Below, piece by piece: positions 1-62,635 of a stretch of DNA of 62,635 nucleotides (position 1 is its first letter; each line of letters opens with the position of its first letter). A program made the position numbers and the translations under genes. This DNA comes from Methylobacter sp. (GTDB lineage: Bacteria; Pseudomonadota; Gammaproteobacteria; Methylococcales; Methylomonadaceae): positions 1 through 62,635 of the forward strand of contig JAUXXQ010000149.1 in the NCBI GenBank assembly GCA_030684815.1, in the 5' to 3' direction. The notes beneath the pieces were generated by a model. That model was given only the letters and a program-made list of their open reading frames with translations. It did not search any database and was not told the DNA's origin.

Positions 1-141
1 TCAGATAAGTGGCTCTCGTTAATAGATTGTCGCTCGGCTTGGCCAAAATACGCTGCTGTTGTCATCTCGGTTTTTTGTAGGGTTGGAATAGGTGCTTATT
101 TTACTCATTTTTTGGTATCTTGGTTTGCGGAAAAGGCCTAA
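1..141 (+). CDS. possible C-terminal end of an unidentified membrane protein (partial)
   Basis: Frame 1 is open from the first base to a TAA at 139-141 (46 codons). The translated end is hydrophobic (for example AAVVISVFCRVGIGAYF), which would suit a last membrane helix. No family motif is recognisable and the start lies outside the window, so this may equally be chance. Between its stop and pfp at 370 there are about 230 bases in which I see no convincing gene; they contain the short motif TTCAGGAAATCGCC, which recurs near 27231 and 49619. Confidence 0.25.
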   Translation, partial: SDKWLSLIDCRSAWPKYAAVVISVFCRVGIGAYFTHFLVSWFAEKA

Positions 142-369
142 TTCGCCGTCAATGCGCTCGAAGCGGATATCCAGCCGGTGTTTAAGTTGTAGTCAAGTGA
201 GAACGAATTATTGTCTGGAGTATGACCTATTCAGGAAATCGCCCGCTCGCTTAAAACTGTCCCGGCTTAAGGGGGGCAACCCATGGTTAGCGATACGAAA
301 GACTCAAAAACAGCTGCCTTTGTATGATAAAATTTTCGTTTTTTTAACTTCACCCTTTGAGTTTTCCCT

Positions 370-1599
370 ATGAATAAACCTAAAAAAGTTGCCATTCTTA
401 CAGCGGGCGGTTTGGCCCCTTGTCTAAACTCAGCGATTGGCAGTCTGATCGAGCGTTACACCGAGATTGACCCTAGCATCGAAATCATTTGCTACCGTAG
501 CGGTTATAAAGGCCTGTTGTTGGGCGATTTTTATACCGTCACGCCAGATATCCGCGAGAAAGCCGGTCTGTTACACCGTTTTGGCGGCTCGGTGATCGGC
601 AACAGCCGCGTCAAGTTGACCAACGTTAAAGACTGCATCAAACGCGGCTTGGTCCAAGAAGGCCAAGACCCGCAAAAAGTGGCGGCCGACCAGCTGGTCA
701 AAGACGGCGTGGATATTTTGCATACCATCGGCGGCGACGATACCAATACTGCGGCGGCTGATTTGGCGGCTTTTTTGGCGAAAAACGATTACGGCCTGAC
801 GGTTATCGGCCTGCCGAAAACCGTCGATAACGACGTGTTCCCAATCAAACAATCGCTGGGCGCCTGGACGGCTGCCGAGCAGGGCGCACGTTATTTCTGG
901 AACGTGGTTGCCGAAAACAACTCCAACCCGCGCATGTTGATTGTGCATGAAGTGATGGGACGCAGCTGCGGGTGGCTGACAGCGGCAACTGCGGTGGAAT
1001 ACCGTAAACTGTTGGACTCCACCGAATGGTTGCCTGAGTTGGGTTTGGATCGCGCCACTTATGAAGTGCATGGCGTTTTTATCCCGGAAATGACCCTTGA
1101 TTTGGCCGCCGAAGCTAAACGGCTTCGTGCCGTGATGGACAAAGTCGATTGCGTCAATATCTTTGTTTCGGAAGGTGCCGGCGTTGAGTCTATCGTTGCC
1201 GAAATGCAAGCTAAAGGCCAGGACGTGCCGCGTGATGCATTCGGCCATGTCAAGCTGGATGCGGTTAATCCGGGAAAATGGTTCGGCGACCAGTTTGCAG
1301 AAATGATCGGGGCGGAAAAAACCCTGGTGCAAAAATCAGGTTATTTTGCCCGTGCGGCGGCGGCCAATGTTGAAGATATTCGCTTGATTAAGTCGTGTGC
1401 CGATTTGGCGGTTGAGTGTGCGTTCCGCCGCGAGTCCGGCGTTATCGGTCACGATGACGACCAAAACTTTGTGCTGCGCGCGATTGAGTTCCCACGAATC
1501 AAAGGCGGCAAGCCGTTTGACTTGGATACTGCTTGGTTTACTAAGACATTAGCTGAGATTGGTCAGGCCAAGGGCGCTAAGGTTGAGGTGGGGCATTAA
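370..1599 (+). CDS. pfp: pyrophosphate-dependent 6-phosphofructokinase
   Basis: This cytosolic enzyme phosphorylates fructose 6-phosphate to fructose 1,6-bisphosphate with pyrophosphate instead of ATP, reversibly, at the entry to glycolysis (and, in methanotrophs, linked to the ribulose monophosphate cycle). At 409 residues it has the usual length. The donor-site motif GGDDTNT (121-127) carries Asp where ATP enzymes have Gly-Ser, and PKTVDND (149-155) has the Lys typical of PPi enzymes; MGRSCGW (196-202) is the conserved sugar-phosphate segment. The start MNKPKKVAILTAGG places the first beta strand at the N-terminus as expected; no strong ribosome binding site is visible. A palindromic element with tandem inserts lies 64 bases 3' of the stop. 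PPi-PFKs are characteristic of type I methanotrophs, one reason for the taxonomic guess. Confidence 0.95.
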   Translation: MNKPKKVAILTAGGLAPCLNSAIGSLIERYTEIDPSIEIICYRSGYKGLLLGDFYTVTPDIREKAGLLHRFGGSVIGNSRVKLTNVKDCIKRGLVQEGQDPQKVAADQLVKDGVDILHTIGGDDTNTAAADLAAFLAKNDYGLTVIGLPKTVDNDVFPIKQSLGAWTAAEQGARYFWNVVAENNSNPRMLIVHEVMGRSCGWLTAATAVEYRKLLDSTEWLPELGLDRATYEVHGVFIPEMTLDLAAEAKRLRAVMDKVDCVNIFVSEGAGVESIVAEMQAKGQDVPRDAFGHVKLDAVNPGKWFGDQFAEMIGAEKTLVQKSGYFARAAAANVEDIRLIKSCADLAVECAFRRESGVIGHDDDQNFVLRAIEFPRIKGGKPFDLDTAWFTKTLAEIGQAKGAKVEVGH

Positions 1600-1663
1600 A
1601 ATTTAGCTGTAGAGTGCCCATGCTCTGGCTTACCTATGCTGGGCGAGAAATAAGCCGATACGC

Positions 1664-1849
1664 AGACCTTCCAGGTTTTTACTGGAGCCGCTCCCGGCGG
1701 CTCCAGCACTTCCGCCGTCCATGGCAGTCGTACTGGAGCCGCTCCCGGCGGCTCCAGCACTTCCGCCGTCCATGGCAGTCGTACTGGAGCAGCTCCCGGC
1801 GGCTCCAGCACTTCCGCCATCCATAGCAGTCGTAAAACCTGGAAGGTCT
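1664..1849. repeat. palindromic element, copy 1, with three 51-bp tandem units in the loop
   Basis: Left arm AGACCTTCCAGGTTTT at 1664-1679 and its exact complement AAAACCTGGAAGGTCT at 1834-1849 enclose three 51-bp units (1681-1731, 1732-1782, 1783-1833). Units 1 and 2 are identical; unit 3 has a few substitutions. Each unit contains its own hairpin, CTGGAGCCGC-TCCCG-GCGGCTCCAG. As 51 is a multiple of three, several frames stay open across the array, but the implied repeat peptides look like by-products. Bare copies of the same palindrome lie at 13952-13984 and 50811-50843, and an insert-bearing copy at 2835-2945. The remainder of the pfp-to-1914 gap shows no gene. Confidence 0.9.
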
Positions 1850-1913
1850 AAAGACGTTTACGCAGCTTCCCAATCCCCGGAAGTAACGCCCCCGTTTCGC
1901 GAAAATAAGCATT

Positions 1914-2318
1914 ATGAATCCCCGGTATCTTTTTGTTTACGGAACGCTTAAACGCGATGCGAATAACGGGCTGCACCCGCTTTTATTGAAACACGCCGAA
2001 TTTATAGGCAACGCCAGCTATCAAGGCAAGCTGTATACAATCGACACTTACCCCGGCGCAATTCCTTCCGATGATCCCAATGACGCTGTGCAAGGTGAGG
2101 TTTATCTGCTGCATCAAGCCGATAGTGTTCTGCCAATTCTCGACCGATATGAAGAGTTCGGCCCGGCGTTTCCAGAACCCAATGAATATATCCGTTTAAA
2201 ACAATCGGTATTGCTTAAAAACGGATGCGCTATTACGGCATGGGTTTATGTCTACAACCATCCCATCGCAGGCTTGGAACGCATCAAGCCGGCTGATTTT
2301 ATCCAACACCCCCTATGA
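1914..2318 (+). CDS. gamma-glutamylcyclotransferase-like protein (YtfP/AIG2 fold)
   Basis: The 134-residue product opens with the family signature VYGTLKR (8-14), which forms the substrate-binding loop, and has a DRYEEFGP segment with acidic residues E80/E81, one of which is expected to be the catalytic glutamate. Members of this fold cyclise gamma-glutamyl amines or act in glutathione turnover; the exact substrate of small bacterial members is usually unknown. The stop codon overlaps the dtd start (ATGA, 2315-2318), so the two are probably co-transcribed and translationally coupled. Length and motif match the YtfP group. Confidence 0.85.
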   Translation: MNPRYLFVYGTLKRDANNGLHPLLLKHAEFIGNASYQGKLYTIDTYPGAIPSDDPNDAVQGEVYLLHQADSVLPILDRYEEFGPAFPEPNEYIRLKQSVLLKNGCAITAWVYVYNHPIAGLERIKPADFIQHPL

Positions 2319-2755
2319 TCACTATTATCCAACGTGTAAGCCACGCTAAAGTTACTGTCAATAATCAGGACATTGGTAGCATCGATACCGGTATATTGGC
2401 GTTGGTTGCGGTAGAAAAGGCAGACACTGAAAAAGATGCCCAACGCCTATTGGAGCGCATCCTTAATTATCGGATTTTTGCCGATAGCGATGACCGGATG
2501 AACTTGAGTTTAAGGGATATTGACGGCGGTCTATTGTTGGTTCCGCAATTTACGCTGGCGGCGGATACCCAAAAAGGCAACCGGCCCAGTTTTATTTCTG
2601 CGGCGCCGCCGGAGCAAGGTAAAAAGATGTTCGACTATTTGCAACAATTGGCCAAACAAACCTATTCAAAAGTTGAATTCGGCCAGTTCGGTGCTGATAT
2701 GCAAGTTGCGCTGGTCAATAACGGGCCGGTTACTTTTACGCTGAGAACCCATTAA
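2315..2755 (+). CDS. dtd: D-aminoacyl-tRNA deacylase
   Basis: DTD hydrolyses D-aminoacyl-tRNAs, recycling tRNA mischarged with D-amino acids; it acts as a cytosolic dimer. The 146-residue length is standard. The two active-site segments are present: VPQFTLAADT (76-85), in which the usual Ser before QFTL is Pro, and NNGPVTF (135-141), containing the Gly-Pro motif that enforces chirality. It overlaps the preceding gene by four bases. A repeat hairpin (2766-2800) and a palindromic element (2835-2945) follow the stop. Confidence 0.92.
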   Translation: MITIIQRVSHAKVTVNNQDIGSIDTGILALVAVEKADTEKDAQRLLERILNYRIFADSDDRMNLSLRDIDGGLLLVPQFTLAADTQKGNRPSFISAAPPEQGKKMFDYLQQLAKQTYSKVEFGQFGADMQVALVNNGPVTFTLRTH

Positions 2756-2765
2756 GTAGGCAAGC

Positions 2766-2804
2766 CATTTACATTGGAGTCCAATAGCTTCAGCTATTGG
2801 CTTC
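2766..2804. repeat. intergenic hairpin repeat (CATTTACATTGGAGTCC family), copy 1
   Basis: CATTTACATTGGAGTCC is followed by a hairpin, CCAATAGCTTCAGCTATTGG. The inverse-orientation relative lies at 33412-33446, where a CCAATAGCTAAAGCTATCGG hairpin is followed by GACTCCAGTGTAAATG. It sits 10 bases after the dtd stop and may act in transcription ending or mRNA stability; this is inference. Confidence 0.7.
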
Positions 2805-2834
2805 CCATTTAAAGCGGGACAAGCATGCCGAAGT

Positions 2835-2945
2835 AGACCTTCCAGGTTTTACGACTGCCATGGATGGCGGAAGTACTGGAGCCGCCGGGAGCTGCTCCAG
2901 TACGACTGCCATGGATGGCGGCTCCAGTAAAAACCTGGAAGGTCT
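2835..2945. repeat. palindromic element, copy 2, with 1.5 tandem units in inverted orientation
   Basis: Arms AGACCTTCCAGGTTTT (2835-2850) and AAAACCTGGAAGGTCT (2930-2945) enclose one complete 51-bp unit (2851-2901) and a 27-bp truncated unit (2902-2928). The units are the reverse complement of those in copy 1, and the full unit matches the variant third unit there. The orientation of the insert relative to the arms cannot be distinguished because the arms are palindromic. Bases 2946-3111 hold no recognisable gene. Confidence 0.88.
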
Positions 2946-3111
2946 GTCCCGCGTTAAGTTGATAGCCCAACTTGTTTGTTAAGAAACTTTTGAATGGCAG
3001 CTTGGCTGCCGGAAAAATAGAACACGAATACCAACAGTAGGCGCTTTAGGCGGCGCTGATTGGGCGGATTTATTAGTTTTAACGGCGATGCCCCGTCCAA
3101 TCGGTACGCGA

Positions 3112-3261
3112 TTAAAAATCATCATCTTCTTCATAAGGCTGCGCTTTCACGTTATCAGGGATTTTCGGCATGGTGGCCGAGCGCAACAGAATCAACGCGC
3201 CGCCCAACACAAACAGCAACGCGATTATAAATAATACTATCCACATTCCATCTGTCCCCAT
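3112..3261 (-). CDS. small single-pass membrane protein, DUF2897-like
   Basis: A 49-residue product starting MGTDGMWIVLF has one hydrophobic helix (about residues 6-26), then a short cytoplasmic-type tail with KIPDNVK and an acidic end EEDDDF. This layout resembles the DUF2897 family of small gammaproteobacterial inner-membrane proteins of unknown function. A longer reading from 3303 is possible but its 14 extra residues overlap the promoter region of trhP and look unnatural; M6 (3246) is another possible start. It is divergent from trhP. Confidence 0.6.
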   Translation of the reverse strand: MGTDGMWIVLFIIALLFVLGGALILLRSATMPKIPDNVKAQPYEEDDDF

Positions 3262-3263
3262 TT

Positions 3264-3293
3264 TTGGTTTGCCTAAGCGGGTTACGGTAGAAT
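3264..3293 (+). promoter_or_regulatory. possible sigma-70 promoter of trhP
   Basis: TTGGTT (3264-3269) and TAGAAT (3288-3293) are separated by 18 bases and sit about 35 bases before the trhP start. The -10 element lies in a GCGGGT/ACCCGC dyad. This is pattern matching only. Confidence 0.25.
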
Positions 3294-3326
3294 ACCCGCA
3301 CACTGAATTATTTTACATACCTCACT

Positions 3327-4667
3327 ATGAAACACGTTGAATTACTTTCCCCTGCCGGAACCCTTAAAAACATGCGCTATGCGTTTGCTTACGGCGCCGA
3401 TGCCGTTTATGCAGGGCTGCCGCGCTACAGCCTTAGGGTGCGCAACAATGATTTCCTTGAAGACAATCTGGCGAAAGGCATCGCTGAAGCGCATGAACTG
3501 GGCAAAAAGTTTTTCCTGGCCACTAATGTGATTCCGCATAACGCCAAGGTTAAAACTTTCATCAAAGATATTACCCCGGTGATTGCAATGCAGCCGGATG
3601 CGTTGATTATGGCCGATCCCGGCTTGATTATGATGACCCGCGAAGCCTGGCCGGAGATGCCTATCCATTTGTCGGTACAAGCTAATACGGTCAATTATGC
3701 CTCGGTCAATTTCTGGAAAAGCATGGGCGTCGAGCGGGTCATTTTGTCGCGCGAATTGTCGTTGGATGAAATTGAAGACATCCGCCAGCGTTGCCCCGAT
3801 ACCGAGCTTGAAGTATTTGTCCACGGCGCCTTATGTATCGCTTATTCCGGGCGCTGCCTGTTGTCCGGCTATTTCAACCACCGCGACCCTAATCAGGGTA
3901 CGTGTACCAATTCCTGCCGCTGGAAATACGACACGCTGCCCGCGCACGAAAATGCCGAAGGTGATTATGTGCTGGATGGCGCGGCGCTATCGATGTCGGA
4001 CATCAGCAACGCCAGTTGCGGCGGTGCAGAGCGGCATCCGTTGGCGGACAAGGTGTATTTCCTGGAAGAAGAGGGCCGCAAAGGCGAATTGCTGCCGGTG
4101 ATGGAAGATGAAAACGGCACTTACATCATGAATTCGAAAGACTTGCGGGCCATTGAACATGTGCAGCGTTTGGTTGAAATCGGCGTGGACAGCCTTAAAA
4201 TAGAAGGCCGCACCAAGTCGCATTATTACGTAGCGCGTACTGCGCAAACTTACCGTCAGGCAATTGACGATGCGCTGGCAGGGCGCGCCTTCCAACCTGA
4301 ATTGATTGGCGTGTTGGAAAATTTGGCTAATCGGGGTTATACCGATGGTTTTTATCAGCGCCATCATACTCACGAACAGCAAAACTATATCACCGGTTAT
4401 TCCAAAAGCCATCAGCAGCAGTTTTGTGGTGAAATCAGGAGTTATGATTCGGCAACCGGTTTGGCTACCATTGATGTTAAAAACAAGTTTTCGGTCGGCG
4501 ACAAGTTGGAATTGATCCTGCCCCAAGGCAATCAGGATATTGTGATTGAGCGCATGGAAGGTATGTTCGGACAAGACATGGAAGAGGCGTCGGGCGGCGG
4601 TTATGAGGTGAAAATACCATTGCCTGATATTTGCGCTGATAAGGGCTTGCTAGCGCGGTATACTTGA
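3327..4667 (+). CDS. trhP: peptidase U32-family tRNA hydroxylation protein
   Basis: TrhP (formerly YegQ) is a U32-family protein required, with prephenate, for hydroxylation of wobble uridine 34 in some tRNAs. The start MKHVELLSPAGTLKNM and the segment GADAVYAGLPRYSLR are family hallmarks. Four cysteines, C170, C177, C193 and C197 (CIAYSGRC and GTCTNSC), are placed as expected for the iron-sulfur cluster proposed in U32 proteins. At 446 residues it is the length of the long YegQ-type subgroup, and the C-terminal 80 residues form the beta-barrel-like extension. The downstream coiled-coil gene starts 37 bases later. Confidence 0.9.
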   Translation: MKHVELLSPAGTLKNMRYAFAYGADAVYAGLPRYSLRVRNNDFLEDNLAKGIAEAHELGKKFFLATNVIPHNAKVKTFIKDITPVIAMQPDALIMADPGLIMMTREAWPEMPIHLSVQANTVNYASVNFWKSMGVERVILSRELSLDEIEDIRQRCPDTELEVFVHGALCIAYSGRCLLSGYFNHRDPNQGTCTNSCRWKYDTLPAHENAEGDYVLDGAALSMSDISNASCGGAERHPLADKVYFLEEEGRKGELLPVMEDENGTYIMNSKDLRAIEHVQRLVEIGVDSLKIEGRTKSHYYVARTAQTYRQAIDDALAGRAFQPELIGVLENLANRGYTDGFYQRHHTHEQQNYITGYSKSHQQQFCGEIRSYDSATGLATIDVKNKFSVGDKLELILPQGNQDIVIERMEGMFGQDMEEASGGGYEVKIPLPDICADKGLLARYT

Positions 4668-4704
4668 GATTGAACGTTCTGTGTCGGAATAGATGGGGAA
4701 AAGC

Positions 4705-5589
4705 ATGACAGATGATGAATTAAAAGCATTGGTTGCGAGTATTGCTGTTGCGCAAAAGGTAACTGATGAGCAAATGAAGCGTACGGATGAAAAATTTGCC
4801 AGTTTGCGTGAGTCACAAAAAGCAACCGATGAGCAAATAAAACGTACGGGTGAGCAAATGAAGCATACCGATGAGCAAATGAAGCATACCGATGAGCAAA
4901 TGAAGCGCACGGATGAACGTATGAAACTAACGGATGAAAAATTTGCCAGTTTGCGTGAGTCACAAAAAGCAACCGATGAGCAAATAAAACGTACGGGTGA
5001 GCAAATGAAGCTTACGTACGAGCAAATGAAGCATACCGATGAGCAAATGAAGCGCACGGATGAAAAATTTGCCAGTTTGAATGAGTCGAAAAAATCACTC
5101 GATGAACAAATAGAAAGGACGGAGGCACAGCTGGAAAAAACCTCGCGTAAAATCGATAGGCTGGCAGAGTTGTACGGCAACGTGTCGCAAAATCAAGGGG
5201 ATGTGGCGGAAGAGTTTTTTCTGAACAGTTTGCTAAAAGATAACCATTTAGGGGCTATTCACTTTGATGATGTGGCCAGAAACATGGAAAAACATCGGGG
5301 TCAGATTCAGGAAGAATATGATTTGGTGATGACGAACGGTGATGCTGTTGGCATTGTCGAGGTTAAATATAAAGCCCACATCAATGATCTGGACAAGTTG
5401 GACCGTAAAATGAGGCATTTTAAAAAACTATTTCCGATTTACCAGAAATACAAACAATACGGTGCGATTGCCTCATTCCATATCAATGACGATGCCAAAA
5501 AAGAGGCCTTGAAACGGGGCTATTTTGTGTTGCAACGTAGCGGCGATTTAGTGCATACCGAAAGCAGCGATCATTTGACGGTATTGTAG
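4705..5589 (+). CDS. heptad-repeat coiled-coil protein with PD-(D/E)XK nuclease-like C-terminus
   Basis: Start 4705 is preferred over the in-frame ATG at 4693 because GGGGA sits five bases upstream and the sequence then begins MTDDELKALVA. Residues about 20-145 are nearly exact heptads of the type EQMKRTD, coded by 21-bp DNA repeats with larger copies of DEKFASLRES at spacings of 49 and 42 residues. After this coiled coil come QGDVAEEFF, EYDLVMTNGD and VGIVEVKYK, giving the D-x(n)-E-x-K pattern of PD-(D/E)XK nucleases. Related proteins are often annotated only as DUF3782. Function is unknown; a DNA-end or defence-type nuclease on a stalk is one guess. Array length may vary by slippage without breaking the frame. 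Confidence 0.75.
   Translation: MTDDELKALVASIAVAQKVTDEQMKRTDEKFASLRESQKATDEQIKRTGEQMKHTDEQMKHTDEQMKRTDERMKLTDEKFASLRESQKATDEQIKRTGEQMKLTYEQMKHTDEQMKRTDEKFASLNESKKSLDEQIERTEAQLEKTSRKIDRLAELYGNVSQNQGDVAEEFFLNSLLKDNHLGAIHFDDVARNMEKHRGQIQEEYDLVMTNGDAVGIVEVKYKAHINDLDKLDRKMRHFKKLFPIYQKYKQYGAIASFHINDDAKKEALKRGYFVLQRSGDLVHTESSDHLTVL
4760..5115 (+). repeat. in-frame 21-bp heptad-coding DNA repeats
   Basis: The 21-bp unit GATGAGCAAATGAAGCATAC and close variants recur through this stretch, nested in larger duplications (about 147 and 126 bp apart). All offsets are multiples of 21, so unit gain or loss preserves both reading frame and coiled-coil phase. Confidence 0.8.
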
Positions 5590-5657
5590 CTGCATCACCT
5601 AATCCTGCCTCTTTTATGTGTTGGGTGTTTTTTGTTTCACTTTATGGGATTTGAACC

Positions 5658-6143
5658 ATGACTTTTACCACCGCTAACCTTTGCGATAGCCATTCAGACC
5701 AAGACCACTTTCAGATTGCCGAGCCACTACTGCAAGCTTATGGCACTCAGGCTCGTTTTTGCGGGCAAATCACCACCATCAAGGTGTTTGAGGACGATGC
5801 TTTAATTAAAGCCGTGCTTCAAGAAAAAGTCGATAACCGGGTATTGGTTGTCGATGGCGGCGGCTCCCACCGTTGTGCCTTATTGGATGCCGACTCGGCA
5901 AAAATTGCCGTGGCCAATGGCTGGCAAGGGATAGTGATTCACGGCTGTATTCGCGATTCTGCAATGATTAATCAGCTGCCTATCGGTATCCGCGCACTGC
6001 ATACGCATCCGTTGAAAAGCCATAAAAAAGACCCGGGCGACCGCGATTTATTAATCACTTTTGCCGGCATCAATTTCAAACAAAATCATTTTTTATATGC
6101 GGATGCCGATGGAATTATCGTTTCGGAAACGCTGTTGAGTTAG
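5658..6143 (+). CDS. rraA: RraA family protein (RNase E activity regulator / HMG aldolase fold)
   Basis: RraA-fold proteins bind and inhibit RNase E in E. coli; many relatives are instead class II 4-hydroxy-4-methyl-2-oxoglutarate/oxaloacetate aldolases. The 161-residue length, the start with TANLCDSH, the motif LVVDGGGSHRCALL and the core GIVIHGCIRDS with its Arg-Asp pair match the family. Stand-alone occurrence here gives no aldol pathway context, so the regulator name is a homology call. Confidence 0.88.
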   Translation: MTFTTANLCDSHSDQDHFQIAEPLLQAYGTQARFCGQITTIKVFEDDALIKAVLQEKVDNRVLVVDGGGSHRCALLDADSAKIAVANGWQGIVIHGCIRDSAMINQLPIGIRALHTHPLKSHKKDPGDRDLLITFAGINFKQNHFLYADADGIIVSETLLS

Positions 6144-6179
6144 AATAACATCACATTAACCTAGTAAAGAAGTCAAGAT

Positions 6180-7127
6180 ATGCATATTGTACTCGCTAAC
6201 CCCCGTGGATTCTGTGCCGGCGTCGACCGCGCCATTGAAATTGTCGATCAGGCCATTGAAGCTTTCGGCGCGCCCATTTACGTCCGTCACGAAGTTGTCC
6301 ACAACCGTACCGTGGTTGACGGCCTTAAAGAAAAAGGCGCCATTTTTATTGAAGATTTAACCGATGTGCCGGTGGGGTCTTATTTGATTTTCAGCGCCCA
6401 CGGCGTTTCCAAACAAGTGCAGCAGGAAGCTAAAGAGCGTGATTTAACGGTGTTTGATGCCACTTGTCCTCTGGTCACTAAGGTTCATTTGCAGGTCGCC
6501 AAACATGCCAAAGAAAATCGGGAAGTCATCCTGATCGGCCATGCCGGACACCCGGAAGTTGAAGGTACCATGGGTCAATATGAACGGAGTACCGACAACG
6601 GCGGCATTTATCTGGTGGAGACCCCGGTAGATGTTGCAAAATTGGCGGTGAAAAATCCCGATAACCTGGCTTATGTGACGCAAACCACCTTGTCGATGAC
6701 CGACACCAAGATTATGGTCGATGCCTTACGGGCGCGCTTTAAATCGATTCAGGAACAAAAAAAGGACGACATTTGTTACGCCACGCAAAACCGTCAGGAT
6801 GCCGTTTATGAGCTGGCCAAAACGGCGGATATTATCCTTGTGGTTGGTTCGCCTAACAGTTCCAACTCAAACCGTTTGCGCGAAATTGCCGAGCAACTCG
6901 GCAAACAATCCTATCTGATTGATACGGCAAAAGACATGCAGCAAAACTGGTTTGACGGCGTTGCCGTGGTCGGCGTTACCGCCGGCGCTTCTGCCCCCGA
7001 AGTGCTGGTTCAAGAAGTCATTGACCAATTAAAACAATGGGGCAGTCAATCGACCGTTGAGATTCAAGGTATTGAAGAAAAAGTGGTGTTTTCTTTGCCA
7101 CGGGAATTAAAAAAACACCTCAATTAA
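6180..7127 (+). CDS. ispH: 4-hydroxy-3-methylbut-2-enyl diphosphate reductase
   Basis: IspH performs the last step of the MEP isoprenoid pathway, converting HMBPP to IPP and DMAPP through a [4Fe-4S] cluster. The three cluster cysteines are visible as C12 (GFCAGV), C96 (DATCPLVTK) and C199 ([11 protein letters not shown]). VRHEVVHN and the [11 protein letters not shown] segment supply substrate-binding His and Glu residues, and SSNSNRLRE is the conserved diphosphate-binding loop. Length (315) is typical. A terminator-like hairpin follows at 7143. Confidence 0.97.
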
Positions 7128-7142
7128 TCCCTTCTATGTTAG

Positions 7143-7167
7143 GGCGGCGCTACGGTGTCCGCCTTTT
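7143..7167 (+). terminator. probable rho-independent terminator after ispH
   Basis: GGCGG (7143-7147) pairs with CCGCC (7159-7163) over an 11-base loop and is followed by TTTT. It lies between the convergent ispH and hemerythrin genes. Confidence 0.5.
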
Positions 7168-7181
7168 AATACCGATTTACG

Positions 7182-7757
7182 TTAGTGTTGCAGGCTTTCA
7201 AGGATAGCTAATTTTTCTTCCAGTTTATGGCAGCGCTCTAATGACATGTGCCATAAATCCAGTATCGAATCCAACATCAAGTGCGTGACATCGGCATCGT
7301 ATTTGAGTGTGCGCCTCGCTTCGTAGGCCTGCTCAGGCGATGCCCCTTGTTTTATGGCGGCCATTTGGGCCGCCATAGAGTGGTCGATTCCTAATATGTG
7401 GAAAGTCAGCCATGAGGTGATAAAGCGCACCAGTTTCTCCGCAACTTCTATCAAGTCTTCACTTGTGCATAAATGTTCGTACATGCTGCGTGCGTCATAG
7501 ATAAACGACTTGTGCTCCATGCGATGAATATTGATATGCCTAGGGTCCAATTTACTGTGCAGCATCAACAACTCTTCATCAATGAAATGCTTGTCTGCAT
7601 AGGCGATGAGTTCCAGCAAGGTTTCATTGACTATGGTTTCGCTGGGGTCACCCTGCTTAAAGTTGTCAGATAGTCGATTAAGTAATTCGAATAGTTTTTG
7701 ATGCTGGAAATCGACTAATTCTATTTTTGTGGCAAAACTGTCTGACCAGGCTAACAT
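7182..7757 (-). CDS. bacteriohemerythrin domain protein
   Basis: The N-terminal ~135 residues carry hemerythrin di-iron ligands: H19 in DFQHQKLF, the HFIDEE segment, HINIHRMEH, and a late WLTFHILGIDHSM motif. Bacteriohemerythrins bind O2 reversibly and in methanotrophs have been linked to O2 supply for particulate methane monooxygenase. The ~50 C-terminal residues form an extra helical tail not found in single-domain forms. It differs clearly from the second bacteriohemerythrin at 61882. Confidence 0.85.
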   Translation of the reverse strand: MLAWSDSFATKIELVDFQHQKLFELLNRLSDNFKQGDPSETIVNETLLELIAYADKHFIDEELLMLHSKLDPRHINIHRMEHKSFIYDARSMYEHLCTSEDLIEVAEKLVRFITSWLTFHILGIDHSMAAQMAAIKQGASPEQAYEARRTLKYDADVTHLMLDSILDLWHMSLERCHKLEEKLAILESLQH

Positions 7758-7967
7758 TTTATTTCCCTCTACAGCTGTCGAAATAGTCCTGAACTAAAAG
7801 GCCTGTCGGGCAACGAAAAGCAGTTACACGAAAGGCCGTGGTCAGTCCAGGTTATGGAATTGGCTTGTATTGTTTACTGATGTTACGTAGATATTCTGAA
7901 AAATCAATGGCTGTAGCGAATTCGAAAAATTGCAGCCCATTGATTTTAAAAAAATGGGTGCGTAACA

Positions 7968-9371
7968 TTATTTATCTATCTTAAGGGCCAGAAATAGTGG
8001 GCTGCCTTGGCGCTGCACCAGTACGGCGATTGATTTTCCAGTCGGAAGGCTTTTAACGGTTTTTTCAAAATCAGCGGCGTCATGGATGACGTTATTTTGG
8101 ACGCGTAAAATCACATCACCGCGTTGAATGCCTGCCTCTTTGCCTGCACCTTTGGCTACATCCTGCACTAACACGCCGTTTTTAACCACTTGTAAGGCTT
8201 CCCTTTGTGCATCGCTTAAATCAATAACGTTAATGCCTAGCCGGTTATGGGAGAGTTTCGGCGACTCTTTGATGTCTGCTAATTTACCGACTTCGTCGGG
8301 TAACAGGCCGACTTTGAAGCTGATAGATTTGGTTTCGCCTTGCCTGATGATTTTTAAGGTGGCCTTGTCATTGATGGGCGTTATGCCGACCAGCGGCGGC
8401 AAATCTGCCGAGGATTGGATTGCCTGGCCGTTAAATTCGGTAATAATGTCGCCAATCTGTAATTCGGCTTGCTCCGCCGGACTGTCCGGCAATACCTTGG
8501 AAACTAGCGCACCCTGCGGTTTTTTCATGCCGAATGATTCGGCGAGTTCCCTTGTCACATCCTGTATTTGTACACCTAACCAGCCATGCGAGGCTTTTCC
8601 GGTGGTTTTTATTTGCTCGACAACATTCATCACCACGTCCATTGGGATGGCGAACGAAAGCCCCATAAAGCCGCCGGTGCGGCTGTAAATTTGCGAATTG
8701 ATGCCGACGACTTTGCCTTCCATATTAAACAAGGGGCCACCGGAATTGCCCGGATTGATGGCAACGTCAGTCTGTATAAACGGGACATAATTGCCGCCGG
8801 GTAAACTGCGGCCTTTGGCGCTGACGATGCCGGCGGTGACCGATTGCTCAAAGCCGAACGGCGAACCTATGGCAAGAACCCATTCACCGACTTGGAGTTT
8901 GTCCGGTGCGCCGATAGTGACGGCAGGTAAATCTTTGGCTTCAACTTTTAACAAGGCCACGTCGGTACGTGCATCGGAGCCGATCAGTTTGGCCAACAGT
9001 TCGCGCCGGTCGGAAAATTTGACCACAATTTCATCGGCATCTTTGACCACATGGTGATTGGTCAGCAGGTAACCATCCGGTGAAATGATAAAACCGGAAC
9101 CTAAGGATGTGGTATCCTTTGGCACATAATCGCCGCCCTGCTCATTTAAAAAACGCTTAAAAAATTCTTCCATTTCTGGGGGTATCCCCTCCGGTAACTG
9201 CTGCTCTGCGAGGGTGTTTTCAGTCTCAGGCTGCGCTTTTTGCGTGGTGCTGATATTGACGACGGCAACGCCGTTGGCTTTTACCATTTCGGTGAAATCC
9301 GGCAATTGCGCCAATACGTTTTGGTTAAACAAAACAATTAAAAGAAAACACCACTTCACTTTTTTAAACAT
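7968..9371 (-). CDS. Do-family periplasmic serine protease (DegP/MucD-like)
   Basis: A 22-residue signal peptide (hydrophobic core to about residue 20, then AQ) targets the protein to the periplasm. The trypsin-like domain carries the triad H107 (TNHHVV), D137 (RTDVALLK) and S210 (GNSGGPL). Two PDZ domains follow (GWLGVQIQDVT onward, and LGINVIDLSD to the end). These proteases degrade or chaperone misfolded envelope proteins. At 467 residues it fits the MucD/DegQ subgroup. It is divergent from nadB with 174 bases between starts. Confidence 0.95.
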   Translation of the reverse strand: MFKKVKWCFLLIVLFNQNVLAQLPDFTEMVKANGVAVVNISTTQKAQPETENTLAEQQLPEGIPPEMEEFFKRFLNEQGGDYVPKDTTSLGSGFIISPDGYLLTNHHVVKDADEIVVKFSDRRELLAKLIGSDARTDVALLKVEAKDLPAVTIGAPDKLQVGEWVLAIGSPFGFEQSVTAGIVSAKGRSLPGGNYVPFIQTDVAINPGNSGGPLFNMEGKVVGINSQIYSRTGGFMGLSFAIPMDVVMNVVEQIKTTGKASHGWLGVQIQDVTRELAESFGMKKPQGALVSKVLPDSPAEQAELQIGDIITEFNGQAIQSSADLPPLVGITPINDKATLKIIRQGETKSISFKVGLLPDEVGKLADIKESPKLSHNRLGINVIDLSDAQREALQVVKNGVLVQDVAKGAGKEAGIQRGDVILRVQNNVIHDAADFEKTVKSLPTGKSIAVLVQRQGSPLFLALKIDK

Positions 9372-9545
9372 AGAAACCCCAATTGAGTACGATTAATGAA
9401 ATAACTGATATTGGACAATAACAACCCGGACAGGTGATATACAATTGTGTTATTACACTGAAAAGCCTTATTATCCATTAATAATAACCGAGTGTGTTAG
9501 TACAATAAACGTCCTTCCCTTTGTCCAACTGACGGCCTTTTTTTA

Positions 9546-11147
9546 ATGCAAAATTACGATGTCCTAATTATTGGTAGCGGCGGTGCCGGGCTTAGCCTGG
9601 CCCTTAAGTTAGCGGATCATTCCCTGCATATTGCGGTGTTGTCGAAATTCGCTTTGACTACGGCCAGCACCTATTATGCGCAAGGCGGTATTTCTGCGGT
9701 TTTCGGTGCGGACGATTCGATTGAATCGCACATTGAGGATACGTTGAATGCCGGTGCCGGTTTATGCGACACCGATATTGTCAGGCTGACGGTGACACAT
9801 GGTAAAAGCTCGATAGACTGGTTGAGGCAACAGGGCGTGGTGTTTACTGAGGAGCAGACCGCAACCGGGGAAATACAGCTGCACTTAAACCGCGAAGGCG
9901 GGCATTCCCACCGCCGTATCGTACATACCGCCGATGCCACCGGCAAGGCGGTGTCGTTATCGTTGATTGAACGGGCGCAGGAACATGCCAATATCGATTT
10001 GTTCGAGCACCATAATGTCGTCGAGTTAATCGCCAGCGCCAACGATACGGAAAAACGGATTTTGGGGGCCTATGTGTTGGATTCAAAAAAACAGCAGGTC
10101 AAGACTATGGCGGCGCGGGTGGTGGTGTTGGCAACCGGTGGCGCCAGCAAGACATATCTGTACAGCACCAATCCGCAAAGTTCAACCGGCGACGGCATTG
10201 CGCTGGCTTGGCGCGCAGGTTGCCGGGTCAGTAATATGGAATTTATGCAATTTCATCCAACTTGCCTTTACCATCCCCATGCGCATTCTTTTTTAATTAG
10301 TGAAGCGGTCAGGGGGGAGGGCGGTAAATTGATACTGCCGGATGGTTCGCCGTTCATGCAAAATTTTGATCCGCGGGAAGAATTGGCGCCCCGCGACATT
10401 GTCGCCCGCGCTATCGACCATGAAATGAAAAAACGCGGTATCGACTGTGTTTATTTGGATATTAGCCATAAACCGGAAGCGTTCATCCGCGAACATTTCC
10501 CTACCATTTACCAGCAATGCCTCGATTTTGGTATAGACATTACTAAGCAACCCATTCCTGTGGTGCCGGCCGCGCATTACACTTGCGGCGGCGTCTTGAC
10601 TGATAGCTATGCGCGCACCGACATCACTAATTTGTATGCCATCGGCGAAGTTGCCTGTACCGGTTTACATGGCGCCAACCGCATGGCCAGCAATTCATTA
10701 CTGGAATGCCTGGTATTCGCCGAGCGCGCCAGCGAAGATATATTGTTAAAATTCCCCCATATCTTGCCGCCGCCGGAACTTCCTGACTGGGATGAATCAA
10801 AAGTCAGCGATTCCGATGAAGAAGTGGTGGTGTCCCATAACTGGGATGAATTGCGCCGTTTTATGTGGGACTATGTCGGCATTGTCAGAACCGACAAACG
10901 TTTAAGCCGGGCCATGAGCCGGGTGGAATTGCTTAAAAAGGAAATCGCCGAGTATTATCGGCATTTTCGGGTGACCAGCGATTTGCTGGAATTGCGCAAC
11001 TTGGTCATTGTCGCCGAATTGATCATCCGTTGCGCGCAACAGCGCAAAGAAAGCCGTGGCTTACATTACACGCTGGATTATCCGGAAACCGATGACAGCC
11101 AAGCCGCGCAAAACACGGTTTTGACGCCGCCGATCCAACGCCGGTGA
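9546..11147 (+). CDS. nadB: L-aspartate oxidase
   Basis: NadB oxidises L-aspartate to iminoaspartate, the first step of de novo NAD synthesis. The FAD-binding [11 protein letters not shown] follows the first strand, [13 protein letters not shown] is the conserved active-site region, [15 protein letters not shown] and [19 protein letters not shown] are family segments, and [11 protein letters not shown] is the succinate dehydrogenase/aspartate oxidase signature. [17 protein letters not shown] is present near residue 370. Length (533) is standard. Confidence 0.97.
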
Positions 11148-11151
11148 TGGG

Positions 11152-11535
11152 TTAAGGCTGCACCAGCTGCTTGACGGCCCGGGCAGCCTGCTCACAGGCG
11201 ATAACCGATTTTTCAACGCGTCGGCTTAAAAAATAGCTGCTGCTTAAGCCGTCAATATCACGTGAGACATACTCGTTAAGATCCGCGCAGACCTGCCGCA
11301 TTTTCTGTTCGGCCTGTAGCAAAGCGTCATATTTTGGGCTGCCATCGTTTATTAATATCATAACTTCGCTGGACATGTGGTTTTGCAAACGAAACACTTC
11401 TTCTGCGTAATGCGTAAATTCTTCCCGCGATTGGTGGTTTTCGCCATAGCCGCCAAAAAAGGGGATGGCACAACCGGATACTAAGCCGGCAACAATGAAA
11501 ACTGCTACGCATCGAATTCTAATCAAACCTTTCAC
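11152..11535 (-). CDS. small lipoprotein of unknown function
   Basis: The 127-residue product has a lipoprotein signal peptide with lipobox LVSGC (Cys at about residue 22), so the mature protein should be membrane anchored. The remainder is helical and acidic, with two further Cys (VCADLN, VIACEQ) that could form a disulfide in the periplasm. No family is recognised. The gene ends four bases after the convergent nadB stop. Confidence 0.7.
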   Translation of the reverse strand: MKGLIRIRCVAVFIVAGLVSGCAIPFFGGYGENHQSREEFTHYAEEVFRLQNHMSSEVMILINDGSPKYDALLQAEQKMRQVCADLNEYVSRDIDGLSSSYFLSRRVEKSVIACEQAARAVKQLVQP

Positions 11536-11759
11536 CCATAAATTATTTTTTAAACCACACTTGCAAAGCTTATTGATTGAAGCCTGATATATTACTTATT
11601 TAAGCGCCAAAATAACACTATCCAGCCAATTTTTTTATCTTGTCGGGCATAAAAAACGCTTAATAATGGGCCTTGTTTTATTGCGTTACTTGCCTATTCT
11701 GGGTGTATACTTCGCTACCCACTTTTTGCCAAAAATACAACAAATACGGTGCTAAACTG

Positions 11760-13160
11760 ATGACTGAAAAGACTGCAAGCAAATACCTGCTTAACCTTGA
11801 GAAACACTTTGCCGCTGACAGTCCGGTGTTACTGAAAGCATCAAAAGTTTTTCAGGAGCTCGACCAAGTTGAATACGATTTAGGGCTCATTGACATTGAC
11901 GAAACGACGGCCAGTAAAAACTCATGGTGGCCTATTATCAGCCTGATTGGCGGCAATTCAACAGCAAAATCCAGGTTTATCAATAATTATCTAGGCTCGG
12001 GCAACCCGTTTTCCGGCATTCAAACAGCCAACCATAAATTTACCGTATTGCTGCATAGCAACAACCAAGCCAATCCGACAACCTTACCTGGCACAGCGCT
12101 GGATGTAGACCACCGTTTTCCATTCTATCAAATCAGCCGTAAAATCGAGCAAGGGCAACAAGGCGAAGGCGAGCGCATTAATTCTTACCTGGAATTGAAA
12201 ACGCAGAATAGCGAGCGCTTGAAAAGTAAGCTTTTTATTGATGCCCCCAATATCAGCGCCGCCCCGCCCAATCCGGTCACCTCGCTGTTAACCCAGCATA
12301 TTATTGAAAGCTCTGATTTGGTGTTGGTTTTTACCGATATTTTCGATTCCGCATCGCCACTGGTCGATGAACTGATAGAAAGCATCACCCTCCACCAAGA
12401 TTCCAATAAATTCGTTTATTTGATAGATACACCTGCCACTTTGGTGAATTCATCCGGTGTCGCTGACATTATAGCTTCATGGCAACGCAAGCTCGCCGGA
12501 TTCGGTTTAAATACAGGCCAGTTTATTGTCCTGCCCAGCTCGGAAGGCGGCATAACGCCGCAAACCCCGGCCGATTTTACCGCGATAGAACAGCGTATCG
12601 CTAATGTCGGCTATGACCGGACTTATCGCGTATTGGACTCACTGGAAAAAAATATTCGCGAAATAAACAACGTGGTGATTCCTGAAGTTAAACAGGCCAT
12701 CTTGCAATGGAAAGAGCGGTCAACTTTTTCCAGCCTTATTGTGCTGGGCTTTATTGCCACTTTGGCCATTTTTGCTGAAATACAAATGGGTATCCTGGAG
12801 TTGTTAATAGACCCCATTATTGGCCCGATTATTATTATGGTATTGGTCATAATGATGTTGCCGGTGCATATTGTTTTTAGCAGGGTCCACGCGAAAGTCA
12901 TCAGCAACCAATTGGTTGCCCGGCAAAAAGAACTGCATTTAATGGAGAATTTGGCCGGTATTTTCGAAAAAAACCTGACGTTCAAGCGCATGATGTTGCC
13001 GATTTCCGAACCGGTTGGCTGGAATAAAAAAACAAAACTGCGCTTAACCCAAATATCGAATAAAACCAAAGAGCTGGTGCAATTATTGAATGACAGTTTT
13101 GGCGCCTATGATGAACCTTCCATAACCAGCCATACGGATTCATCGGGCTTTAAGCTTTAA
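11760..13160 (+). CDS. EHD/dynamin-like P-loop protein with altered Walker A and C-terminal membrane segments
   Basis: Translation from ATG 11760 (MTEKTASKYLL, 466 residues) is preferred over 11673, whose extra 29 residues look non-native. SLIGGNSTAKSRFINNYLG has the layout of the dynamin/EHD G1 loop, but the invariant Gly of GxxxxGKS is Ala. FIDAPNISAAPP aligns with the G3 DTPG region, DLVLVFTDIFDSAS with the following strand, and the G4 region reads VYLIDTPAT, without a clear TKxD. Two long hydrophobic stretches (about residues 325-380 of this reading) indicate membrane insertion, unusual for EHD proteins. It may be a membrane-remodelling protein with reduced nucleotide hydrolysis. A small integral membrane protein follows. 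Confidence 0.7.
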   Translation: MTEKTASKYLLNLEKHFAADSPVLLKASKVFQELDQVEYDLGLIDIDETTASKNSWWPIISLIGGNSTAKSRFINNYLGSGNPFSGIQTANHKFTVLLHSNNQANPTTLPGTALDVDHRFPFYQISRKIEQGQQGEGERINSYLELKTQNSERLKSKLFIDAPNISAAPPNPVTSLLTQHIIESSDLVLVFTDIFDSASPLVDELIESITLHQDSNKFVYLIDTPATLVNSSGVADIIASWQRKLAGFGLNTGQFIVLPSSEGGITPQTPADFTAIEQRIANVGYDRTYRVLDSLEKNIREINNVVIPEVKQAILQWKERSTFSSLIVLGFIATLAIFAEIQMGILELLIDPIIGPIIIMVLVIMMLPVHIVFSRVHAKVISNQLVARQKELHLMENLAGIFEKNLTFKRMMLPISEPVGWNKKTKLRLTQISNKTKELVQLLNDSFGAYDEPSITSHTDSSGFKL

Positions 13161-13217
13161 ATGCTTAATAAACATAGCCCCATTAAAAATAGTAACTGCC
13201 TGGTGAAAAAAGAAATA

Positions 13218-13319
13218 GAGCTCGGCAATTGCCCCTGAATCGCCTAATTTTGGTGCTCTACCTCCTGCATAACCCACAGGGATGTGGGGAATGCAGATAT
13301 TTACTCCTCTGCCGAGTTC
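13218..13319. other. strongly folded intergenic segment (nested hairpins)
   Basis: A long-range stem pairs GAGCTCGGCA (13218-13227) with TGCCGAGTTC (13310-13319). Inside it, CTGCAT (13265-13270) pairs with ATGCAG (13291-13296), and within that CCCACA (13273-13278) pairs with TGTGGG (13283-13288) around a four-base loop. It lies in a 225-base gap with no gene. It could be a structured RNA or a mobile palindromic repeat; strand unknown. Confidence 0.45.
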
Positions 13320-13390
13320 TAATTAATTATTTTTAACAACCACTGGGCAGTTGCTTGGAAATAAAATAAAAATAAAGTGTTTAGGTGTCT

Positions 13391-13888
13391 ATGGATGTTC
13401 TAACTCAATATCTGTCGCTATGTTGGCTACAGAATAATCCGCTTAAGCTGCCGAGATCCGTCAGTTTTCTAAAACAAAACCTGTTGTTCTATTTTGTCGT
13501 CGAATTTTTCATGCAAACCAACATGACCGACGACCCGATAGATTCATTTATTGAAGTCACCCTAGAGACACTGCTAACGTTTGTGTTTATTGGCGTCCTG
13601 TTGTTTTTGAACAGAATGTTGTACGCCTATATTCAGGTCATGACAGCAATCATATTTTGCGCCAATGTAGTGGGTTTGTTCATCGTGCCGGTGGTGGCCT
13701 GGCTGACCGTCAGCGAAGATATACTTAGCTATTATTTGTTAGCTATGCTGTTACTTTGGAACTACGTTTTAGTGACTTATATTTTCAAGCAAGTGCTGGC
13801 CGTTAATATCCCTGCCGGCATGGTCTTGTCTTTGTTTTACTTTCTCATTACTTATTTCGGCGCTTTTGCTCTGGGGCAATTGCTGTAA
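13391..13888 (+). CDS. small integral membrane protein, function unknown
   Basis: From ATG 13391 the product (165 residues) has four or five hydrophobic helices in its last 115 residues, beginning VTLETLLTFVFIGVLLF. The N-terminal 50 residues are more polar and include FFMQTNMTDDPIDSF. The layout (soluble N-terminal helix then a compact bundle) recalls Yip1-type proteins, but no motif proves it. A GTG six bases upstream is an alternative start. Position directly after the dynamin-like gene suggests they may work together. Confidence 0.6.
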   Translation: MDVLTQYLSLCWLQNNPLKLPRSVSFLKQNLLFYFVVEFFMQTNMTDDPIDSFIEVTLETLLTFVFIGVLLFLNRMLYAYIQVMTAIIFCANVVGLFIVPVVAWLTVSEDILSYYLLAMLLLWNYVLVTYIFKQVLAVNIPAGMVLSLFYFLITYFGAFALGQLL

Positions 13889-13951
13889 AGCAACCCGCGA
13901 AAAATAATACCTGCTCCTCACGCAGTCCGCCTATTCAGACTATTGCGAGTT

Positions 13952-13984
13952 AGACCTTCCAGGTTTTTAAAACCTGGAAGGTCT
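13952..13984. repeat. palindromic element, copy 3, no insert (likely bidirectional terminator)
   Basis: AGACCTTCCAGGTTTT and AAAACCTGGAAGGTCT abut with one T between them, forming a 16-bp-armed perfect palindrome. It lies between the convergent stops of the membrane protein gene (13888) and trpS (13998). Confidence 0.9.
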
Positions 13985-13997
13985 GTAATTGGCAAAT

Positions 13998-15011
13998 CTA
14001 CCCAGAAATCCGCGAAATGCCGACCGCGTTGCGCAATGTCTGTATAAACGGAACGCTGACAGCGCGCGCTTTTTTGGCGCCTTCCTGCAATTGCTCTTCG
14101 ATATGCTCCGGCGCCTGTATCAAGGCCTGATAACGCTCCCTTGCCGGAATCAGGTGTTCGTTAATATGCTCAAACAGCACCTGTTTCATTTCCCCCCAAG
14201 CGATGCCGTCGGCATAACGCTGGCGTATTTCAGCCACTTCCGCTTGAGTGGCAAAAGCCTGATAAATGCCGAATAACGTGCAGCCTTCCGGGTCTTTGGG
14301 TTCGCCGGGTTCCAGCGAGTTGGTCTTAATCTTGTTGATGAGTTTGCGTAATTTCTTTTCCGGCTCAAATAACGGAATGGTGTTGTTGTAGCTCTTGCTC
14401 ATCTTGCGCCCGTCGAGCCCTAGCAAGGTTGACGCATGTTCTTCGACAACCGCTTCCGGCAGCACAAAATGTTCGCCGTAAATATGGTTAAAGCGCCCGG
14501 CAATATCCCGAGCCATTTCAATATGCTGGATCTGATCTTTGCCAACCGGCACTTTATTGGCATTAAACATCAGCATATCGGCGGCCATCAATATCGGATA
14601 GCTGAACAGGCCCATGGTGATGCCCTTATCGGCATCGTTCTCGCCGCCCTGCTCATTTTCGGCAACTGCCGCTTTATAAGCGTGTGCGCGGTTCATTAAG
14701 CCTTTGGCCGCCACGCAGGTCAACATCCACGACAGCTCCAAAATCTCCGGTACATCCGACTGCCGGTAAAACACCGCATTCGAAGTGTCCAGTCCTAATG
14801 CCAGCCAGCTGGCGGCAATTTCAAGGCTCGATTGCCTGACCCTGTCCGGTTCATGGCATTTAATCAGCGCATGATAATCGGCGAGGAAATAAAACGGCGT
14901 CACATTGGCGTCTTTGCTCGCGGCAATAGCCGGTCTGATTGCGCCGACATAATTGCCCAAATGCGGCGTACCGGTAGTGGTGATTCCAGTTAAAACGATA
15001 GCTTTACTCAT
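13998..15011 (-). CDS. trpS: tryptophanyl-tRNA synthetase
   Basis: Class I synthetase charging tRNA-Trp. The HIGH-equivalent is TPHLGNYVG near residue 15 and the KMSKS motif [10 protein letters not shown] is near residue 203. Length 337 is the normal bacterial size. The segment [20 protein letters not shown] and the following [15 protein letters not shown] line the tryptophan pocket. The gene is unlinked to the trp genes at 36 kb. Confidence 0.97.
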
Positions 15012-15211
15012 TCGATAATACTCAGGGTTTCGTTTATTTAAGGGATGAAAGTCGGCAACAATATTACATTGTCCGCTTAATATCCAGTCGAACAGGGCAA
15101 TTAACGACGGCGTTGCAAATCATACCCTATTATTGGGCATTTTATAGTAAACTTCGCCGCTAAAACCCATGCCGCTCCACTTGTGAGCATCAATTCGACA
15201 GGAGAAATAAC

Positions 15212-15511
15212 ATGCTGGGATATGATGAAAAACGTAGTTATATTCGAATGGAAATAGATTGTGACGTCACTTATAAACTTGCCGGTTCGGATGAATTGCA
15301 CCAGGGCCGTTGTTCATCAATCAGCGGCGCCGGCGTTTCATTTATTGCCGACCGTATTTTTGAACCCGGTAAAGCCATGGAAATAAACGTTATCCCTAAA
15401 AATACAGTGACGCCATCGATGACCGCTTTTGTGGAAGTGATCAGAAGCACCCAACAAGATGACGGCAGCTACGAAATTGCCGCCAGCATAAAAAGCATCA
15501 AAGCGGATTGA
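15212..15511 (+). CDS. PilZ domain protein (c-di-GMP receptor)
   Basis: This 99-residue single-domain protein has RSYIR (R8, R12), matching RxxxR, and the CSSISGAGVSF segment matching the (D/N)xSxxG binding motif, although the leading acidic/Asn position reads Cys-Ser. A good AGGAGA ribosome binding site precedes the ATG by seven bases. It probably links c-di-GMP levels to a partner protein; no partner is evident next to it. Confidence 0.88.
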   Translation: MLGYDEKRSYIRMEIDCDVTYKLAGSDELHQGRCSSISGAGVSFIADRIFEPGKAMEINVIPKNTVTPSMTAFVEVIRSTQQDDGSYEIAASIKSIKAD

Positions 15512-15537
15512 CCTTTCATTAAAATTTATTTTTTATT

Positions 15538-15942
15538 ATGTATACGATTACCAAAGAGGTGTATTTTTGTTACGGACACCGGTTAATGAACCACCCCGGC
15601 AAATGCCGCAACTTGCACGGCCACAGTGTTAAGGCCTCCATTTCCATTGCGGCAGAGCAGCTTAACGATCAAGCCATGGTTTGCGACTTTGCCGACATTA
15701 GGGACTGCGTCGAGGCCTATATCGACCAACAGCTCGACCATAATTTTTTGTTGCACAAAGATGACCCGATTATTCCCATGCTCACGGCAAACAACGAGCG
15801 CTTTCTTGCCCTTGACGAACATCCCACGGCCGAAGTCTTGAGCAAAATGATTTACCGGCATCTTAAGCAATCGGGCTTTAACGTGACCCAGGTGGTGTTA
15901 TGGGAAACCGCCAGCGCACACGCTTGTTATCAGGAAAACTGA
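15538..15942 (+). CDS. queD: 6-carboxytetrahydropterin synthase family protein
   Basis: QueD/PTPS-fold enzymes turn dihydroneopterin triphosphate into 6-carboxytetrahydropterin for queuosine and other 7-deazaguanines. Zinc-binding His are visible in CYGHRLMNHPGKCRNLHGH (H14, H27, H29) and the catalytic Cys is the one in GKCRNLHG. CDFADIRDCVEAYID and DHNFLL are conserved. ETASAHACY near the C-terminus provides the substrate Glu. Length (134) is normal. Confidence 0.92.
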   Translation: MYTITKEVYFCYGHRLMNHPGKCRNLHGHSVKASISIAAEQLNDQAMVCDFADIRDCVEAYIDQQLDHNFLLHKDDPIIPMLTANNERFLALDEHPTAEVLSKMIYRHLKQSGFNVTQVVLWETASAHACYQEN

Positions 15943-15950
15943 CCGACACC

Positions 15951-16397
15951 ATGAGCTTTGTCAACCCGGTCAACAAATCCTTCTGCCTTGAACAAGTCTG
16001 CGAATCGAATTATCAGAAATTGCTGAAGCTCATCCCCGATTTGATGACCTTTGAAGAAACCGCCATCGGATTGGCGCCGCAGCACACCACACTGCATCTT
16101 GAAATCATTGAGCGCACGCCGTACACCTTGACCCTGGAACTTAGCCATTGCTTCCATAAAAATCAGCATGAACTTCTGGAACCGGCTGTCAGAATACGGC
16201 TTTATTTGGACGCGCAGCTGGCCGAGGTGTTGAGCGACCATGCCCGTGCCGGCGTGGCGCACGTTTTTAAAGACCCCGGTTTAAGCCGTGAAATCATGAA
16301 TTACAAATGGCGGTTGAATTATTTCCTGCAAAAATGGCTCGACCACTGTTTAAAAAAAGACTATCTGTTCAGCGCCAATGCCCAAGCTCTGGCTTAA
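15951..16397 (+). CDS. DUF1249 domain protein (YqiB-like)
   Basis: Start ATG 15951 (MSFVNPVNKSFCLEQVC, 148 residues) is chosen over 15900, which would run through queD's 3' end. The pattern CESNYQKLLKLIPDL, the repeated polar strands LHLEIIERTPYTLTLEL, and MNYKWRLNYFLQKWLDHCL near the end fit the gammaproteobacterial DUF1249/YqiB family, usually found beside nudF-cpdA. No biochemical role is established. The ssb gene is convergent, 75 bases away. Confidence 0.85.
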   Translation: MSFVNPVNKSFCLEQVCESNYQKLLKLIPDLMTFEETAIGLAPQHTTLHLEIIERTPYTLTLELSHCFHKNQHELLEPAVRIRLYLDAQLAEVLSDHARAGVAHVFKDPGLSREIMNYKWRLNYFLQKWLDHCLKKDYLFSANAQALA

Positions 16398-16424
16398 ACG
16401 TTTTGCTGAACCCCGCCCATTCAA

Positions 16425-16469
16425 GCATTGTTTGCACATCGACCAGTTTGGGCTTAGGTTAAACAATGC
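16425..16469. terminator. possible shared terminator stem between DUF1249 gene and ssb
   Basis: GCATTGTTT (16425-16433) pairs perfectly with AAACAATGC (16461-16469) around a 27-base loop. It lies between convergent genes, but the loop is long and no clear T-run follows on the plus strand. Confidence 0.3.
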
Positions 16470-16472
16470 GGG

Positions 16473-16973
16473 TCAAAACGGGATATCATCATCGAAATCA
16501 TCATAATTCGATGGTGCTGGCGGCATGGCGGCGGGGCTGCTTTGCGCTGGCGAAGATGGGTTAGCCGGCCTTGTTGACGCGCCTGAATGGAAATCTTGCG
16601 GTTGCTCGTCGCTAAAGTTTGCTGTGCCGCCACTGCGGCTACCGAGCATTTGCATCTCTGAGGCAACAATCTCAGTGGTGTAGCGGTCTTGGCCATCTTG
16701 GCCCTGCCATTTACGTGTTTGTAACCGACCTTCTATATAAATCTGGCTACCTTTTTTTAAATATTCGCCCGCGATTTCAGCCAGCTTGTAGTTGCCAATA
16801 TTAAAAAACACCACCCTATGCCATTCGGTTTCTTCTTTACGCTCATTGGTTTGTTTATCCTTCCAACGCCTTGAGGTTGCCAGGCGAATGGTGGTGACAG
16901 CGCCGCCGCTGGGCATGTAACGCACTTCCGGGTCGGCACCTAGATTTCCTATTAACATCACTTTATTAAGCAT
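16473..16973 (-). CDS. ssb: single-stranded DNA-binding protein
   Basis: Residues 1-110 form the OB fold ([19 protein letters not shown], then EWHRVVFFN and [11 protein letters not shown]). A Gly/Ser/Pro/Gln-rich linker follows, and the acidic tail DDFDDDIPF is the partner-binding tip used by replication and repair proteins. Length 166 is typical. It follows the MFS gene by 25 bases on the same strand, the usual MFS-ssb order near uvrA. Confidence 0.96.
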
Positions 16974-16998
16974 CAGTTTTCCCCCTCATTAAATTTAT

Positions 16999-18381
16999 TC
17001 ACAAACCGGCATATTGGTTAATCAATTGCTGCAATTGTTCCCTATCCAGCTGCTGATTATCCACTTTAAGATAAGCCACTGCCTCTTGGTAATGCGGCGT
17101 GATTTCTACCACGCCAACTATTTTTAGCATGTCGGCGACAAATTCTCTGGCCTCCTGTTCACCGAGTTGTTCCAGCGAGATCAGCAAATTGGCCACGTAA
17201 CGCGGCTGCTTCATCCATAACGACAGCAGCAACCAGCTGGATGCGGCGGCAGCGCAAAACAGGAACACGGCAGTCACCCCGAATGCGCCGTTAAACCAGC
17301 CGCCCACCAGTCCGCCCATAAACAGGCCCATAAACTGGCAACTTGAATATGCGCCCATTGCCGTGCCTTTTAAATCGGCGGGCGCGGTTTTCGATATTAA
17401 CGACGGCAAGGTGGCTTCGAGCAGGTTAAAGCCGCAAAAAAACAGCCACAAAAAGCCGATAATCCCGAACAGATTTTGATGCACTGCCGACAGCCCCAAT
17501 TCAGCCAGCATCACTACGGCGATGGCGCCGATAAACACCTGTTTCATTTTGCGTTTCTTTTCCGCAATAATCACGAACGGCACCGCAAACGCCATTGAAA
17601 TGACGAAAACCGGCAAATAAACCTGCCATTCATGACCAGCCAACAAACCCGCATTGCGCATTAATGAAGGCACTACGACAAAGATGGCCATTAAAATCAG
17701 GTGCAGGGTAAAAATGCCGTAATTTAGCCGCAATAAATCCGGATTTTTCAGCACCTGCAGCATGTCCTCGGGCACGACTTCGGCATCCCGGTGCAATTTT
17801 GATTGTTGCGGATCGGGCACGATATAAATAATCGTTAGGATAGCCAGTGCGGTGAGTATGGCGGTAACCCAAAAAACACTCTGCACGCCGCCGAAGCCTG
17901 AAATAACCGGCCCTGCGATGATGCCGACGCCAAATGATGCGCCGATGCTGATGCCAATCAGCGCCATGGCTTTGGTGCGGTGTACTTCCTGCGTCAAATC
18001 GGCCACTAAAGCCATAATGACGGCGGAAACTGCACCGGCGCCCTGAAAGGCTCGACCCACCAGAATGCCGTAAATGGTCGTTGATAAGGCCGCAATCACG
18101 CTACCGACCAAGAATAGCAGCAAGCCGATGATAATCATTTTTTTGCGGCCGAAACGATCGGATAACAAGCCGAAAGGGATTTGCAATAAAACCTGGGGCA
18201 AGCCGTAAATGCTCATCGCCAGACCAATCAGCGCGGGCGTTGAGCCTTCGAGCTGTTCGGCAAATAACGACAGCACCGGCAAAATCATAAACAGCCCCAG
18301 CATACGCAAGGCATAAGTCCCGGCTAAAGCCATAGTGGCGCGTTTTTCCGATGGCGTCATCGGGCTTGTAATGTCCTGCAT
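16999..18381 (-). CDS. MFS transporter of the uvrA-ssb locus
   Basis: Twelve membrane helices and the loop motif GLLSDRFGRKKMI mark a major facilitator of the drug/sugar efflux type. The C-terminal ~80 residues after the last helix (EQLGEQEAREFVADML onward) are a soluble tail seen in this ssb-linked group. Start 18381 (MQDITSPMTPSEKRA) or the TTG at 18387, which is better spaced from an AGGAG, is preferred over the longer reading from 18462. Substrate is unknown. Confidence 0.88.
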   Translation of the reverse strand: MQDITSPMTPSEKRATMALAGTYALRMLGLFMILPVLSLFAEQLEGSTPALIGLAMSIYGLPQVLLQIPFGLLSDRFGRKKMIIIGLLLFLVGSVIAALSTTIYGILVGRAFQGAGAVSAVIMALVADLTQEVHRTKAMALIGISIGASFGVGIIAGPVISGFGGVQSVFWVTAILTALAILTIIYIVPDPQQSKLHRDAEVVPEDMLQVLKNPDLLRLNYGIFTLHLILMAIFVVVPSLMRNAGLLAGHEWQVYLPVFVISMAFAVPFVIIAEKKRKMKQVFIGAIAVVMLAELGLSAVHQNLFGIIGFLWLFFCGFNLLEATLPSLISKTAPADLKGTAMGAYSSCQFMGLFMGGLVGGWFNGAFGVTAVFLFCAAAASSWLLLSLWMKQPRYVANLLISLEQLGEQEAREFVADMLKIVGVVEITPHYQEAVAYLKVDNQQLDREQLQQLINQYAGL

Positions 18382-18550
18382 TGTTGTCAAAACGAGCTTC
18401 TCCTTTAGAACAAAATGATCAAAAAATGTAAGGGTGCATCGCGCACCGTTTTCAAGAGCCAATAAAGGTAAGCGCTACATATAGTTTAATCGGTTAACTT
18501 TTCGACTTTTACAATTTTAAAGTATACCTTATTAGCCTTGTTGATTTTGC

Positions 18551-19711
18551 TTAGCCCGGAAAAGGCGGGCGTTTGATAATGGCCTTAAACATATTATTTT
18601 CCCGGTCATCAATAAATTCAATGTCAGGATATGCCGCCAGCGCCCGCACAATGCCGCTACCCAAACCGCGATAAGGTAAGATACGGCTGGCAAACGACAC
18701 CAAAATCGGGTTGCGGATATTGGAATTGCCCAGCTTGATCTTGGCAACGGTAAGATTATTGGGCAAATGTCCGGGACTGATAATTTCTATCCTGTCCCTA
18801 AAAATCAATAGACGGATGGTTGCCGACACAAAGTAATCGCGGTGAATCAAGGCATTAGTCAGCAATTCTTCAAAGACGATCAGGGGGATTTCCAGCTCCC
18901 CGAGTGAATTTACGCTTTGACCCGCCTGTAGGTGATGCAGATTGCGTGTGATAAACCCCAGCGATTCCTTAAACACGTTCAGCATTTTTCCGCTCATATC
19001 CTGGCTATCCAGATAAATGCTGGTGTTGCTGTCGCTACCCGGAAAGACAACGGCTTTAACGATGAAAATCGGCAGATAAAAGCTGGGATTGCGGGTAAAC
19101 AGCAAAGCGCCCGCCACATTAAAAACGCCATCTTGCATCAAGTTCATGTTTTCCAACAAAGTCGATAATGGCATGTCGAGTTTATCCAGTGCGGTGTTGA
19201 AGTGCTTTTGCAGAAACGCATCAAAATAGTCTTTATCTAACTCATTGATACCCAAGCCTTTGGCGGGTATTTCATCGCCATGCACCAAGTTGGCGGCCTG
19301 ATACATGCGCTGAATTTCCTCGCGTGCGCTAACTTTTCGTTTATCCGAACCGCTTTTAACCCAGATCAAACCGTTGTTGTCCATGTACGGTTTGCTGATG
19401 CCTTGCGGTATCTGCACCACCATCACCAGACCGTTTGCTGTGGCAATGTTTTCGGTTTGTGGGTTGATGGGCGGACGGACTGATTGTGACGCCGCGTTAG
19501 CAACCAGCTGGTTTAAACGTCCGATGTCTTCTCGCGTCAGTCCGGCGTATGAACCGTCGTCATTGACCCCGATCAGGATAATTCCTCCCGAACTGTTGCA
19601 AAAAGCCACCATTTCAGCGGCCAAGGCATTAACATTGGTTACGTTGGACTTGAATTGGTGTTTCCCGTCTTCACCCCGGTCAATGATCGCCTGGAACTCT
19701 GTGTTGTTCAT
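18551..19711 (-). CDS. AlbA_2 (Schlafen-type) putative DNA-binding / ATPase-domain protein
   Basis: The N-terminal ~125 residues match the AlbA_2 fold: GEDGKHQFKSNV, ALAAEMVAFCNSSGGIILIGV, DGSYAGL, then IPQGISKPYMDNNGLIWVKSGSDKR. The C-terminal half has FEELLTNALIHRDYF and GSGIVRAL, resembling the degenerate GHKL ATPase (HATPase_c_4) of this architecture. Start at 19711 (MNNTEFQ) is supported by GGAG six bases upstream. Such proteins are accessory, often near phage-defence or toxin genes, and called transcriptional regulators without proof. Here it sits between MFS-ssb and uvrA, an order normally uninterrupted. Confidence 0.85.
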   Translation of the reverse strand: MNNTEFQAIIDRGEDGKHQFKSNVTNVNALAAEMVAFCNSSGGIILIGVNDDGSYAGLTREDIGRLNQLVANAASQSVRPPINPQTENIATANGLVMVVQIPQGISKPYMDNNGLIWVKSGSDKRKVSAREEIQRMYQAANLVHGDEIPAKGLGINELDKDYFDAFLQKHFNTALDKLDMPLSTLLENMNLMQDGVFNVAGALLFTRNPSFYLPIFIVKAVVFPGSDSNTSIYLDSQDMSGKMLNVFKESLGFITRNLHHLQAGQSVNSLGELEIPLIVFEELLTNALIHRDYFVSATIRLLIFRDRIEIISPGHLPNNLTVAKIKLGNSNIRNPILVSFASRILPYRGLGSGIVRALAAYPDIEFIDDRENNMFKAIIKRPPFPG

Positions 19712-19831
19712 TTTCATCTCCATTTGGTCATCCGGCAGTACATTAGCCGTGAATCAGCAGAAAACTTGCGCTGAGCTTAATGGCGTGCATTATAACAAGC
19801 TTTATTTGTCGGATTCGCTCATTTCCGCTGA

Positions 19832-20158
19832 TTAAGTAAACAGCGCTGTGATCTGCACTAAAAACTGTTCTGCGACCGATTTAACAGCAATGGCTGAAAT
19901 TTGACCGACCCTAATCATGCCGACGACGCCGACCATAATCCAAAATACGTTCAGCAAAGTATAGGCGCTGTCTTTTTTAAGTATCGAACACCAGGAAAGT
20001 ATCACCGCATCGGCGGTATTAAAGGCCCATACAAACAAAAACGGACTTTCCGAGCCCATCCAACTGACCAGGGAAAAGCTGAAAATGCGCATCAGCACAC
20101 CTATCATTTCGACGAAGCGAATATATTTAAAAACAAATGAATTTAATATGTTGATCAT
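19832..20158 (-). CDS. small membrane protein, function unknown
   Basis: The 108-residue product has two or three hydrophobic helices (around 35-55 and 68-85) with FVWAFNTADAVILSW and YTLLNVFWIMVGVVGMIR. The alternation of short helices recalls CBU_0592-type small membrane proteins; this is a weak resemblance. It lies between the AlbA_2 gene and uvrA and is divergent from uvrA. Confidence 0.5.
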   Translation of the reverse strand: MINILNSFVFKYIRFVEMIGVLMRIFSFSLVSWMGSESPFLFVWAFNTADAVILSWCSILKKDSAYTLLNVFWIMVGVVGMIRVGQISAIAVKSVAEQFLVQITALFT

Positions 20159-20243
20159 TATTTAAAACCTGAGTGAGTGCCGTTTGTGTCCATTCGGTTT
20201 TGCTCGTATATTATGCGGTTGTTTAAATTGCCGGATTTAGTTA

Positions 20244-23072
20244 ATGGATACGATCAGCATTCGTGGTGCCAGAACGCATAACCTGAAAAATATAGACCTT
20301 GATTTGCCCAGAGACACACTCATCGTGATCACCGGGCTGTCCGGTTCGGGCAAATCTTCGCTGGCTTTTGATACGATTTATGCCGAAGGCCAGCGCCGCT
20401 ATGTGGAATCGCTGTCCACTTATGCCCGGCAGTTTTTGGCTATCATGGAAAAGCCCGATGTCGACCATATCGAAGGCTTGTCGCCCGCCATTTCCATCGA
20501 GCAAAAATCCACTTCGCACAACCCGCGTTCCACCGTCGGCACCATCACCGAAATCTACGATTATTTGCGCCTGCTCTATGCCCGCGCCGGTACGCCGCGC
20601 TGCCCCGAACATGGCGTGTCGCTGGAAGCGCAAACTATCAGTCAAATGGTTGATCATGTGTTGTCGCAGCCGCAAGATCAGCGCTGGATGCTGCTGGCGC
20701 CGGTGATTAACGAGCGTAAAGGTGAACATATACAATTGCTCGATGATTTACGCGCACAGGGTTTTATCCGCGCCCGCATCGACGGCACGGTTTACGATCT
20801 GGACGAGCCGCCGCTGCTGGACTTAAAAAAGAAACATACCATCGAGGTCATCGTCGACCGCTTTAAAATCCGCGACGACATCGCCTTAAGGCTGGCCGAA
20901 TCGTTTGAGACCGCTTTGCGTATCGCCGACGGCATCGCCATTGCCGCTTGTATTGACGACGGCGATTTCACCGAACTGCTGTTTTCCGAACGCTACGCCT
21001 GCCCGCATTGCGGCTACTCGCTGTCCGAACTGGAACCGCGCATTTTCTCGTTCAACAATCCTAAAGGCGCGTGTCATAGTTGCGACGGCTTGGGCGTGCG
21101 CCAGCATTTTGATCCCGAGCTGATTATCCATAATCCCGACATCAGCCTTGCCGGTGGCGCGATTCGCGGCTGGGATAGGCGCAATGCTTATTATTACCAA
21201 ATCATTTGTGCGCTGGCCAAGCACTATAACTTCGACCCGGAAGCGCCGTTTTCGGAGCTGTCCAAAATCCATCAGGATATTATCCTGTACGGCAGCGACC
21301 ATGAAGAAATTGAATTCACCTTCATCACCGGCACCGGTTCCGCCAAGAAGAAACGCCATCCTTTTGAAGGCATTATCGCCAATATGGAGCGGCGTTATCA
21401 CGAAACCGATTCGCCGATGGTGCGCGACGAGCTGGCCAAATATCTGTCGCAAAAAACCTGCAATGTTTGCGAAGGCGCAAGGCTGAATGTCTCGGCCAGA
21501 AACGTGTTTGTCGAGGATTTGCCGCTGCACCACCTGACCCGTTTCCCTATCCGTAAATCGCTGGACTTTTTTGCCCAGCTTCAACTGACCGGCAAACGCG
21601 GCGAAGTCGCGGTAAAAATCGTCAAGGAAATTCAGGAGCGGCTGGAGTTTTTGGTCAATGTCGGTCTCGATTATTTGACGCTGGATCGCAGCGCAGACAC
21701 GCTGTCCGGCGGCGAAGCACAGCGCATACGCCTTGCCAGCCAAATCGGCGCGGGTTTGGTCGGGGTGATGTATGTGCTCGATGAGCCGTCGATTGGCCTG
21801 CATCAGCGCGACAACCAGCGCCTGTTAAACACCTTGTTCCGTCTGCGCGATTTGGGCAATACCGTGATCGTGGTCGAGCATGACGAAGATGCCATTCGCT
21901 CGGCGCAGCACATCGTCGACATCGGCCCTGGCGCCGGTGTGCATGGTGGGCGCATCATCGCCCAAGGCACATTGGACGATATTCTTAATAATAAGGACTC
22001 GTTAACCGGCCAATATTTGTCGGGGAAAATCGGCATCGCCGTGCCGGAAAGATTGACGCCAGCCAATAAAGACAAGCAAATCGTCATCCGCAATGCCCAC
22101 GGCAATAACCTGAAAAATGTCGACATTAAATTTCCTATCGGCTTGCTGACCTGCGTCACCGGCGTGTCCGGTTCCGGCAAATCGACGCTGATTAACGATA
22201 CTTTATATTGCCATGCGGCGCGTCTCATCAACCGCGCCGGCGTCATTCCCGCGCCCTGCGATGCGATTGAAGGGCTGGAACATTTCGATAAAGTCGTCGA
22301 TATAGACCAAAGCCCGATTGGCCGCACACCGCGCTCGAATCCGGCCACGTATACCGGTTTGTTTACGCCGATACGCGAATTATTTTCAGCGACGCCGGAA
22401 GCGCGTTCACGCGGTTATACGCCCGGCCGCTTTAGTTTTAATGTCAAGGGCGGCCGCTGCGAAGCCTGCAAAGGCGATGGCGTGATTAAAGTCGAAATGC
22501 ACTTTTTGCCGGATATTTTCGTCCATTGCGACAATTGCGCCGGTAAGCGTTATAACCGCGAAACGCTGGAAATCCGCTACAAAGGCAAAGCCATCAACGA
22601 AGTGCTGGACATGACCGTTGAAGATGCCGCCGCGTTTTTCAGTGCAGTGCCGGTGCTGGCGAAGAAATTACAGACCTTGGTTGAAGTCGGCTTGAGCTAC
22701 ATCACGCTGGGGCAGAATGCGACCACGCTGTCCGGCGGCGAAGCGCAACGGGTCAAACTCGCCAAGGAATTGTCCAAACGCGACACCGGCAAGACGCTGT
22801 ATATATTGGATGAACCGACTACCGGCTTGCACTTCCATGACATCAAGCAATTGCTGAATGTGCTGCACACGTTGCGCGACCACGGCAACACTGTCATCGT
22901 CATCGAGCATAATCTGGATGTGATTAAAACCGCCGACTGGATTATCGACATGGGCCCGGAAGGCGGCGACGGCGGCGGCACACTGGTTGCAGAAGGTACG
23001 CCGAAACAGGTTTCCGAAAATAAGGCTTCGCATACCGGGATGTATTTGCAGCGTTTTTTTGAGCCGCTCTAA
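20244..23072 (+). CDS. uvrA: excinuclease ABC subunit A
   Basis: UvrA detects helix-distorting lesions for nucleotide excision repair. Two ABC ATPase modules are present: Walker [15 protein letters not shown] near 30 and [14 protein letters not shown] near 645; signatures [12 protein letters not shown] and [12 protein letters not shown]; and zinc motifs CPHCGYS...CHSCDG and [16 protein letters not shown]...[10 protein letters not shown]. Length 942 is standard. No CTGT-N8-ACAG LexA-type box is seen upstream. Its TAA shares a base with the ATG of the next gene, linking it to the corrinoid cluster. Confidence 0.98.
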
Positions 23073-24667
23073 TGGACGCTTTACCCTTTATCACCGCCCT
23101 AAGCCCACAAGGCGAATTTCAACTGCCGTTCCAGCCAGGCGCCACCTTGCGCGACATTTTAATCGCCGGTGGTTTGGGCTTGCGCTCTGCTTGTGCCGGC
23201 AATGCCGTGTGCGGGCAATGCCAGGTTCGGGTTCAAGAAAGCGCCACGATTCCTTTTACGTCAGGTGAAAAACGAAGGCTTTCCCCTGCACGGTTAAACG
23301 CCGGTTGGCGTCTGGCTTGCCAAATTACGCCGCTGGCTCCGTTGCATGCCAGCATTAAAACGCTGGCACCAGCCCAGCATTGGCGGGCGTTGCGCGATGA
23401 TGAATACAGCTTTATAAGGCAACCGCCAGCGCTGCGGCCCAGTATGATGCGCTATGGAGTGGCGGTTGATTTAGGCACGACCCATATTCGTTTGACCTTG
23501 TGGGATGTGCGTGCTGGAAAACGGTTGGCCGGACGCATCGGCATTAACCCGCAGGCGAGTTATGGCGCTGATATTCTTAGCCGATTAACCGAGGCTGCGC
23601 GCTCCCGGCAAGTTGCAGACGCCATTGCCGTACTGGCTACGACTGCGATTGCTGAAGCGCTGCGTGATATGGCCTCGGCACTAGAAATCAATTTGCATGA
23701 TATAGGCGAAGTGGTGATCGTCGGCAATACCGCGATGATGAGTTTGCTCTCGGGTAAAAATACCGCGTTGTTATTGAACCCTGACTATTGGACGCAATGT
23801 TTTTCTATACAGCCGGATGATCCGGCTTTATTCAATAAGGCATGGGCATTATCCGAGCAAGCGCGGATTCGATTTATTACGCCGCTGGGCGGATTCATCG
23901 GTTCGGATCTGTTGGCCGGCATTATCGCTACGCGCTTGACGAAACAACCTGCCGGTTCGTTGTTGATTGATTTTGGCACCAATTCAGAAATGGCTTTGTG
24001 GGACGGTAAAAGGTTAAGGCTGACCGCTACAGCAGGCGGCCCGGCTTTTGAAGGCTGCGGTATCAGTTGCGGCATGTCGGCCGAAGCGGGCGCAATTTAT
24101 CGTTTAAGCTCCGGCCATGACTCCACTTTTAAACTCGGTGTGTTAGGCAAGGCTAAAGCCAAAGGCTTATGCGGCTCAGGCTTGGTCGATGCGGTGGCGT
24201 GGCTGCGGCATCAAGGCAAGCTGGATAAATTAGGACGCTATCCGGAGCGGGCTAACGAGGGTTTTGTCCTATCCGAAAGCGGTGGGCGGATTGTGTTAAA
24301 AGCGGCTGATATTGATGTTTTCCAACGCGCCAAAGCCTCGATTGGCGCTGGCGTGTGCTGGCTTTGTGAGCAAGCCGGGCTAGCGGTTTCAGATTTGGCT
24401 CGGGTTTATGCCTGCGGCGCATTTGGCGGTTTGCTCGATGTCAGCAACGCACAAGCAATAGGTTTATTACCGCCAGTGCCGGTTGAGAAGGTACAGCTTG
24501 AGCCTAATAGTGCGCTGGCAGGCTGCGAAGAATTATTGCTTTCAGCAGAAGCCGAGCGCCTTGTAGCGGCGGTGCTGGCTGTTGCTGAACTCTATAACAT
24601 GGGCGAAGACAGTGCGTTTGAAAACCTGTTTGTGGAAAATCTTTATCTCCAAGCGATGCGGACATAG
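23072..24667 (+). CDS. corrinoid-activating [2Fe-2S] ASKHA-domain protein (RACo-like, DUF4445)
   Basis: RACo-type proteins use electrons and ATP to reduce cob(II)alamin in corrinoid methyl carriers back to the active Co(I) state. The N-terminal ferredoxin domain has the plant-type spacing C41-x5-C47-x2-C50...C83. A linker follows, then an actin-like ATPase with phosphate loops DLGTT (133-137) and DFGTN (300-304) and GPAFEGCGISCGMSAEAGA. Length 531 is shorter than the ~630 of methanogen or acetogen RACo, through a compact linker. The start codon overlaps the uvrA stop (TAATG). A repeat block separates it from the corrinoid protein gene, but function links the two. Confidence 0.9.
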   Translation: MDALPFITALSPQGEFQLPFQPGATLRDILIAGGLGLRSACAGNAVCGQCQVRVQESATIPFTSGEKRRLSPARLNAGWRLACQITPLAPLHASIKTLAPAQHWRALRDDEYSFIRQPPALRPSMMRYGVAVDLGTTHIRLTLWDVRAGKRLAGRIGINPQASYGADILSRLTEAARSRQVADAIAVLATTAIAEALRDMASALEINLHDIGEVVIVGNTAMMSLLSGKNTALLLNPDYWTQCFSIQPDDPALFNKAWALSEQARIRFITPLGGFIGSDLLAGIIATRLTKQPAGSLLIDFGTNSEMALWDGKRLRLTATAGGPAFEGCGISCGMSAEAGAIYRLSSGHDSTFKLGVLGKAKAKGLCGSGLVDAVAWLRHQGKLDKLGRYPERANEGFVLSESGGRIVLKAADIDVFQRAKASIGAGVCWLCEQAGLAVSDLARVYACGAFGGLLDVSNAQAIGLLPPVPVEKVQLEPNSALAGCEELLLSAEAERLVAAVLAVAELYNMGEDSAFENLFVENLYLQAMRT

Positions 24668-24711
24668 AATAAGTTCCATTTGTAACTATTCAGCATCTAA
24701 AAATGATTAAA

Positions 24712-24908
24712 TAGAACACGGATGAAACGGATAATCACTGATTAAAAGCACGACATATTTTAAAAAACCGTGTAAATCCGCCCTATCTGTACCATCCGTG
24801 TTCTATTACCTTTTTCACTGAATGGTTATAATCACTGATTAAAAGCACGACATATTTAAAAAAAACCGTGTAAATCCGTCTTATCTGTGCCATCCGTGTT
24901 CTATTACC
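24712..24908. repeat. ATCCGTGTTCTATT intergenic repeats, two direct copies with inverted ends
   Basis: Two ~79-bp direct copies (24732-24810 and 24829-24908) share AATCACTGATTAAAAGCACG, then AACCGTGTAAATCCG and CATCCGTGTTCTATTACC. TAGAACACGGATG near 24714 is the complement of CATCCGTGTTCTA, so copy 1 can form a long hairpin. A relative in reverse orientation lies at 49392-49489. The block separates the activator gene from the corrinoid protein gene and may carry its promoter. Confidence 0.85.
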
Positions 24909-24920
24909 AGTTACCATTTA

Positions 24921-24926
24921 AAGGAG
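24921..24926 (+). promoter_or_regulatory. ribosome binding site fixing the GTG start of the corrinoid protein
   Basis: AAGGAG lies eight bases before GTG 24935. It decides against the upstream ATG at 24887, which lies inside the repeat block. Confidence 0.8.
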
Positions 24927-24934
24927 CATTCACC

Positions 24935-25618
24935 GTGTTGGATGATGTTATCAAAGCCTACAATGAGGCTGTTTTAGACACCGATAGGACGCGTGCCTTG
25001 CAAATCGTCTCGGATGCGGTCGCGCAAGGTGTCAGTCCCGAGGACATTGTGTTCAATGTGGTGATTCCAGGGCTTGACCTGATGGTTAAGGCGCTCAGCG
25101 AAGGTTTCGACACCAATCTTGCCCAGCATTTTATGACCTCGCAAATTGCGGCCAATGTCACCGAAAAAATGCTCGAATCGTTTCAGTCGCCACCGGAAAT
25201 TATCGGCCATGTGGTCATAGGTTCTGCCGTGGGCGATTTACATACGCTAGGCAAACGCATTGTGATTGGCTGTCTTAAAGCGCAAATGATTGAAGTGATT
25301 GATTTGGGCGTAAATGTCCCGGCTGAAAGGTTCGTCAGCGAAGCGTTGGCACATAATGCGCAAGTGATTGGCGTATCGGCGATGATGGTGCATACCGCAC
25401 GTGGCGAAAACGGCGCGATTAAAGTACGCCGCTTGCTTCAGGAACAAGGTCTGGAACATAAAATCAAGCTGGTTGTCGGCGGTGCGCCGTTTCGCTACGA
25501 CCCTGAGTTATATAAAGTGGTGCAAGCGGATGCCTGGGCTGAAAATGGCGTGTCGGCACTTAAAGTTATTATGGATTGCATTCAGGAGGTAAAAAACAAT
25601 GACCACGAGCATGGATAG
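24935..25618 (+). CDS. corrinoid (B12-binding) methyl-carrier protein
   Basis: The product (227 residues, GTG start) has an N-terminal helical cap (about 1-85) of the methionine-synthase B12-binding type and a Rossmann B12 domain. The lower-ligand motif DxHxxG is intact as D101-L-H103-T-L-G106, followed by VIGVSAMMVHTARGE (SxL-equivalent) and VVGGAPFR (GG motif). Such MtaC/MtbC/MtvC-like proteins shuttle a methyl group between a substrate methyltransferase and an acceptor enzyme. Its 3' end overlaps the UroD-like gene by 20 bases, so they are translationally coupled. Confidence 0.92.
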   Translation: MLDDVIKAYNEAVLDTDRTRALQIVSDAVAQGVSPEDIVFNVVIPGLDLMVKALSEGFDTNLAQHFMTSQIAANVTEKMLESFQSPPEIIGHVVIGSAVGDLHTLGKRIVIGCLKAQMIEVIDLGVNVPAERFVSEALAHNAQVIGVSAMMVHTARGENGAIKVRRLLQEQGLEHKIKLVVGGAPFRYDPELYKVVQADAWAENGVSALKVIMDCIQEVKNNDHEHG

Positions 25619-26639
25619 GCTGGCAGCGGCTGCCAACGGTAAGATTATCGATCACATCCCGGTATTTTGTAATTTGCTCGATCAGGGCGCGCGCGAGCTG
25701 GGGTTGTCTATCGAAGACTATTTTTCCAAAGGCGAGCATGTTGCCGAAGCGCAAATCAAAATGCAGAAAAAATTCGGCCACGATAATGTCTGGAGCCTTT
25801 TTTATGTCGGCAAAGAGGCAGAATTATTCGGCTGCAAAAAAATATGTTACGCGACCGACGGGCCGCCTAATGTCGAAGATTACATCATTCAGAATTACGC
25901 TGATATTGAGTGTCTGCAAGTGCCGGATGACCTCAGCGCGCATCCTAAATTTGCCGAAACCGCAAAATGCCTGCAGATTTTAAAACGCGAAGTAGGCGGA
26001 AAAGTGCCTATTTGCGCTTATCTCACCGCCTCTATGTCACTGCCCGCAATTCTAATGGGCATGGAAAATTGGATGGAATTGCTGATGATAGGCCCTGTTG
26101 AGGTGCGTGATTTGCTGTTGGAAAAATGCTCGGATTTTTTTCGCAAAGAAATCGAAGCCTACCGCAACGCAGGCGCTGATATTCTGGTCTATGCCGACCC
26201 TTACGGTTCGACCGACATTATCCCCATGAAGTTGTTCAAAGACTTGTCGCTCAAATGGATGAAGCGCGATTTGGAGCCCGGCGGCCTAAACGGCGTGGTT
26301 TATTATGTCGGCGGGGCGAGGCTCAACAGCGTTGCCGATGAGGTGATCCGCGAGGTGGGCATACACGCTTATTATCCCGGCCCGCTGGATGATGTGACAG
26401 AATCCATGCGCATTATCAATGGCCGCGCCTTGTGCGCCGGGGTGATCAATGACATCAAGCTGCTCGACTGGACTCCCGGCCAGGTGCGCGAGGAAGTGCG
26501 GCGCATTGTGCAAGGGGGGTTGCAGGTGAACAATAAGTTCTTTTTCGGTACGGTAGTGATGCCTTACGGTATCCCGGAAGAAAATATTAAAGCCATGATT
26601 TTGGCGGCAAAAGAATTCGGACGCACGACTGATGGCTAA
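25599..26639 (+). CDS. UroD-fold corrinoid-dependent methyltransferase
   Basis: This 346-residue protein belongs to the uroporphyrinogen decarboxylase superfamily, where corrinoid-linked members (MtaA, MtbA, CmuA N-part, MtvA-like) move methyl groups to or from a corrinoid protein. Context argues for methyl transfer rather than haem synthesis. DPYGSTDIIP (200-209) and IPEENIKAMILAAKEFG are superfamily segments. The zinc site of thiol methyltransferases (HxC and a later Cys) is not seen: the positions read YYVGG (235-239) and GTVVMPYG (317-324). It is probably not a coenzyme M-type enzyme; a substrate-side demethylase or unusual acceptor enzyme is possible. It overlaps both neighbours. Confidence 0.87.
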   Translation: MTTSMDRLAAAANGKIIDHIPVFCNLLDQGARELGLSIEDYFSKGEHVAEAQIKMQKKFGHDNVWSLFYVGKEAELFGCKKICYATDGPPNVEDYIIQNYADIECLQVPDDLSAHPKFAETAKCLQILKREVGGKVPICAYLTASMSLPAILMGMENWMELLMIGPVEVRDLLLEKCSDFFRKEIEAYRNAGADILVYADPYGSTDIIPMKLFKDLSLKWMKRDLEPGGLNGVVYYVGGARLNSVADEVIREVGIHAYYPGPLDDVTESMRIINGRALCAGVINDIKLLDWTPGQVREEVRRIVQGGLQVNNKFFFGTVVMPYGIPEENIKAMILAAKEFGRTTDG

Positions 26640-27213
26640 AAACCGTCTGTTGCTGGGTTGTGGCATTTTGGCAAAAGAAGTGCGTTATCTGATTGTAAAA
26701 AATGGCTGGCCTTTAGACACAGACTTCCTTGATTCGTCATTACATGTAAACTTTGAAAAATTGGCTACTGAGCTAGGAAAAGGGTTGGCGCGCAATCAGC
26801 ACCGGGATATTATCGTGTTCTACGGTTGTTGCCATCCCCGTATAGAACAGATGCTAACAGACGCGCATACGTTTCGCACCGAAGGGCAAAACTGTGTGGA
26901 AATGTTGCTGGGGCGGGCGCTGTTTATGGACAAGCTCAATGCCGGCGCTTTTTTCTTGCTGGAAGATTGGGCACTGCGTTGGGATGATGCGATTGCCGCA
27001 ACGTTTGGCAGCAATCCCGAAATCGTGCGCGAGATTTTCCAACTGTCCAACCAGTCGCTACTGTGTTTGCGCACGCCGTGTTCCGATGATTTTGAGCAAC
27101 AGGCATTGGCTGTCAGCGAAAAAGTGGGTCTGCCGGTAGAGTGGATGGATGTAGGGCTAGAACATTTAGAAAAGGTTCTGCAGCAGGCTGTCACAACTAA
27201 AATTAAGCCATGA
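26632..27213 (+). CDS. DUF1638 protein of the corrinoid cluster
   Basis: The 193-residue product starts inside the end of the methyltransferase gene (8-base overlap). It shows the Cys pattern of DUF1638: C10 (LLLGCGILAKE), C66-C67 (FYGCCHPR) and C88 (GQNCVEMLLG, with E90). DUF1638 genes recur beside corrinoid methyltransferases in methanogens and anaerobic bacteria, but their role is unproven; the invariant Cys suggest metal or methyl-thiolate chemistry. It could serve as an acceptor protein or a metal site for the UroD partner, which lacks classical zinc ligands. That is inference. Confidence 0.85.
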   Translation: MAKNRLLLGCGILAKEVRYLIVKNGWPLDTDFLDSSLHVNFEKLATELGKGLARNQHRDIIVFYGCCHPRIEQMLTDAHTFRTEGQNCVEMLLGRALFMDKLNAGAFFLLEDWALRWDDAIAATFGSNPEIVREIFQLSNQSLLCLRTPCSDDFEQQALAVSEKVGLPVEWMDVGLEHLEKVLQQAVTTKIKP

Positions 27214-27251
27214 AATTAAAAAGTCTTTTTCAGGAAATCGCCTAAGTAGTT

Positions 27252-29501
27252 ATGATGAAACAAACAGAACAAACCTTACGCGATAACGAAATGCGCTTGC
27301 GCACCTTGGCCGATAATCTGCCGGATAGTTATCTTTATGAATTCACTTACCAAGACGGTAAGCCGCATTTTATCTATCTCAGCTCTGGCGTTAAAAAATT
27401 ACACGGCATTAAAGCGGAAGAGGCGCTTCAGGATGCGTCGTTATTATTTAAGCAAATAGACCCCGACCTCTTACCCGCTTATCTTGAAGCCGAACAAGTC
27501 AGTCAGCGCGATATGACCGATTTCTCGATGGATTTGCAGTTTCAGTGTTCGCCGAGGGAATGGCGCTGGATCCGGATGCACTCCCATCCGCGCAAACATG
27601 ATAACGGTCAAATCATTTGGGATGGCATCGCAACCGACATTACCGACCACCACTTGTTTCAAGTTGAGATTAACCGCTTGGCGCAAGCAATAGAACAAAA
27701 TCCTATCGGCATACTGATCACCGATACACAAGGCGTACCTTGCTTTACCAATCAGGCTTACACGCATATTACCGGTTATCAGTTCGCAGACATTTATGCA
27801 AAACCGTTGCGCGAGTTAATGCCCACTGAAATGACCGATACCGAGTTTGACCAACTCAACGCATCGTTGGCAATAGGCAAGCCTTGGGCGGGCATTTTAA
27901 GAAACCGCCATAAAAAAGGGCAATGCTATTGGGAGCAACTTAACGTGTCGCCGGTTTATGACGACACCGGCGTAGCCAGTCATTACCTTTATTTATGTGC
28001 CGACATCACCGAAAACAAAAACGCTGAAGAAGAATTGCGGCGTTACAAAAATCATTTGGAAGAACAAATACAAGAACGCACCACTGAGTTGGTATTGGCG
28101 CGCGACGCCGCTGAGGCGGCAAATCGCGCCAAGAGCGTATTTCTGGCTAATATGAGCCACGAACTGCGCACACCGCTGAATGCTATCCTTGGTTTTTCTA
28201 ACCTGATGCGCAAAGATGACAGCATTTCCGAAACCCAATTGATTAACCTCAACATCATTAACCGCAGCGGCGAACACTTGCTGACGCTGATTAACGAAGT
28301 GTTGGAAATGGCAAAAATCGAAGCGGGACGGGTGCAGTTGGAGAACCAGGCTTTTGATTTGGGCGGCATGATGCGCGATGTGATTGACATGATGCAGATC
28401 CGCGCCCAAGAAAAAGGGCTGCGCCTGATACTTGACCAATCCTCCGAATTCCCGCGTTATATTGAAGGGGACGAAGCGCGCTTACGTCAGGTGTTAATTA
28501 ATCTAGTCGGCAATGCGGTCAAATTTACTAAACAAGGCGGCATTACCCTGCGTTTAGGGGTCAGAAAAAATGCCACTGCGCATTTGTTAATCGAAGTTGA
28601 AGACACGGGAACGGGGATTGCTGTTGAAGACCAGGCACTTATTTTTGAGCCCTTCATCCAGGTGGGCAAGTATGGCGTCAATCAGGGCTCAGGGCTTGGC
28701 TTAGCCATTACCCGCCAATTTGTACACTTAATGGGCGGCATACTGAGTGTTAACAGCACCTTGGGCAAAGGCTCGTCCTTTCTGGTTGATGTGCCGTTGG
28801 TCGTGGCCAATCCAGCCGATATAGCCAATTCTGACGACATCACTAAAGGCAATGTAGTAGGCTTGGCCGCTAACCAACCCACCTACCGTATTCTTATCGT
28901 TGATGACCAACTGGAAAATCAGTTATTGCTGAGCAAGTTGATGGAGATAATTAACTTTCCGATAAAAACCGCCGACAATGGCGCGCAAGCCATTGAGCTA
29001 TTTCAAAGTTGGCAGCCACAGCTGATCTTCATGGATAGCCGGATGCCAGTGATGGGGGGGATAGAAGCCAGTCGGCGCATTCGCCAGTTACCCGGAGGTA
29101 AGGACGTGAAAATAGTCGCCGTTACCGCCTCTATTTTCATGGAACAACGGGATGAATTGCTCAAGGCCGGGATGGATGATTTTATCCGCAAACCCTATCG
29201 TTTCAATGACATTTATGACAGCTTGAGCCGGTTGCTCGGTGTACAATACGCCATCGAGTCAATGCCCGACGAGATAGTGGATGAAGGCCCCGTACTCACT
29301 TCGCCCCTGCTGGGCGTCTTGCCTTTGGCTTTGCGCATTGAGTTGAGAGAAGCCTTGGAAAGTTTGGACAGCGAGCAGATTGCAACGGTTATTGCCCGTA
29401 TTAAACCGATTGATGTGAAATTGTATAAGACACTGAACCGCCTAGCAGAAAATTTTGATTATCCTTGCATCTTAAAAGCATTAGGCGATGTTCAAGCCTG
29501 A
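27252..29501 (+). CDS. soluble PAS-PAS hybrid histidine kinase
   Basis: Order of domains: PAS 1 (about 15-135), PAS 2 (about 143-258), coiled coil (260-292), HisKA with phospho-acceptor H303 in [10 protein letters not shown], HATPase (DTGTGIAVEDQALIFEPF, GSGLGLAIT), and a C-terminal REC with LIFMDSRMPVMGG. No membrane segment is present, so an internal cue (redox, ligand or cofactor) is likely. The start is 38 bases after the DUF1638 stop on the same strand, and the next gene is an HD-GYP regulator, making an adjacent sensor-output pair. The short repeat CTTTTTCAGGAAATCGCC lies in the gap. Confidence 0.92.
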   Translation: MMKQTEQTLRDNEMRLRTLADNLPDSYLYEFTYQDGKPHFIYLSSGVKKLHGIKAEEALQDASLLFKQIDPDLLPAYLEAEQVSQRDMTDFSMDLQFQCSPREWRWIRMHSHPRKHDNGQIIWDGIATDITDHHLFQVEINRLAQAIEQNPIGILITDTQGVPCFTNQAYTHITGYQFADIYAKPLRELMPTEMTDTEFDQLNASLAIGKPWAGILRNRHKKGQCYWEQLNVSPVYDDTGVASHYLYLCADITENKNAEEELRRYKNHLEEQIQERTTELVLARDAAEAANRAKSVFLANMSHELRTPLNAILGFSNLMRKDDSISETQLINLNIINRSGEHLLTLINEVLEMAKIEAGRVQLENQAFDLGGMMRDVIDMMQIRAQEKGLRLILDQSSEFPRYIEGDEARLRQVLINLVGNAVKFTKQGGITLRLGVRKNATAHLLIEVEDTGTGIAVEDQALIFEPFIQVGKYGVNQGSGLGLAITRQFVHLMGGILSVNSTLGKGSSFLVDVPLVVANPADIANSDDITKGNVVGLAANQPTYRILIVDDQLENQLLLSKLMEIINFPIKTADNGAQAIELFQSWQPQLIFMDSRMPVMGGIEASRRIRQLPGGKDVKIVAVTASIFMEQRDELLKAGMDDFIRKPYRFNDIYDSLSRLLGVQYAIESMPDEIVDEGPVLTSPLLGVLPLALRIELREALESLDSEQIATVIARIKPIDVKLYKTLNRLAENFDYPCILKALGDVQA

Positions 29502-29536
29502 ATATAACTATTACTTAATAACATGGAAAACCTTGC

Positions 29537-30562
29537 ATGACCGTAAAAGGGCATATTCTTGCAGTCGATGACACACCTGCGTCGCTAAAATTATTGACTG
29601 ACATTCTAAAAGAAGAAGGTTATGAAGTACGCTCAGCCATTAGCGGGGAACTCGCGTTGCATTCAGCTATGCGCAACCCGCCTGACTTGGTCTTGCTTGA
29701 TATTCGGATGCCGGAAATGGATGGCTATGAAGTGTGTAGGCAGCTCAAAGCCAATATTGAAACACGCGATGTGCCGGTGATTTTTGTCAGCGCCGTATCA
29801 GCCACCGATGAAAAAGTGTTGGGTTTTGAAATAGGCGCGGTGGATTTTGTCACTAAACCTTATCAGCGCAGCGAGTTGCTGGCGAGGGTGCGCACCCATC
29901 TGGAACTGAATAACCTACGGCACAACTTAAAAGATTTGGTTATTGAGCGCAGTAGCGAGTTGATTGAAAGTGAAAGAAAACTCCGGATGAGCCTGGTTGA
30001 CTCCATTTCAGCCATTGCCTCCGTGGTCGAAATGCGCGACCCCTACACCGCAGGCCATCAGCGCCGCGTTGCCCAAATTGCCGTTGCCATCAGCAAACAA
30101 TTGCAGCTACCCGAGGATAGGATTGAAGGGGTGCATTTGGCCAGCGTGGTGCATGATGTGGGCAAGATAAAAGTGCCCGCAGAAATACTCAGTAAACCTG
30201 GGCGGCTCACCATCAATGAATTCAATCTGATTAAGGAACATTCACAGACCGGCCACGACATCCTCAAATCTATCGATTATCCCTGGGAAATTGCGGAAAT
30301 TGTTTTGCAGCATCATGAGCGCCTCGATGGCTCGGGTTATCCCAATGGCTTAAAAGGCGATGAAATTTTGCTGGAAGCGCAAATTATTGCGGTTGCCGAT
30401 GTTGTCGAGTCAATGATGTCACACCGCCCTTATCGCCCAGGACTGGGCGTCGATGCCGCATTAGAAGAAATTTTCTTGCACCGTGGCGGTTATTTTAATG
30501 CCGATGCCGTTGACATTTGCATTAAGCTTTTCCGAGAACACGGGTTTAGGCCATCGGCTTGA
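29537..30562 (+). CDS. REC-HD-GYP response regulator (c-di-GMP phosphodiesterase)
   Basis: The receiver domain has the acidic pair D11-D12, phospho-acceptor D55 (LLDIRMPEMDG) and K107. The HD-GYP domain has HDVGK (206-210) and HHERLDGSGYP (259-269), the metal-binding and GYP motifs needed for c-di-GMP hydrolysis. Length 341 matches RpfG-type proteins. It follows the hybrid kinase by 35 bases and is its likely partner, so the kinase probably lowers c-di-GMP when active. Confidence 0.93.
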   Translation: MTVKGHILAVDDTPASLKLLTDILKEEGYEVRSAISGELALHSAMRNPPDLVLLDIRMPEMDGYEVCRQLKANIETRDVPVIFVSAVSATDEKVLGFEIGAVDFVTKPYQRSELLARVRTHLELNNLRHNLKDLVIERSSELIESERKLRMSLVDSISAIASVVEMRDPYTAGHQRRVAQIAVAISKQLQLPEDRIEGVHLASVVHDVGKIKVPAEILSKPGRLTINEFNLIKEHSQTGHDILKSIDYPWEIAEIVLQHHERLDGSGYPNGLKGDEILLEAQIIAVADVVESMMSHRPYRPGLGVDAALEEIFLHRGGYFNADAVDICIKLFREHGFRPSA

Positions 30563-30674
30563 GGTGTTTTTCCTGAAAAAAAATGTCCACGAAAAGCAAA
30601 AATTGCTGATGGTCGTTGACAATGACCATGGTCTCCCTTTTAAGAGGTGTTGCATTTATTATATGAATTCAAGC

Positions 30675-31328
30675 ATGAAGAATAGGTTTGATTTAATTAT
30701 TTTCGATTGGGACGGCACGCTGGTCGATTCGATAGACTGGATTGTGCATTGTCTGCAAACGGCTGGCGAGCAATGCGGTTGCGGTATTCCTGAAGCGCAG
30801 GCGGCAAAAGATGTGATCGGTTTGTGCATCAGTAACGCCTGCAGCACACTATTTCCGGGCGTTGACGAGGCCACCTTGACGCGCTTGGTGGCGTGTTACC
30901 AGCAAACGTATGCCTCGCGGCAAGCAGGTCGGGGCGATTTATTCCCCGGCGTTTACGAGATGTTGCTGGAACTGAAACAATCCGGTTATCAGCTGGCCGT
31001 TGCCACCGGCAAAACCAGAGCCGGGTTGCAAAAGGCATTGCAGGCGACCGCGACGGAAGATTTATTCTGTATCACCCGTTGCGCCGATGAGACGGCATCA
31101 AAACCGGATCCGCGCATGGTGCATGAAATTATCCATCATACCCAGGCGGCAAATGAGCGGACTTTGTTGGTCGGTGATTCGACGCATGACTTGCAAATGG
31201 CGCTGAATGCCCAAATATCGTCGATAGCGGTGTCGTGCGGGGCGCATCCTGAACAGGTGTTACAACACTATAAGCCGTTGTTGTGTTTACAGCAGCCGAC
31301 GGAATTACTGAATATTATGAGAGGTTAA
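30675..31328 (+). CDS. HAD-family hydrolase (phosphoglycolate phosphatase-like)
   Basis: Residues 5-16 read LIIFDWDGTLVDS, the catalytic DxDGT motif with both aspartates; ATGKTRAGL gives motif II Thr, and LLVGDSTHDLQMA gives motif IV. The subgroup is HAD-IA with a helical cap. ATG 30675 or 30663 is the start; the longer frame from 30483 overlaps the HD-GYP gene and is not credible. It pairs with an S49 peptidase gene as in other gammaproteobacteria, where rluC usually precedes it; rluC is absent here. Confidence 0.9.
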   Translation: MKNRFDLIIFDWDGTLVDSIDWIVHCLQTAGEQCGCGIPEAQAAKDVIGLCISNACSTLFPGVDEATLTRLVACYQQTYASRQAGRGDLFPGVYEMLLELKQSGYQLAVATGKTRAGLQKALQATATEDLFCITRCADETASKPDPRMVHEIIHHTQAANERTLLVGDSTHDLQMALNAQISSIAVSCGAHPEQVLQHYKPLLCLQQPTELLNIMRG

Positions 31329-31331
31329 AGC

Positions 31332-32297
31332 ATGGACAACCAGAACAAAACAGAAGCCAGTCATGAAACCGGCTGGGAGCGTGGGGTCATTGAAAAACTG
31401 GCATTGGCCGCTGTCACTGAACAAAGAAGTGCGCGGCGTTGGAGCGTTTTTTTTAAGAGCCTGATGTTTGTATATTTGCTGGCGATATTCGGCGTCGCCG
31501 TGTATCCGAAAATCAGCCAAAATATCGGCGCTGACGGCAAGCATCATACGGCGGTCATTGACGTGGTTGGCATGATTGCCGAAGGCCAGAATGCCAATGC
31601 CGACAGCATTATCGAGAGCCTGAGGAATGCAGTCAAAGACGGGAAGACCAAAGGCATCATTTTGCATGCCAATTCGCCGGGGGGCAGTCCGGTGCAGTCC
31701 TCTTACGTTTACGAGGAGATCAGGAAAATAAAGCGGGATCGCCCTGAGTTGCCGATTTATGCCGTTGTCAGCGATATTTGTGCATCGGGTTGTTATTATA
31801 TTGCCTCCGCCGCCGACAAGATTTTTGTCAATCCGGCCAGTTTGGTGGGTTCTATCGGCGTGCTAATGGATGGCTTCGGTTTTGCCGATGCCATGGAAAA
31901 AATGGGTATAGAGCGTAGGTTACTGACAGCGGGCGCACATAAGGCCATGCTCGACCCTTTTGTACCGAGTAAAGAAGAAGAAACACAGTATATACAAGGC
32001 CTGTTAAATCAGGTGCACCAGCAATTTATTGGTGCAGTTAAAGCCGGGCGCGGCGACCGCCTTAAAGAAAGCCCCGACATGTTTTCAGGCTTGGTTTGGA
32101 CTGGCGAAGCCGGTATAAAGCTAGGTATTGTTGATGCTGTCGGCAATCAGGACAGTGTCGCTAAGGAACTGATCGGCGCTGAAAAACGGGTGGATTTTAG
32201 TCGGCAGGAACATTTGCTCGATAAGCTTGCAGGCAAGCTCGGCGCTTCTTTCGGGCAAGCGTTTAGCAGCATGGCTCAAGGCTTGTTGTTGCGTTAA
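31332..32297 (+). CDS. S49-family signal peptide peptidase-like protease
   Basis: One membrane helix (about residues 40-58, SLMFVYLLAIFGVAVYP) anchors the protein with the protease in the periplasm. The nucleophile Ser lies in SDICASGCYYIASAAD and the general-base Lys in AGAHKAMLDPF, giving the Ser/Lys dyad of SppA-type enzymes. NSPGGSPVQSSYVYEEI is the conserved strand. It starts three bases after the HAD gene stop. At 321 residues it is the short single-domain form. Confidence 0.9.
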   Translation: MDNQNKTEASHETGWERGVIEKLALAAVTEQRSARRWSVFFKSLMFVYLLAIFGVAVYPKISQNIGADGKHHTAVIDVVGMIAEGQNANADSIIESLRNAVKDGKTKGIILHANSPGGSPVQSSYVYEEIRKIKRDRPELPIYAVVSDICASGCYYIASAADKIFVNPASLVGSIGVLMDGFGFADAMEKMGIERRLLTAGAHKAMLDPFVPSKEEETQYIQGLLNQVHQQFIGAVKAGRGDRLKESPDMFSGLVWTGEAGIKLGIVDAVGNQDSVAKELIGAEKRVDFSRQEHLLDKLAGKLGASFGQAFSSMAQGLLLR

Positions 32298-32408
32298 AGG
32301 TTCAGCACAGGTTCAGAGGTGCGGGGTAAAATCCCGTTTCCCCTGGCAATAGGACATAAAGTTCTATTTTAGTCATTACAGTGTGTGCCCAGATAGTTTG
32401 GATTGCCC

Positions 32409-32645
32409 ATGAAAAATTTGCTTAAAGCCGTTTTAATCGCCCTGTTTTTTTCCAGCAGTTGTTTGGCAAGCATCAGTTTGGACGAAGCGACCCAGCAAAT
32501 CATCGAAGGCACCTACAATAAAGTGTTGGGCGCGCAAACAGAAATCATCAACGGCAAAGCCGTACATATTATTAAAGTCCTCACCCCTGATGGCCGTATC
32601 CGCTATTACAAAATCGATGCGGAAAGCGGCCAATTAGTCAGTTAA
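32409..32645 (+). CDS. PepSY-domain periplasmic protein
   Basis: The 78-residue product from ATG 32409 has a signal peptide (LLKAVLIALFFSSSCLA) followed by a single PepSY domain: SLDEATQQIIEGTYNKVLGA, then HIIKVLTPDGRIRYYKIDAESGQLV. PepSY proteins of this size are often encoded next to OmpR/PhoP-type two-component systems and may modulate the sensor. The downstream regulator starts 26 bases later. Confidence 0.85.
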   Translation: MKNLLKAVLIALFFSSSCLASISLDEATQQIIEGTYNKVLGAQTEIINGKAVHIIKVLTPDGRIRYYKIDAESGQLVS

Positions 32646-32671
32646 ACCCACGTCCACACCCATTTAAAATC

Positions 32672-33349
32672 ATGCGCATTCTTGTTGTTGAAGATGAAGT
32701 GAAGCTCTGCGAGCAAATTCAGCAGTTTTTTGCTGATAAAGGTTTTGCCGTTGATACCGCCAATACCGGCCGCGACGGCTATTATATGGGTAAGGAATAC
32801 CCGATTGATGCGGCGGTGGTTGATATTGGCCTGCCTGATTTTTCCGGCATCGAGCTGATCAGGCGGCTGCGTAAAGACAAGGTGACCGTGCCCATTCTGA
32901 TTTTGACCGCGCGTAGCCGTTGGCAGGAAAAGGTCGAGGGCTTGGAAGCCGGAGCCGATGATTATCTGGTCAAACCGTTCCATTATGAAGAGTTGCTGGC
33001 GCGGATTAACGCCTTGATCCGGCGTTCTGTCGGCGCGGCGCATCCGGTCTTGACCCACGACAATATCGAACTGGACACCGTCGCGCAGGAAGTCACCGTG
33101 TCCGGCGTCAGGCTGGATTTGACCGCGTATGAATACAAGGTGTTGGAATATTTGATGTTCCGTAAGGGCGAAGTGATTTCCAAAGCGGTGTTGACTGCCC
33201 ACATTTATGACGAAGATTTTGACCGCGACAGCAACGTGCTGGAAGTGTTTATCGGGCGCTTGAGAAAGAAACTCGACCCCGATGGCAGCCGTAAACCCAT
33301 CGAGACCTTGCGCGGACGCGGTTATACCATTCATGCCCGGCGCGATTAG
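32672..33349 (+). CDS. OmpR/PhoP-family response regulator (orphan)
   Basis: The receiver domain (1-120) has E7-D8, phospho-acceptor D51 (VVDIGLPDFSG), T/S and K101 (LVKPFHYEE). The winged-helix domain follows from about 128 with the recognition segment SNVLEVFIGRLRKKL and wing TLRGRGYTIHARRD. PepSY-regulator pairs normally lead into a sensor kinase gene, but here the stop is followed by repeat debris and an L,D-transpeptidase gene. The kinase appears to be missing or elsewhere. Confidence 0.93.
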   Translation: MRILVVEDEVKLCEQIQQFFADKGFAVDTANTGRDGYYMGKEYPIDAAVVDIGLPDFSGIELIRRLRKDKVTVPILILTARSRWQEKVEGLEAGADDYLVKPFHYEELLARINALIRRSVGAAHPVLTHDNIELDTVAQEVTVSGVRLDLTAYEYKVLEYLMFRKGEVISKAVLTAHIYDEDFDRDSNVLEVFIGRLRKKLDPDGSRKPIETLRGRGYTIHARRD

Positions 33350-33352
33350 ATG

Positions 33353-33533
33353 ATTTTTAGGGGCTATTTTCAGGTTTTTGTAGGAGTAAAACAGCTTTAG
33401 CTGTTTTACCTCCAATAGCTAAAGCTATCGGACTCCAGTGTAAATGTTAAAAGAAATAGGCTCTAAGCGTGGGAACGAGATGAAAAACAATGTCCTTCGT
33501 GCTCTTTGTGTTCTTCGTGGTAAATAAAATGCT
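33353..33533. repeat. mosaic of intergenic repeat fragments after the orphan regulator
   Basis: In order: GGGGCTATTTTCAGG (also near 49606), a perfect hairpin TAAAACAGCTTTAGCTGTTTTA (33387-33408), the CCAATAGCTAAAGC hairpin with GACTCCAGTGTAAATG (33412-33446, relative of 2766-2804), GCGTGGGAACGAG, and the right arm of the TTCGTGG palindrome family (33494-33533, matching 43821-43860). This pile-up occupies the place where a sensor kinase gene would be expected. Confidence 0.75.
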
Positions 33534-33549
33534 TTCTTCAGCACCGAAA

Positions 33550-34056
33550 ATGAACAATAAGTCGCTTACTACCGGGCAAAATTATCTGGACATTAATATC
33601 GCCACCCAGCAATTGACGCTGTATGCGGGCGAAAAGGCGCTGCTGCATTATCCGGTTTCCACCGCCAAAAACGGTGCGGGTGAACAAAAAGGCAGCGAAT
33701 GCACGCCGACTGGCTGGCACACAATTAGGGCTAAAATCGGCGCAGATCAACCATTGAATGCGGTTTTTGTCGGCAGGCGCGCTACCGGTGAAATTTACAG
33801 CGCCGATTTGGCTACACACTATCCGCAACGCGACTGGATATTGACCCGGATTCTCTGGCTGGGCGGACTGGAGCCGGGCAGGAACCGTTACGGCGAGGTT
33901 GACAGCAGTTGGCGTTATATTTATATCCACGGCTGCCCCGATCATTTAATGGACGGCAGGCCGCAGTCGCACGGCTGCATCCGGATGCGCAATGCCGATG
34001 TGCTGGATTTGTTTAATCGAATTGACGTTGGGATTAAAGTTTATCTTCATGAATAA
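33550..34056 (+). CDS. L,D-transpeptidase (YkuD domain)
   Basis: The YkuD catalytic motif is present as YIHGCPD and SHGCIRMRNADV, with the catalytic Cys in SHGCIR. These enzymes make 3-3 peptidoglycan cross-links or attach lipoproteins; this short subgroup often lacks a recognisable signal peptide. ATG 33550 (MNNKSLTTGQN, 168 residues) is chosen; 33529 and 33490 are in-frame alternatives. The 33490 reading would add MSFVLFVFFVVNKM, a hydrophobic stretch encoded by a repeated intergenic sequence, so it is suspect. Confidence 0.82.
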   Translation: MNNKSLTTGQNYLDINIATQQLTLYAGEKALLHYPVSTAKNGAGEQKGSECTPTGWHTIRAKIGADQPLNAVFVGRRATGEIYSADLATHYPQRDWILTRILWLGGLEPGRNRYGEVDSSWRYIYIHGCPDHLMDGRPQSHGCIRMRNADVLDLFNRIDVGIKVYLHE

Positions 34057-34086
34057 GGTTTTTTTTGTCGGCATAAAGGGGCTGAA

Positions 34087-34890
34087 ATGGCGCGCATCAT
34101 TTTAGGTGTGGAATACGACGGCAGCGGTTTTTCAGGCTGGCAGTGGCAAACCCATCAGCGCAGCGTGCAGCAGGTATTGGAACAGGCTTTGTCGAAAGTC
34201 GCCAACCATCCCGTTACCGTGCAGTGCGCAGGCCGCACCGATAGCGGCGTTCATGCACTAGAGCAGGTGGTGCATTTCGATGCCAAAACCGAACGTGACC
34301 TTCATGCCTGGATGCTGGGCGGTAACAGCAACCTGCCCGATGATGTCCGCATTACTTGGGTGAAACCGGCAGTGGCTGATTTCCACGCCCGCTACAGCGC
34401 CATTGCCCGTTTTTACCGTTATGTCATTTTGAACCGGCCAATCAAGTCGGCGTTATTGCGCAATCAGACGACTTGGCAGCATCATCCGCTGGACGCCGAT
34501 AATATGCACCGGGCGGCGCAATATTTGATTGGCAAACATGATTTTTCTTCGTACCGGGCGCAAGGTTGCCAGTCGAAAAGCCCGTGTCGGCAGATGTACT
34601 TTATTGATGTTTATCGCGAAGACGATAGGGTGATTATTGACCTGTCCGCCAATGCTTTTTTGCATCATATGGTCAGGAATATTGCCGGTGTATTGATGGA
34701 TATAGGCGCGGGCAAACAGCCGCTAAACTGGACTCAGGAGTTGCTTGAGGTGAAAAGCCGCAAACTGGGCGGCATCACTGCGCCGCCTGACGGCTTGTAT
34801 TTGGGCGCGGTTTATTACCCTGAGCACTACGGCATTGGCAAGCATCCGGTATTTGATAAACTGCCGGCTGATGCTAGGCGGCATGATTAA
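34087..34890 (+). CDS. truA: tRNA pseudouridine(38-40) synthase
   Basis: TruA isomerises uridines 38-40 in the tRNA anticodon stem. The catalytic Asp is in CAGRTDSGVHALEQVVHF (near residue 52), with YRYVILNR and FLHHMVRNIAGVLMDIG as later core segments. Length 267 is typical. In relatives truA is followed directly by trpF; here IS-like remnants and a DUF2231 gene intervene. Confidence 0.97.
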   Translation: MARIILGVEYDGSGFSGWQWQTHQRSVQQVLEQALSKVANHPVTVQCAGRTDSGVHALEQVVHFDAKTERDLHAWMLGGNSNLPDDVRITWVKPAVADFHARYSAIARFYRYVILNRPIKSALLRNQTTWQHHPLDADNMHRAAQYLIGKHDFSSYRAQGCQSKSPCRQMYFIDVYREDDRVIIDLSANAFLHHMVRNIAGVLMDIGAGKQPLNWTQELLEVKSRKLGGITAPPDGLYLGAVYYPEHYGIGKHPVFDKLPADARRHD

Positions 34891-34954
34891 CCAATATTAC
34901 AACCTGCTTGCTTCTTTGCAATTGTCCAAATATCAAGTAGATTGTCTACCTTTT

Positions 34955-35107
34955 TGACATCCTCCCCCAGCTAAAGCAAGGGGATTCCTTAGTGCAGCCC
35001 TCCATGCCCGAAGGGGACGACTCTGAAAATCGTCTTACTTCACGCCATCTCAGTGTGAACCTGATGGCAGGAGATACGCAGCAACAGCGCACCCAACGGA
35101 GAGAACA
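34955..35107 (-). mobile_element. tnpB-less IS200/IS605-type 3' remnant, copy A (omega-RNA/right-end-like)
   Basis: Read on the minus strand it runs from CTCTCCGTTGGGTGCGCTG through CGTCCCCTTCGGGCATG to the terminal palindrome CCCCTTGCTTTAGCTGGGGG and ends AGGATGTCAA. It is the inverted, near-identical counterpart of 50592-50750, with only a few differences. The palindrome and terminal sequence resemble the right ends of IS200/IS605 elements, where the omega-RNA overlaps the tnpB 3' end. No tnpA or tnpB remains. Confidence 0.65.
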
Positions 35108-35141
35108 ATAGATGAATAAGCAAAATAAATTAATGGCATCC

Positions 35142-35182
35142 TTACTCCCCCACCTAAAGGAAGGGGCTTTACGGACTTTTTT
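35142..35182. mobile_element. second IS200/IS605-like terminal hairpin
   Basis: CTCCCCCACCTAAAGGAAGG followed by GGCTTTACGG forms another CCCC/GGGG end hairpin of the kind found at IS200/IS605 right ends, with a different sequence from copy A. It lies just before the DUF2231 start and is followed by a T-run, so it could also act as a terminator. Confidence 0.4.
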
Positions 35183-35196
35183 GGTAAATAATAGCG

Positions 35197-35886
35197 ATGA
35201 TCGATATGAATAACTTTTTGTCTTTTCAAGTCCATGGTGGAGCCGATCACGGTGGCGGCGTTGCTGACAGCGTTGCGGGTCTGCTGACTTTTTTTGAGGG
35301 GCTATCAGCTCAGGATTCTTCGGATATTTTTTCGGACTTAATGCCGGGTATTGCCGCTATGGATAATATCCATCCGGTGCTGGTGCATTTTCCTATTGCC
35401 TTTTTATCGGCCTTTTTTGTTTTAGATCTGATTGCTACGCTGGCAAAAAAACAGCAGTGGCGCGATGTCGCCAGTTGGATGTTGTATTTGGGCGCTGTTG
35501 CCGCTGTGTTTACGGTGATTGCAGGGTTCAATGCAGCAGGTTCAGTGGCGCATGGCGGGGAAGTTCATCCCATTATGGAACGGCATAAGGATTTTGGCAT
35601 TGCAGTGCTGTGTTTGGCGATTTTTTTGTCAATCTGGCGGGCGCTCAGTGGTGGCGTGATTCAGGGTATCGCTAACGGATTTTTTCTTGCCCTTGCGGCT
35701 GCGATGTTTATAACCATGATACTGGGCGCTGATTTAGGCGGCTTGATGGTTTATCAGCATGGCGTGGCGGTTAAGTCGCTTCAGATTGAAGTGCCAGGCG
35801 TTCATCAGCATGAACAGGGGGGTGAGCATGTTCATGAACAGGGGCACGATCATCAGCACGGCCATGACCATGACCACGCGCATTGA
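35197..35886 (+). CDS. DUF2231 membrane protein with His-rich tail
   Basis: After an N-terminal region of about 55 residues, [20 protein letters not shown] begins the DUF2231 four-helix membrane domain, with a His in each of HPVLVH and [12 protein letters not shown] that could bind haem or metal. The last 29 residues contain 11 His alternating with Asp/Glu/Gln, a metal-binding tail. Function is unknown; copper or haem handling is a reasonable guess. The gene lies between truA and trpF, beside IS-like remnants, which suggests insertion. Confidence 0.82.
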
Positions 35887-35979
35887 TGCGATAACCGGGA
35901 TTGAGCTGAATGCTAAGCCGCATTATTTTATGGTATCCTACGCGGCTAACTTTTTTTGGTTAAATTCTCATATCACTTT

Positions 35980-36612
35980 ATGCGAACTCGCGTTAAAATT
36001 TGCGGCTTTACCCGTGTTGAAGATGCCGTTTGTGCGGCGCGCTTAGGCGTCGATGCCATCGGCTTGGTGTTTTATCCGCCCAGTCCAAGGCATGTTGATA
36101 TTGGGCAGGCGATTAAGATTGTTAATGCGCTGCCCGCCTTTGTTTCGATCGTCGCCTTATTTGTCGATGAACAGGCATCGCGGATACGCGAAGTGTTGGC
36201 GCAGGTGCCGATAGATTGCTTGCAATTTCATGGCGATGAACCTGCCGATGCTTGCAGGCTTTACGGCAAGCGTTATATGAAAGCGGTGCGGATGCAGGAG
36301 GGCATTGATATTCCAGCGTTGGCGCAGCATTATCACGATGCGTCAGCCTTGTTGCTGGATGCGTATCACCCGGGAGAAAAAGGCGGTACAGGCAATCAAT
36401 TCGACTGGAACAGGATTCCCGCCCATTGCGCTTTGCCGCTGATACTGGCGGGCGGTTTGGATGCAGATAATGCCAGGCAGGCAGTACAGACGGTAAGACC
36501 CTATGCGCTGGATGTGAGCAGCGGCGTGGAGGCGGAAAAAGGGCTAAAGGATGCGCTGAAAATGGCGGCATTTATAGATGAAGTTAACGAGGGTGACAGA
36601 ATAATAATATGA
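35980..36612 (+). CDS. trpF: phosphoribosylanthranilate isomerase
   Basis: TrpF converts N-(5-phosphoribosyl)anthranilate to CdRP in tryptophan synthesis. The catalytic Cys is in RVKICGFTR (residue 7) and the general acid Asp is in [13 protein letters not shown] (near 126); LAGGLDADN is the phosphate loop. Start ATG 35980 (MRTRVKICG) gives 210 residues; the upstream ATG at 35956 adds eight unneeded residues. The end overlaps trpB by four bases. Confidence 0.95.
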
Positions 36613-37811
36613 CAGAAAAATATAATATGCCCGATGAACGGGGGCACTTTGGCCCTTATGGCGGAATGTTCGTCGCAGAAACTTTGATCCCACCGATTCA
36701 GGAGTTGAATACGGCGTATCAGCAGTATTTGCAAGATCCTGAATTCATCGCGGAACTCGATGCTGATTTGCAGCATTATGTAGGCCGACCTTCGCCTTTG
36801 TATCATGCCGAACGCTGGAGCCGTGAGCTTGGTGGCGCGCAGATTTATCTGAAACGCGAAGATTTAAACCATACCGGTGCGCATAAAATAAACAATACCA
36901 TCGGTCAGGCTTTATTGGCCAAACGCATGGGCAAAACCCGCATTATTGCTGAAACCGGCGCAGGCCAACACGGTGTGGCGACAGCGACGGTTGCCGCAAG
37001 GCTGGGATTGGAATGCGTGGTTTACATGGGCGCAGTCGATGTGGCGCGTCAATCGTTAAATGTGTATCGGATGAAGTTGTTGGGCGCAAAAGTTGTCGCC
37101 GTTGAATCAGGGTCAAAGACCTTGAAAGATGCGTTAAATGAAGCGCTCAGAGATTGGGTGACTAATGTCGACAACACTTTTTATATTATCGGCACGGTAG
37201 CAGGCCCGCATCCTTATCCGGCGATGGTCAGGGATTTTCAGACCATTATCGGCCGCGAAGCTAAACAGCAATGTTTGGCGCAGGTCGGACGTTTGCCGGA
37301 TGCATTGGTTGCTTGTGTTGGCGGCGGTTCCAATGCCATCGGCTTGTTTTATCCGTTTATTGACGATCGTTCCGTTAAAATAATCGGGGTCGAAGCAGCG
37401 GGTGACGGCGTTGAAACCGGCCGTCATTCGGCGCCTTTATGTGCAGGCCGTCCCGGCGTACTGCACGGCAACAGGACTTATCTGATGGAAGATGACGACG
37501 GCGAAATCATCGAAACACATTCGATTTCGGCGGGTCTGGATTATCCGGGCGTAGGCCCCGAACATGCTTGGCTGAAAGATACCGGCCGCGCTGAATACGT
37601 CAATATTACCGACACCGAGGCGATGGCAGGTTTTCATGCGCTGACCCGAATGGAAGGTATTATCCCGGCGTTGGAATCAAGCCATGCGATGGCTTACACC
37701 ATGAAGCTTGCGCCCACTATGAGCAAAGACGAAATTATCATTGTCTGCCTGTCCGGTCGCGGCGATAAAGACATGCAAACGATAGCGCAACGCGAGGGGA
37801 TAGAACTATGA
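36609..37811 (+). CDS. trpB: tryptophan synthase beta subunit
   Basis: PLP enzyme condensing indole and serine. The PLP lysine lies in [11 protein letters not shown] (near residue 87), the phosphate-binding loop in GGGSNAIG (near 236), and [13 protein letters not shown] is the usual N-terminal segment. [19 protein letters not shown] is the substrate-binding region. It overlaps trpF (ATGA) and trpA (ATGA), forming a tightly coupled block. Length 400 is normal. Confidence 0.98.
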
Positions 37812-38614
37812 GCCGATTAGCCGCTACCTTTGAAGCCCTGGCTGAATCAGGGCGCAAGGCCTTAATCCCGTTTATCACCGCAGGCGATCCGAAACCGGAT
37901 TTCACCTTGCCGATGATGCATGCGATGGTTGAGGCTGGTGTCGATGTGATCGAATTGGGCATCCCGTTTTCCGATCCGATGGCGGACGGGCCGGTTATCC
38001 AACGCGCCAGCGAGCGCGCTTTGGCTCATAAAATGAGTTTGCGCCGCACCTTGACCATCGTCAGCGAATTTCGGCGAACTAACCAACATACGCCGGTGGT
38101 GCTGATGGGTTATGTCAACCCGATTGAAGCCATGGGCTATGAAGATTTTGCCAATGCCGCGCAACGTGCCGATATTGATGGCGTGTTGACGGTCGATTTG
38201 CCGCCGGAAGAAGCCGAAGAATGCAGTGCCTTGTTGAAGGCGCGCGGTATTGATCCGATTTTCCTATTGGCGCCGAATAGCAGCGACGAGCGTATTAAAA
38301 AGATGGATGCTGTGGGTTCAGGTTATCTTTATTATGTGTCGCTGAAGGGCGTGACCGGTGCCGGGCATTTGGATGTCGTCGATGTCGAAAACAAGCTCAA
38401 TCAAATCAGGGGCAATACCGGTTTGCCGGTGGCTATCGGTTTTGGTGTCAAAGACGCACAAACGGCCAAGACTGTCGCCGGATTAGGTGATGGCGTGGTG
38501 GTCGGCAGCGCCTTGATCAGCAAAATCGAAGCGAACCTGGATGACCAGGAACGCGCCAAACAAGACATTATTAAATTATTGACTTCCATGCGCCAAGCCA
38601 TGGACAGTGTTTAA
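37808..38614 (+). CDS. trpA: tryptophan synthase alpha subunit
   Basis: Cleaves indole-3-glycerol phosphate to indole for channelling to TrpB. The catalytic Glu lies in [19 protein letters not shown] (near 49) and the Asp in [11 protein letters not shown] (near 130). [12 protein letters not shown] and GFGVKDAQT with VVVGSAL form the phosphate site. Length 268. Tryptophan start and stop overlaps suggest one transcript with trpF and trpB. Confidence 0.98.
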
Positions 38615-38646
38615 AATATATTGCTGAAATACCATAGGGCATACGC

Positions 38647-39621
38647 ATGAGTTGGTTTGAGAAGTTAATCCCGTCAACAATCAGGACGGAAGGGTCGAGC
38701 AAAAAAGGCACTGTGCCCGAAGGTTTGTGGAACAAGTGCCCTAGCTGTAATGCGATCCTTTACAATACGGAACTGGAAAGAAATTTCAGTGTTTGCCCAA
38801 AATGCGAGCACCACATGCGCATTTCTGCCAGAACCCGCCTGACGATGTTTCTTGATGAAGGCGGCCATGAAGAAATCGGCAAACAGGTTAAGCCGGTTGA
38901 TCCGTTAAGGTTCAAAGACAGCAAAAAATATAAAGACCGCATCACCCAGGCACAAAAACAAACCAAAGAAAATGATGCGCTGGTGGTGATCAAAGGCCAG
39001 CTAAAAGGCCGCGATATTGTGGCTGCCGCGTTTGATTTCGGTTTTATGGGCGGCTCTATGGGTTCCGTGGTCGGCGAAAAATTCGTCCGGGGCGTCAATA
39101 AGAGCCTAGAACTGGGTGTGCCGTTTATTGTCTTTACCGCCAGCGGCGGTGCGCGTATGCAAGAATCGCTGTTTTCCCTGTTTCAAATGGCGAAAACCAG
39201 TGCGGCATTGGCCAAATTATCCGATGCCGGTGTGCCCTATATTTCCTTCATGACCGACCCGACCATGGGCGGCGTTTCCGCCAGTTTGGCCATGCTGGGC
39301 GATATTAATGTGGCTGAGCCTAACGCCTTGATTGGTTTTGCCGGCCCCCGCGTCATCGAGCAGACTGTCCGCGAAAAGCTGCCGGAAGGCTTCCAGCGTA
39401 GCGAGTTTTTGCAAGAGCATGGCGCCATCGACATGATTATCGACCGGCGTGAAATGCGCGATAAAATAGCGGCTGTTTTGGCAATACTCATGGCTGGCAG
39501 GGAGGTAGCACCGCCAAAAATACCGGTGGCCACTTCATTGATAGGGGCGGAAACCAACGTCGCCGAGGCCATTCAAATCACCATCGATGATGCCCCGCAT
39601 CAGCCGAACCAGGAAGCCTGA
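38647..39621 (+). CDS. accD: acetyl-CoA carboxylase carboxyltransferase beta subunit
   Basis: AccD with AccA transfers carboxyl from biotin to acetyl-CoA in fatty acid synthesis. The N-terminal zinc ribbon is intact (C31, C34, C50, C53), followed by the crotonase-fold carboxyltransferase with [18 protein letters not shown] and [16 protein letters not shown]. Length 324 is slightly above E. coli AccD. It follows trpA in the usual trp-acc-fol order. Confidence 0.98.
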
Positions 39622-39631
39622 CACACAGCGA

Positions 39632-40903
39632 ATGATGCATTTTGATTCGCTACAAGGTTGGCTGGCGTGGCAGGAAAGCTTACATCCTTTAGTCATTGAT
39701 TTGGGCTTGGAGCGGGCGGCGCAGGTTTTTCAAGCACTGAACCCTGATTATGCAAAACCGCCAACCCTTACCGTTGGCGGCACCAATGGCAAAGGCTCAT
39801 CGGTTGCCTATCTTGAAGCCATTTATACAGCGCAGGGTTATCGGGTAGGCGCTTATACCTCGCCGCATATCCTGAAATATAACGAACGGATAAAAATAGA
39901 CGGCAAACCGGTGTCGGATGAGCTGATTTGTGCGGCCTTTGCCCGCATCGAAGCGGTACGCGGCGACACCTCATTAAGCTATTTTGAATTCGGCACTTTA
40001 GCGGCATTGGACATATTTTACCGCGCCGGGGTTGACGTGCAGTTGCTTGAAGTCGGTTTGGGCGGAAGATTGGATGCGGTCAATATTATCGATCCCGATG
40101 TGGCGTTGATTACCAGTATCAGCATCGACCATGTCGAATGGCTGGGCGGCACCCGGGACGCCATCGCACGGGAAAAAGCCGGTATTTTTAGGGCTGGAAT
40201 GCCCGCCATTACCGGTGATCTGGAACCTCCTGAATCATTAATACAAAGCGCCATTGAGAAAGGCACGTTATTGTATTGTATCGGTAAGGATTTTGCTTAT
40301 AGCCAGCAGGAAACAGGATGGGACTGGTTTTTTGAAGGCCAGCAGCTGCGGGACTTACCGAAGCCGGGTTTAAAAGGCGAGCATCAGTATTGCAATGCAG
40401 CTGCGGTTATTTTGGCCGTCAGCAAAATGGAGGCGCTACTGCCGGTCAGTGAGGCATCAATCAGGCATGGGTTGAAAAATACCCGTTTAGCCGGACGCTT
40501 CCAGCTGATTGATGGGAAAATTCCGGTGCTGCTGGACGTCGGGCATAATCCGCAGGCAGTCAGAACCTTGGCTGACCATGTGACAGCCATGTTTCCCGGT
40601 AAGCGCATTCATGCTGTCTTTTCGATGATGAAAGATAAAGACATTGCCGGCGTCCTTGAGATTATGAATGGCGTTGTTTACGACTGGTTTTTTGCGCCGT
40701 TGGCAAATCCCCGGGCAGTGACGGAACCGGTCATGCGGGAGATTTTTTCACAAAGCCCGGTGTCCCGAGTTTCTTTCGGTTTTGCTGGTTTTGCCGACGC
40801 GTTTTCTGCGGCAAAAAATCAGTCACGGGAAGGCGATTTGTTATTGGTTTTTGGATCTTTCTTTTTGGTATCTGAGTGCTTGGTTGAATTTGAGAATAAG
40901 TGA
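39632..40903 (+). CDS. folC: bifunctional folylpolyglutamate / dihydrofolate synthase
   Basis: Mur-ligase family enzyme adding glutamate to dihydropteroate and folates. TVGGTNGKGSSVAYLEAIY is the P-loop, TSPHILKYNERIKIDG the folate loop, LLEVGLGGRLDAVNII and SISIDHVEWLGGTRDAIAREKAGIFR are standard, and LLDVGHNPQAV lies in the C-terminal domain. ATG 39632 (MMHFDSLQGWLAWQE) gives 423 residues; the reading from 39587 would overlap accD. Confidence 0.96.
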   Translation: MMHFDSLQGWLAWQESLHPLVIDLGLERAAQVFQALNPDYAKPPTLTVGGTNGKGSSVAYLEAIYTAQGYRVGAYTSPHILKYNERIKIDGKPVSDELICAAFARIEAVRGDTSLSYFEFGTLAALDIFYRAGVDVQLLEVGLGGRLDAVNIIDPDVALITSISIDHVEWLGGTRDAIAREKAGIFRAGMPAITGDLEPPESLIQSAIEKGTLLYCIGKDFAYSQQETGWDWFFEGQQLRDLPKPGLKGEHQYCNAAAVILAVSKMEALLPVSEASIRHGLKNTRLAGRFQLIDGKIPVLLDVGHNPQAVRTLADHVTAMFPGKRIHAVFSMMKDKDIAGVLEIMNGVVYDWFFAPLANPRAVTEPVMREIFSQSPVSRVSFGFAGFADAFSAAKNQSREGDLLLVFGSFFLVSECLVEFENK

Positions 40904-40912
40904 GTAGACGAA

Positions 40913-41683
40913 ATGGATCATGAATTAAGACAACGTTTGATAGGGGCTGTCGTGGTGACGGCGCTGTGTGCAATTTTTATCCCCATGCTATTTGATGATC
41001 CAGTTGACAACAGCGGCCAATTGGTCAGCGAACTGAGCATTCCGGCACCCGTTGATGCGGCTCAGATTTTAAGGCCGATTGAGATGGAGCCGTTATCCAC
41101 TGATAGTGTTGAGCGTTACGAAATGGCTGAACCTGAAGGCAGCCAATTAAAACAGGGGGGGGCTTCCGGGGAAGGCCTATATGCCGAATCGGCAGGTTAT
41201 GATGATTCCGGTGAGGACGAATTTGCTGAACCTGCGCCAAAATTGCCTGCAAAAAGACCGGTGGAGCAAGCTGTACCGGCAAAAGCCACACCTAAAGCAG
41301 CGGTTAAAGTTGAAGAACCTGTGGCGGCGATAAAAAAACAGCCGCAGCCAGTTAAGGATACCGAAGCGAAACCAAGCGCTACCGCGAAAAAGATAGCGGA
41401 GGCTATAGCCGAACCGAAAAAACCGGTTGTGGAAGCGAAAGCACCTACAAAATTGGAGCGCTGGTATATTCAATTGGGCAGTTTCAGTAAGAAAGAAAAT
41501 GCCATGTCGCTGTGGAATAGCTTGCATGACCAAGGTTTACCGGTGTCACTGGATACGGTTAAAACCGATAAAGGTACTGTGTACCGGCTTCGGATTGGCC
41601 CTGAACTAGATAAGAAAAAAGCGGCGGCGATGAAGTCAAGGTTGGATAAGCAAAATATTGACGCCATCCTGCTTGCCGAGTAA
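40913..41683 (+). CDS. dedD: SPOR-domain membrane protein (DedD-like)
   Basis: A short cytoplasmic start and one membrane helix (about 10-26, IGAVVVTALCAIFIPML) are followed by a long Pro/Ala/Lys/Glu-rich periplasmic linker and a C-terminal SPOR domain (WYIQLGSFSKKENAMSLWN onward, ending LDKQNIDAILL). SPOR domains bind denuded septal glycan; DedD aids division. Position between folC and cvpA matches the conserved gene order. Confidence 0.9.
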   Translation: MDHELRQRLIGAVVVTALCAIFIPMLFDDPVDNSGQLVSELSIPAPVDAAQILRPIEMEPLSTDSVERYEMAEPEGSQLKQGGASGEGLYAESAGYDDSGEDEFAEPAPKLPAKRPVEQAVPAKATPKAAVKVEEPVAAIKKQPQPVKDTEAKPSATAKKIAEAIAEPKKPVVEAKAPTKLERWYIQLGSFSKKENAMSLWNSLHDQGLPVSLDTVKTDKGTVYRLRIGPELDKKKAAAMKSRLDKQNIDAILLAE

Positions 41684-41699
41684 CGGCCTAAGTCACGGC

Positions 41700-42227
41700 A
41701 TGATTTGGGTAGATTTCACCCTGGGCGGGGTCATTTTTATTACCCTGGTCATCGGGGCGTTACGCGGGTTTATTAAGGAAATTTTTTCGTTGCTGTTCTG
41801 GCTGCTGGCAAGCTGGGTGAGCTTGACGTTTAGCCATGCGTTTTCGTTTTTTCTGCCGCTTGCCATCCATCAGCCAGCAACCAGACTGGCCGCCTCTTTT
41901 ATCGCTTTGTTTGCCATCACCTTGGCTTTGGGCGGTTTGATCGGATTTTTATTGGGTGCGTTGGTTAAAAAAAACCAACTGGACTTTATCGGCCGCTTCG
42001 GCGGCATGGTAAGCGGTTTGCTTCGCGGCATTATTGCTGTTCTTGCCGTGATTACAGTGGCAGGGTTTACACCTTTGCCCAACGATTCCTGGTGGGACAA
42101 ATCAGTTTTGATTCCACCTGTCCAATCGCTCGCGCTCTATTTGCGGGGTCATGTGCGATCAGACCCGGCGCGGCTGACCGCGACTTCTTCCGTTACTTCC
42201 TACAAAACAATACAGGTTAAAAAATAA
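41700..42227 (+). CDS. cvpA: CvpA family membrane protein
   Basis: The 175-residue protein from ATG 41700 ([14 protein letters not shown]) has four membrane helices and the family features [19 protein letters not shown] and [17 protein letters not shown]. CvpA is required for colicin V export and biofilm or bile tolerance in enterics; its molecular role is unsettled. Its TAA overlaps the purF ATG (TAATG), the usual cvpA-purF coupling. Confidence 0.93.
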
Positions 42228-43735
42228 TGTGTGGTATTGCTGCTATCGTTTCTCATCAGACTGTTAATCAGGATTTATATGATGCCCTGACAGTATTGCA
42301 ACACCGAGGCCAGGACGCTGCGGGCATCGTCACTTGCGAGGGCGGACGGTTGCATTTGCGCAAGGAAAACGGCTTGGCCCGCGATGTCTTTACCAATGCC
42401 CAAATGTTAAGGCTAAAAGGCAATATGGGGATTGCGCATGTCCGTTATCCAACGGCGGGCTGCACCAGTTCTGCTGAAGCGCAGCCTTTTTATGTGAACT
42501 CCCCTTTTGGCTTGACGCTGGCGCACAACGGCAATTTGACCAATACCGAAGAGCTAAAAAAAGCGCTGTTCGTAGAAGATCAACGCCATATCAACACCGA
42601 TTCCGATTCCGAAGTGCTGTTGAATGCCTTTGCCCACGAATTGCAAAGCCTGGGCAAATTGCATTTGACCGTGGACGATGTTTTCAAGGCGGTTGCCGGT
42701 GTGCATCGCCGTTGTCGCGGCGCTTATGCGGTCGTCATCATGATTGCCGGTTTCGGTATTTTAGGTTTTAGGGACCCAAACGGTATCCGGCCTATTGTCT
42801 TTGGAACCCGGCAATCCGATAAAGGCCAGGAGTTTATGTTGGCATCGGAAAGCGTCGCTTTAGATGTGTTAGGTTTTGACCTGGTTCGGGACATTGCGCC
42901 CGGCGAAGCGGTGTTTATTGAAAAAACCGGCGTTTTGCACACCCAGCAATGCGCGGAAAAAATAGACCATTGCCCGTGTATTTTTGAATATGTTTATTTT
43001 GCCCGGCCTGATTCGATTATCGACCGCATTTCGGTGTACAAGGCGCGCTTGCGTATGGGCGAAAAACTGGCGCAAAAAGTCTTGAGGGAGTGGCCTGACC
43101 ATGACATCGATGTGGTGATTCCGATTCCCGACACTAGCCGGACAGCGGCTTTGCAGATGGCGAACAGTCTGGGCGTCAAGTACCGCGAAGGCTTTATCAA
43201 AAACCGCTACATTGGCCGGACTTTTATCATGCCGGGGCAGAAAATGCGGGAAAAATCGGTCAGACAAAAGTTAAACGCCATCGGTCTTGAGTTTGAAGGC
43301 AAGAATGTGTTGCTGGTGGACGATTCCATCGTCAGGGGCACGACTTCCGCGCAGATTATCCAAATGGCGCGTGATGCCGGTGCCAAGAAAGTATATTTTG
43401 CCTCTGCCGCACCGCCGGTGCGCTACCCCAATGTTTACGGCATCGACATGCCGGCCGCTAATGAGCTGATTGCCCATGACCGCACCGAAGACGAGGTCTG
43501 TACAGCAATAGGCGCAGACCGGGTCATTTATCAGGATTTGGGCGATTTGATTGATGCGGTGGGTAAAGGTAACCGGGATATCCAGCATTTTGACACCTCC
43601 TGTTTCAGCAAAAAATATATCACCGGCGATATTGACGACGCCTATTTGGAGCGCACCGAAGCGTTGCGTAATGACAGCGCACAGGGAAGCCGGAACTCGG
43701 AAAGCTTCATTATCGGTATGCAAAATGGGGATTGA
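42227..43735 (+). CDS. purF: amidophosphoribosyltransferase
   Basis: First committed step of purine synthesis: PRPP plus glutamine to phosphoribosylamine. The protein starts MCGIAAIV, with the nucleophile Cys2 directly after Met and no propeptide. The glutaminase domain has HRGQDAAGI and HNGNLTN; the PRTase motif [13 protein letters not shown] is near residue 368. Length 502 is standard. Confidence 0.98.
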
Positions 43736-43782
43736 GGATAAGCCGGTAGATAACGTTTTTTAACTAATTGAAGAAATTTTTT

Positions 43783-43860
43783 ACCACGAAGGACACGAAA
43801 AGCACGAAGAAAAATAATTACCTTCGTGCGCTCCGTGTACTTCGTGGTGAATAAAATGCT
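43783..43860. repeat. TTCGTGG-family palindrome between purF and metZ
   Basis: CCACGAAGGACACGAAAAGC...CTTCGTGCGC...TACTTCGTGG forms a long imperfect hairpin (43783-43848) followed by TGAATAAAATGCTTTT. The right arm and tail are shared with 33494-33533, and a more perfect member is at 49539-49594. It may end purF transcription. Confidence 0.8.
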
Positions 43861-43880
43861 TTTAACAAATATATATAACC

Positions 43881-45065
43881 ATGACAGACAACATTAACTG
43901 GAACGACTACACACTGGAAACCCAAGCCATCAGGGCAGGGCATCGGCGCACCCACGAAGACGAACATAGCATCCCGATTTTTACCACTTCCAGTTATGTG
44001 TTCAAGAGTGCCGAAGAGGCCGCTTTGCGTTTCACCGGACAAAAGCCCGGCAACATTTATTCGCGTTTTACCAACCCCACCGTGAGTGCGTTTCAGGAAA
44101 GGCTGGCGTTAATGGAGAAAGGCGAACGCTGTCTGGCGTTTTCGTCCGGCATGGCGGCGATTATGGCGGTCGGCATGGGCTTACTTAAAGCCGGTGACCA
44201 TGTGGTCTGTTCGCGCGGCGTGTTCGGCAATACTGTGTTGATGTTCCAGAATTATTTCGGCAAATTCGGCGTGGCCACCGATTTTGTCGATTTGATTGAT
44301 ACTGCGGCCTGGGAAGCGGCGATTAAACCCAATACCCGGTTTTTGTTTCTGGAAACGCCGTCCAATCCGTTGACTGAAATTGCCGATATTTCGCTGCTTG
44401 CCGACATTGCGCATAAACACGGCTGCCTGCTGATTGTCGACAATTGTTTTTGTACGCCTGCGTTGCAAAAACCTTTGGAATTGGGTGCGGATATTGTCGT
44501 CCACTCGGCCACCAAATACATAGACGGGCAGGGGCGCTGTGTTGGCGGCGCCGTTGTTGCCAGTGATGAGATCATAGAAAAGCACATTTATCCCTATTTG
44601 CGCACCGGCGGTTCGACCATGAGCCCGTTTAATGCCTGGGTGTTTTTGTCCGGCCTGGAAACACTGGTAATCAGGATGAAAGCGCATTGCGACAACGCCT
44701 TTGAACTGGCCCGTTGGCTGGAACAGCAAACGGGCGTGGCCAAAGTCCACTACCCCGGTTTGCCGTCCCATGCGCAACACCAACTAGCTGCACGCCAGCA
44801 AAGCCATTTCGGCGGCATTGTCAGTTTTGAACTGACCGGCGGTAAGGATCATGCCTGGAAACTGATCGACGCGACTGAAATGCTGTCGATTACCGCCAAT
44901 CTGGGCGATGTTAAAACCACCATCACCCATCCCGCCACCACCACACATGGCCGCTTAACCCCGGAAGTCAGGGCGGCGGCAGGCATTAAAGACGGCTTGG
45001 TCAGGATTTCAGTCGGGCTGGAAAATGTTGAAGATATTAAAAAGGATATTTTAAGAGGGTTGTGA
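43881..45065 (+). CDS. metZ: O-succinylhomoserine sulfhydrylase
   Basis: Cys/Met-metabolism PLP enzyme making homocysteine from O-succinylhomoserine and sulfide. ETQAIRAGHRRTHEDEHS is the N-terminal segment, the PLP lysine is in HSATKYIDGQGR (near residue 212) and SVGLENVEDIKKDI ends the protein. Location after purF matches the Pseudomonas-type order and supports the sulfhydrylase rather than the cystathionine synthase name. Length 394. Confidence 0.93.
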   Translation: MTDNINWNDYTLETQAIRAGHRRTHEDEHSIPIFTTSSYVFKSAEEAALRFTGQKPGNIYSRFTNPTVSAFQERLALMEKGERCLAFSSGMAAIMAVGMGLLKAGDHVVCSRGVFGNTVLMFQNYFGKFGVATDFVDLIDTAAWEAAIKPNTRFLFLETPSNPLTEIADISLLADIAHKHGCLLIVDNCFCTPALQKPLELGADIVVHSATKYIDGQGRCVGGAVVASDEIIEKHIYPYLRTGGSTMSPFNAWVFLSGLETLVIRMKAHCDNAFELARWLEQQTGVAKVHYPGLPSHAQHQLAARQQSHFGGIVSFELTGGKDHAWKLIDATEMLSITANLGDVKTTITHPATTTHGRLTPEVRAAAGIKDGLVRISVGLENVEDIKKDILRGL

Positions 45066-45071
45066 GCTCCG

Positions 45072-45464
45072 CTAATGCGCTTCCATATCTTCCAGTTCGA
45101 TATTAAGCGCTTTAGTTGACAGCAGCAGCTCGCTGATGGATGCCAGCAACGACAACACGATAAAAGCCATGCTCAAGCCAAACATAAGGTTGCCGTAATA
45201 TTGGTGCCCGTAAAAAATCAGCCCCATGGCGATGATGCAACAAATAATGCCGGTAACCGCCAGTAATTGCATGGCGATAATGAAACGGATACGCAGCCTT
45301 AAACTGTCTATCTGCTTTTTGGCAACCGGGCTTTGGGTTTTGTTGAACAGGTTGTGCTGTTCCCTGATCCGGTTGGCAATCGCCAGGAAACGGTTGGAAT
45401 AGGCCAGAAATAAAACCGAAATGGCGGGGAATAATAGGGCAGGGGTGGTGATGGTGATGTCCAT
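45072..45464 (-). CDS. DUF2721 family membrane protein
   Basis: Three hydrophobic helices are visible (about 8-26, 62-84 and 90-115), with SNRFLAIANRIRE after the first, as in DUF2721 proteins. Function is unknown. It lies six bases from the convergent metZ stop. Confidence 0.82.
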   Translation of the reverse strand: MDITITTPALLFPAISVLFLAYSNRFLAIANRIREQHNLFNKTQSPVAKKQIDSLRLRIRFIIAMQLLAVTGIICCIIAMGLIFYGHQYYGNLMFGLSMAFIVLSLLASISELLLSTKALNIELEDMEAH

Positions 45465-45512
45465 GGTTTTTCCTAAACAGGTTTTCTCGGGTTTCCCTCA
45501 TTGCCGCGCTAT

Positions 45513-46685
45513 TTATTCCCATTCGGCGGCAATGTCAATCAATAAAATCCGTTCGTCGTCCAATCTCAGGGACAGGGTTTTACACAGGATATCGGTGTTA
45601 AAATCCCGGTAACGTTCCGAGGTGACAATACGGTAGCTGTCTTTTGCCGATTCCAGTGCCAACAATTGGTAAAAATAAGGCCGCCAAGCCCAGTTAAAGC
45701 CAAGCTGTTTGTTGTCTTCAAACCATTTGCTACCGGCAAAATTAAAATTAGAAGAAATTTGTTCGCCGTCGTTATTGCATAAATAAAACCGCAGCACACC
45801 GCTTTGTTCAAACGGATGTGCCGACAGGTTATTCAGGTTGAAGTCGGTTTCCAATGCTTTTTTTAACAATTCGATCAAGCCCTTGATGTTGCCGATAAAC
45901 TGTATCTTGTGCCGCTCTTTGGCTAACGTTTTTTTCAAAAAAGCCTTTCTTAATGCGCTGATTTGCTGTTGGTAATGCAGCGGCTCTTTAAACTCCGCAG
46001 TGGCCGGTGAAAACAGGTAGCCTTGCATGTATTGGGCGCCGCAGTTCAAACCGAAATGGAAGTCATCGTCGGTTTCCACGCCCTCGCAAACAATACGGCA
46101 GCCGGTGCGTTTGGCCAGCCGCGACAACAAATGCACAATATCGCTGGCAATGCCGCCCCGGGTCGCGTTTTGGAACAATTGCATATCCAGCTTGATGATG
46201 TCGGGCTGTATCGCCATGACCCGTTCCAACTGAGAGAAACCGGCACCGAAATCGTCAATCGCTATTTTTAAGCCGTGTCGGCGATACAGTTTGACAATTT
46301 CAACCAGCTTGTCCAGCTCGCCTTTCGATTCGGTTATTTCAATAATCAGGCGGCTGCGGTCAACATTGAACTCTTCCAGCATCTGCAAGGTCGGCAATGA
46401 GGAAAAATCGGTAACCCGGTCGATCCAGGTGGCCGATATGTTGATGGTCAAATAGCCGTTGTAGTTGGATTGGCTGAACTGTTCCAGCGCTTGCCGCCTG
46501 ACGCTGCGGTCCCATTCAATCAGCTGTTCGGGGGCAATATCCGGAGAACTGAACAATTCGCCAGCCGAAACGACCCGGCCATTGGCATCGTGTTGCCGGG
46601 CCAGTGCTTCATAACCGATGATGGTGCCGCTGGCGGCGCCGACAATGGGCTGAAAATAAGGGAATAGTTTTTTTTCTGGGTTCAT
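45513..46685 (-). CDS. EAL phosphodiesterase with YkuI_C-like sensory domain
   Basis: The N-terminal EAL domain has EALAR (E in motif EAL), LTINISATWID, LIIEITES, AIDDFGAGFS, IIKLDMQL and VCEGVETDDD, so metal and c-di-GMP ligands look intact and activity is likely. The C-terminal ~150 residues, including FNWAWRPYFYQLLA, resemble the PAS-like YkuI_C domain. Start 46685 (MNPEKKLFPYFQP) is preferred over 46715. The 326-base gap to the divergent transporter shows no other gene. Confidence 0.88.
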   Translation of the reverse strand: MNPEKKLFPYFQPIVGAASGTIIGYEALARQHDANGRVVSAGELFSSPDIAPEQLIEWDRSVRRQALEQFSQSNYNGYLTINISATWIDRVTDFSSLPTLQMLEEFNVDRSRLIIEITESKGELDKLVEIVKLYRRHGLKIAIDDFGAGFSQLERVMAIQPDIIKLDMQLFQNATRGGIASDIVHLLSRLAKRTGCRIVCEGVETDDDFHFGLNCGAQYMQGYLFSPATAEFKEPLHYQQQISALRKAFLKKTLAKERHKIQFIGNIKGLIELLKKALETDFNLNNLSAHPFEQSGVLRFYLCNNDGEQISSNFNFAGSKWFEDNKQLGFNWAWRPYFYQLLALESAKDSYRIVTSERYRDFNTDILCKTLSLRLDDERILLIDIAAEWE

Positions 46686-47011
46686 GGCAATAGTCTTGAT
46701 TTTAAGGGGCGGCACGGGCGACCTTGATGCTTAAGTAAAGCAAATAATACGCCAATATCGGCTTAATAAAGTGTTTATTTTGTCTCTCTAATTTAGGCGT
46801 TTACAGTGCGCCTGTAAGATGCGACAAGCAGGCTAAGTGGCCTTATTGGTTCAAGTTGGTGCGTTTTTTGGGCTGTTGCACCAATAGTGTTCTTGATAGT
46901 AGACAAAGGGGATTGTTGTTGTGCTGGGTTTGTCGCGTCGGCAAAAAATAGTTTGATGTAAGCGTTAGTCGGATAGAATGCCGTTTTGTATAAAACAGCA
47001 AGGCGGTATTT

Positions 47012-48334
47012 GTGAGTGAGCGACCTAGGGCATCGAATAAAGAAATAGTGGGGTGGGCGATGTTCGATTTTGCTAACCAGGCTTATACCTTGCTGATTGT
47101 GACGGTGGTATTCGGTGATTTGTTTACCCGGGTTATCGTCGGCGATGCGCCCGATTACCGGCTGGGCAATCTGCTGTGGAGTCTGTCGCTGGCAACCGGT
47201 TATTTGGGCGTGGTACTGTTGTCGCCGATTGCCGGTGCAGTGATGGATTACACCGCGAGTAAGAAACGTTTTTTGTTCGCCAGCTATTTGCTGACGGTTA
47301 TCAGCACCGCTGCGCTTTATTTTGTCGCGCCGGGTTATGCCTGGCTCGGGGTGTTGCTGTTGATAGTGTCCAATTTTGCCTATTCGATTGGCGAAGCCTT
47401 TATCGCCTCTTTTTTGCCCGACCTTGGCCCGCCCGAAGACCTCGGCAAGATTTCCGGTTTCGGTTGGGCGTTGGGTTATATCGGCGGCATGGTTTCAGCG
47501 GTTTTTGTGCTGCTGGTGTTGGGCGAGGTGAGTGCGGAAAACTTTAGCAGCATCCGTTGGGTCGGGCCGTGGGCGGCTTTTTTCTTTCTGGTTGCGGCTA
47601 TACCGACGTTTTTATGGGTTAAGGAACCCGGTAGCGGACAACCTGTGCCTGCCGGTGTTTCTTATTTTAGCCTGGGTTTTGGCCGGATGAAATCGACATT
47701 GCGCCAAATTAAGGAACATCGTGATTTGGCTATTTTGCTGGTGTCTATTTTCTTTGCCATGAGCGGGATTTATATCATCATCACCTATGCCTTTATTTAC
47801 GGTGCCCAGGTCATCGGCTGGGACGAACAGGTGCGTACCTGGATGTTTATTATTGTGCAGATTACCGCCGCGTTGGGAGCGGTCGCGTTCGGCTTTGTCC
47901 AGGATCGCTACGGTGCGCTGTTTACTTACCGGCTGACATTGCTCTTGTGGATGCTCTCGATAGCATTGATTTATCTGACGCCGGTGTTTGCCAGCACTAT
48001 GCGGACGCATTTCGGACTGGACTGGCAGGCGCAATATGTATTTTTGCTGGTCGGCGGCGTGGCCGGGTTAAGCCTCGGCTCCTGTCAGTCGTCTACCCGG
48101 ACGTTAGTTGGCTTGTTTTCGCCCTTGTCGCGTTCGGCGGAATATTTCGGCTTTTGGGGGCTGTCGATGAAGTTGGCCGGTATGCTTGGGCTTCTGGCAA
48201 TTGGCCTGCTGCAAATTTTGGTCGGGTTAAAAAGCGCCATTTTGTTCTGTATCGTCCTGTTTGCGGCGGCACTGTTTTTCAGCCGAAAGGTTGATGAAGC
48301 AAGAGGGCGTCGTGCGGCGGATATACAGCATTGA
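47012..48334 (+). CDS. UMF1-family MFS transporter (Atg22-like)
   Basis: Starts at GTG 47012 with AAGGCGG upstream. GWAMFDFANQAYTLLIVTVVF near the N-terminus is the signature of the UMF1/Atg22-like group, and about 12 helices follow, with GLSLGSCQSSTRTLVGLFSP in the second half. Substrates are unknown; some relatives are placed near lysophospholipid or sugar metabolism genes, but no such context is seen here. Confidence 0.88.
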   Translation: MSERPRASNKEIVGWAMFDFANQAYTLLIVTVVFGDLFTRVIVGDAPDYRLGNLLWSLSLATGYLGVVLLSPIAGAVMDYTASKKRFLFASYLLTVISTAALYFVAPGYAWLGVLLLIVSNFAYSIGEAFIASFLPDLGPPEDLGKISGFGWALGYIGGMVSAVFVLLVLGEVSAENFSSIRWVGPWAAFFFLVAAIPTFLWVKEPGSGQPVPAGVSYFSLGFGRMKSTLRQIKEHRDLAILLVSIFFAMSGIYIIITYAFIYGAQVIGWDEQVRTWMFIIVQITAALGAVAFGFVQDRYGALFTYRLTLLLWMLSIALIYLTPVFASTMRTHFGLDWQAQYVFLLVGGVAGLSLGSCQSSTRTLVGLFSPLSRSAEYFGFWGLSMKLAGMLGLLAIGLLQILVGLKSAILFCIVLFAAALFFSRKVDEARGRRAADIQH

Positions 48335-48367
48335 CGGAACGGTAATAATAAGCGGACAAACATCAGT

Positions 48368-48373
48368 TATAAT
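48368..48373 (+). promoter_or_regulatory. possible -10 element upstream of the cytochrome gene
   Basis: A perfect TATAAT lies about 90 bases before the ATG at 48463, but no well-spaced -35 box is seen. Confidence 0.25.
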
Positions 48374-48462
48374 TCCGCCCGATACATTTAAAATGCAGGA
48401 TTAGGCCTGAACATTCTGGGCTCGTAACCGCGCCCGTAACACTCAACTACGCATAGACAATT

Positions 48463-49368
48463 ATGACAACAAAATATACCCCCCTAAAAGACCACGACAC
48501 CCCCATCAAGGTATTGTTTACCGGTTATTTATGTACGGTCGGCATCGGCTATCTGTTCGCCTTGATTCAAATCCTGTTTACCCATGGCATGGCGGACGGA
48601 AAATTCGGCTTGTCTGTCGACGACATTGTTTACAGCTATTACGGCAACCGTTCGGGTACCGTTTTGGAGCAGAAACTCAATGGCTCGATGAAAGATAATG
48701 CGCCGGAACTGGAACGCTTTCAAATTATGGAATGGGTGAGGGAAGGTGCCGATATTGATGATTATAAAAGCGAAGGCATCGACAAAATCATTGAGAGCCG
48801 CTGTGTGATGTGCCATAACAAAGAGGCCTCAATACCTGATTTTACCGAACTTTCCGGGCTACTGGCTTTCACCGAACAGGACACTGGTGCAACATTTGCC
48901 TCGCTGACCCGTATTTCGCATATCCATTTATTCGGCATCAGTTTCATTTTTATGTTTGTCGGGCTTATTTTTAGTTTTGCCGAAACCACGACGACACAAT
49001 ACAAATGTATTGCCATCGGCATGCCTTACGCATTTTTAGTGGCCGACATCATGTCCTGGTGGTTGACCAAAATTCACCCCATGTTTGCCTGGCTGGTCAT
49101 TTTTGCCGGTATGGGTATGGGTGTTTCCTTCATGTTTATGTGGGTCACCTCGATTCTGGAAATGTGGCTGTTTAAACCGGTCTTTATTAACGGTTTTGGC
49201 TCACGTTATTTGCAATGGCGCGACAGTCCCGAAGCATCGGTTGCTGACAGAGTGTGGTTTTATCTGAAAGTGCTGGTACAACAAAGTAAAAAGGCGGCTG
49301 TTTTTGCCCAAGACCAATGGCTGACACGCGCCTGGCCTGTGGTTAAGCAGTGGTTGGGTAAAAAATAA
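48463..49368 (+). CDS. polytopic membrane protein with one c-type haem motif
   Basis: The 301-residue protein has one helix near the N-terminus (17-40), a ~100-residue soluble loop, then three or four helices (about 145-240), ending in a basic tail. The loop holds a single covalent haem site, C114-V-M-C117-H118, and would face the periplasm. Several His in SHIHLFGISFIFMFVG and TKIHPMF could bind additional haem in the membrane, and HIHLF recalls quinone/haem helices. I recognise no named family; a quinol- or electron-transfer module is a plausible role. It stands alone. Confidence 0.7.
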   Translation: MTTKYTPLKDHDTPIKVLFTGYLCTVGIGYLFALIQILFTHGMADGKFGLSVDDIVYSYYGNRSGTVLEQKLNGSMKDNAPELERFQIMEWVREGADIDDYKSEGIDKIIESRCVMCHNKEASIPDFTELSGLLAFTEQDTGATFASLTRISHIHLFGISFIFMFVGLIFSFAETTTTQYKCIAIGMPYAFLVADIMSWWLTKIHPMFAWLVIFAGMGMGVSFMFMWVTSILEMWLFKPVFINGFGSRYLQWRDSPEASVADRVWFYLKVLVQQSKKAAVFAQDQWLTRAWPVVKQWLGKK

Positions 49369-49391
49369 CGTAACTACTCAGCGAAAAAGAA

Positions 49392-49489
49392 ATGAACACG
49401 GAAATCACAGATCAGACGGATTTATACGGATTTTTTTAAAATAGACCGTGCTTTTAATCAGCGATTATCCGTTTCATCAGTATCATCCG
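49392..49489. repeat. ATCCGTGTTCTATT-family repeat, reverse orientation
   Basis: GAACACGGAAATCACAGATC..., CGGATTTATACGG..., CGTGCTTTTAATCAGCGATT and ATCCGTTTCATC are the reverse-complement counterparts of the repeats at 24712-24908. Confidence 0.7.
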
Positions 49490-49538
49490 TCGACTGCAGG
49501 GACAGATATTTGCTCCTCGGCAACGGCTGAAAAACAAA

Positions 49539-49594
49539 GTCCACGAAAGGCACGAAAGCCACGAAAATTTCGTGGCTTTCGTGCCTTTCGTAGA
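49539..49594. repeat. near-perfect TTCGTGG palindrome (possible bidirectional terminator)
   Basis: GTCCACGAAAGGCACGAAAG and its complement form an arm pair of about 28 bp with one mismatch. It lies between the convergent cytochrome and YebC genes. A short repeat TTTTCAGGAAATCGCCTAAG follows at 49615-49634, identical to 27227-27246. Confidence 0.85.
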
Positions 49595-49645
49595 CAATTA
49601 TTTAGGGGCTATTCTTTTCAGGAAATCGCCTAAGCGGCTACAAAA

Positions 49646-50362
49646 TCAAAATTCGGCATCATGATAAACAGCTTGCACATCATCCAAATCATTCAGCAGA
49701 TCTAAAAACCGCTCGAACAAGGCCACATCATCGCCGTTAATCGGCGTGACACTTTTTGGCAGAAATTGAATCTCATCGACATCAAAATCAATCTGTCCCA
49801 AGGCATCCGTCAACGCTTGCTTGGCTTTAAAATAGTCGGCGTGGGGCGTAAATACAGTGATTTTCCCCTCATCGCTTTCAATATCGCTCACATCCACATC
49901 GGCCGCCAGTAAGGCTTCAAGTACCGCATCCTCATCATCGTTTTTAAAGGCCAAAATGGCGGCATGGTCAAACATGTGGCTGACTGTGCCTTGAGTGCCG
50001 ATTTTACATTTTGTTTTGGTAAAACATTGGCGCACATCGCCAAAGGTGCGGTTAGGGTTGTCGGTCAGGCAGTCCACAATCACCATGCTGCCGCCGGGGC
50101 CAAAGCCTTCATAGCGTGCCGGTGAGAAATCTTCGCCGCCGCCGCCTTTGGCTTTGTCGATGGCTTTCTCAATAACGTGGGTAGGCACTTGGTCTTTTTT
50201 GGCGCGGTCAATCAAGCCGCGTAAGGCCAAGTTGCCATCGGGATCAACTCCCCCCGCTTTAGCGCACACATAAATTTCACGGCCATATTTGCTATAGACC
50301 TTAGCCTTGGCGTCAGACGTTTTGGCCATTGAATCTTTACGGTTTTGATAGGCTCTACCCAT
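49646..50362 (-). CDS. YebC/PmpR-family protein
   Basis: Family of putative transcription or translation regulators (TACO1/YebC); recent work ties YebC to translation of difficult motifs. [21 protein letters not shown] begins like the YeeN-type subgroup rather than the ruvC-linked Yeb[30 protein letters not shown] and YEGFGPGG are conserved. Length 238 is normal. It stands alone. Confidence 0.92.
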
Positions 50363-50591
50363 TTGGCTGTTGCTCCCTTTACAAAGAAAAAAGCGCGGAT
50401 TTTACCAAAAAAGTCCGTAAAGCCCTAGCCTGTCGAAATAGATTTTTATGGTATTTTTCGTTTGGATTTTGTAAAAATAATTTTTATTAATAAAAACAAA
50501 TAGTAATGACTGATTGGTGAAATAAAAACTAGGGATATAAATCAGTAAAAAAGGTGTTTTTTGTGGTTTTAAAAGCATTCAACTTTGTCTA

Positions 50592-50750
50592 ACATTCTCT
50601 CCGTTGGGTGCGCTGTTGCTGCGTACCTCCTGCCATCAGGTTCACACTGAGATGGCGTGAAGTAAGACGATTATCAGAGTCGTCCCCTTCGGGCATGAAG
50701 GGCTGCACTAAGGAATCCCCTTGCTTTAGCTGGGGGGGGAGGATGTCAAA
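50592..50750 (+). mobile_element. tnpB-less IS200/IS605-type 3' remnant, copy B
   Basis: Same ~150-bp sequence as copy A (34955-35107) in the opposite orientation: CTCTCCGTTGGGTGCGCTG..., CGTCCCCTTCGGGCATG..., CCCCTTGCTTTAGCTGGGGG, AGGATGTCAAA. A few substitutions and one extra G separate the copies, so they moved recently. The AT-rich 50363-50591 stretch upstream contains no recognisable gene or left end. Confidence 0.65.
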
Positions 50751-50810
50751 GGTAAGTATTTGTATAAGGAAGTCATTTGATGCCATGATTTATTCAGAGT
50801 GCTGCAAGTT

Positions 50811-50843
50811 AGACCTTCCAGGTTTTAAAAACCTGGAAGGTCT
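50811..50843. repeat. palindromic element, copy 4, no insert
   Basis: AGACCTTCCAGGTTTT and AAAACCTGGAAGGTCT with a one-base spacer. It lies 39 bases 3' of the chemoreceptor stop on the minus strand and may serve as its terminator. Confidence 0.9.
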
Positions 50844-50882
50844 GCAGTTCAGCCTATTTCACGGTTACACCAGTCCGGCAAA

Positions 50883-53708
50883 CTAAAACTCTTCCCATTC
50901 ATCTGTGGCCGCTTGCGGAACCGGTTTTGGCTTGATTGCGGCTCTGGCCGGTGCTGCAGTCTTTTGCGGCGACGCCGCCATAGAACGGACTTGAGGCGTC
51001 GTGCTGCGTGTCTGGCGAACATAACCCTCGACTTTAAATTGCGCCACGGTGTCCGACAGGCTTTGCGCCTGTTCTTCCAGCGACTCTGCGGCGGCAGCGG
51101 CTTCTTCCACTAAGGCGGCATTTTGCTGTGTGACGTCGTCCATTTGGCCGATGGCCATATTGACTTGCTCAATGCCTGCCGTTTGTTCGGCTGAGGCGGC
51201 GCTGATTTCAGACATCATCACGGTCACGCCGCGTATGGAGCTGACAATCTCTTCCATGGTCTGCCCAGCTTGCGAAACCAGCTTGCTGCCGCCGGACACC
51301 TTAATCACCGAATCATCAATCAGGTGCTTGATTTCCCCGGCAGCGGTCGCCGCACGTTGTGCCAAATTGCGCACCTCTACCGCCACCACGGCAAAACCAC
51401 GGCCTTGGTCACCTGCGCGCGCCGCTTCCACGGCGGCGTTGAGAGCCAGGATGTTGGTTTGGAAGGCAATGTCGTCGATGACCGAAATAATGTCGCCAAT
51501 ACGCCGTGATGAATCGTTAATGTCCTCCATGGTTTTGACCACTTGGCTGACCACGTTGACGCCTTTACCGGCGATACCGGAGGCATCGACGGCCAGTTGG
51601 CTGGCCTGTTTGGCGTTGGCGGCATTGTGCTGCACCGTGGAGGTCAATTGTTCCATGCTGGCAGCGGTTTCTTCCAAGCTGGCCGCTTGTTCCTCAGTGC
51701 GATGCGACAGGTCGTTGTTGCCGGAGGCGATTTCTTTGGCGCCGGTGTTGATGTTGTCGGTGGCTTCCTTGATTTGGTTGATGATTTCCTTGAGCTTTTC
51801 CACCGTGGTGTTGGCGTCGTCTTTCAGTTGTCCGAAACTGCCGGCATAATTGTTGGAGATGGTTTGGGTCAGGTCGCTGCGGGACAGCGCACCGAGTACC
51901 CGCACCACATCATTGATGCCGCTTTCGGTGGTTTCCAGCAGTTCGTTAAGGCCTTCGCCCAGTTGTTTGAAGAAGTGGTCTTTGCCGTTCATGTTGATAC
52001 GTCGGCTAAAATCGCCCATGACCGCACCCTGCACCAGCGCGGCAACTTCCTGCTCAATGGCAACTTCGGCGGAGCGGTCTTGCCATTCCGCTACCGATCC
52101 TAAGCGTTGGCCTTGCTCATTAACCACCGGATTGGCGCTGACCACCATGGAGCGCCCGCCAAGATTCATACTGGCCGTATAGTTGGCGTTTAGGCCGGAG
52201 AGCAGCTGGGCTTGGTGAGCCGGGTTGGCATGGAACGTATCGATATTGGTGCCGACCAGGTCGGCGACAGTAAAGTTGGGCAATTGTTTACGGATATCGG
52301 CTTCGGCTTTGCCGAGAATATTAACGACTGATTTGTTGACATAAATGATGTTGCGGTTGTTGTCGGCAATCATCACCCCGGTGCTGACATTATCCAGGCC
52401 GATTTTGAGCCGTAAACTTTCATTGGCAATACGCCTGGTTTCCGCCACATCGAAACCGAGTTTGGTCTGCATCGATTTCAGCGCTTCCATCACCTTGCCG
52501 ACTTCATCTTGGCGTTCAATATCTATCGTGTTGTTGTATTTGCCTTGGGCGATATGGCCAAAGTGGCTGATGGCGGCAGCAAACGGGCGCACAATACCAC
52601 GTATCAAGGTCGAACCTAGCCACAGTGCCATTAAGATGCCAAGTAAAATCAAGCCGATAGCGATGTTGCGGGAGTGCTCATAGCGGGATTGCGCCAATTC
52701 AAATTCCTGTTTGGCGACATCGACCTGTAATTGCATCAGCAGATTAATATCTTCGTTAGCCGACTTAAACAAGGGGGTCATTTTGTCTGTAAAAATTGTG
52801 TTGGCGAGGCCGATGTCATTCACTTTCAGCGCGGCCAGGGCGGGTTTTAGCCCTTCTTCTAAAAAGCGTTTTCTGTTTGCGACGAAATTGTCAGCCAGGT
52901 TTTTTTCTTCTGCGGTTAAATCGGTCGCCATGTAAGCCGTCCACATGGTAGTGATGTGCGCCATGTTTTGTTCAACTTCAGCACTGCTTTTTTCGACCGC
53001 TGCCGCAGTAGGCGCAATCAAGGCCGAGGTAATGCTAAGGCTGTTGCTCATCATCAACTCCTTAATCATACAGATTTGGTTCATCGGCACGGTGCGGTCT
53101 TGGTACACGGTGCTCAACCCATCATTAGCCTTACTCATACCGTGCAGGCCGATGCCGCCAATGACCAGCATTAATAGGCTCAGTAAGCTGATAACATTGA
53201 TGAGCCGAGCTTTAATGGTCAGATTCTTGAACGGATTTATTTTGTCCAGGAAGCTGGCGCTGACGACTTTGCCGTCCTGTATTTTTAGATTGCCGGCCCG
53301 GCCTTCACGGAACAGCCGGTAAGCGGCATCGGCCGCATTGATTTGTTCGCGGCTGGGTTTGCTGCGTACCGACATATAACCGGCCAATTGGTCGTTTTCA
53401 TAATAGGGCGTGGCATTGGCCAGCACCCAGTAAAAATCGCCGTTTTTGCAACGGTTTTTGACCAATCCCGTCCACGGCCGGTTATTTTTAAAGGCCTTCC
53501 ACATATCGGCAAAGGCTTCCTCCGGCATATCGGGATGGCGCACCAGATTGTGCGGTGCGCCGATCAACTCAGTTAGGGTGAAGCCGCTGACACGCAGGAA
53601 GTCATCATTGATATAGGTGATGGTTCCCCTTAAATCGGTTTTGGAAACGATGGAGTCCGTGTCTTTTAGCACATATTCCACATTAGTTACCGGCATGTTG
53701 ATTTTCAT
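50883..53708 (-). CDS. methyl-accepting chemotaxis protein with Aer-type and second PAS domains
   Basis: Domain order: Aer-like PAS (about 10-120, with [18 protein letters not shown]), membrane helix (about 168-190), four-helix ligand domain, second helix (about 350-370), HAMP ([16 protein letters not shown]), second PAS (about 430-540), and the signalling hairpin with [23 protein letters not shown] at its tip. The protein ends DEWEEF, a CheR/CheB tethering pentapeptide. The Aer-type PAS suggests FAD and redox or energy taxis. Length 941 is large for an MCP because of the extra PAS. No che genes are adjacent. Confidence 0.93.
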
Positions 53709-53950
53709 ACAACCTCTTGTTTATTTTTAAATGGTTGGTAGTGGGAAATATGGATAAAAATTGTGGTATTTAACCATTTTTTTAAGCTTATCTCATTTAA
53801 TAAATTAATCAGGCATAACAATGGCCTCAATATTTCATTAAGAGCATATCCGCCCAAAAATTGCTTAGCTAAGCGACTGATTTTCAATCAATCGGGATTA
53901 CCTTTTTTTCTTCATATTTATAAATAAGCAAAATATGTGCCTGACATGGT

Positions 53951-56059
53951 CTATGGCGAAGGATTTTGTAACGCTTTTTGGATCAGGCCGTTCAGTGTAG
54001 GCAGGTCAAACGGTTTGCTTAAATAAGCCAAAAAACCGGCCTTTAGCCCCGCATTAATATCGCTTGGCAGGGCCGCAGCACTGACCGCAATGACAGGGAT
54101 CACGGCTGTGCCGGGATTGGCTTTGAGCAGGATTAACGCGTCCAAGCCGCTGATTCCGGGCAGGTTAATGTCCATCAGTATCAAGTCCGGTGGCGCCTTA
54201 TCTATCATGTCTAAGCCGATTTCCGCCGTTTTGGCTGTCCGCAGTTCAAGTTCCGGGAGCATCAGGAAAACATGTTTCATGACGTTTATGTTGACCTCGC
54301 TGTCTTCAATATAAAGTACGCATTGTTTGCTGGGCTGTTGTTTGTCCGTCGGGCGTTCAGCTTTGTCCTGAACCGGCGCAGTGACGGCAATTTCCGGTAT
54401 TGCTGCGGCACGGGGCAACTCGAACCAAAATTGGCTGCCCACGCCCTCGGTGCTGTCAAAGTTTATATGACCATTCATGCCGTCAACCAGCCGTTTACAA
54501 ATGACCAAACCGATGCCGGTGCCTTCAACCGTTGATTTTTCTGCGCCCAAGCGATGGAAGGACTGGAACAGTTCTTGTTGCCGCGCTTTAGCAATGCCCA
54601 AACCGGTATCGCTGACAGTGACACGGATATAATCGCCTGACACAGTGCACGACAAGATTACGCTGCCGCCTTTGCGGTTGTACTTGATTGCATTGGACAA
54701 TAAATTGAGCAGGATTTGCCGTAGACGCACCGGGTCGGCGTTCAGCTGCATGTCGTCATGACAGGCTTGTATGATAACGGCCTGCTTGGCGGTTGCCGCA
54801 GGTTGCGACAGCGCGACGGCTTCTTCAATCAACGGCAACAACGCAATAGGCTGAATGTTAAGATCCAGCCTGCCGCTTTCAATTCGCGCCAGATCTAATA
54901 CTTCGTTAATCAGTTCCAATAAATGGCGGCTACTGGTCATGATGTGGCCGACCGCTTCCTTTTTGGCGTGATCCGGTATCGGTTGATCCAGTTCCAACAA
55001 TTGGGCAAAACCGATGATGGCGTTGAGCGGCGTGCGTAACTCATGGCTCATACTGGTCAGGAACTCCGATTTGGCCTGGTTGGCTGATTCTGCCAACCGT
55101 TTGGCATGTTCCAAGGCCACTTCTGCACGCTTGCGTTGGGTAATGTCAACATCCATGCAGACAAATAAGGGCGCATCTTCATGGGGGATCATAAATACCG
55201 TGGTCGAGGTGATGACTTGGCGGCCGTCGCGATGCCGGGCGATGAATTCAACTGGGCCGATGGTGGTGTTATAGGTGTTGATCAAGTTCAGGCTGGCTTG
55301 GAAGTCGAGCGCCTCTTCTTCAGTGAAGATTAACTGATCCAATGTTTTATTTAAGGCTTTTTCCGCACTGAAGCCGAACATCAACTCGGAGGCATGGTTC
55401 CAATACAGCACCTGCCCGTCCTGGTTATACCATTGCACGGCAATATGGGGTGCAATATCCAGTGACGCAGACAAACGCTGCTGTACTTTGCGTATCTGCG
55501 TTTCACGCTCAATCAGGCCTTGTACCATGCGTAAACCAATCTGCGCCAGGATGATGGAATAGGCGGTGAAAGACCAAACCACGTTTGCCCAGGTTAACGG
55601 ATGATAAGCATAGCTTTGGTAATCAATGTCGAAGTCGAGCCAATGTTGACTGGCCGCCCAGCCAATCAGTATCAGGCACAGTATATTAGCAACAGAGAGG
55701 ATCAGGGCGATTCGCTTATTGAGAAAAAGAATGGCGATAAAAGCGATCAGAATGGAAAATACACCGGCAAGCCCTATCGGCCCGAATTGTGCCAGACCGC
55801 CTATACTGGTTAGCCCAAAAACCAGCAGCACACTATAAACACGTAGATGATAGCTAATCCGTTTGCGGCCTAGCCATGACAGGCACAGTACGATGATTAT
55901 AAATATATGGACAAAAAACACCGGCTTCCAGCCGACTAACAGCATTCTGGCCAAGGAAAAGCCGACCCCCGGAATAGCGACGAGAGCTAACCAGAACAGC
56001 AGGTCGTTGATCAGGCTATTACGCAGTTCGGAAAAGTCTTCTGAAAATGGCTTGTTCAT
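53951..56059 (-). CDS. membrane hybrid histidine kinase
   Basis: About six helices in the first 190 residues form a MASE-like membrane sensor. A PAS domain (about 200-315) follows, then HisKA with [16 protein letters not shown], HATPase ([24 protein letters not shown]), and a C-terminal REC with [13 protein letters not shown]. Length 702. Its start overlaps the EAL gene stop (ATGA, 56056-56059), so it is the last gene of the 60906-53951 signalling operon. Confidence 0.9.
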
Positions 56060-57852
56060 GTGCCGCGCCCTTGCAACCAGACCAGCAACTGTTCCAGCGG
56101 CATGGCTTTGGCGATAAACCAGCCCTGCACCAGATCGCAGCCGAGACCGCGCACCAAGTCCAGTTCAGCCTCAATTTCAACGCCTTCAGCCACAGTGGAT
56201 AAGCCCATTTTTTTAGCCATGTCAACGGTTGATGCCAAAATCGAGCGGGCGGCGCTTTTTTCGATGGCGCCTTGGACAAAGCTGCGATCCAGTTTAAGTT
56301 CACTAAAAGGGATGCGCTGTAATTGTTCCATCGACGAATAACCGGTGCCGAAATCATCAATCGACAGTTTAAAACCTTTGAGCCGTAAGCGGGTCATCAC
56401 ATCCAGCGCAGTGGCCATATCCGCCATCACGCCGGTTTCGGTGATTTCCAGAATCAGTTTTTCGGCGCTGAAACCGGTCGCATTAACGCTGGCCAAAATG
56501 AATTCCGGTAACCGCAGGTCGGACAGCCAGATGGCCGACAGATTAACCGCGATCGACAAGGGGTAGCCTGCTGCGGCAAGGCGTGCGCCGCCGACCAGCG
56601 CTTTGGTGATCAGCACTTCGGACAGCAATGCAATCAGATTATGTTGTTCGGCAATGGTGATGAAGACATCGGGCGAGACCCAGTTGCCGTTATGCTGCCA
56701 GCGCGCCAGCGCTTCCATGCCCACCACCGACAGCGTCATCGCATCGACTTTGGGCTGAAAAAACATTTCGAAGGCGTTGCTGCGGATGCCCTCTCGAATG
56801 TCGTCCGGTGTAATGGCCGGGTTGTTCCGTTGCTGCCTAGGCGTTGTTATGTTTGTTTTTGCGCGGGGGAGTGACAACAGTTGTAACAGCGCATCCCGCG
56901 CCATCGGTTTTTTTAAGGTGCCGCGCAAATTCATGCCTTTGGCGCGCACCATCTCGGCGGCAGTCTGTAATAATTGTTCTTCGACGCCGCTGGCAATGAT
57001 GATGCAGCCCTGGTAGTTGCTGTCAGCCAAATGGCGCATAAACTCAATGCCGTCCATGCCGGGCATTTTCAGGTCGCTGATTAGCAAGTCGATGCTGCCG
57101 TTGGCGCGGTCGAGTTCAATTAAGGCGGCTTCTCCGCTATCAACTGACAGCACTTCAATGACGCCTAATGAGGACAGCAACAGGGTTATTTGCCGCCGTG
57201 CCACCAGATCGTCGTCGACGATCAGTACGCAATCCGGCAGCAGGTCTATGGAGGTATCGATAGGTCGGGCTAGCGCTGCACCCGCTGTCATCAATTGGCT
57301 GGCGGCGGTTTCGACATCGCCCAGTGCGTAGTTGAGTTCGGTCAGTAAGCGTTGGACGGCTGCCAATTGGTTGGTTTTAGCGGCGTCTTCAAGGTTTTCC
57401 GCCAGATGGGCGAAACTCAAGGCACCGACCATGTGCGCCGAGGATTTGAGTTTGTGCATGATTTGGGCCAGCGCTTGAGGATTGCGTTCTGTCAGATGCT
57501 GCCGACAAACCGGCAAATCAGCCCGTGCGGTGCTGGTGAACAAATCAACCAGCTCCCGTTTTTGCTTGTGGTCGGCGTAACCAATGACCCGCGCCAGATA
57601 ATCGGTGTCCAGGATGGCACTATTGCCTTTATTTTGCGGGATAGGCTTGCTGTGGCCTGATGTACGCGGTGATGCCTGTGGCAGCCAGCGTTCCAATACC
57701 GTGCGCAGGGCGTCGAGTTCAATCGGTTTGGGCAGGATGTCGTCCATGCCCGCTTTGGCGGCAACGTGCGGATTCTTCAGGATGTTGGGCGGCGGTGATG
57801 GCGATAATAGGGATGTAGCTGCCGGTTTCTTTTTCGGTGGCGCGGATGGCAC
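56056..57852 (-). CDS. REC-end / Hpt / REC / EAL protein, downstream part of a frameshifted gene
   Basis: The first natural residues are NILKNPHVAAKAGMDDILPKP (from about residue 23), the missing end of the receiver domain that the upstream frame loses at 57787. Then come an Hpt domain with H133 (IMHKLKSSAHMVGA), a full receiver (LISDLKMPGMDG), and an EAL domain with EALARWQ, LILEITETG, IDDFGTGYSS, LKLDRSFV and VAEGVE, apparently active. Residues 1-22 (Pro/Lys-rich) are out-of-frame reading. If the indel is real, internal initiation would be needed to express this part. Confidence 0.85.
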   Translation of the reverse strand: MPSAPPKKKPAATSLLSPSPPPNILKNPHVAAKAGMDDILPKPIELDALRTVLERWLPQASPRTSGHSKPIPQNKGNSAILDTDYLARVIGYADHKQKRELVDLFTSTARADLPVCRQHLTERNPQALAQIMHKLKSSAHMVGALSFAHLAENLEDAAKTNQLAAVQRLLTELNYALGDVETAASQLMTAGAALARPIDTSIDLLPDCVLIVDDDLVARRQITLLLSSLGVIEVLSVDSGEAALIELDRANGSIDLLISDLKMPGMDGIEFMRHLADSNYQGCIIIASGVEEQLLQTAAEMVRAKGMNLRGTLKKPMARDALLQLLSLPRAKTNITTPRQQRNNPAITPDDIREGIRSNAFEMFFQPKVDAMTLSVVGMEALARWQHNGNWVSPDVFITIAEQHNLIALLSEVLITKALVGGARLAAAGYPLSIAVNLSAIWLSDLRLPEFILASVNATGFSAEKLILEITETGVMADMATALDVMTRLRLKGFKLSIDDFGTGYSSMEQLQRIPFSELKLDRSFVQGAIEKSAARSILASTVDMAKKMGLSTVAEGVEIEAELDLVRGLGCDLVQGWFIAKAMPLEQLLVWLQGRGT

Positions 57853-60307
57853 GGGTCAGTTCCAGGCCGTCCATACCGGGCATGTTGCGGTCGGTCAGTA
57901 GCAGCACATGTCCGCCGGACTGCCATTTGAGCATGGCGGCCGCGCCATCGGCGGCAATGTCGGCGCTGTAACCCAATACGCTCAGCTGCATCCGCAATAC
58001 CGCTTGGTTGGCGGGGTTGTCTTCAGCAACAAGAATGCGCAACGGTTCAGGTTGGCTGTCATTTACCCCGGTATTGGTGGGCAGTTGGGGCACGGCATCA
58101 GCGCTGGCAGCGGTGTTTAATCGAGCCAATTGTTGGCTGCTTTTAAGGATTGCAACCAAGTGTTGCCGGGTTTCGGCGTCCAGTGTGTTATCAATTTGCA
58201 GCATTTCGCTGTGCGCGATAATCGCAGATAAAGAGGCCTGAAACTTAACGTCCCTATCGTCAGGCAAGGCTGATAGGGTTTGGTTGGCGCGTTCTGCGAG
58301 GTCTTTCGCCCGTTGCAGGTCGAGGATGACCTGTTGCTGAAAATGGCGTTGCCGTGCCGCTTCAATGATGTTGGCATAGGTGTCGACAAAAGGTTGCAGA
58401 AAATCGGCTAGTGAAGAGGCGTCGAAACCATCGGGTCGATTGGATAAAACCACGATGCCGACAAGCGTTTGCCCGTAAGAAATGGGCAGGGCGATAATGT
58501 TATCTTCGGCCTGCATCGTGGCGGTAGCCATTTCACCGGTACGCATGACGGTGGCAACCAGGTTGTCGAGGTCGTGCGGCTTGTCCGCTGCGGTTTGTTT
58601 GCTTAGCCAGAGCTGCCCGGTTTTACTGTCCCAGCTGATATGGCTCAGCGCATGAGGTTTCAGGTAAGGCGTACTGTCCGAATCATACAGCACTTCACCG
58701 AGGCAACCGTAGGCGCTGTCGGTTAAGCGCAACACGCCTTCCAGCAATGCGCTGCTGCTTGCCTCAATATCCGGGCTGGCCAGATATTGTTGTAAGATTT
58801 GGCGCAATAGGTCGAGCAAACGGTTTTGGTGCTGCCGTTTGGCTTGTATGCGTTTTTGCGCGGTAATGTCGGTGCGGATAGAAAGATATTGTTTCGGTGC
58901 GCCAAGCTCGTCCAACATCGGCACGATGGTGCTTTTTACCCAATAAGGGCTGCCGTCTTTACTGCGGTTTTTAACTTCGCCGCGCCAGGTTCGACCGGCT
59001 GACAGCGTCTGCCACATGGCGTCAAAGAAAACGGCCGGATGGTGGCCGGACTTGACCATGCGGTGGCTATGGCCGATCAGTTCCGCACGGCTGTAGCCGC
59101 TGAGTTCGCAAAATTTGGGGTTGGCATCGATGATCGTGCCGTCCGCCGCCGCAACAGACACAATGGCATGGGCGTCCAGTGCCGTCCTGAGGTTGTCGAG
59201 CTGAAACCAGGCATCCCGGCGCTGGTGATAAGCCGTTTCGAGCAAACGGAATTGCTGTGCCCGCGCCGTCACGGCGGCTATCAGCAAACGGGGGTCGACC
59301 GGTTTGACCAAGTAATCCTCGCTACCGGCACGACGGGCATCCAGCTGATGTTCAACATCGCCAAAAGCGGACAAGTAAATGACCGGCAGGCGGGTGAAGT
59401 GCTTGTCGCGGCGCAGCAAAGCGGTCAGGTCAGTGCCACGGCAAGCGGGCATTTCCACATCCAGCACACAGGCCTCGGGGGCGAAATCGGTGATGAAATC
59501 CCGCGCCGCCACCGGATCGTCAAGTGCCAGCACTTCAAAGCCGGCCGTTTTTAACAAATTGGCATGATGCGCCAGCACCGCACTGTCGTCATCGACCAGC
59601 ATAACCCGGTAGGCATTGTGCGGTATCCAGGCCAGACCGGCCAGTTCCGTTATCAAACGTGTGGCATCCAGCGGCAAGTCCAGCAGCAGTCTAGCGCCGA
59701 GCTGCCTGGCCTTCACCTGAATACGAAAATCCAGGGTGTCGGCAATAGCCACCAGCACCGGTGAAGCCAGAAAATTGTCATTCAGCTTCGTTGACAGGGC
59801 GGTTACCTGTTCCGCGTGTTCGGTTAACCAGCTGGCGGCAGCAATCAAAATCACCTGATTATTTTGACAGGCATCGACAGCCTCATTAATCGATTGCATA
59901 CGCAATACGGTGAACCCTAACGCCGCCAATTTTTTAGGCAATTCAGTGTTGCTGTCAAACAACGCATCGGTCAGTACAATCAACCAGTGTTGGGGACGGG
60001 CGGGCAGATAATCGCGTTCGGTACAGCCGCCATGTTGTCCGGCATCGAGCAAATCGGCCAAGGCGGTGGCGGTTTTTAATACCGTTTTCAAGCGCGTTTC
60101 AGCGGGGGCTTCCTGGGCGAATTCGGCGAACAAGTCTGCGAGCTCTTCAGCGCGGCCACAGGCCTCCAACCATTCGAGCGCTTTGCACTGCTCAATGGCC
60201 TGCGTTGCTATGTGCGCCAAACGCAGGCCACGCAGACGATCCCAACCTCCAGCCATTAATTTGTCGGCCAAGTCACGGATGTCCTGTGCCAGTTGCTGTG
60301 GGTTCAT
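57719..60307 (-). CDS. multi-REC / PAS / GAF signalling protein, upstream part of a frameshifted gene
   Basis: After a helical N-terminal region there is a degenerate receiver (about 105-205, no Asp acceptor), a full receiver (VMLVDDDS, VLDVEMPACRG), a PAS (DANPKFCELSGYSRAELIG), a GAF-like domain with LRLTDSAYGCLGEV, and a HisKA-like helix pair where the expected SHELRTP is replaced by SALPDDRDVKF with no His and no ATPase domain. A last receiver (LVAEDNPANQA, LLTDRNMPGMDG) runs to IPIIAITA and then leaves frame. Its start overlaps the HTH-REC stop (ATGA). Confidence 0.85.
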   Translation of the reverse strand: MNPQQLAQDIRDLADKLMAGGWDRLRGLRLAHIATQAIEQCKALEWLEACGRAEELADLFAEFAQEAPAETRLKTVLKTATALADLLDAGQHGGCTERDYLPARPQHWLIVLTDALFDSNTELPKKLAALGFTVLRMQSINEAVDACQNNQVILIAAASWLTEHAEQVTALSTKLNDNFLASPVLVAIADTLDFRIQVKARQLGARLLLDLPLDATRLITELAGLAWIPHNAYRVMLVDDDSAVLAHHANLLKTAGFEVLALDDPVAARDFITDFAPEACVLDVEMPACRGTDLTALLRRDKHFTRLPVIYLSAFGDVEHQLDARRAGSEDYLVKPVDPRLLIAAVTARAQQFRLLETAYHQRRDAWFQLDNLRTALDAHAIVSVAAADGTIIDANPKFCELSGYSRAELIGHSHRMVKSGHHPAVFFDAMWQTLSAGRTWRGEVKNRSKDGSPYWVKSTIVPMLDELGAPKQYLSIRTDITAQKRIQAKRQHQNRLLDLLRQILQQYLASPDIEASSSALLEGVLRLTDSAYGCLGEVLYDSDSTPYLKPHALSHISWDSKTGQLWLSKQTAADKPHDLDNLVATVMRTGEMATATMQAEDNIIALPISYGQTLVGIVVLSNRPDGFDASSLADFLQPFVDTYANIIEAARQRHFQQQVILDLQRAKDLAERANQTLSALPDDRDVKFQASLSAIIAHSEMLQIDNTLDAETRQHLVAILKSSQQLARLNTAASADAVPQLPTNTGVNDSQPEPLRILVAEDNPANQAVLRMQLSVLGYSADIAADGAAAMLKWQSGGHVLLLTDRNMPGMDGLELTRAIRATEKETGSYIPIIAITAAQHPEESARCRQSGHGRHPAQTD

Positions 60308-60906
60308 GGTATTGCCCTTCTGTTGACCAGATGCTCCAACAGCGGGCGCAAAGCAGCGAAGGGGACAGGCTTTGGATACACCGGAATGCCAGGCGGCAGG
60401 CCGCCTTGCGCCTCGATGTCAGCAATGCTGAGGCCGGTGACGACCAAGATAGTCGTGTGTGCGGCCTGTGCCTGCATTTTCAAGGTACGGATCATTTTAA
60501 AACCATCCATTTCCGGCATCGACAAATCAGTGATGATCAGGTCTGGATTATGCCGGCCGATCAGCAACAGCCCTTCAAAGCCATCCTCGGCGGCCAACAG
60601 CTGTACCGGCAATTGCCATTCGGCAAATTGGAGGCGGTAAATTTCGCGTTGTACCGGGTCATCCTCAACCACCAATACCTTGACCATATCCGGGGCTGGG
60701 GCTGTACCGAGAACAGCCCGCTGGCGCAAACGCATGGCTTCAATGGCGTCGATGGCGATACGCCGGTGTCCTCCGGCGGTTTTCCAGGCGGGCAGCACGC
60801 CGCTTTCGACCCAGGCTTGCACTGTCGATAAGGCTACGCCCAGTTGTGACGCGGCTTCTCGGGTGGAAAAAAATTTTTCTGGCTGGGCACTATCTATGTT
60901 GCTCAT
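60304..60906 (-). CDS. BldC/MerR-type HTH fused to a receiver domain
   Basis: Residues 12-60 (FFSTREAASQLGVALSTVQA...TAGGHRRI) form an excisionase/BldC-like winged HTH. Residues about 74-195 form a receiver with VVEDDPVQ, phospho-acceptor Asp in LIITDLSMPEMDG, and Lys in VYPKPVPF. The HTH is at the N-terminus, the reverse of most response regulators. It is the first gene of the minus-strand operon and may regulate it or receive phosphate from its Hpt protein. Confidence 0.88.
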   Translation of the reverse strand: MSNIDSAQPEKFFSTREAASQLGVALSTVQAWVESGVLPAWKTAGGHRRIAIDAIEAMRLRQRAVLGTAPAPDMVKVLVVEDDPVQREIYRLQFAEWQLPVQLLAAEDGFEGLLLIGRHNPDLIITDLSMPEMDGFKMIRTLKMQAQAAHTTILVVTGLSIADIEAQGGLPPGIPVYPKPVPFAALRPLLEHLVNRRAIP

Positions 60907-61338
60907 GGTTTCTTACCGTTGTTGACGGGGGGATGGCAGCCGTCCAATAAATTGCTTGGCGCGCCATTGCCATAAAAAATTTTCATTAGTTTGGTTGTTT
61001 TGATTGTTTTACTCATTTTCGTCATTTTATATGAAAATTGCCGGAAAAGAATTAAAATTTGTAACGTGGATGCCGGCGGCATAATAGTGCTTGAGAAATT
61101 GTTCGGCCAAGCCCAAAATGGAGCCAACCACGACATGGTAATGATTGTATGGGTGGGGAATTTGCTTTTAAGAGGTCGGCATAAATGCCCCCCCCCCCCC
61201 GGAAGCGGCCAGCCATTGCATTGTGGGAATTGAATAACCCAGCTGCGCTTTAGTCCGATCTGGATATCGTCTTCATTTAAACAGGCCGGTTTGGTAATTC
61301 CGAACCGAACCGCAATAAATAGACAGAGGTTAAAAACC
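60907..61338. other. 432-base intergenic region with a C13 tract
   Basis: This AT-rich stretch lies between divergent genes and should hold promoters for both. It contains a run of 13 C at 61188-61200 within otherwise mixed sequence. Open frames crossing it show no protein-like composition. I see no RNA gene. Confidence 0.5.
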
Positions 61339-61827
61339 ATGAACAAGCACTTAAAGTTAGTTAGGGAGTTTCATGATGCCGTTTCATTAACCCAGGCAGG
61401 ACACGGCGAAAATAAGCATTTGTCCGATATGGATATTGTGATGAGCCAAGCTTTATTGATGGGGGAGGGGAGTGCCGTATTAAAGGCAATTAAAGCAGGC
61501 GAGATGGTTCAAATATTGGTTGGTTTGGTGAATCTCGCCTATTGTGCATTAAGCGCAATTGCCCTGTGCGGCAGTGAAGCGACAGATTCTCCGGTAAGCT
61601 GGCGGCATGATGGGTTTGTCATGTCTTTAATGCGCGCCCTGTCCGACAACATCAATCGTTGCACCTCGGGCAATGTTGACGATTATTCAGCGGTTTATGG
61701 TTTGTGCGTCCATTTGTCGAGCCGTTTTATTAATGCGGATTTCGACAAGGCTTTTCAAATAGTCCATGAGGCCAGGCTGTCACAATCAACTAAAGCGCCG
61801 GATTTGAGCGACTGCCTTTTTGAATGA
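61339..61827 (+). CDS. MazG-like NTP pyrophosphohydrolase family protein
   Basis: Start ATG 61339 (MNKHLKLVREFHDAVSL, 162 residues) with AGAGG upstream; the reading from 61291 is less likely. The pattern LVREFHDAVSL at the start and EMVQILVGLVNLAYCALSAI in the middle resembles all-alpha NTP pyrophosphatases (phosphoribosyl-ATP pyrophosphohydrolase-like), though the ExxE...D metal motif is weak: KAGEM in place of ExxEL. The second half has no clear match. Function uncertain. Confidence 0.6.
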   Translation: MNKHLKLVREFHDAVSLTQAGHGENKHLSDMDIVMSQALLMGEGSAVLKAIKAGEMVQILVGLVNLAYCALSAIALCGSEATDSPVSWRHDGFVMSLMRALSDNINRCTSGNVDDYSAVYGLCVHLSSRFINADFDKAFQIVHEARLSQSTKAPDLSDCLFE

Positions 61828-61881
61828 CGCCGGCCTGCCAGGCCGTTTTATTAATAGTTAACTAAAAAAATAGGGATACGT

Positions 61882-62310
61882 ATGCCAATTAAATGGGATT
61901 CAAGGCTTAGTGTAAATAACCATACGATTGATATGGAGCATAAATTATTGTTAACACTTCTTAATACGCTTGAAATAATTCTGCGTAACCCGCATGAAAA
62001 GGAATCGTTAAGATTTTTTATTGACCAGTTGATGGAGTCTGCCCAAGAACATTTTGACCATGAAGAACACTTGCAAATCAAGTACCTGTTTCCTTTTTAT
62101 GAGGAAAATAAAGAAGGGCATGAAGCACTTACGGTAGAGTTAAAGGGGATTAGAAATGAGCTCTATAAATATATAGATGACGCCAATACCTCGCAAGAAG
62201 AGGCTGACAATATGAGCAAAAAGATCAATCATGTATTACGGGATTGGCTGATTGACCACATTATGAAATCGGACATGAAAATGAAAGGGTTTATGAATGA
62301 TGCAAGATAA
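61882..62310 (+). CDS. bacteriohemerythrin
   Basis: A compact 142-residue hemerythrin: VNNHTIDMEHKLL, HFDHEEHLQIKYLFPFYEE, EGHEAL and WLIDHIMKSD supply the five His and two carboxylates of the O2-binding di-iron site. It matches the single-domain form described in methanotrophs as an O2 carrier. It lies directly before a group II intron; the first intron base is 35 bases after its stop. Confidence 0.93.
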   Translation: MPIKWDSRLSVNNHTIDMEHKLLLTLLNTLEIILRNPHEKESLRFFIDQLMESAQEHFDHEEHLQIKYLFPFYEENKEGHEALTVELKGIRNELYKYIDDANTSQEEADNMSKKINHVLRDWLIDHIMKSDMKMKGFMNDAR

Positions 62311-62319
62311 CCCTAAACG

Positions 62320-62344
62320 GGGGCGGATGACGAAATTGCGCCCC
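62320..62344 (+). terminator. GGGGCG/CGCCCC hairpin next to the intron boundary
   Basis: GGGGCG (62320-62325) pairs with CGCCCC (62339-62344) around 13 bases. No T-run follows because the intron begins at 62346; the hairpin was probably the hemerythrin terminator and the intron target site. Confidence 0.4.
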
Positions 62345-62345
62345 A

Positions 62346-62635
62346 GTGTGTCATGAAGAAAGGTGAAAACCTTTCATGCTGTATTAATGATGAGAGTAGG
62401 TCTCTCAGTTTCGGCGACCAGAAGTCGGGACTAAACCACCCAATGCGGCTTTTGTTAAGAGCACTGGTCGTGAGCGATTGTGGAAAAGGCAGTCGAAGAA
62501 CTGTCAGGTGCGTATTGAGGAGATGAACGCAAGTGAACCCCTGATGAGGTGTCGAAAATTCGTTGGATACTGTCAAAACCAAGCTTCTAGGGCGTGTTTG
62601 GGATGAGCTTTGATGTGAACTGGCATAACAGGCAA
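62346..62635 (+). mobile_element. group II intron, 5' part (domain I), truncated by window end
   Basis: The sequence begins GTGTG, the 5' consensus of group II introns, and contains domain I hallmarks: AAAGGTGAAAACCTTTC hairpin, GAAGTCGGGACTAAACC, GATGAACGCAAGTGAACC, GTCAAAACCAAGC and GGGATGAGCTTTGATGTG. These blocks recur in bacterial group II introns. The maturase gene and 3' domains would lie beyond 62635. Intron subclass is not decided. Short frames on either strand are by-products of the structured RNA. Confidence 0.75.

Follow-up and report, generated by a model that had tools for sequence, protein, structure and literature searches.

The closest described relatives of the gene set considered here are the corrinoid methyltransferase systems, among them the O-demethylases and CdmBCA. 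The likeness lies in a corrinoid protein with a DxHxxG motif, a UroD-fold enzyme, a RACo-type activator and the clustering of the genes. Unlike those systems, the present set contains no MT2, its genes run into signalling proteins and the zinc ligands of MtaA have been replaced. The Type 1 mlp clusters (Kountz and Balskus, PMC10418091) also differ: according to the accessible portion of that paper, they hold two or three Mlps without conserved synteny and occur in obligate anaerobes, mostly Firmicutes. The terms 'histidine kinase', 'signal', 'sensor' and 'DUF1638' are absent from its main text in a word search. A sensor kinase tied to corrinoid methyltransferases is found in Methanosarcina (MsmS/RdmS, PMC11784639). 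As described in the accessible sections, however, MsmS and RdmS are archaeal and lack an H-box, whereas here an H-box kinase follows a methyl-transfer set in bacteria of 12 phyla. In the aerobes Phaeobacter and Ruegeria, a RamA-like protein and a DUF1638 protein of the same families form a pair linked to a corrinoid protein (PMC5764234, PMC12478193). There the two proteins work in the demethylation of glycine betaine and with a methionine synthase that is split, and the accessible parts of both papers mention neither a UroD-fold partner nor a kinase. Finally, in CarH and other cobalamin photoreceptors a B12-binding domain acts as the sensor and is linked to diguanylate cyclase and GAF domains (PMC11796333, accessible portion). 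The present set differs in its methyltransferase-type corrinoid protein, which is accompanied by a methyltransferase of its own and, in many cases, by an activator. Searches of the open-licence literature brought up no description of a corrinoid set linked to signalling genes.

The stretch of DNA analysed here (the window, 62,635 nt) comes from Methylobacter sp. (Methylomonadaceae) and covers positions 1-62,635 of the forward strand of contig JAUXXQ010000149.1 in assembly GCA_030684815.1. The genome contains pmoA, in agreement with the first-pass annotation, which had taken the host for a likely methanotroph. That annotation had also described a module of four adjacent plus-strand genes, the last three overlapping. 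All four genes are as described, but the module was incomplete, since the kinase and REC-HD-GYP genes downstream had been missed. The full arrangement is the following:

23072-24667, plus strand: RACo/RamA-type reductive activator of corrinoid proteins ([2Fe-2S] domain and ASKHA ATPase)
24668-24934, no strand: spacer of 267 nt with repeats, between the RACo and corrinoid genes
24935-25618, plus strand: corrinoid protein (B12-binding cap and B12-binding domain, DxHxxG)
25599-26639, plus strand: predicted UroD-fold methyltransferase, nearest to the MtaA/CmuA branch
26632-27213, plus strand: DUF1638 protein (PF07796, 107 bits)
27252-29501, plus strand: hybrid histidine kinase PAS-PAS-HisKA-HATPase_c-REC (Pfam, H-box)
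29537-30562, plus strand: REC-HD-GYP response regulator, predicted c-di-GMP phosphodiesterase (Pfam and motif HHERLDGSGYP)

The RACo gene starts at the last base of the uvrA stop codon, the corrinoid and UroD genes overlap by 20 nt and the UroD and DUF1638 genes by 8 nt, and gaps of 38 and 35 nt precede the kinase and the REC-HD-GYP gene, respectively. The best start of the corrinoid gene is the GTG at 24935, with a Shine-Dalgarno-like AAAGGAG at 24920; its stop lies at 25618. Two direct repeats lie in the spacer, one of 49 nt (spacing 98) and one of 37 nt (spacing 97), together with inverted arms of 24-25 nt. With up to 3 mismatches allowed, a 46-base pattern taken from the first repeat copy has no second match in the window, and scans for sigma-70 promoters and terminators gave a signal no higher than in shuffles.

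Family matches of the RACo, corrinoid and UroD-fold proteins bear out the earlier view of a corrinoid methyl-transfer set. The activator displays the Fer2, Raco_middle and RACo_C_ter domains of Pfam (the last, PF14574, at 196 bits, being the sole match in the window's genome) and finds the PDB entries 3zyy (5e-52) and 4c1n (2e-46). Against the NCBIfam AcsV model it scores 242 bits, below the model cut-off of 800. The proposed [2Fe-2S] ligands Cys41, Cys47, Cys50 and Cys83 are each conserved in 92.5% of a 40-row alignment of the window protein with homologues from the named loci described below; the alignment, the Pfam domains and the PDB matches agree with the annotated iron-sulfur and ASKHA ATPase parts. 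The corrinoid protein matches the B12-binding domain at 83.5 bits, and its DxHxxG motif (D102, H104 and G107), already noted as intact, is present in 80 of 80 rows (the window and 79 homologues).

For the UroD-fold protein (PF01208, 149 bits), the best model is TIGR01463 mtaA_cmuA at 105.8 bits, below the cut-off of 235.4. The zinc site of MtaA, which we take to be HxC...C, is absent: in the alignment of 80 rows, the positions of the zinc ligands are occupied by Tyr235 (97.5%), by a residue 237 that is Cys in 81% of the rows but Val in the window protein, and by Thr318 (96%). Five cysteines of the protein are conserved in 96% or more of the rows and might form a metal site. Whether this protein is a true HemE was judged from profile searches. 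A separate HemE-like gene elsewhere in the genome scores 477 bits against PF01208, and the family-model search reported no hemE model for the UroD-fold protein; on this basis a HemE identity is rejected, in line with the first annotation.

The DUF1638 protein is predicted to adopt an alpha/beta (Rossmann-like) fold in an AlphaFold2 model with a pLDDT of 93.5. In an alignment of 46 sequences, Cys10, Glu16, His38, Cys67, His68 and Cys88 are invariant. A Foldseek search of the PDB with the model gave no match at E<=0.001 (best E 1.2e-3, TM about 0.3-0.4), and a search of the PDB with the sequence gave nothing under E 0.1. The accessible portion of Price et al. makes no specific proposal for the role of DUF1638.

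The first-pass annotation had suggested searching for the genes in relatives and checking whether they stay together. Two samples were used: 237 genomes of the host's family, profiled for the UroD gene and for a dedicated GAF-fold domain (see below), and a set of 80 named loci. The UroD gene occurs in 50 of the 237 family genomes. The named loci are the best 80 of 375 relatives and span 12 phyla (by record titles), so distant relatives are under-sampled; the set shares at least 8 genomes with relatives examined separately. The corrinoid gene adjoins the UroD gene in 79 of the 80 loci, and RACo adjoins the set in only 40. When 26 genomes, many of them MAGs, were drawn from the 40 loci without an adjacent RACo, 10 gave no RACo match, including all 4 Bacteroidota. 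RACo is not universal in these sets.

What does follow the set almost everywhere is a signalling gene, on the same strand in 77 of the 80 loci. In the remaining three, two loci are cut and one has signalling genes solely on the opposite strand. L086 has its signalling genes only on the opposite strand of a short contig. L064 (55% UroD identity) carries all four genes but no signalling gene directly behind them; a PF03618 protein comes next, and a PAS/GAF protein is encoded on the opposite strand. The signalling frame lies within 700 nt in 70 loci; in 6 more the distance, taken up to the first domain recognised, is 813-1076 nt, and the 77th is L081, where a cut ORF reads ETR1_N-PAS. In the first 76 of these loci, the next frames comprise 60 with a histidine kinase domain, 3 with GGDEF, 1 with HD-GYP and 12 with only GAF/PAS. 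Seven of these 12 are cut by contig ends and five are uncut (L087, L095, L098, L103 and L120), L098 being counted on a 73-residue GAF remnant. Within the same loci, a signalling gene follows only 21 of 366 other genes. The four-gene set itself is kept together in almost all relatives examined, far beyond chance. A chance adjacency of kinases in kinase-rich genomes is rejected on this within-locus control, on the profile of the 237 genomes and on gene fusions; the Fisher p of 2e-43 takes no account of relatedness and should not be read as a probability.

The fusions involve DUF1638. In L092 and L094 it is fused to the GAF-kinase (98 and 93 bits), and in a distant branch it lies inside the kinase that follows UroD, at 32.2 bits in L075 and 27.3 bits in L067 (cut-off 27) and below that cut-off in L065 (25.3 bits) and L066 (22.6 bits). 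The open frames of DUF1638 and the signalling gene overlap in 29 of 41 pairs (longest-ORF starts). DUF1638 was not found in 18 of the 80 loci, and it is not obligatory, since 16 of these 18 still run directly from UroD to a GAF protein.

A single dedicated GAF-fold domain is present in the next protein at 66 of the 80 loci. Its carriers are kinases, GGDEF or GGDEF-EAL proteins (L097, L143 and L154) and an HD-GYP protein (L111). Foldseek relates the domain to the GAF domain of PDE5A at 8e-7, with 114 matches at E<=0.001; by sequence, nothing in the PDB was found under E 0.1. Among the family genomes, it is present in 47 of 50 with UroD versus 2 of 187 without. The three exceptions with UroD are of the window type and have a PAS domain instead. 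Over 50 loci, the GAF-fold distances correlate with the UroD distances (r 0.81) as closely as those of the corrinoid protein do (likewise 0.81).

The window's own kinase is devoid of the dedicated GAF domain, but its N-terminal PAS domain recurs in kinases that hold the corresponding position elsewhere in its clade: over the N-terminal 140 aa, identity with the downstream kinases of 8 clade loci is 46-94%. HisKA with its H-box, HATPase_c and REC are all present, which makes it a two-component protein. Across the window and 20 family loci, HisKA and HATPase_c are found in 21 of 21 downstream proteins and REC in 16. The last protein of the arrangement matches HD_5 (125 bits) and Response_reg (102 bits). 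A c-di-GMP output is not general among the relatives, because no more than 23 of the 80 loci have an ORF with a c-di-GMP domain at up to 6 kb from UroD (17 of the 52 in which the sequence spans 6 kb on both sides of UroD).

This gene linkage is itself a strong fact that any account of these genes must explain. It fits both an input to the kinase and a regulation of the module by the kinase, and does not discriminate between them. Our preferred reading, to which we give a probability of about 0.58, is that the gene set may form the input stage of a two-component system, with the c-di-GMP enzyme as its output in the window. Established are the anatomy of the set, its conserved linkage, the DUF1638 fusions and the way output domains are exchanged between loci; we infer the biochemical steps as follows. 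RACo would keep the cobalt of the corrinoid protein reactive, as Co(I), as expected from its family. The UroD-fold enzyme would shuttle a methyl group between the corrinoid and a small molecule. Because a dedicated folate enzyme to accept the methyl group does not come with the set, the signal could be the corrinoid's own methylation or redox state. From gene order, the fusions and co-inheritance, this state would be read by contact, by DUF1638, by the domain at the N-terminus of the next protein (the dedicated GAF-fold domain in most relatives, PAS in the window) or by both. Going by its domains, the kinase would phosphorylate its own REC and, in the window, the REC-HD-GYP protein, leading to a change in c-di-GMP. 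Counting against this reading are the scarcity of c-di-GMP genes near UroD, the loci that have no DUF1638 or no adjacent RACo, the five uncut loci with GAF/PAS domains only, the window kinase's lack of the dedicated GAF domain, and the arrangements in L064 and L086.

A wider form of the same idea is held more tentatively, at somewhat below even odds: a corrinoid chemosensor common to the 12 phyla, in which a dedicated corrinoid protein would take the methyl group from a methylated small molecule and its methyl-cobalt or cobalt redox state would set the kinase via DUF1638 and/or a dedicated GAF or PAS domain. The output would be c-di-GMP in the window and in roughly one relative in four.

The best-placed alternative, unlikely in our judgement, is a catabolic or assimilatory demethylation, in which a methoxy-aromatic, a methyl halide or a methylated amine or sulfur compound feeds folate and the kinase controls expression or the response to the substrate. 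In its favour, the corrinoid protein, activator and UroD enzyme all appear functional, and the replaced zinc ligands need not be an obstacle: CdmB is a UroD-fold corrinoid methyltransferase that works without zinc (PMC13222342, accessible portion). An association of kinases with corrinoid methyltransferases also has its precedent in MsmS and RdmS (PMC11784639, accessible portion). The kinase output could be transcriptional in most relatives, and one sigma-54-type regulator is indeed found in L091. Several findings count against it. No methyl acceptor enzyme (folate or CoM MT2) is encoded in the module, and in the window's genome a search for MTTB gave no match and Pterin_bind hits above the cut-off are limited to a 291-aa FolP-like frame and MetH. 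The same searches gave no sign of a hidden substrate methyltransferase. Moreover, the module has an input domain of GAF fold dedicated to it, some kinases carry a fused DUF1638, and no single C1 diet is obvious because the hosts range from Chloroflexi to Bacteroidetes and Geobacteraceae. The stand-alone demethylation feeding folate that had first been considered is not supported, given that family searches brought up neither a folate transferase candidate nor MTTB and that signalling genes stand behind the set in nearly all relatives. Judged from sequence, the intact corrinoid and activator motifs, together with a genome in which no MTTB or spare folate methyltransferase was found, count for the signalling reading. 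The joint encoding of the set with sensor kinases and other signalling proteins, in this methanotroph and in many unrelated bacteria, suggests that methylation of a cobalt cofactor may serve cells for sensing, not (only) for feeding.

Considerably less probable is that the module acts on the sensor, methylating or demethylating the kinase as a form of adaptation and thus serving as a corrinoid counterpart of CheR/CheB. The overlapping open frames and the co-inheritance of the GAF domain with UroD would suit such a role, and in one locus, L116, a REC-CheB gene lies nearby. We give still less credence to a light sensor that would exploit the photolabile methyl-cobalt bond as an analogue of CarH. 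In its favour, B12 domains of photoreceptors are known in fusion with GAF, diguanylate cyclase and other domains (PMC11796333, accessible portion). Against it, the cap motif of CarH, which we take to have the form Wx9EH, occurs in 0 of the 80 corrinoid proteins (the full signature in that paper comprises GxxW, EH, GxxH and GxxxP), and a number of hosts come from groundwater or sediment, going by the titles of their records. Equally hard to credit is a part for RACo and DUF1638 in methionine synthesis, as in Phaeobacter, where mutants in the RamA-like and DUF1638 genes are rescued by methionine (PMC5764234, accessible portion): MetH is a single frame of about 1240 aa with pterin-binding and B12-binding matches in the window's genome, and not the split methionine synthase of the Phaeobacter type, a corrinoid protein and a UroD enzyme of its own belong to the module, and a UroD gene in only 50 of 237 family genomes is unlike a housekeeping function.

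If the gene set is indeed the input stage of a signalling system, methyl transfer to cobalt would be a previously unknown input chemistry for signal transduction, and a reaction of methanogenesis and acetogenesis would serve sensing in many bacteria. It would also add a new class of stimulus for two-component and c-di-GMP signalling; in a 2022 census of c-di-GMP stimuli (PMC8846402), a word search of the main text found no 'corrinoid', 'cobalamin' or 'vitamin B12'. DUF1638 would gain a role, and there would be an explanation for why aerobes like this methanotroph possess RACo/corrinoid/UroD sets that lack an acceptor enzyme. The reading is testable in cluster hosts whose records are not titled as MAGs, namely Methylobacter tundripaludum SV96 (L124), Candidatus Methylobacter oryzae KRF1 (L121) and Mariprofundus sp. 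KV (L103).

A search of IMG/VR with a single query confirmed no viral copies. The four-gene set is no methanotroph speciality. In the UroD tree, beyond two Methylococcaceae copies, the next seven records are 81-85% identical and are titled Gallionellaceae, Gallionellales, Nitrosomonadales, Methylobacillus, Proteobacteria and Gammaproteobacteria.

All four genes that the first-pass annotation had assigned to the module are present where it had placed them, as judged from reading frames and domain matches. The set was incomplete, however, as two signalling genes on the same strand after the DUF1638 gene had been overlooked. The following features make up the extended locus:

23072-24667, + strand, RACo-type activator (P0001) with Fer2, Raco_middle and RACo_C_ter domains
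24935 (best start, GTG), + strand, corrinoid protein
25599-26639, + strand, UroD-fold protein
26632-27213, + strand, DUF1638 protein
27252-29501, same strand as the module, hybrid kinase (PAS-PAS-HisKA-HATPase-REC)
29537-30562, same strand as the module, REC-HD-GYP protein

The best NCBIfam models for the UroD and corrinoid proteins are MtaA/CmuA (105.8 bits, cut-off 235.4) and methyltransferase corrinoid proteins (96.8 bits, cut-off 215.3), respectively, both under their cut-offs. The window's genome (4.29 Mb, 235 contigs, 99.25% complete) contains pmoA, a single RACo_C_ter match and, away from the module, a HemE-like gene distinct from the module UroD. A family search of this genome gave no match to MTTB, and Pterin_bind above cut-off was limited to a FolP-like frame and MetH. 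The module thus comes without an enzyme for methyl transfer to folate.

The linkage to signalling genes is shared within the host family. ORFs were clustered for the window and 20 host-family loci of 10-20 kb, and in all 21 the next gene on the module's strand encodes a kinase. HisKA and HATPase_c are found in each of these kinases and REC in 16. The signalling proteins form one ORF cluster that occurs in 21/21 loci and also contains GGDEF, EAL and HD-GYP proteins; apart from these and the module, every other gene cluster is restricted to three loci at most. Seven further host-family loci (L068-L074) carry a GAF-domain kinase directly 3' of DUF1638, followed in six by a REC-PAS-GGDEF-EAL gene, and a Pfam-checked REC-HD-GYP gene adjoins the module in L040 and L041.

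Outside the family, 369 genomes sampled from the host's class were searched with the UroD protein (E<=1e-40) and six matched, two of which were the window's genome and a host-family member. In L063 from this search DUF1638 is directly followed by a GAF-domain kinase, and in L065-L066 (one genome) and L067 kinases lie directly 3' of UroD; L064 has the four module genes without a signalling gene directly downstream. A scan of GTDB species genomes yielded 375 relatives, of which the best 80 (51-99% identity) were kept. These span 12 phyla by record title, with 10 tree rows lacking a phylum, and their neighbourhoods were counted by an HMM scan of + strand frames. That the genes stay together elsewhere is borne out: the corrinoid gene adjoins UroD in 79 of these best 80, the exception (L104) having just 286 nt of sequence before UroD. 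RACo is adjacent in 40 and DUF1638 is present in 62.

A signalling frame lies within 700 nt in 70 of the same 80 loci; in six more, the distance to the first domain recognised is 813-1076 nt. These 76 frames comprise 60 with a histidine kinase domain, three with GGDEF, one with HD-GYP and 12 with GAF/PAS alone, seven of the latter ending at contig ends. The truncated next ORF of L081 (ETR1_N-PAS) raises the signalling-linked loci to 77/80. As for the others, the sequence of L084 and L149 stops after 756 and 413 nt, too short to show the next gene, and L086 has PAS-GGDEF, REC and HK on the opposite strand only. L098 was counted on a 73-residue remnant of a GAF-domain gene that looks decayed; after this gene (L098:11630-12600) come an ORF recognised by eye as a PhnD-like binding protein and, next, a kinase. 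As a control, of 366 genes in these loci that belong neither to the module nor to signalling, 21 have a signalling gene after them. The comparison is conservative, since signalling genes are plentiful there (187/670 non-core ORFs). A GGDEF, EAL or HD-GYP ORF is found within 6 kb of UroD in 23/80 loci; of the 52 loci whose sequence extends 6 kb to either side, 17 have one. Kinase linkage is therefore near-constant, whereas c-di-GMP is the visible output in part of the loci only, including the window and several methanotroph and Gallionellaceae relatives.

A conserved domain of ~180 residues is present in the next signalling frame of 66 of the best 80 loci. Its Pfam GAF signal is weak (GAF_2 in 13/38 members at E<=0.1, best 4e-5); its AlphaFold2 model (mean pLDDT 85) matches PDB GAF domains (PDE5A at 8e-7; 114 matches at E<=0.001). 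The partners of this one domain are kinases, GGDEF or GGDEF-EAL proteins (L097, L143, L154) and, in L111, an HD-GYP protein, so that a fixed input is combined with varying outputs. Among 237 host-family genomes, the domain (E<=1e-15) occurs in 49, UroD (E<=1e-40) in 50 and both in 47 (Fisher p 2e-43, uncorrected for descent). The three with UroD alone (G000, G041, G183) are of the window type with PAS kinases, and in the two with the domain alone (G170, G177) a DUF1638 gene adjoins it. All 50 domain places in these genomes share a contig with a UroD or DUF1638 place and, by their tabulated positions, lie ~3 kb away or nearer. Pairwise distances over 50 loci correlate at 0.81 for UroD and the domain, 0.81 for UroD and the corrinoid protein and 0.63 for UroD and DUF1638.

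Fusions are also found. DUF1638 heads the GAF-kinase in L092 and L094 (titled Geobacter and Trichlorobacter; 98 and 93 bits). In a distant, kinase-linked UroD branch, 28-32% identical to the window's protein, the kinase that follows UroD matches DUF1638 in its N-terminal part in L075 (32.2 bits) and L067 (27.3 bits), and below the cut-off of 27 in L065 (25.3) and L066 (22.6). L065 has two tandem corrinoid-UroD pairs. Eight loci, seven from the window's clade, encode the corrinoid and UroD proteins in a single frame.

From its gene context, the module would most economically be explained as a signalling input. The constant corrinoid-UroD pair, the constant input domain next door, the changing outputs and the DUF1638-kinase fusions argue for this, as does the lack of an acceptor enzyme, judged on the window's own genome alone. 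Against a strict model, DUF1638 is absent from 18/80 loci, and in 16 of these UroD is immediately followed by the GAF protein. RACo is not universal either: 26 genomes from the 40 loci without an adjacent copy were searched, and 16 had a match and 10 did not, the latter including all four Bacteroidota searched.

The corrinoid DxHxxG motif is conserved in 80/80 rows, and each RACo iron-sulfur cysteine in 92.5% of 40 rows. The HxC...C zinc site of MtaA is missing from the UroD protein: in the alignment of 80 rows, its positions hold Tyr235 (97.5%), residue 237, which is Cys in 81% and Val in the window, and Thr318 (96%). This replacement argues against a thiol acceptor being handled as in MtaA. 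The UroD-fold enzyme CdmB is described, in the available text of PMC13222342, as transferring methyl from chloromethane without a need for zinc. DUF1638 is modelled as a Rossmann-like alpha/beta fold (pLDDT 93.5), with Cys10, Glu16, His38, Cys67, His68 and Cys88 invariant in 46 sequences; a structure search gave no PDB neighbour at E<=0.001. The strongest DUF1638 match among host-family genomes (148 bits, G018:C321:2326-2829) lies in a genome without the module UroD type, perhaps in a Phaeobacter-like role.

The novelty lies in the assembly; its component families are already known. In the accessible part of Price et al. (PMC5764234), RamA-like and DUF1638 proteins of the same families are linked to B12 reactivation, there for split methionine synthase, and excerpts of a glycine betaine demethylation study (PMC12478193) report them as more abundant on N-osmolytes. 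The clusters described in the consulted sections of PMC10418091 likewise combine UroD, corrinoid protein and activator; no signalling genes are described with them. MsmS and RdmS have no H-box according to passages of PMC11784639, and a word search of the main text of a review on c-di-GMP stimuli (PMC8846402) found it silent on corrinoids. No description of the linkage between module and signalling genes was found in the portions of the open-licence literature covered.

In the UroD tree, the window's protein falls apart from the Methylobacter tundripaludum type and clusters with records titled Gallionellaceae, Gallionellales, Nitrosomonadales, Methylobacillus, Proteobacteria and Gammaproteobacteria, a placement that makes lateral transfer likely. 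The clade (10 rows, three Methylococcaceae-type; SH-aLRT 98) has a specific N-terminal PAS domain in place of the GAF domain. The predicted ethylene-binding ETR1_N opens the sensor in six of the seven rows of the non-methanotroph, Gallionellaceae-type subclade (L077, L078, L079, L081, L082 and L083, not L080). Pfam found no ETR1_N in the window's kinase; three matches lie elsewhere in its genome, away from the module (C87, C43, C29).

The final base of the uvrA stop codon is also the first base of the RACo gene (23072), which may reflect insertion of the module right after uvrA in the window's lineage; L035 shows the same gene order. The intergenic stretch that separates RACo from the corrinoid gene (24668-24934) contains two direct repeats, of 49 nt (94% identical) and 37 nt (97% identical), and inverted arms of 24-25 nt, and may be a small element, mobile or REP-like. 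Upstream of uvrA, a Schlafen/AlbA_2 and HATPase_c_4 protein (RecG-C-like) is encoded at 18551-19723.
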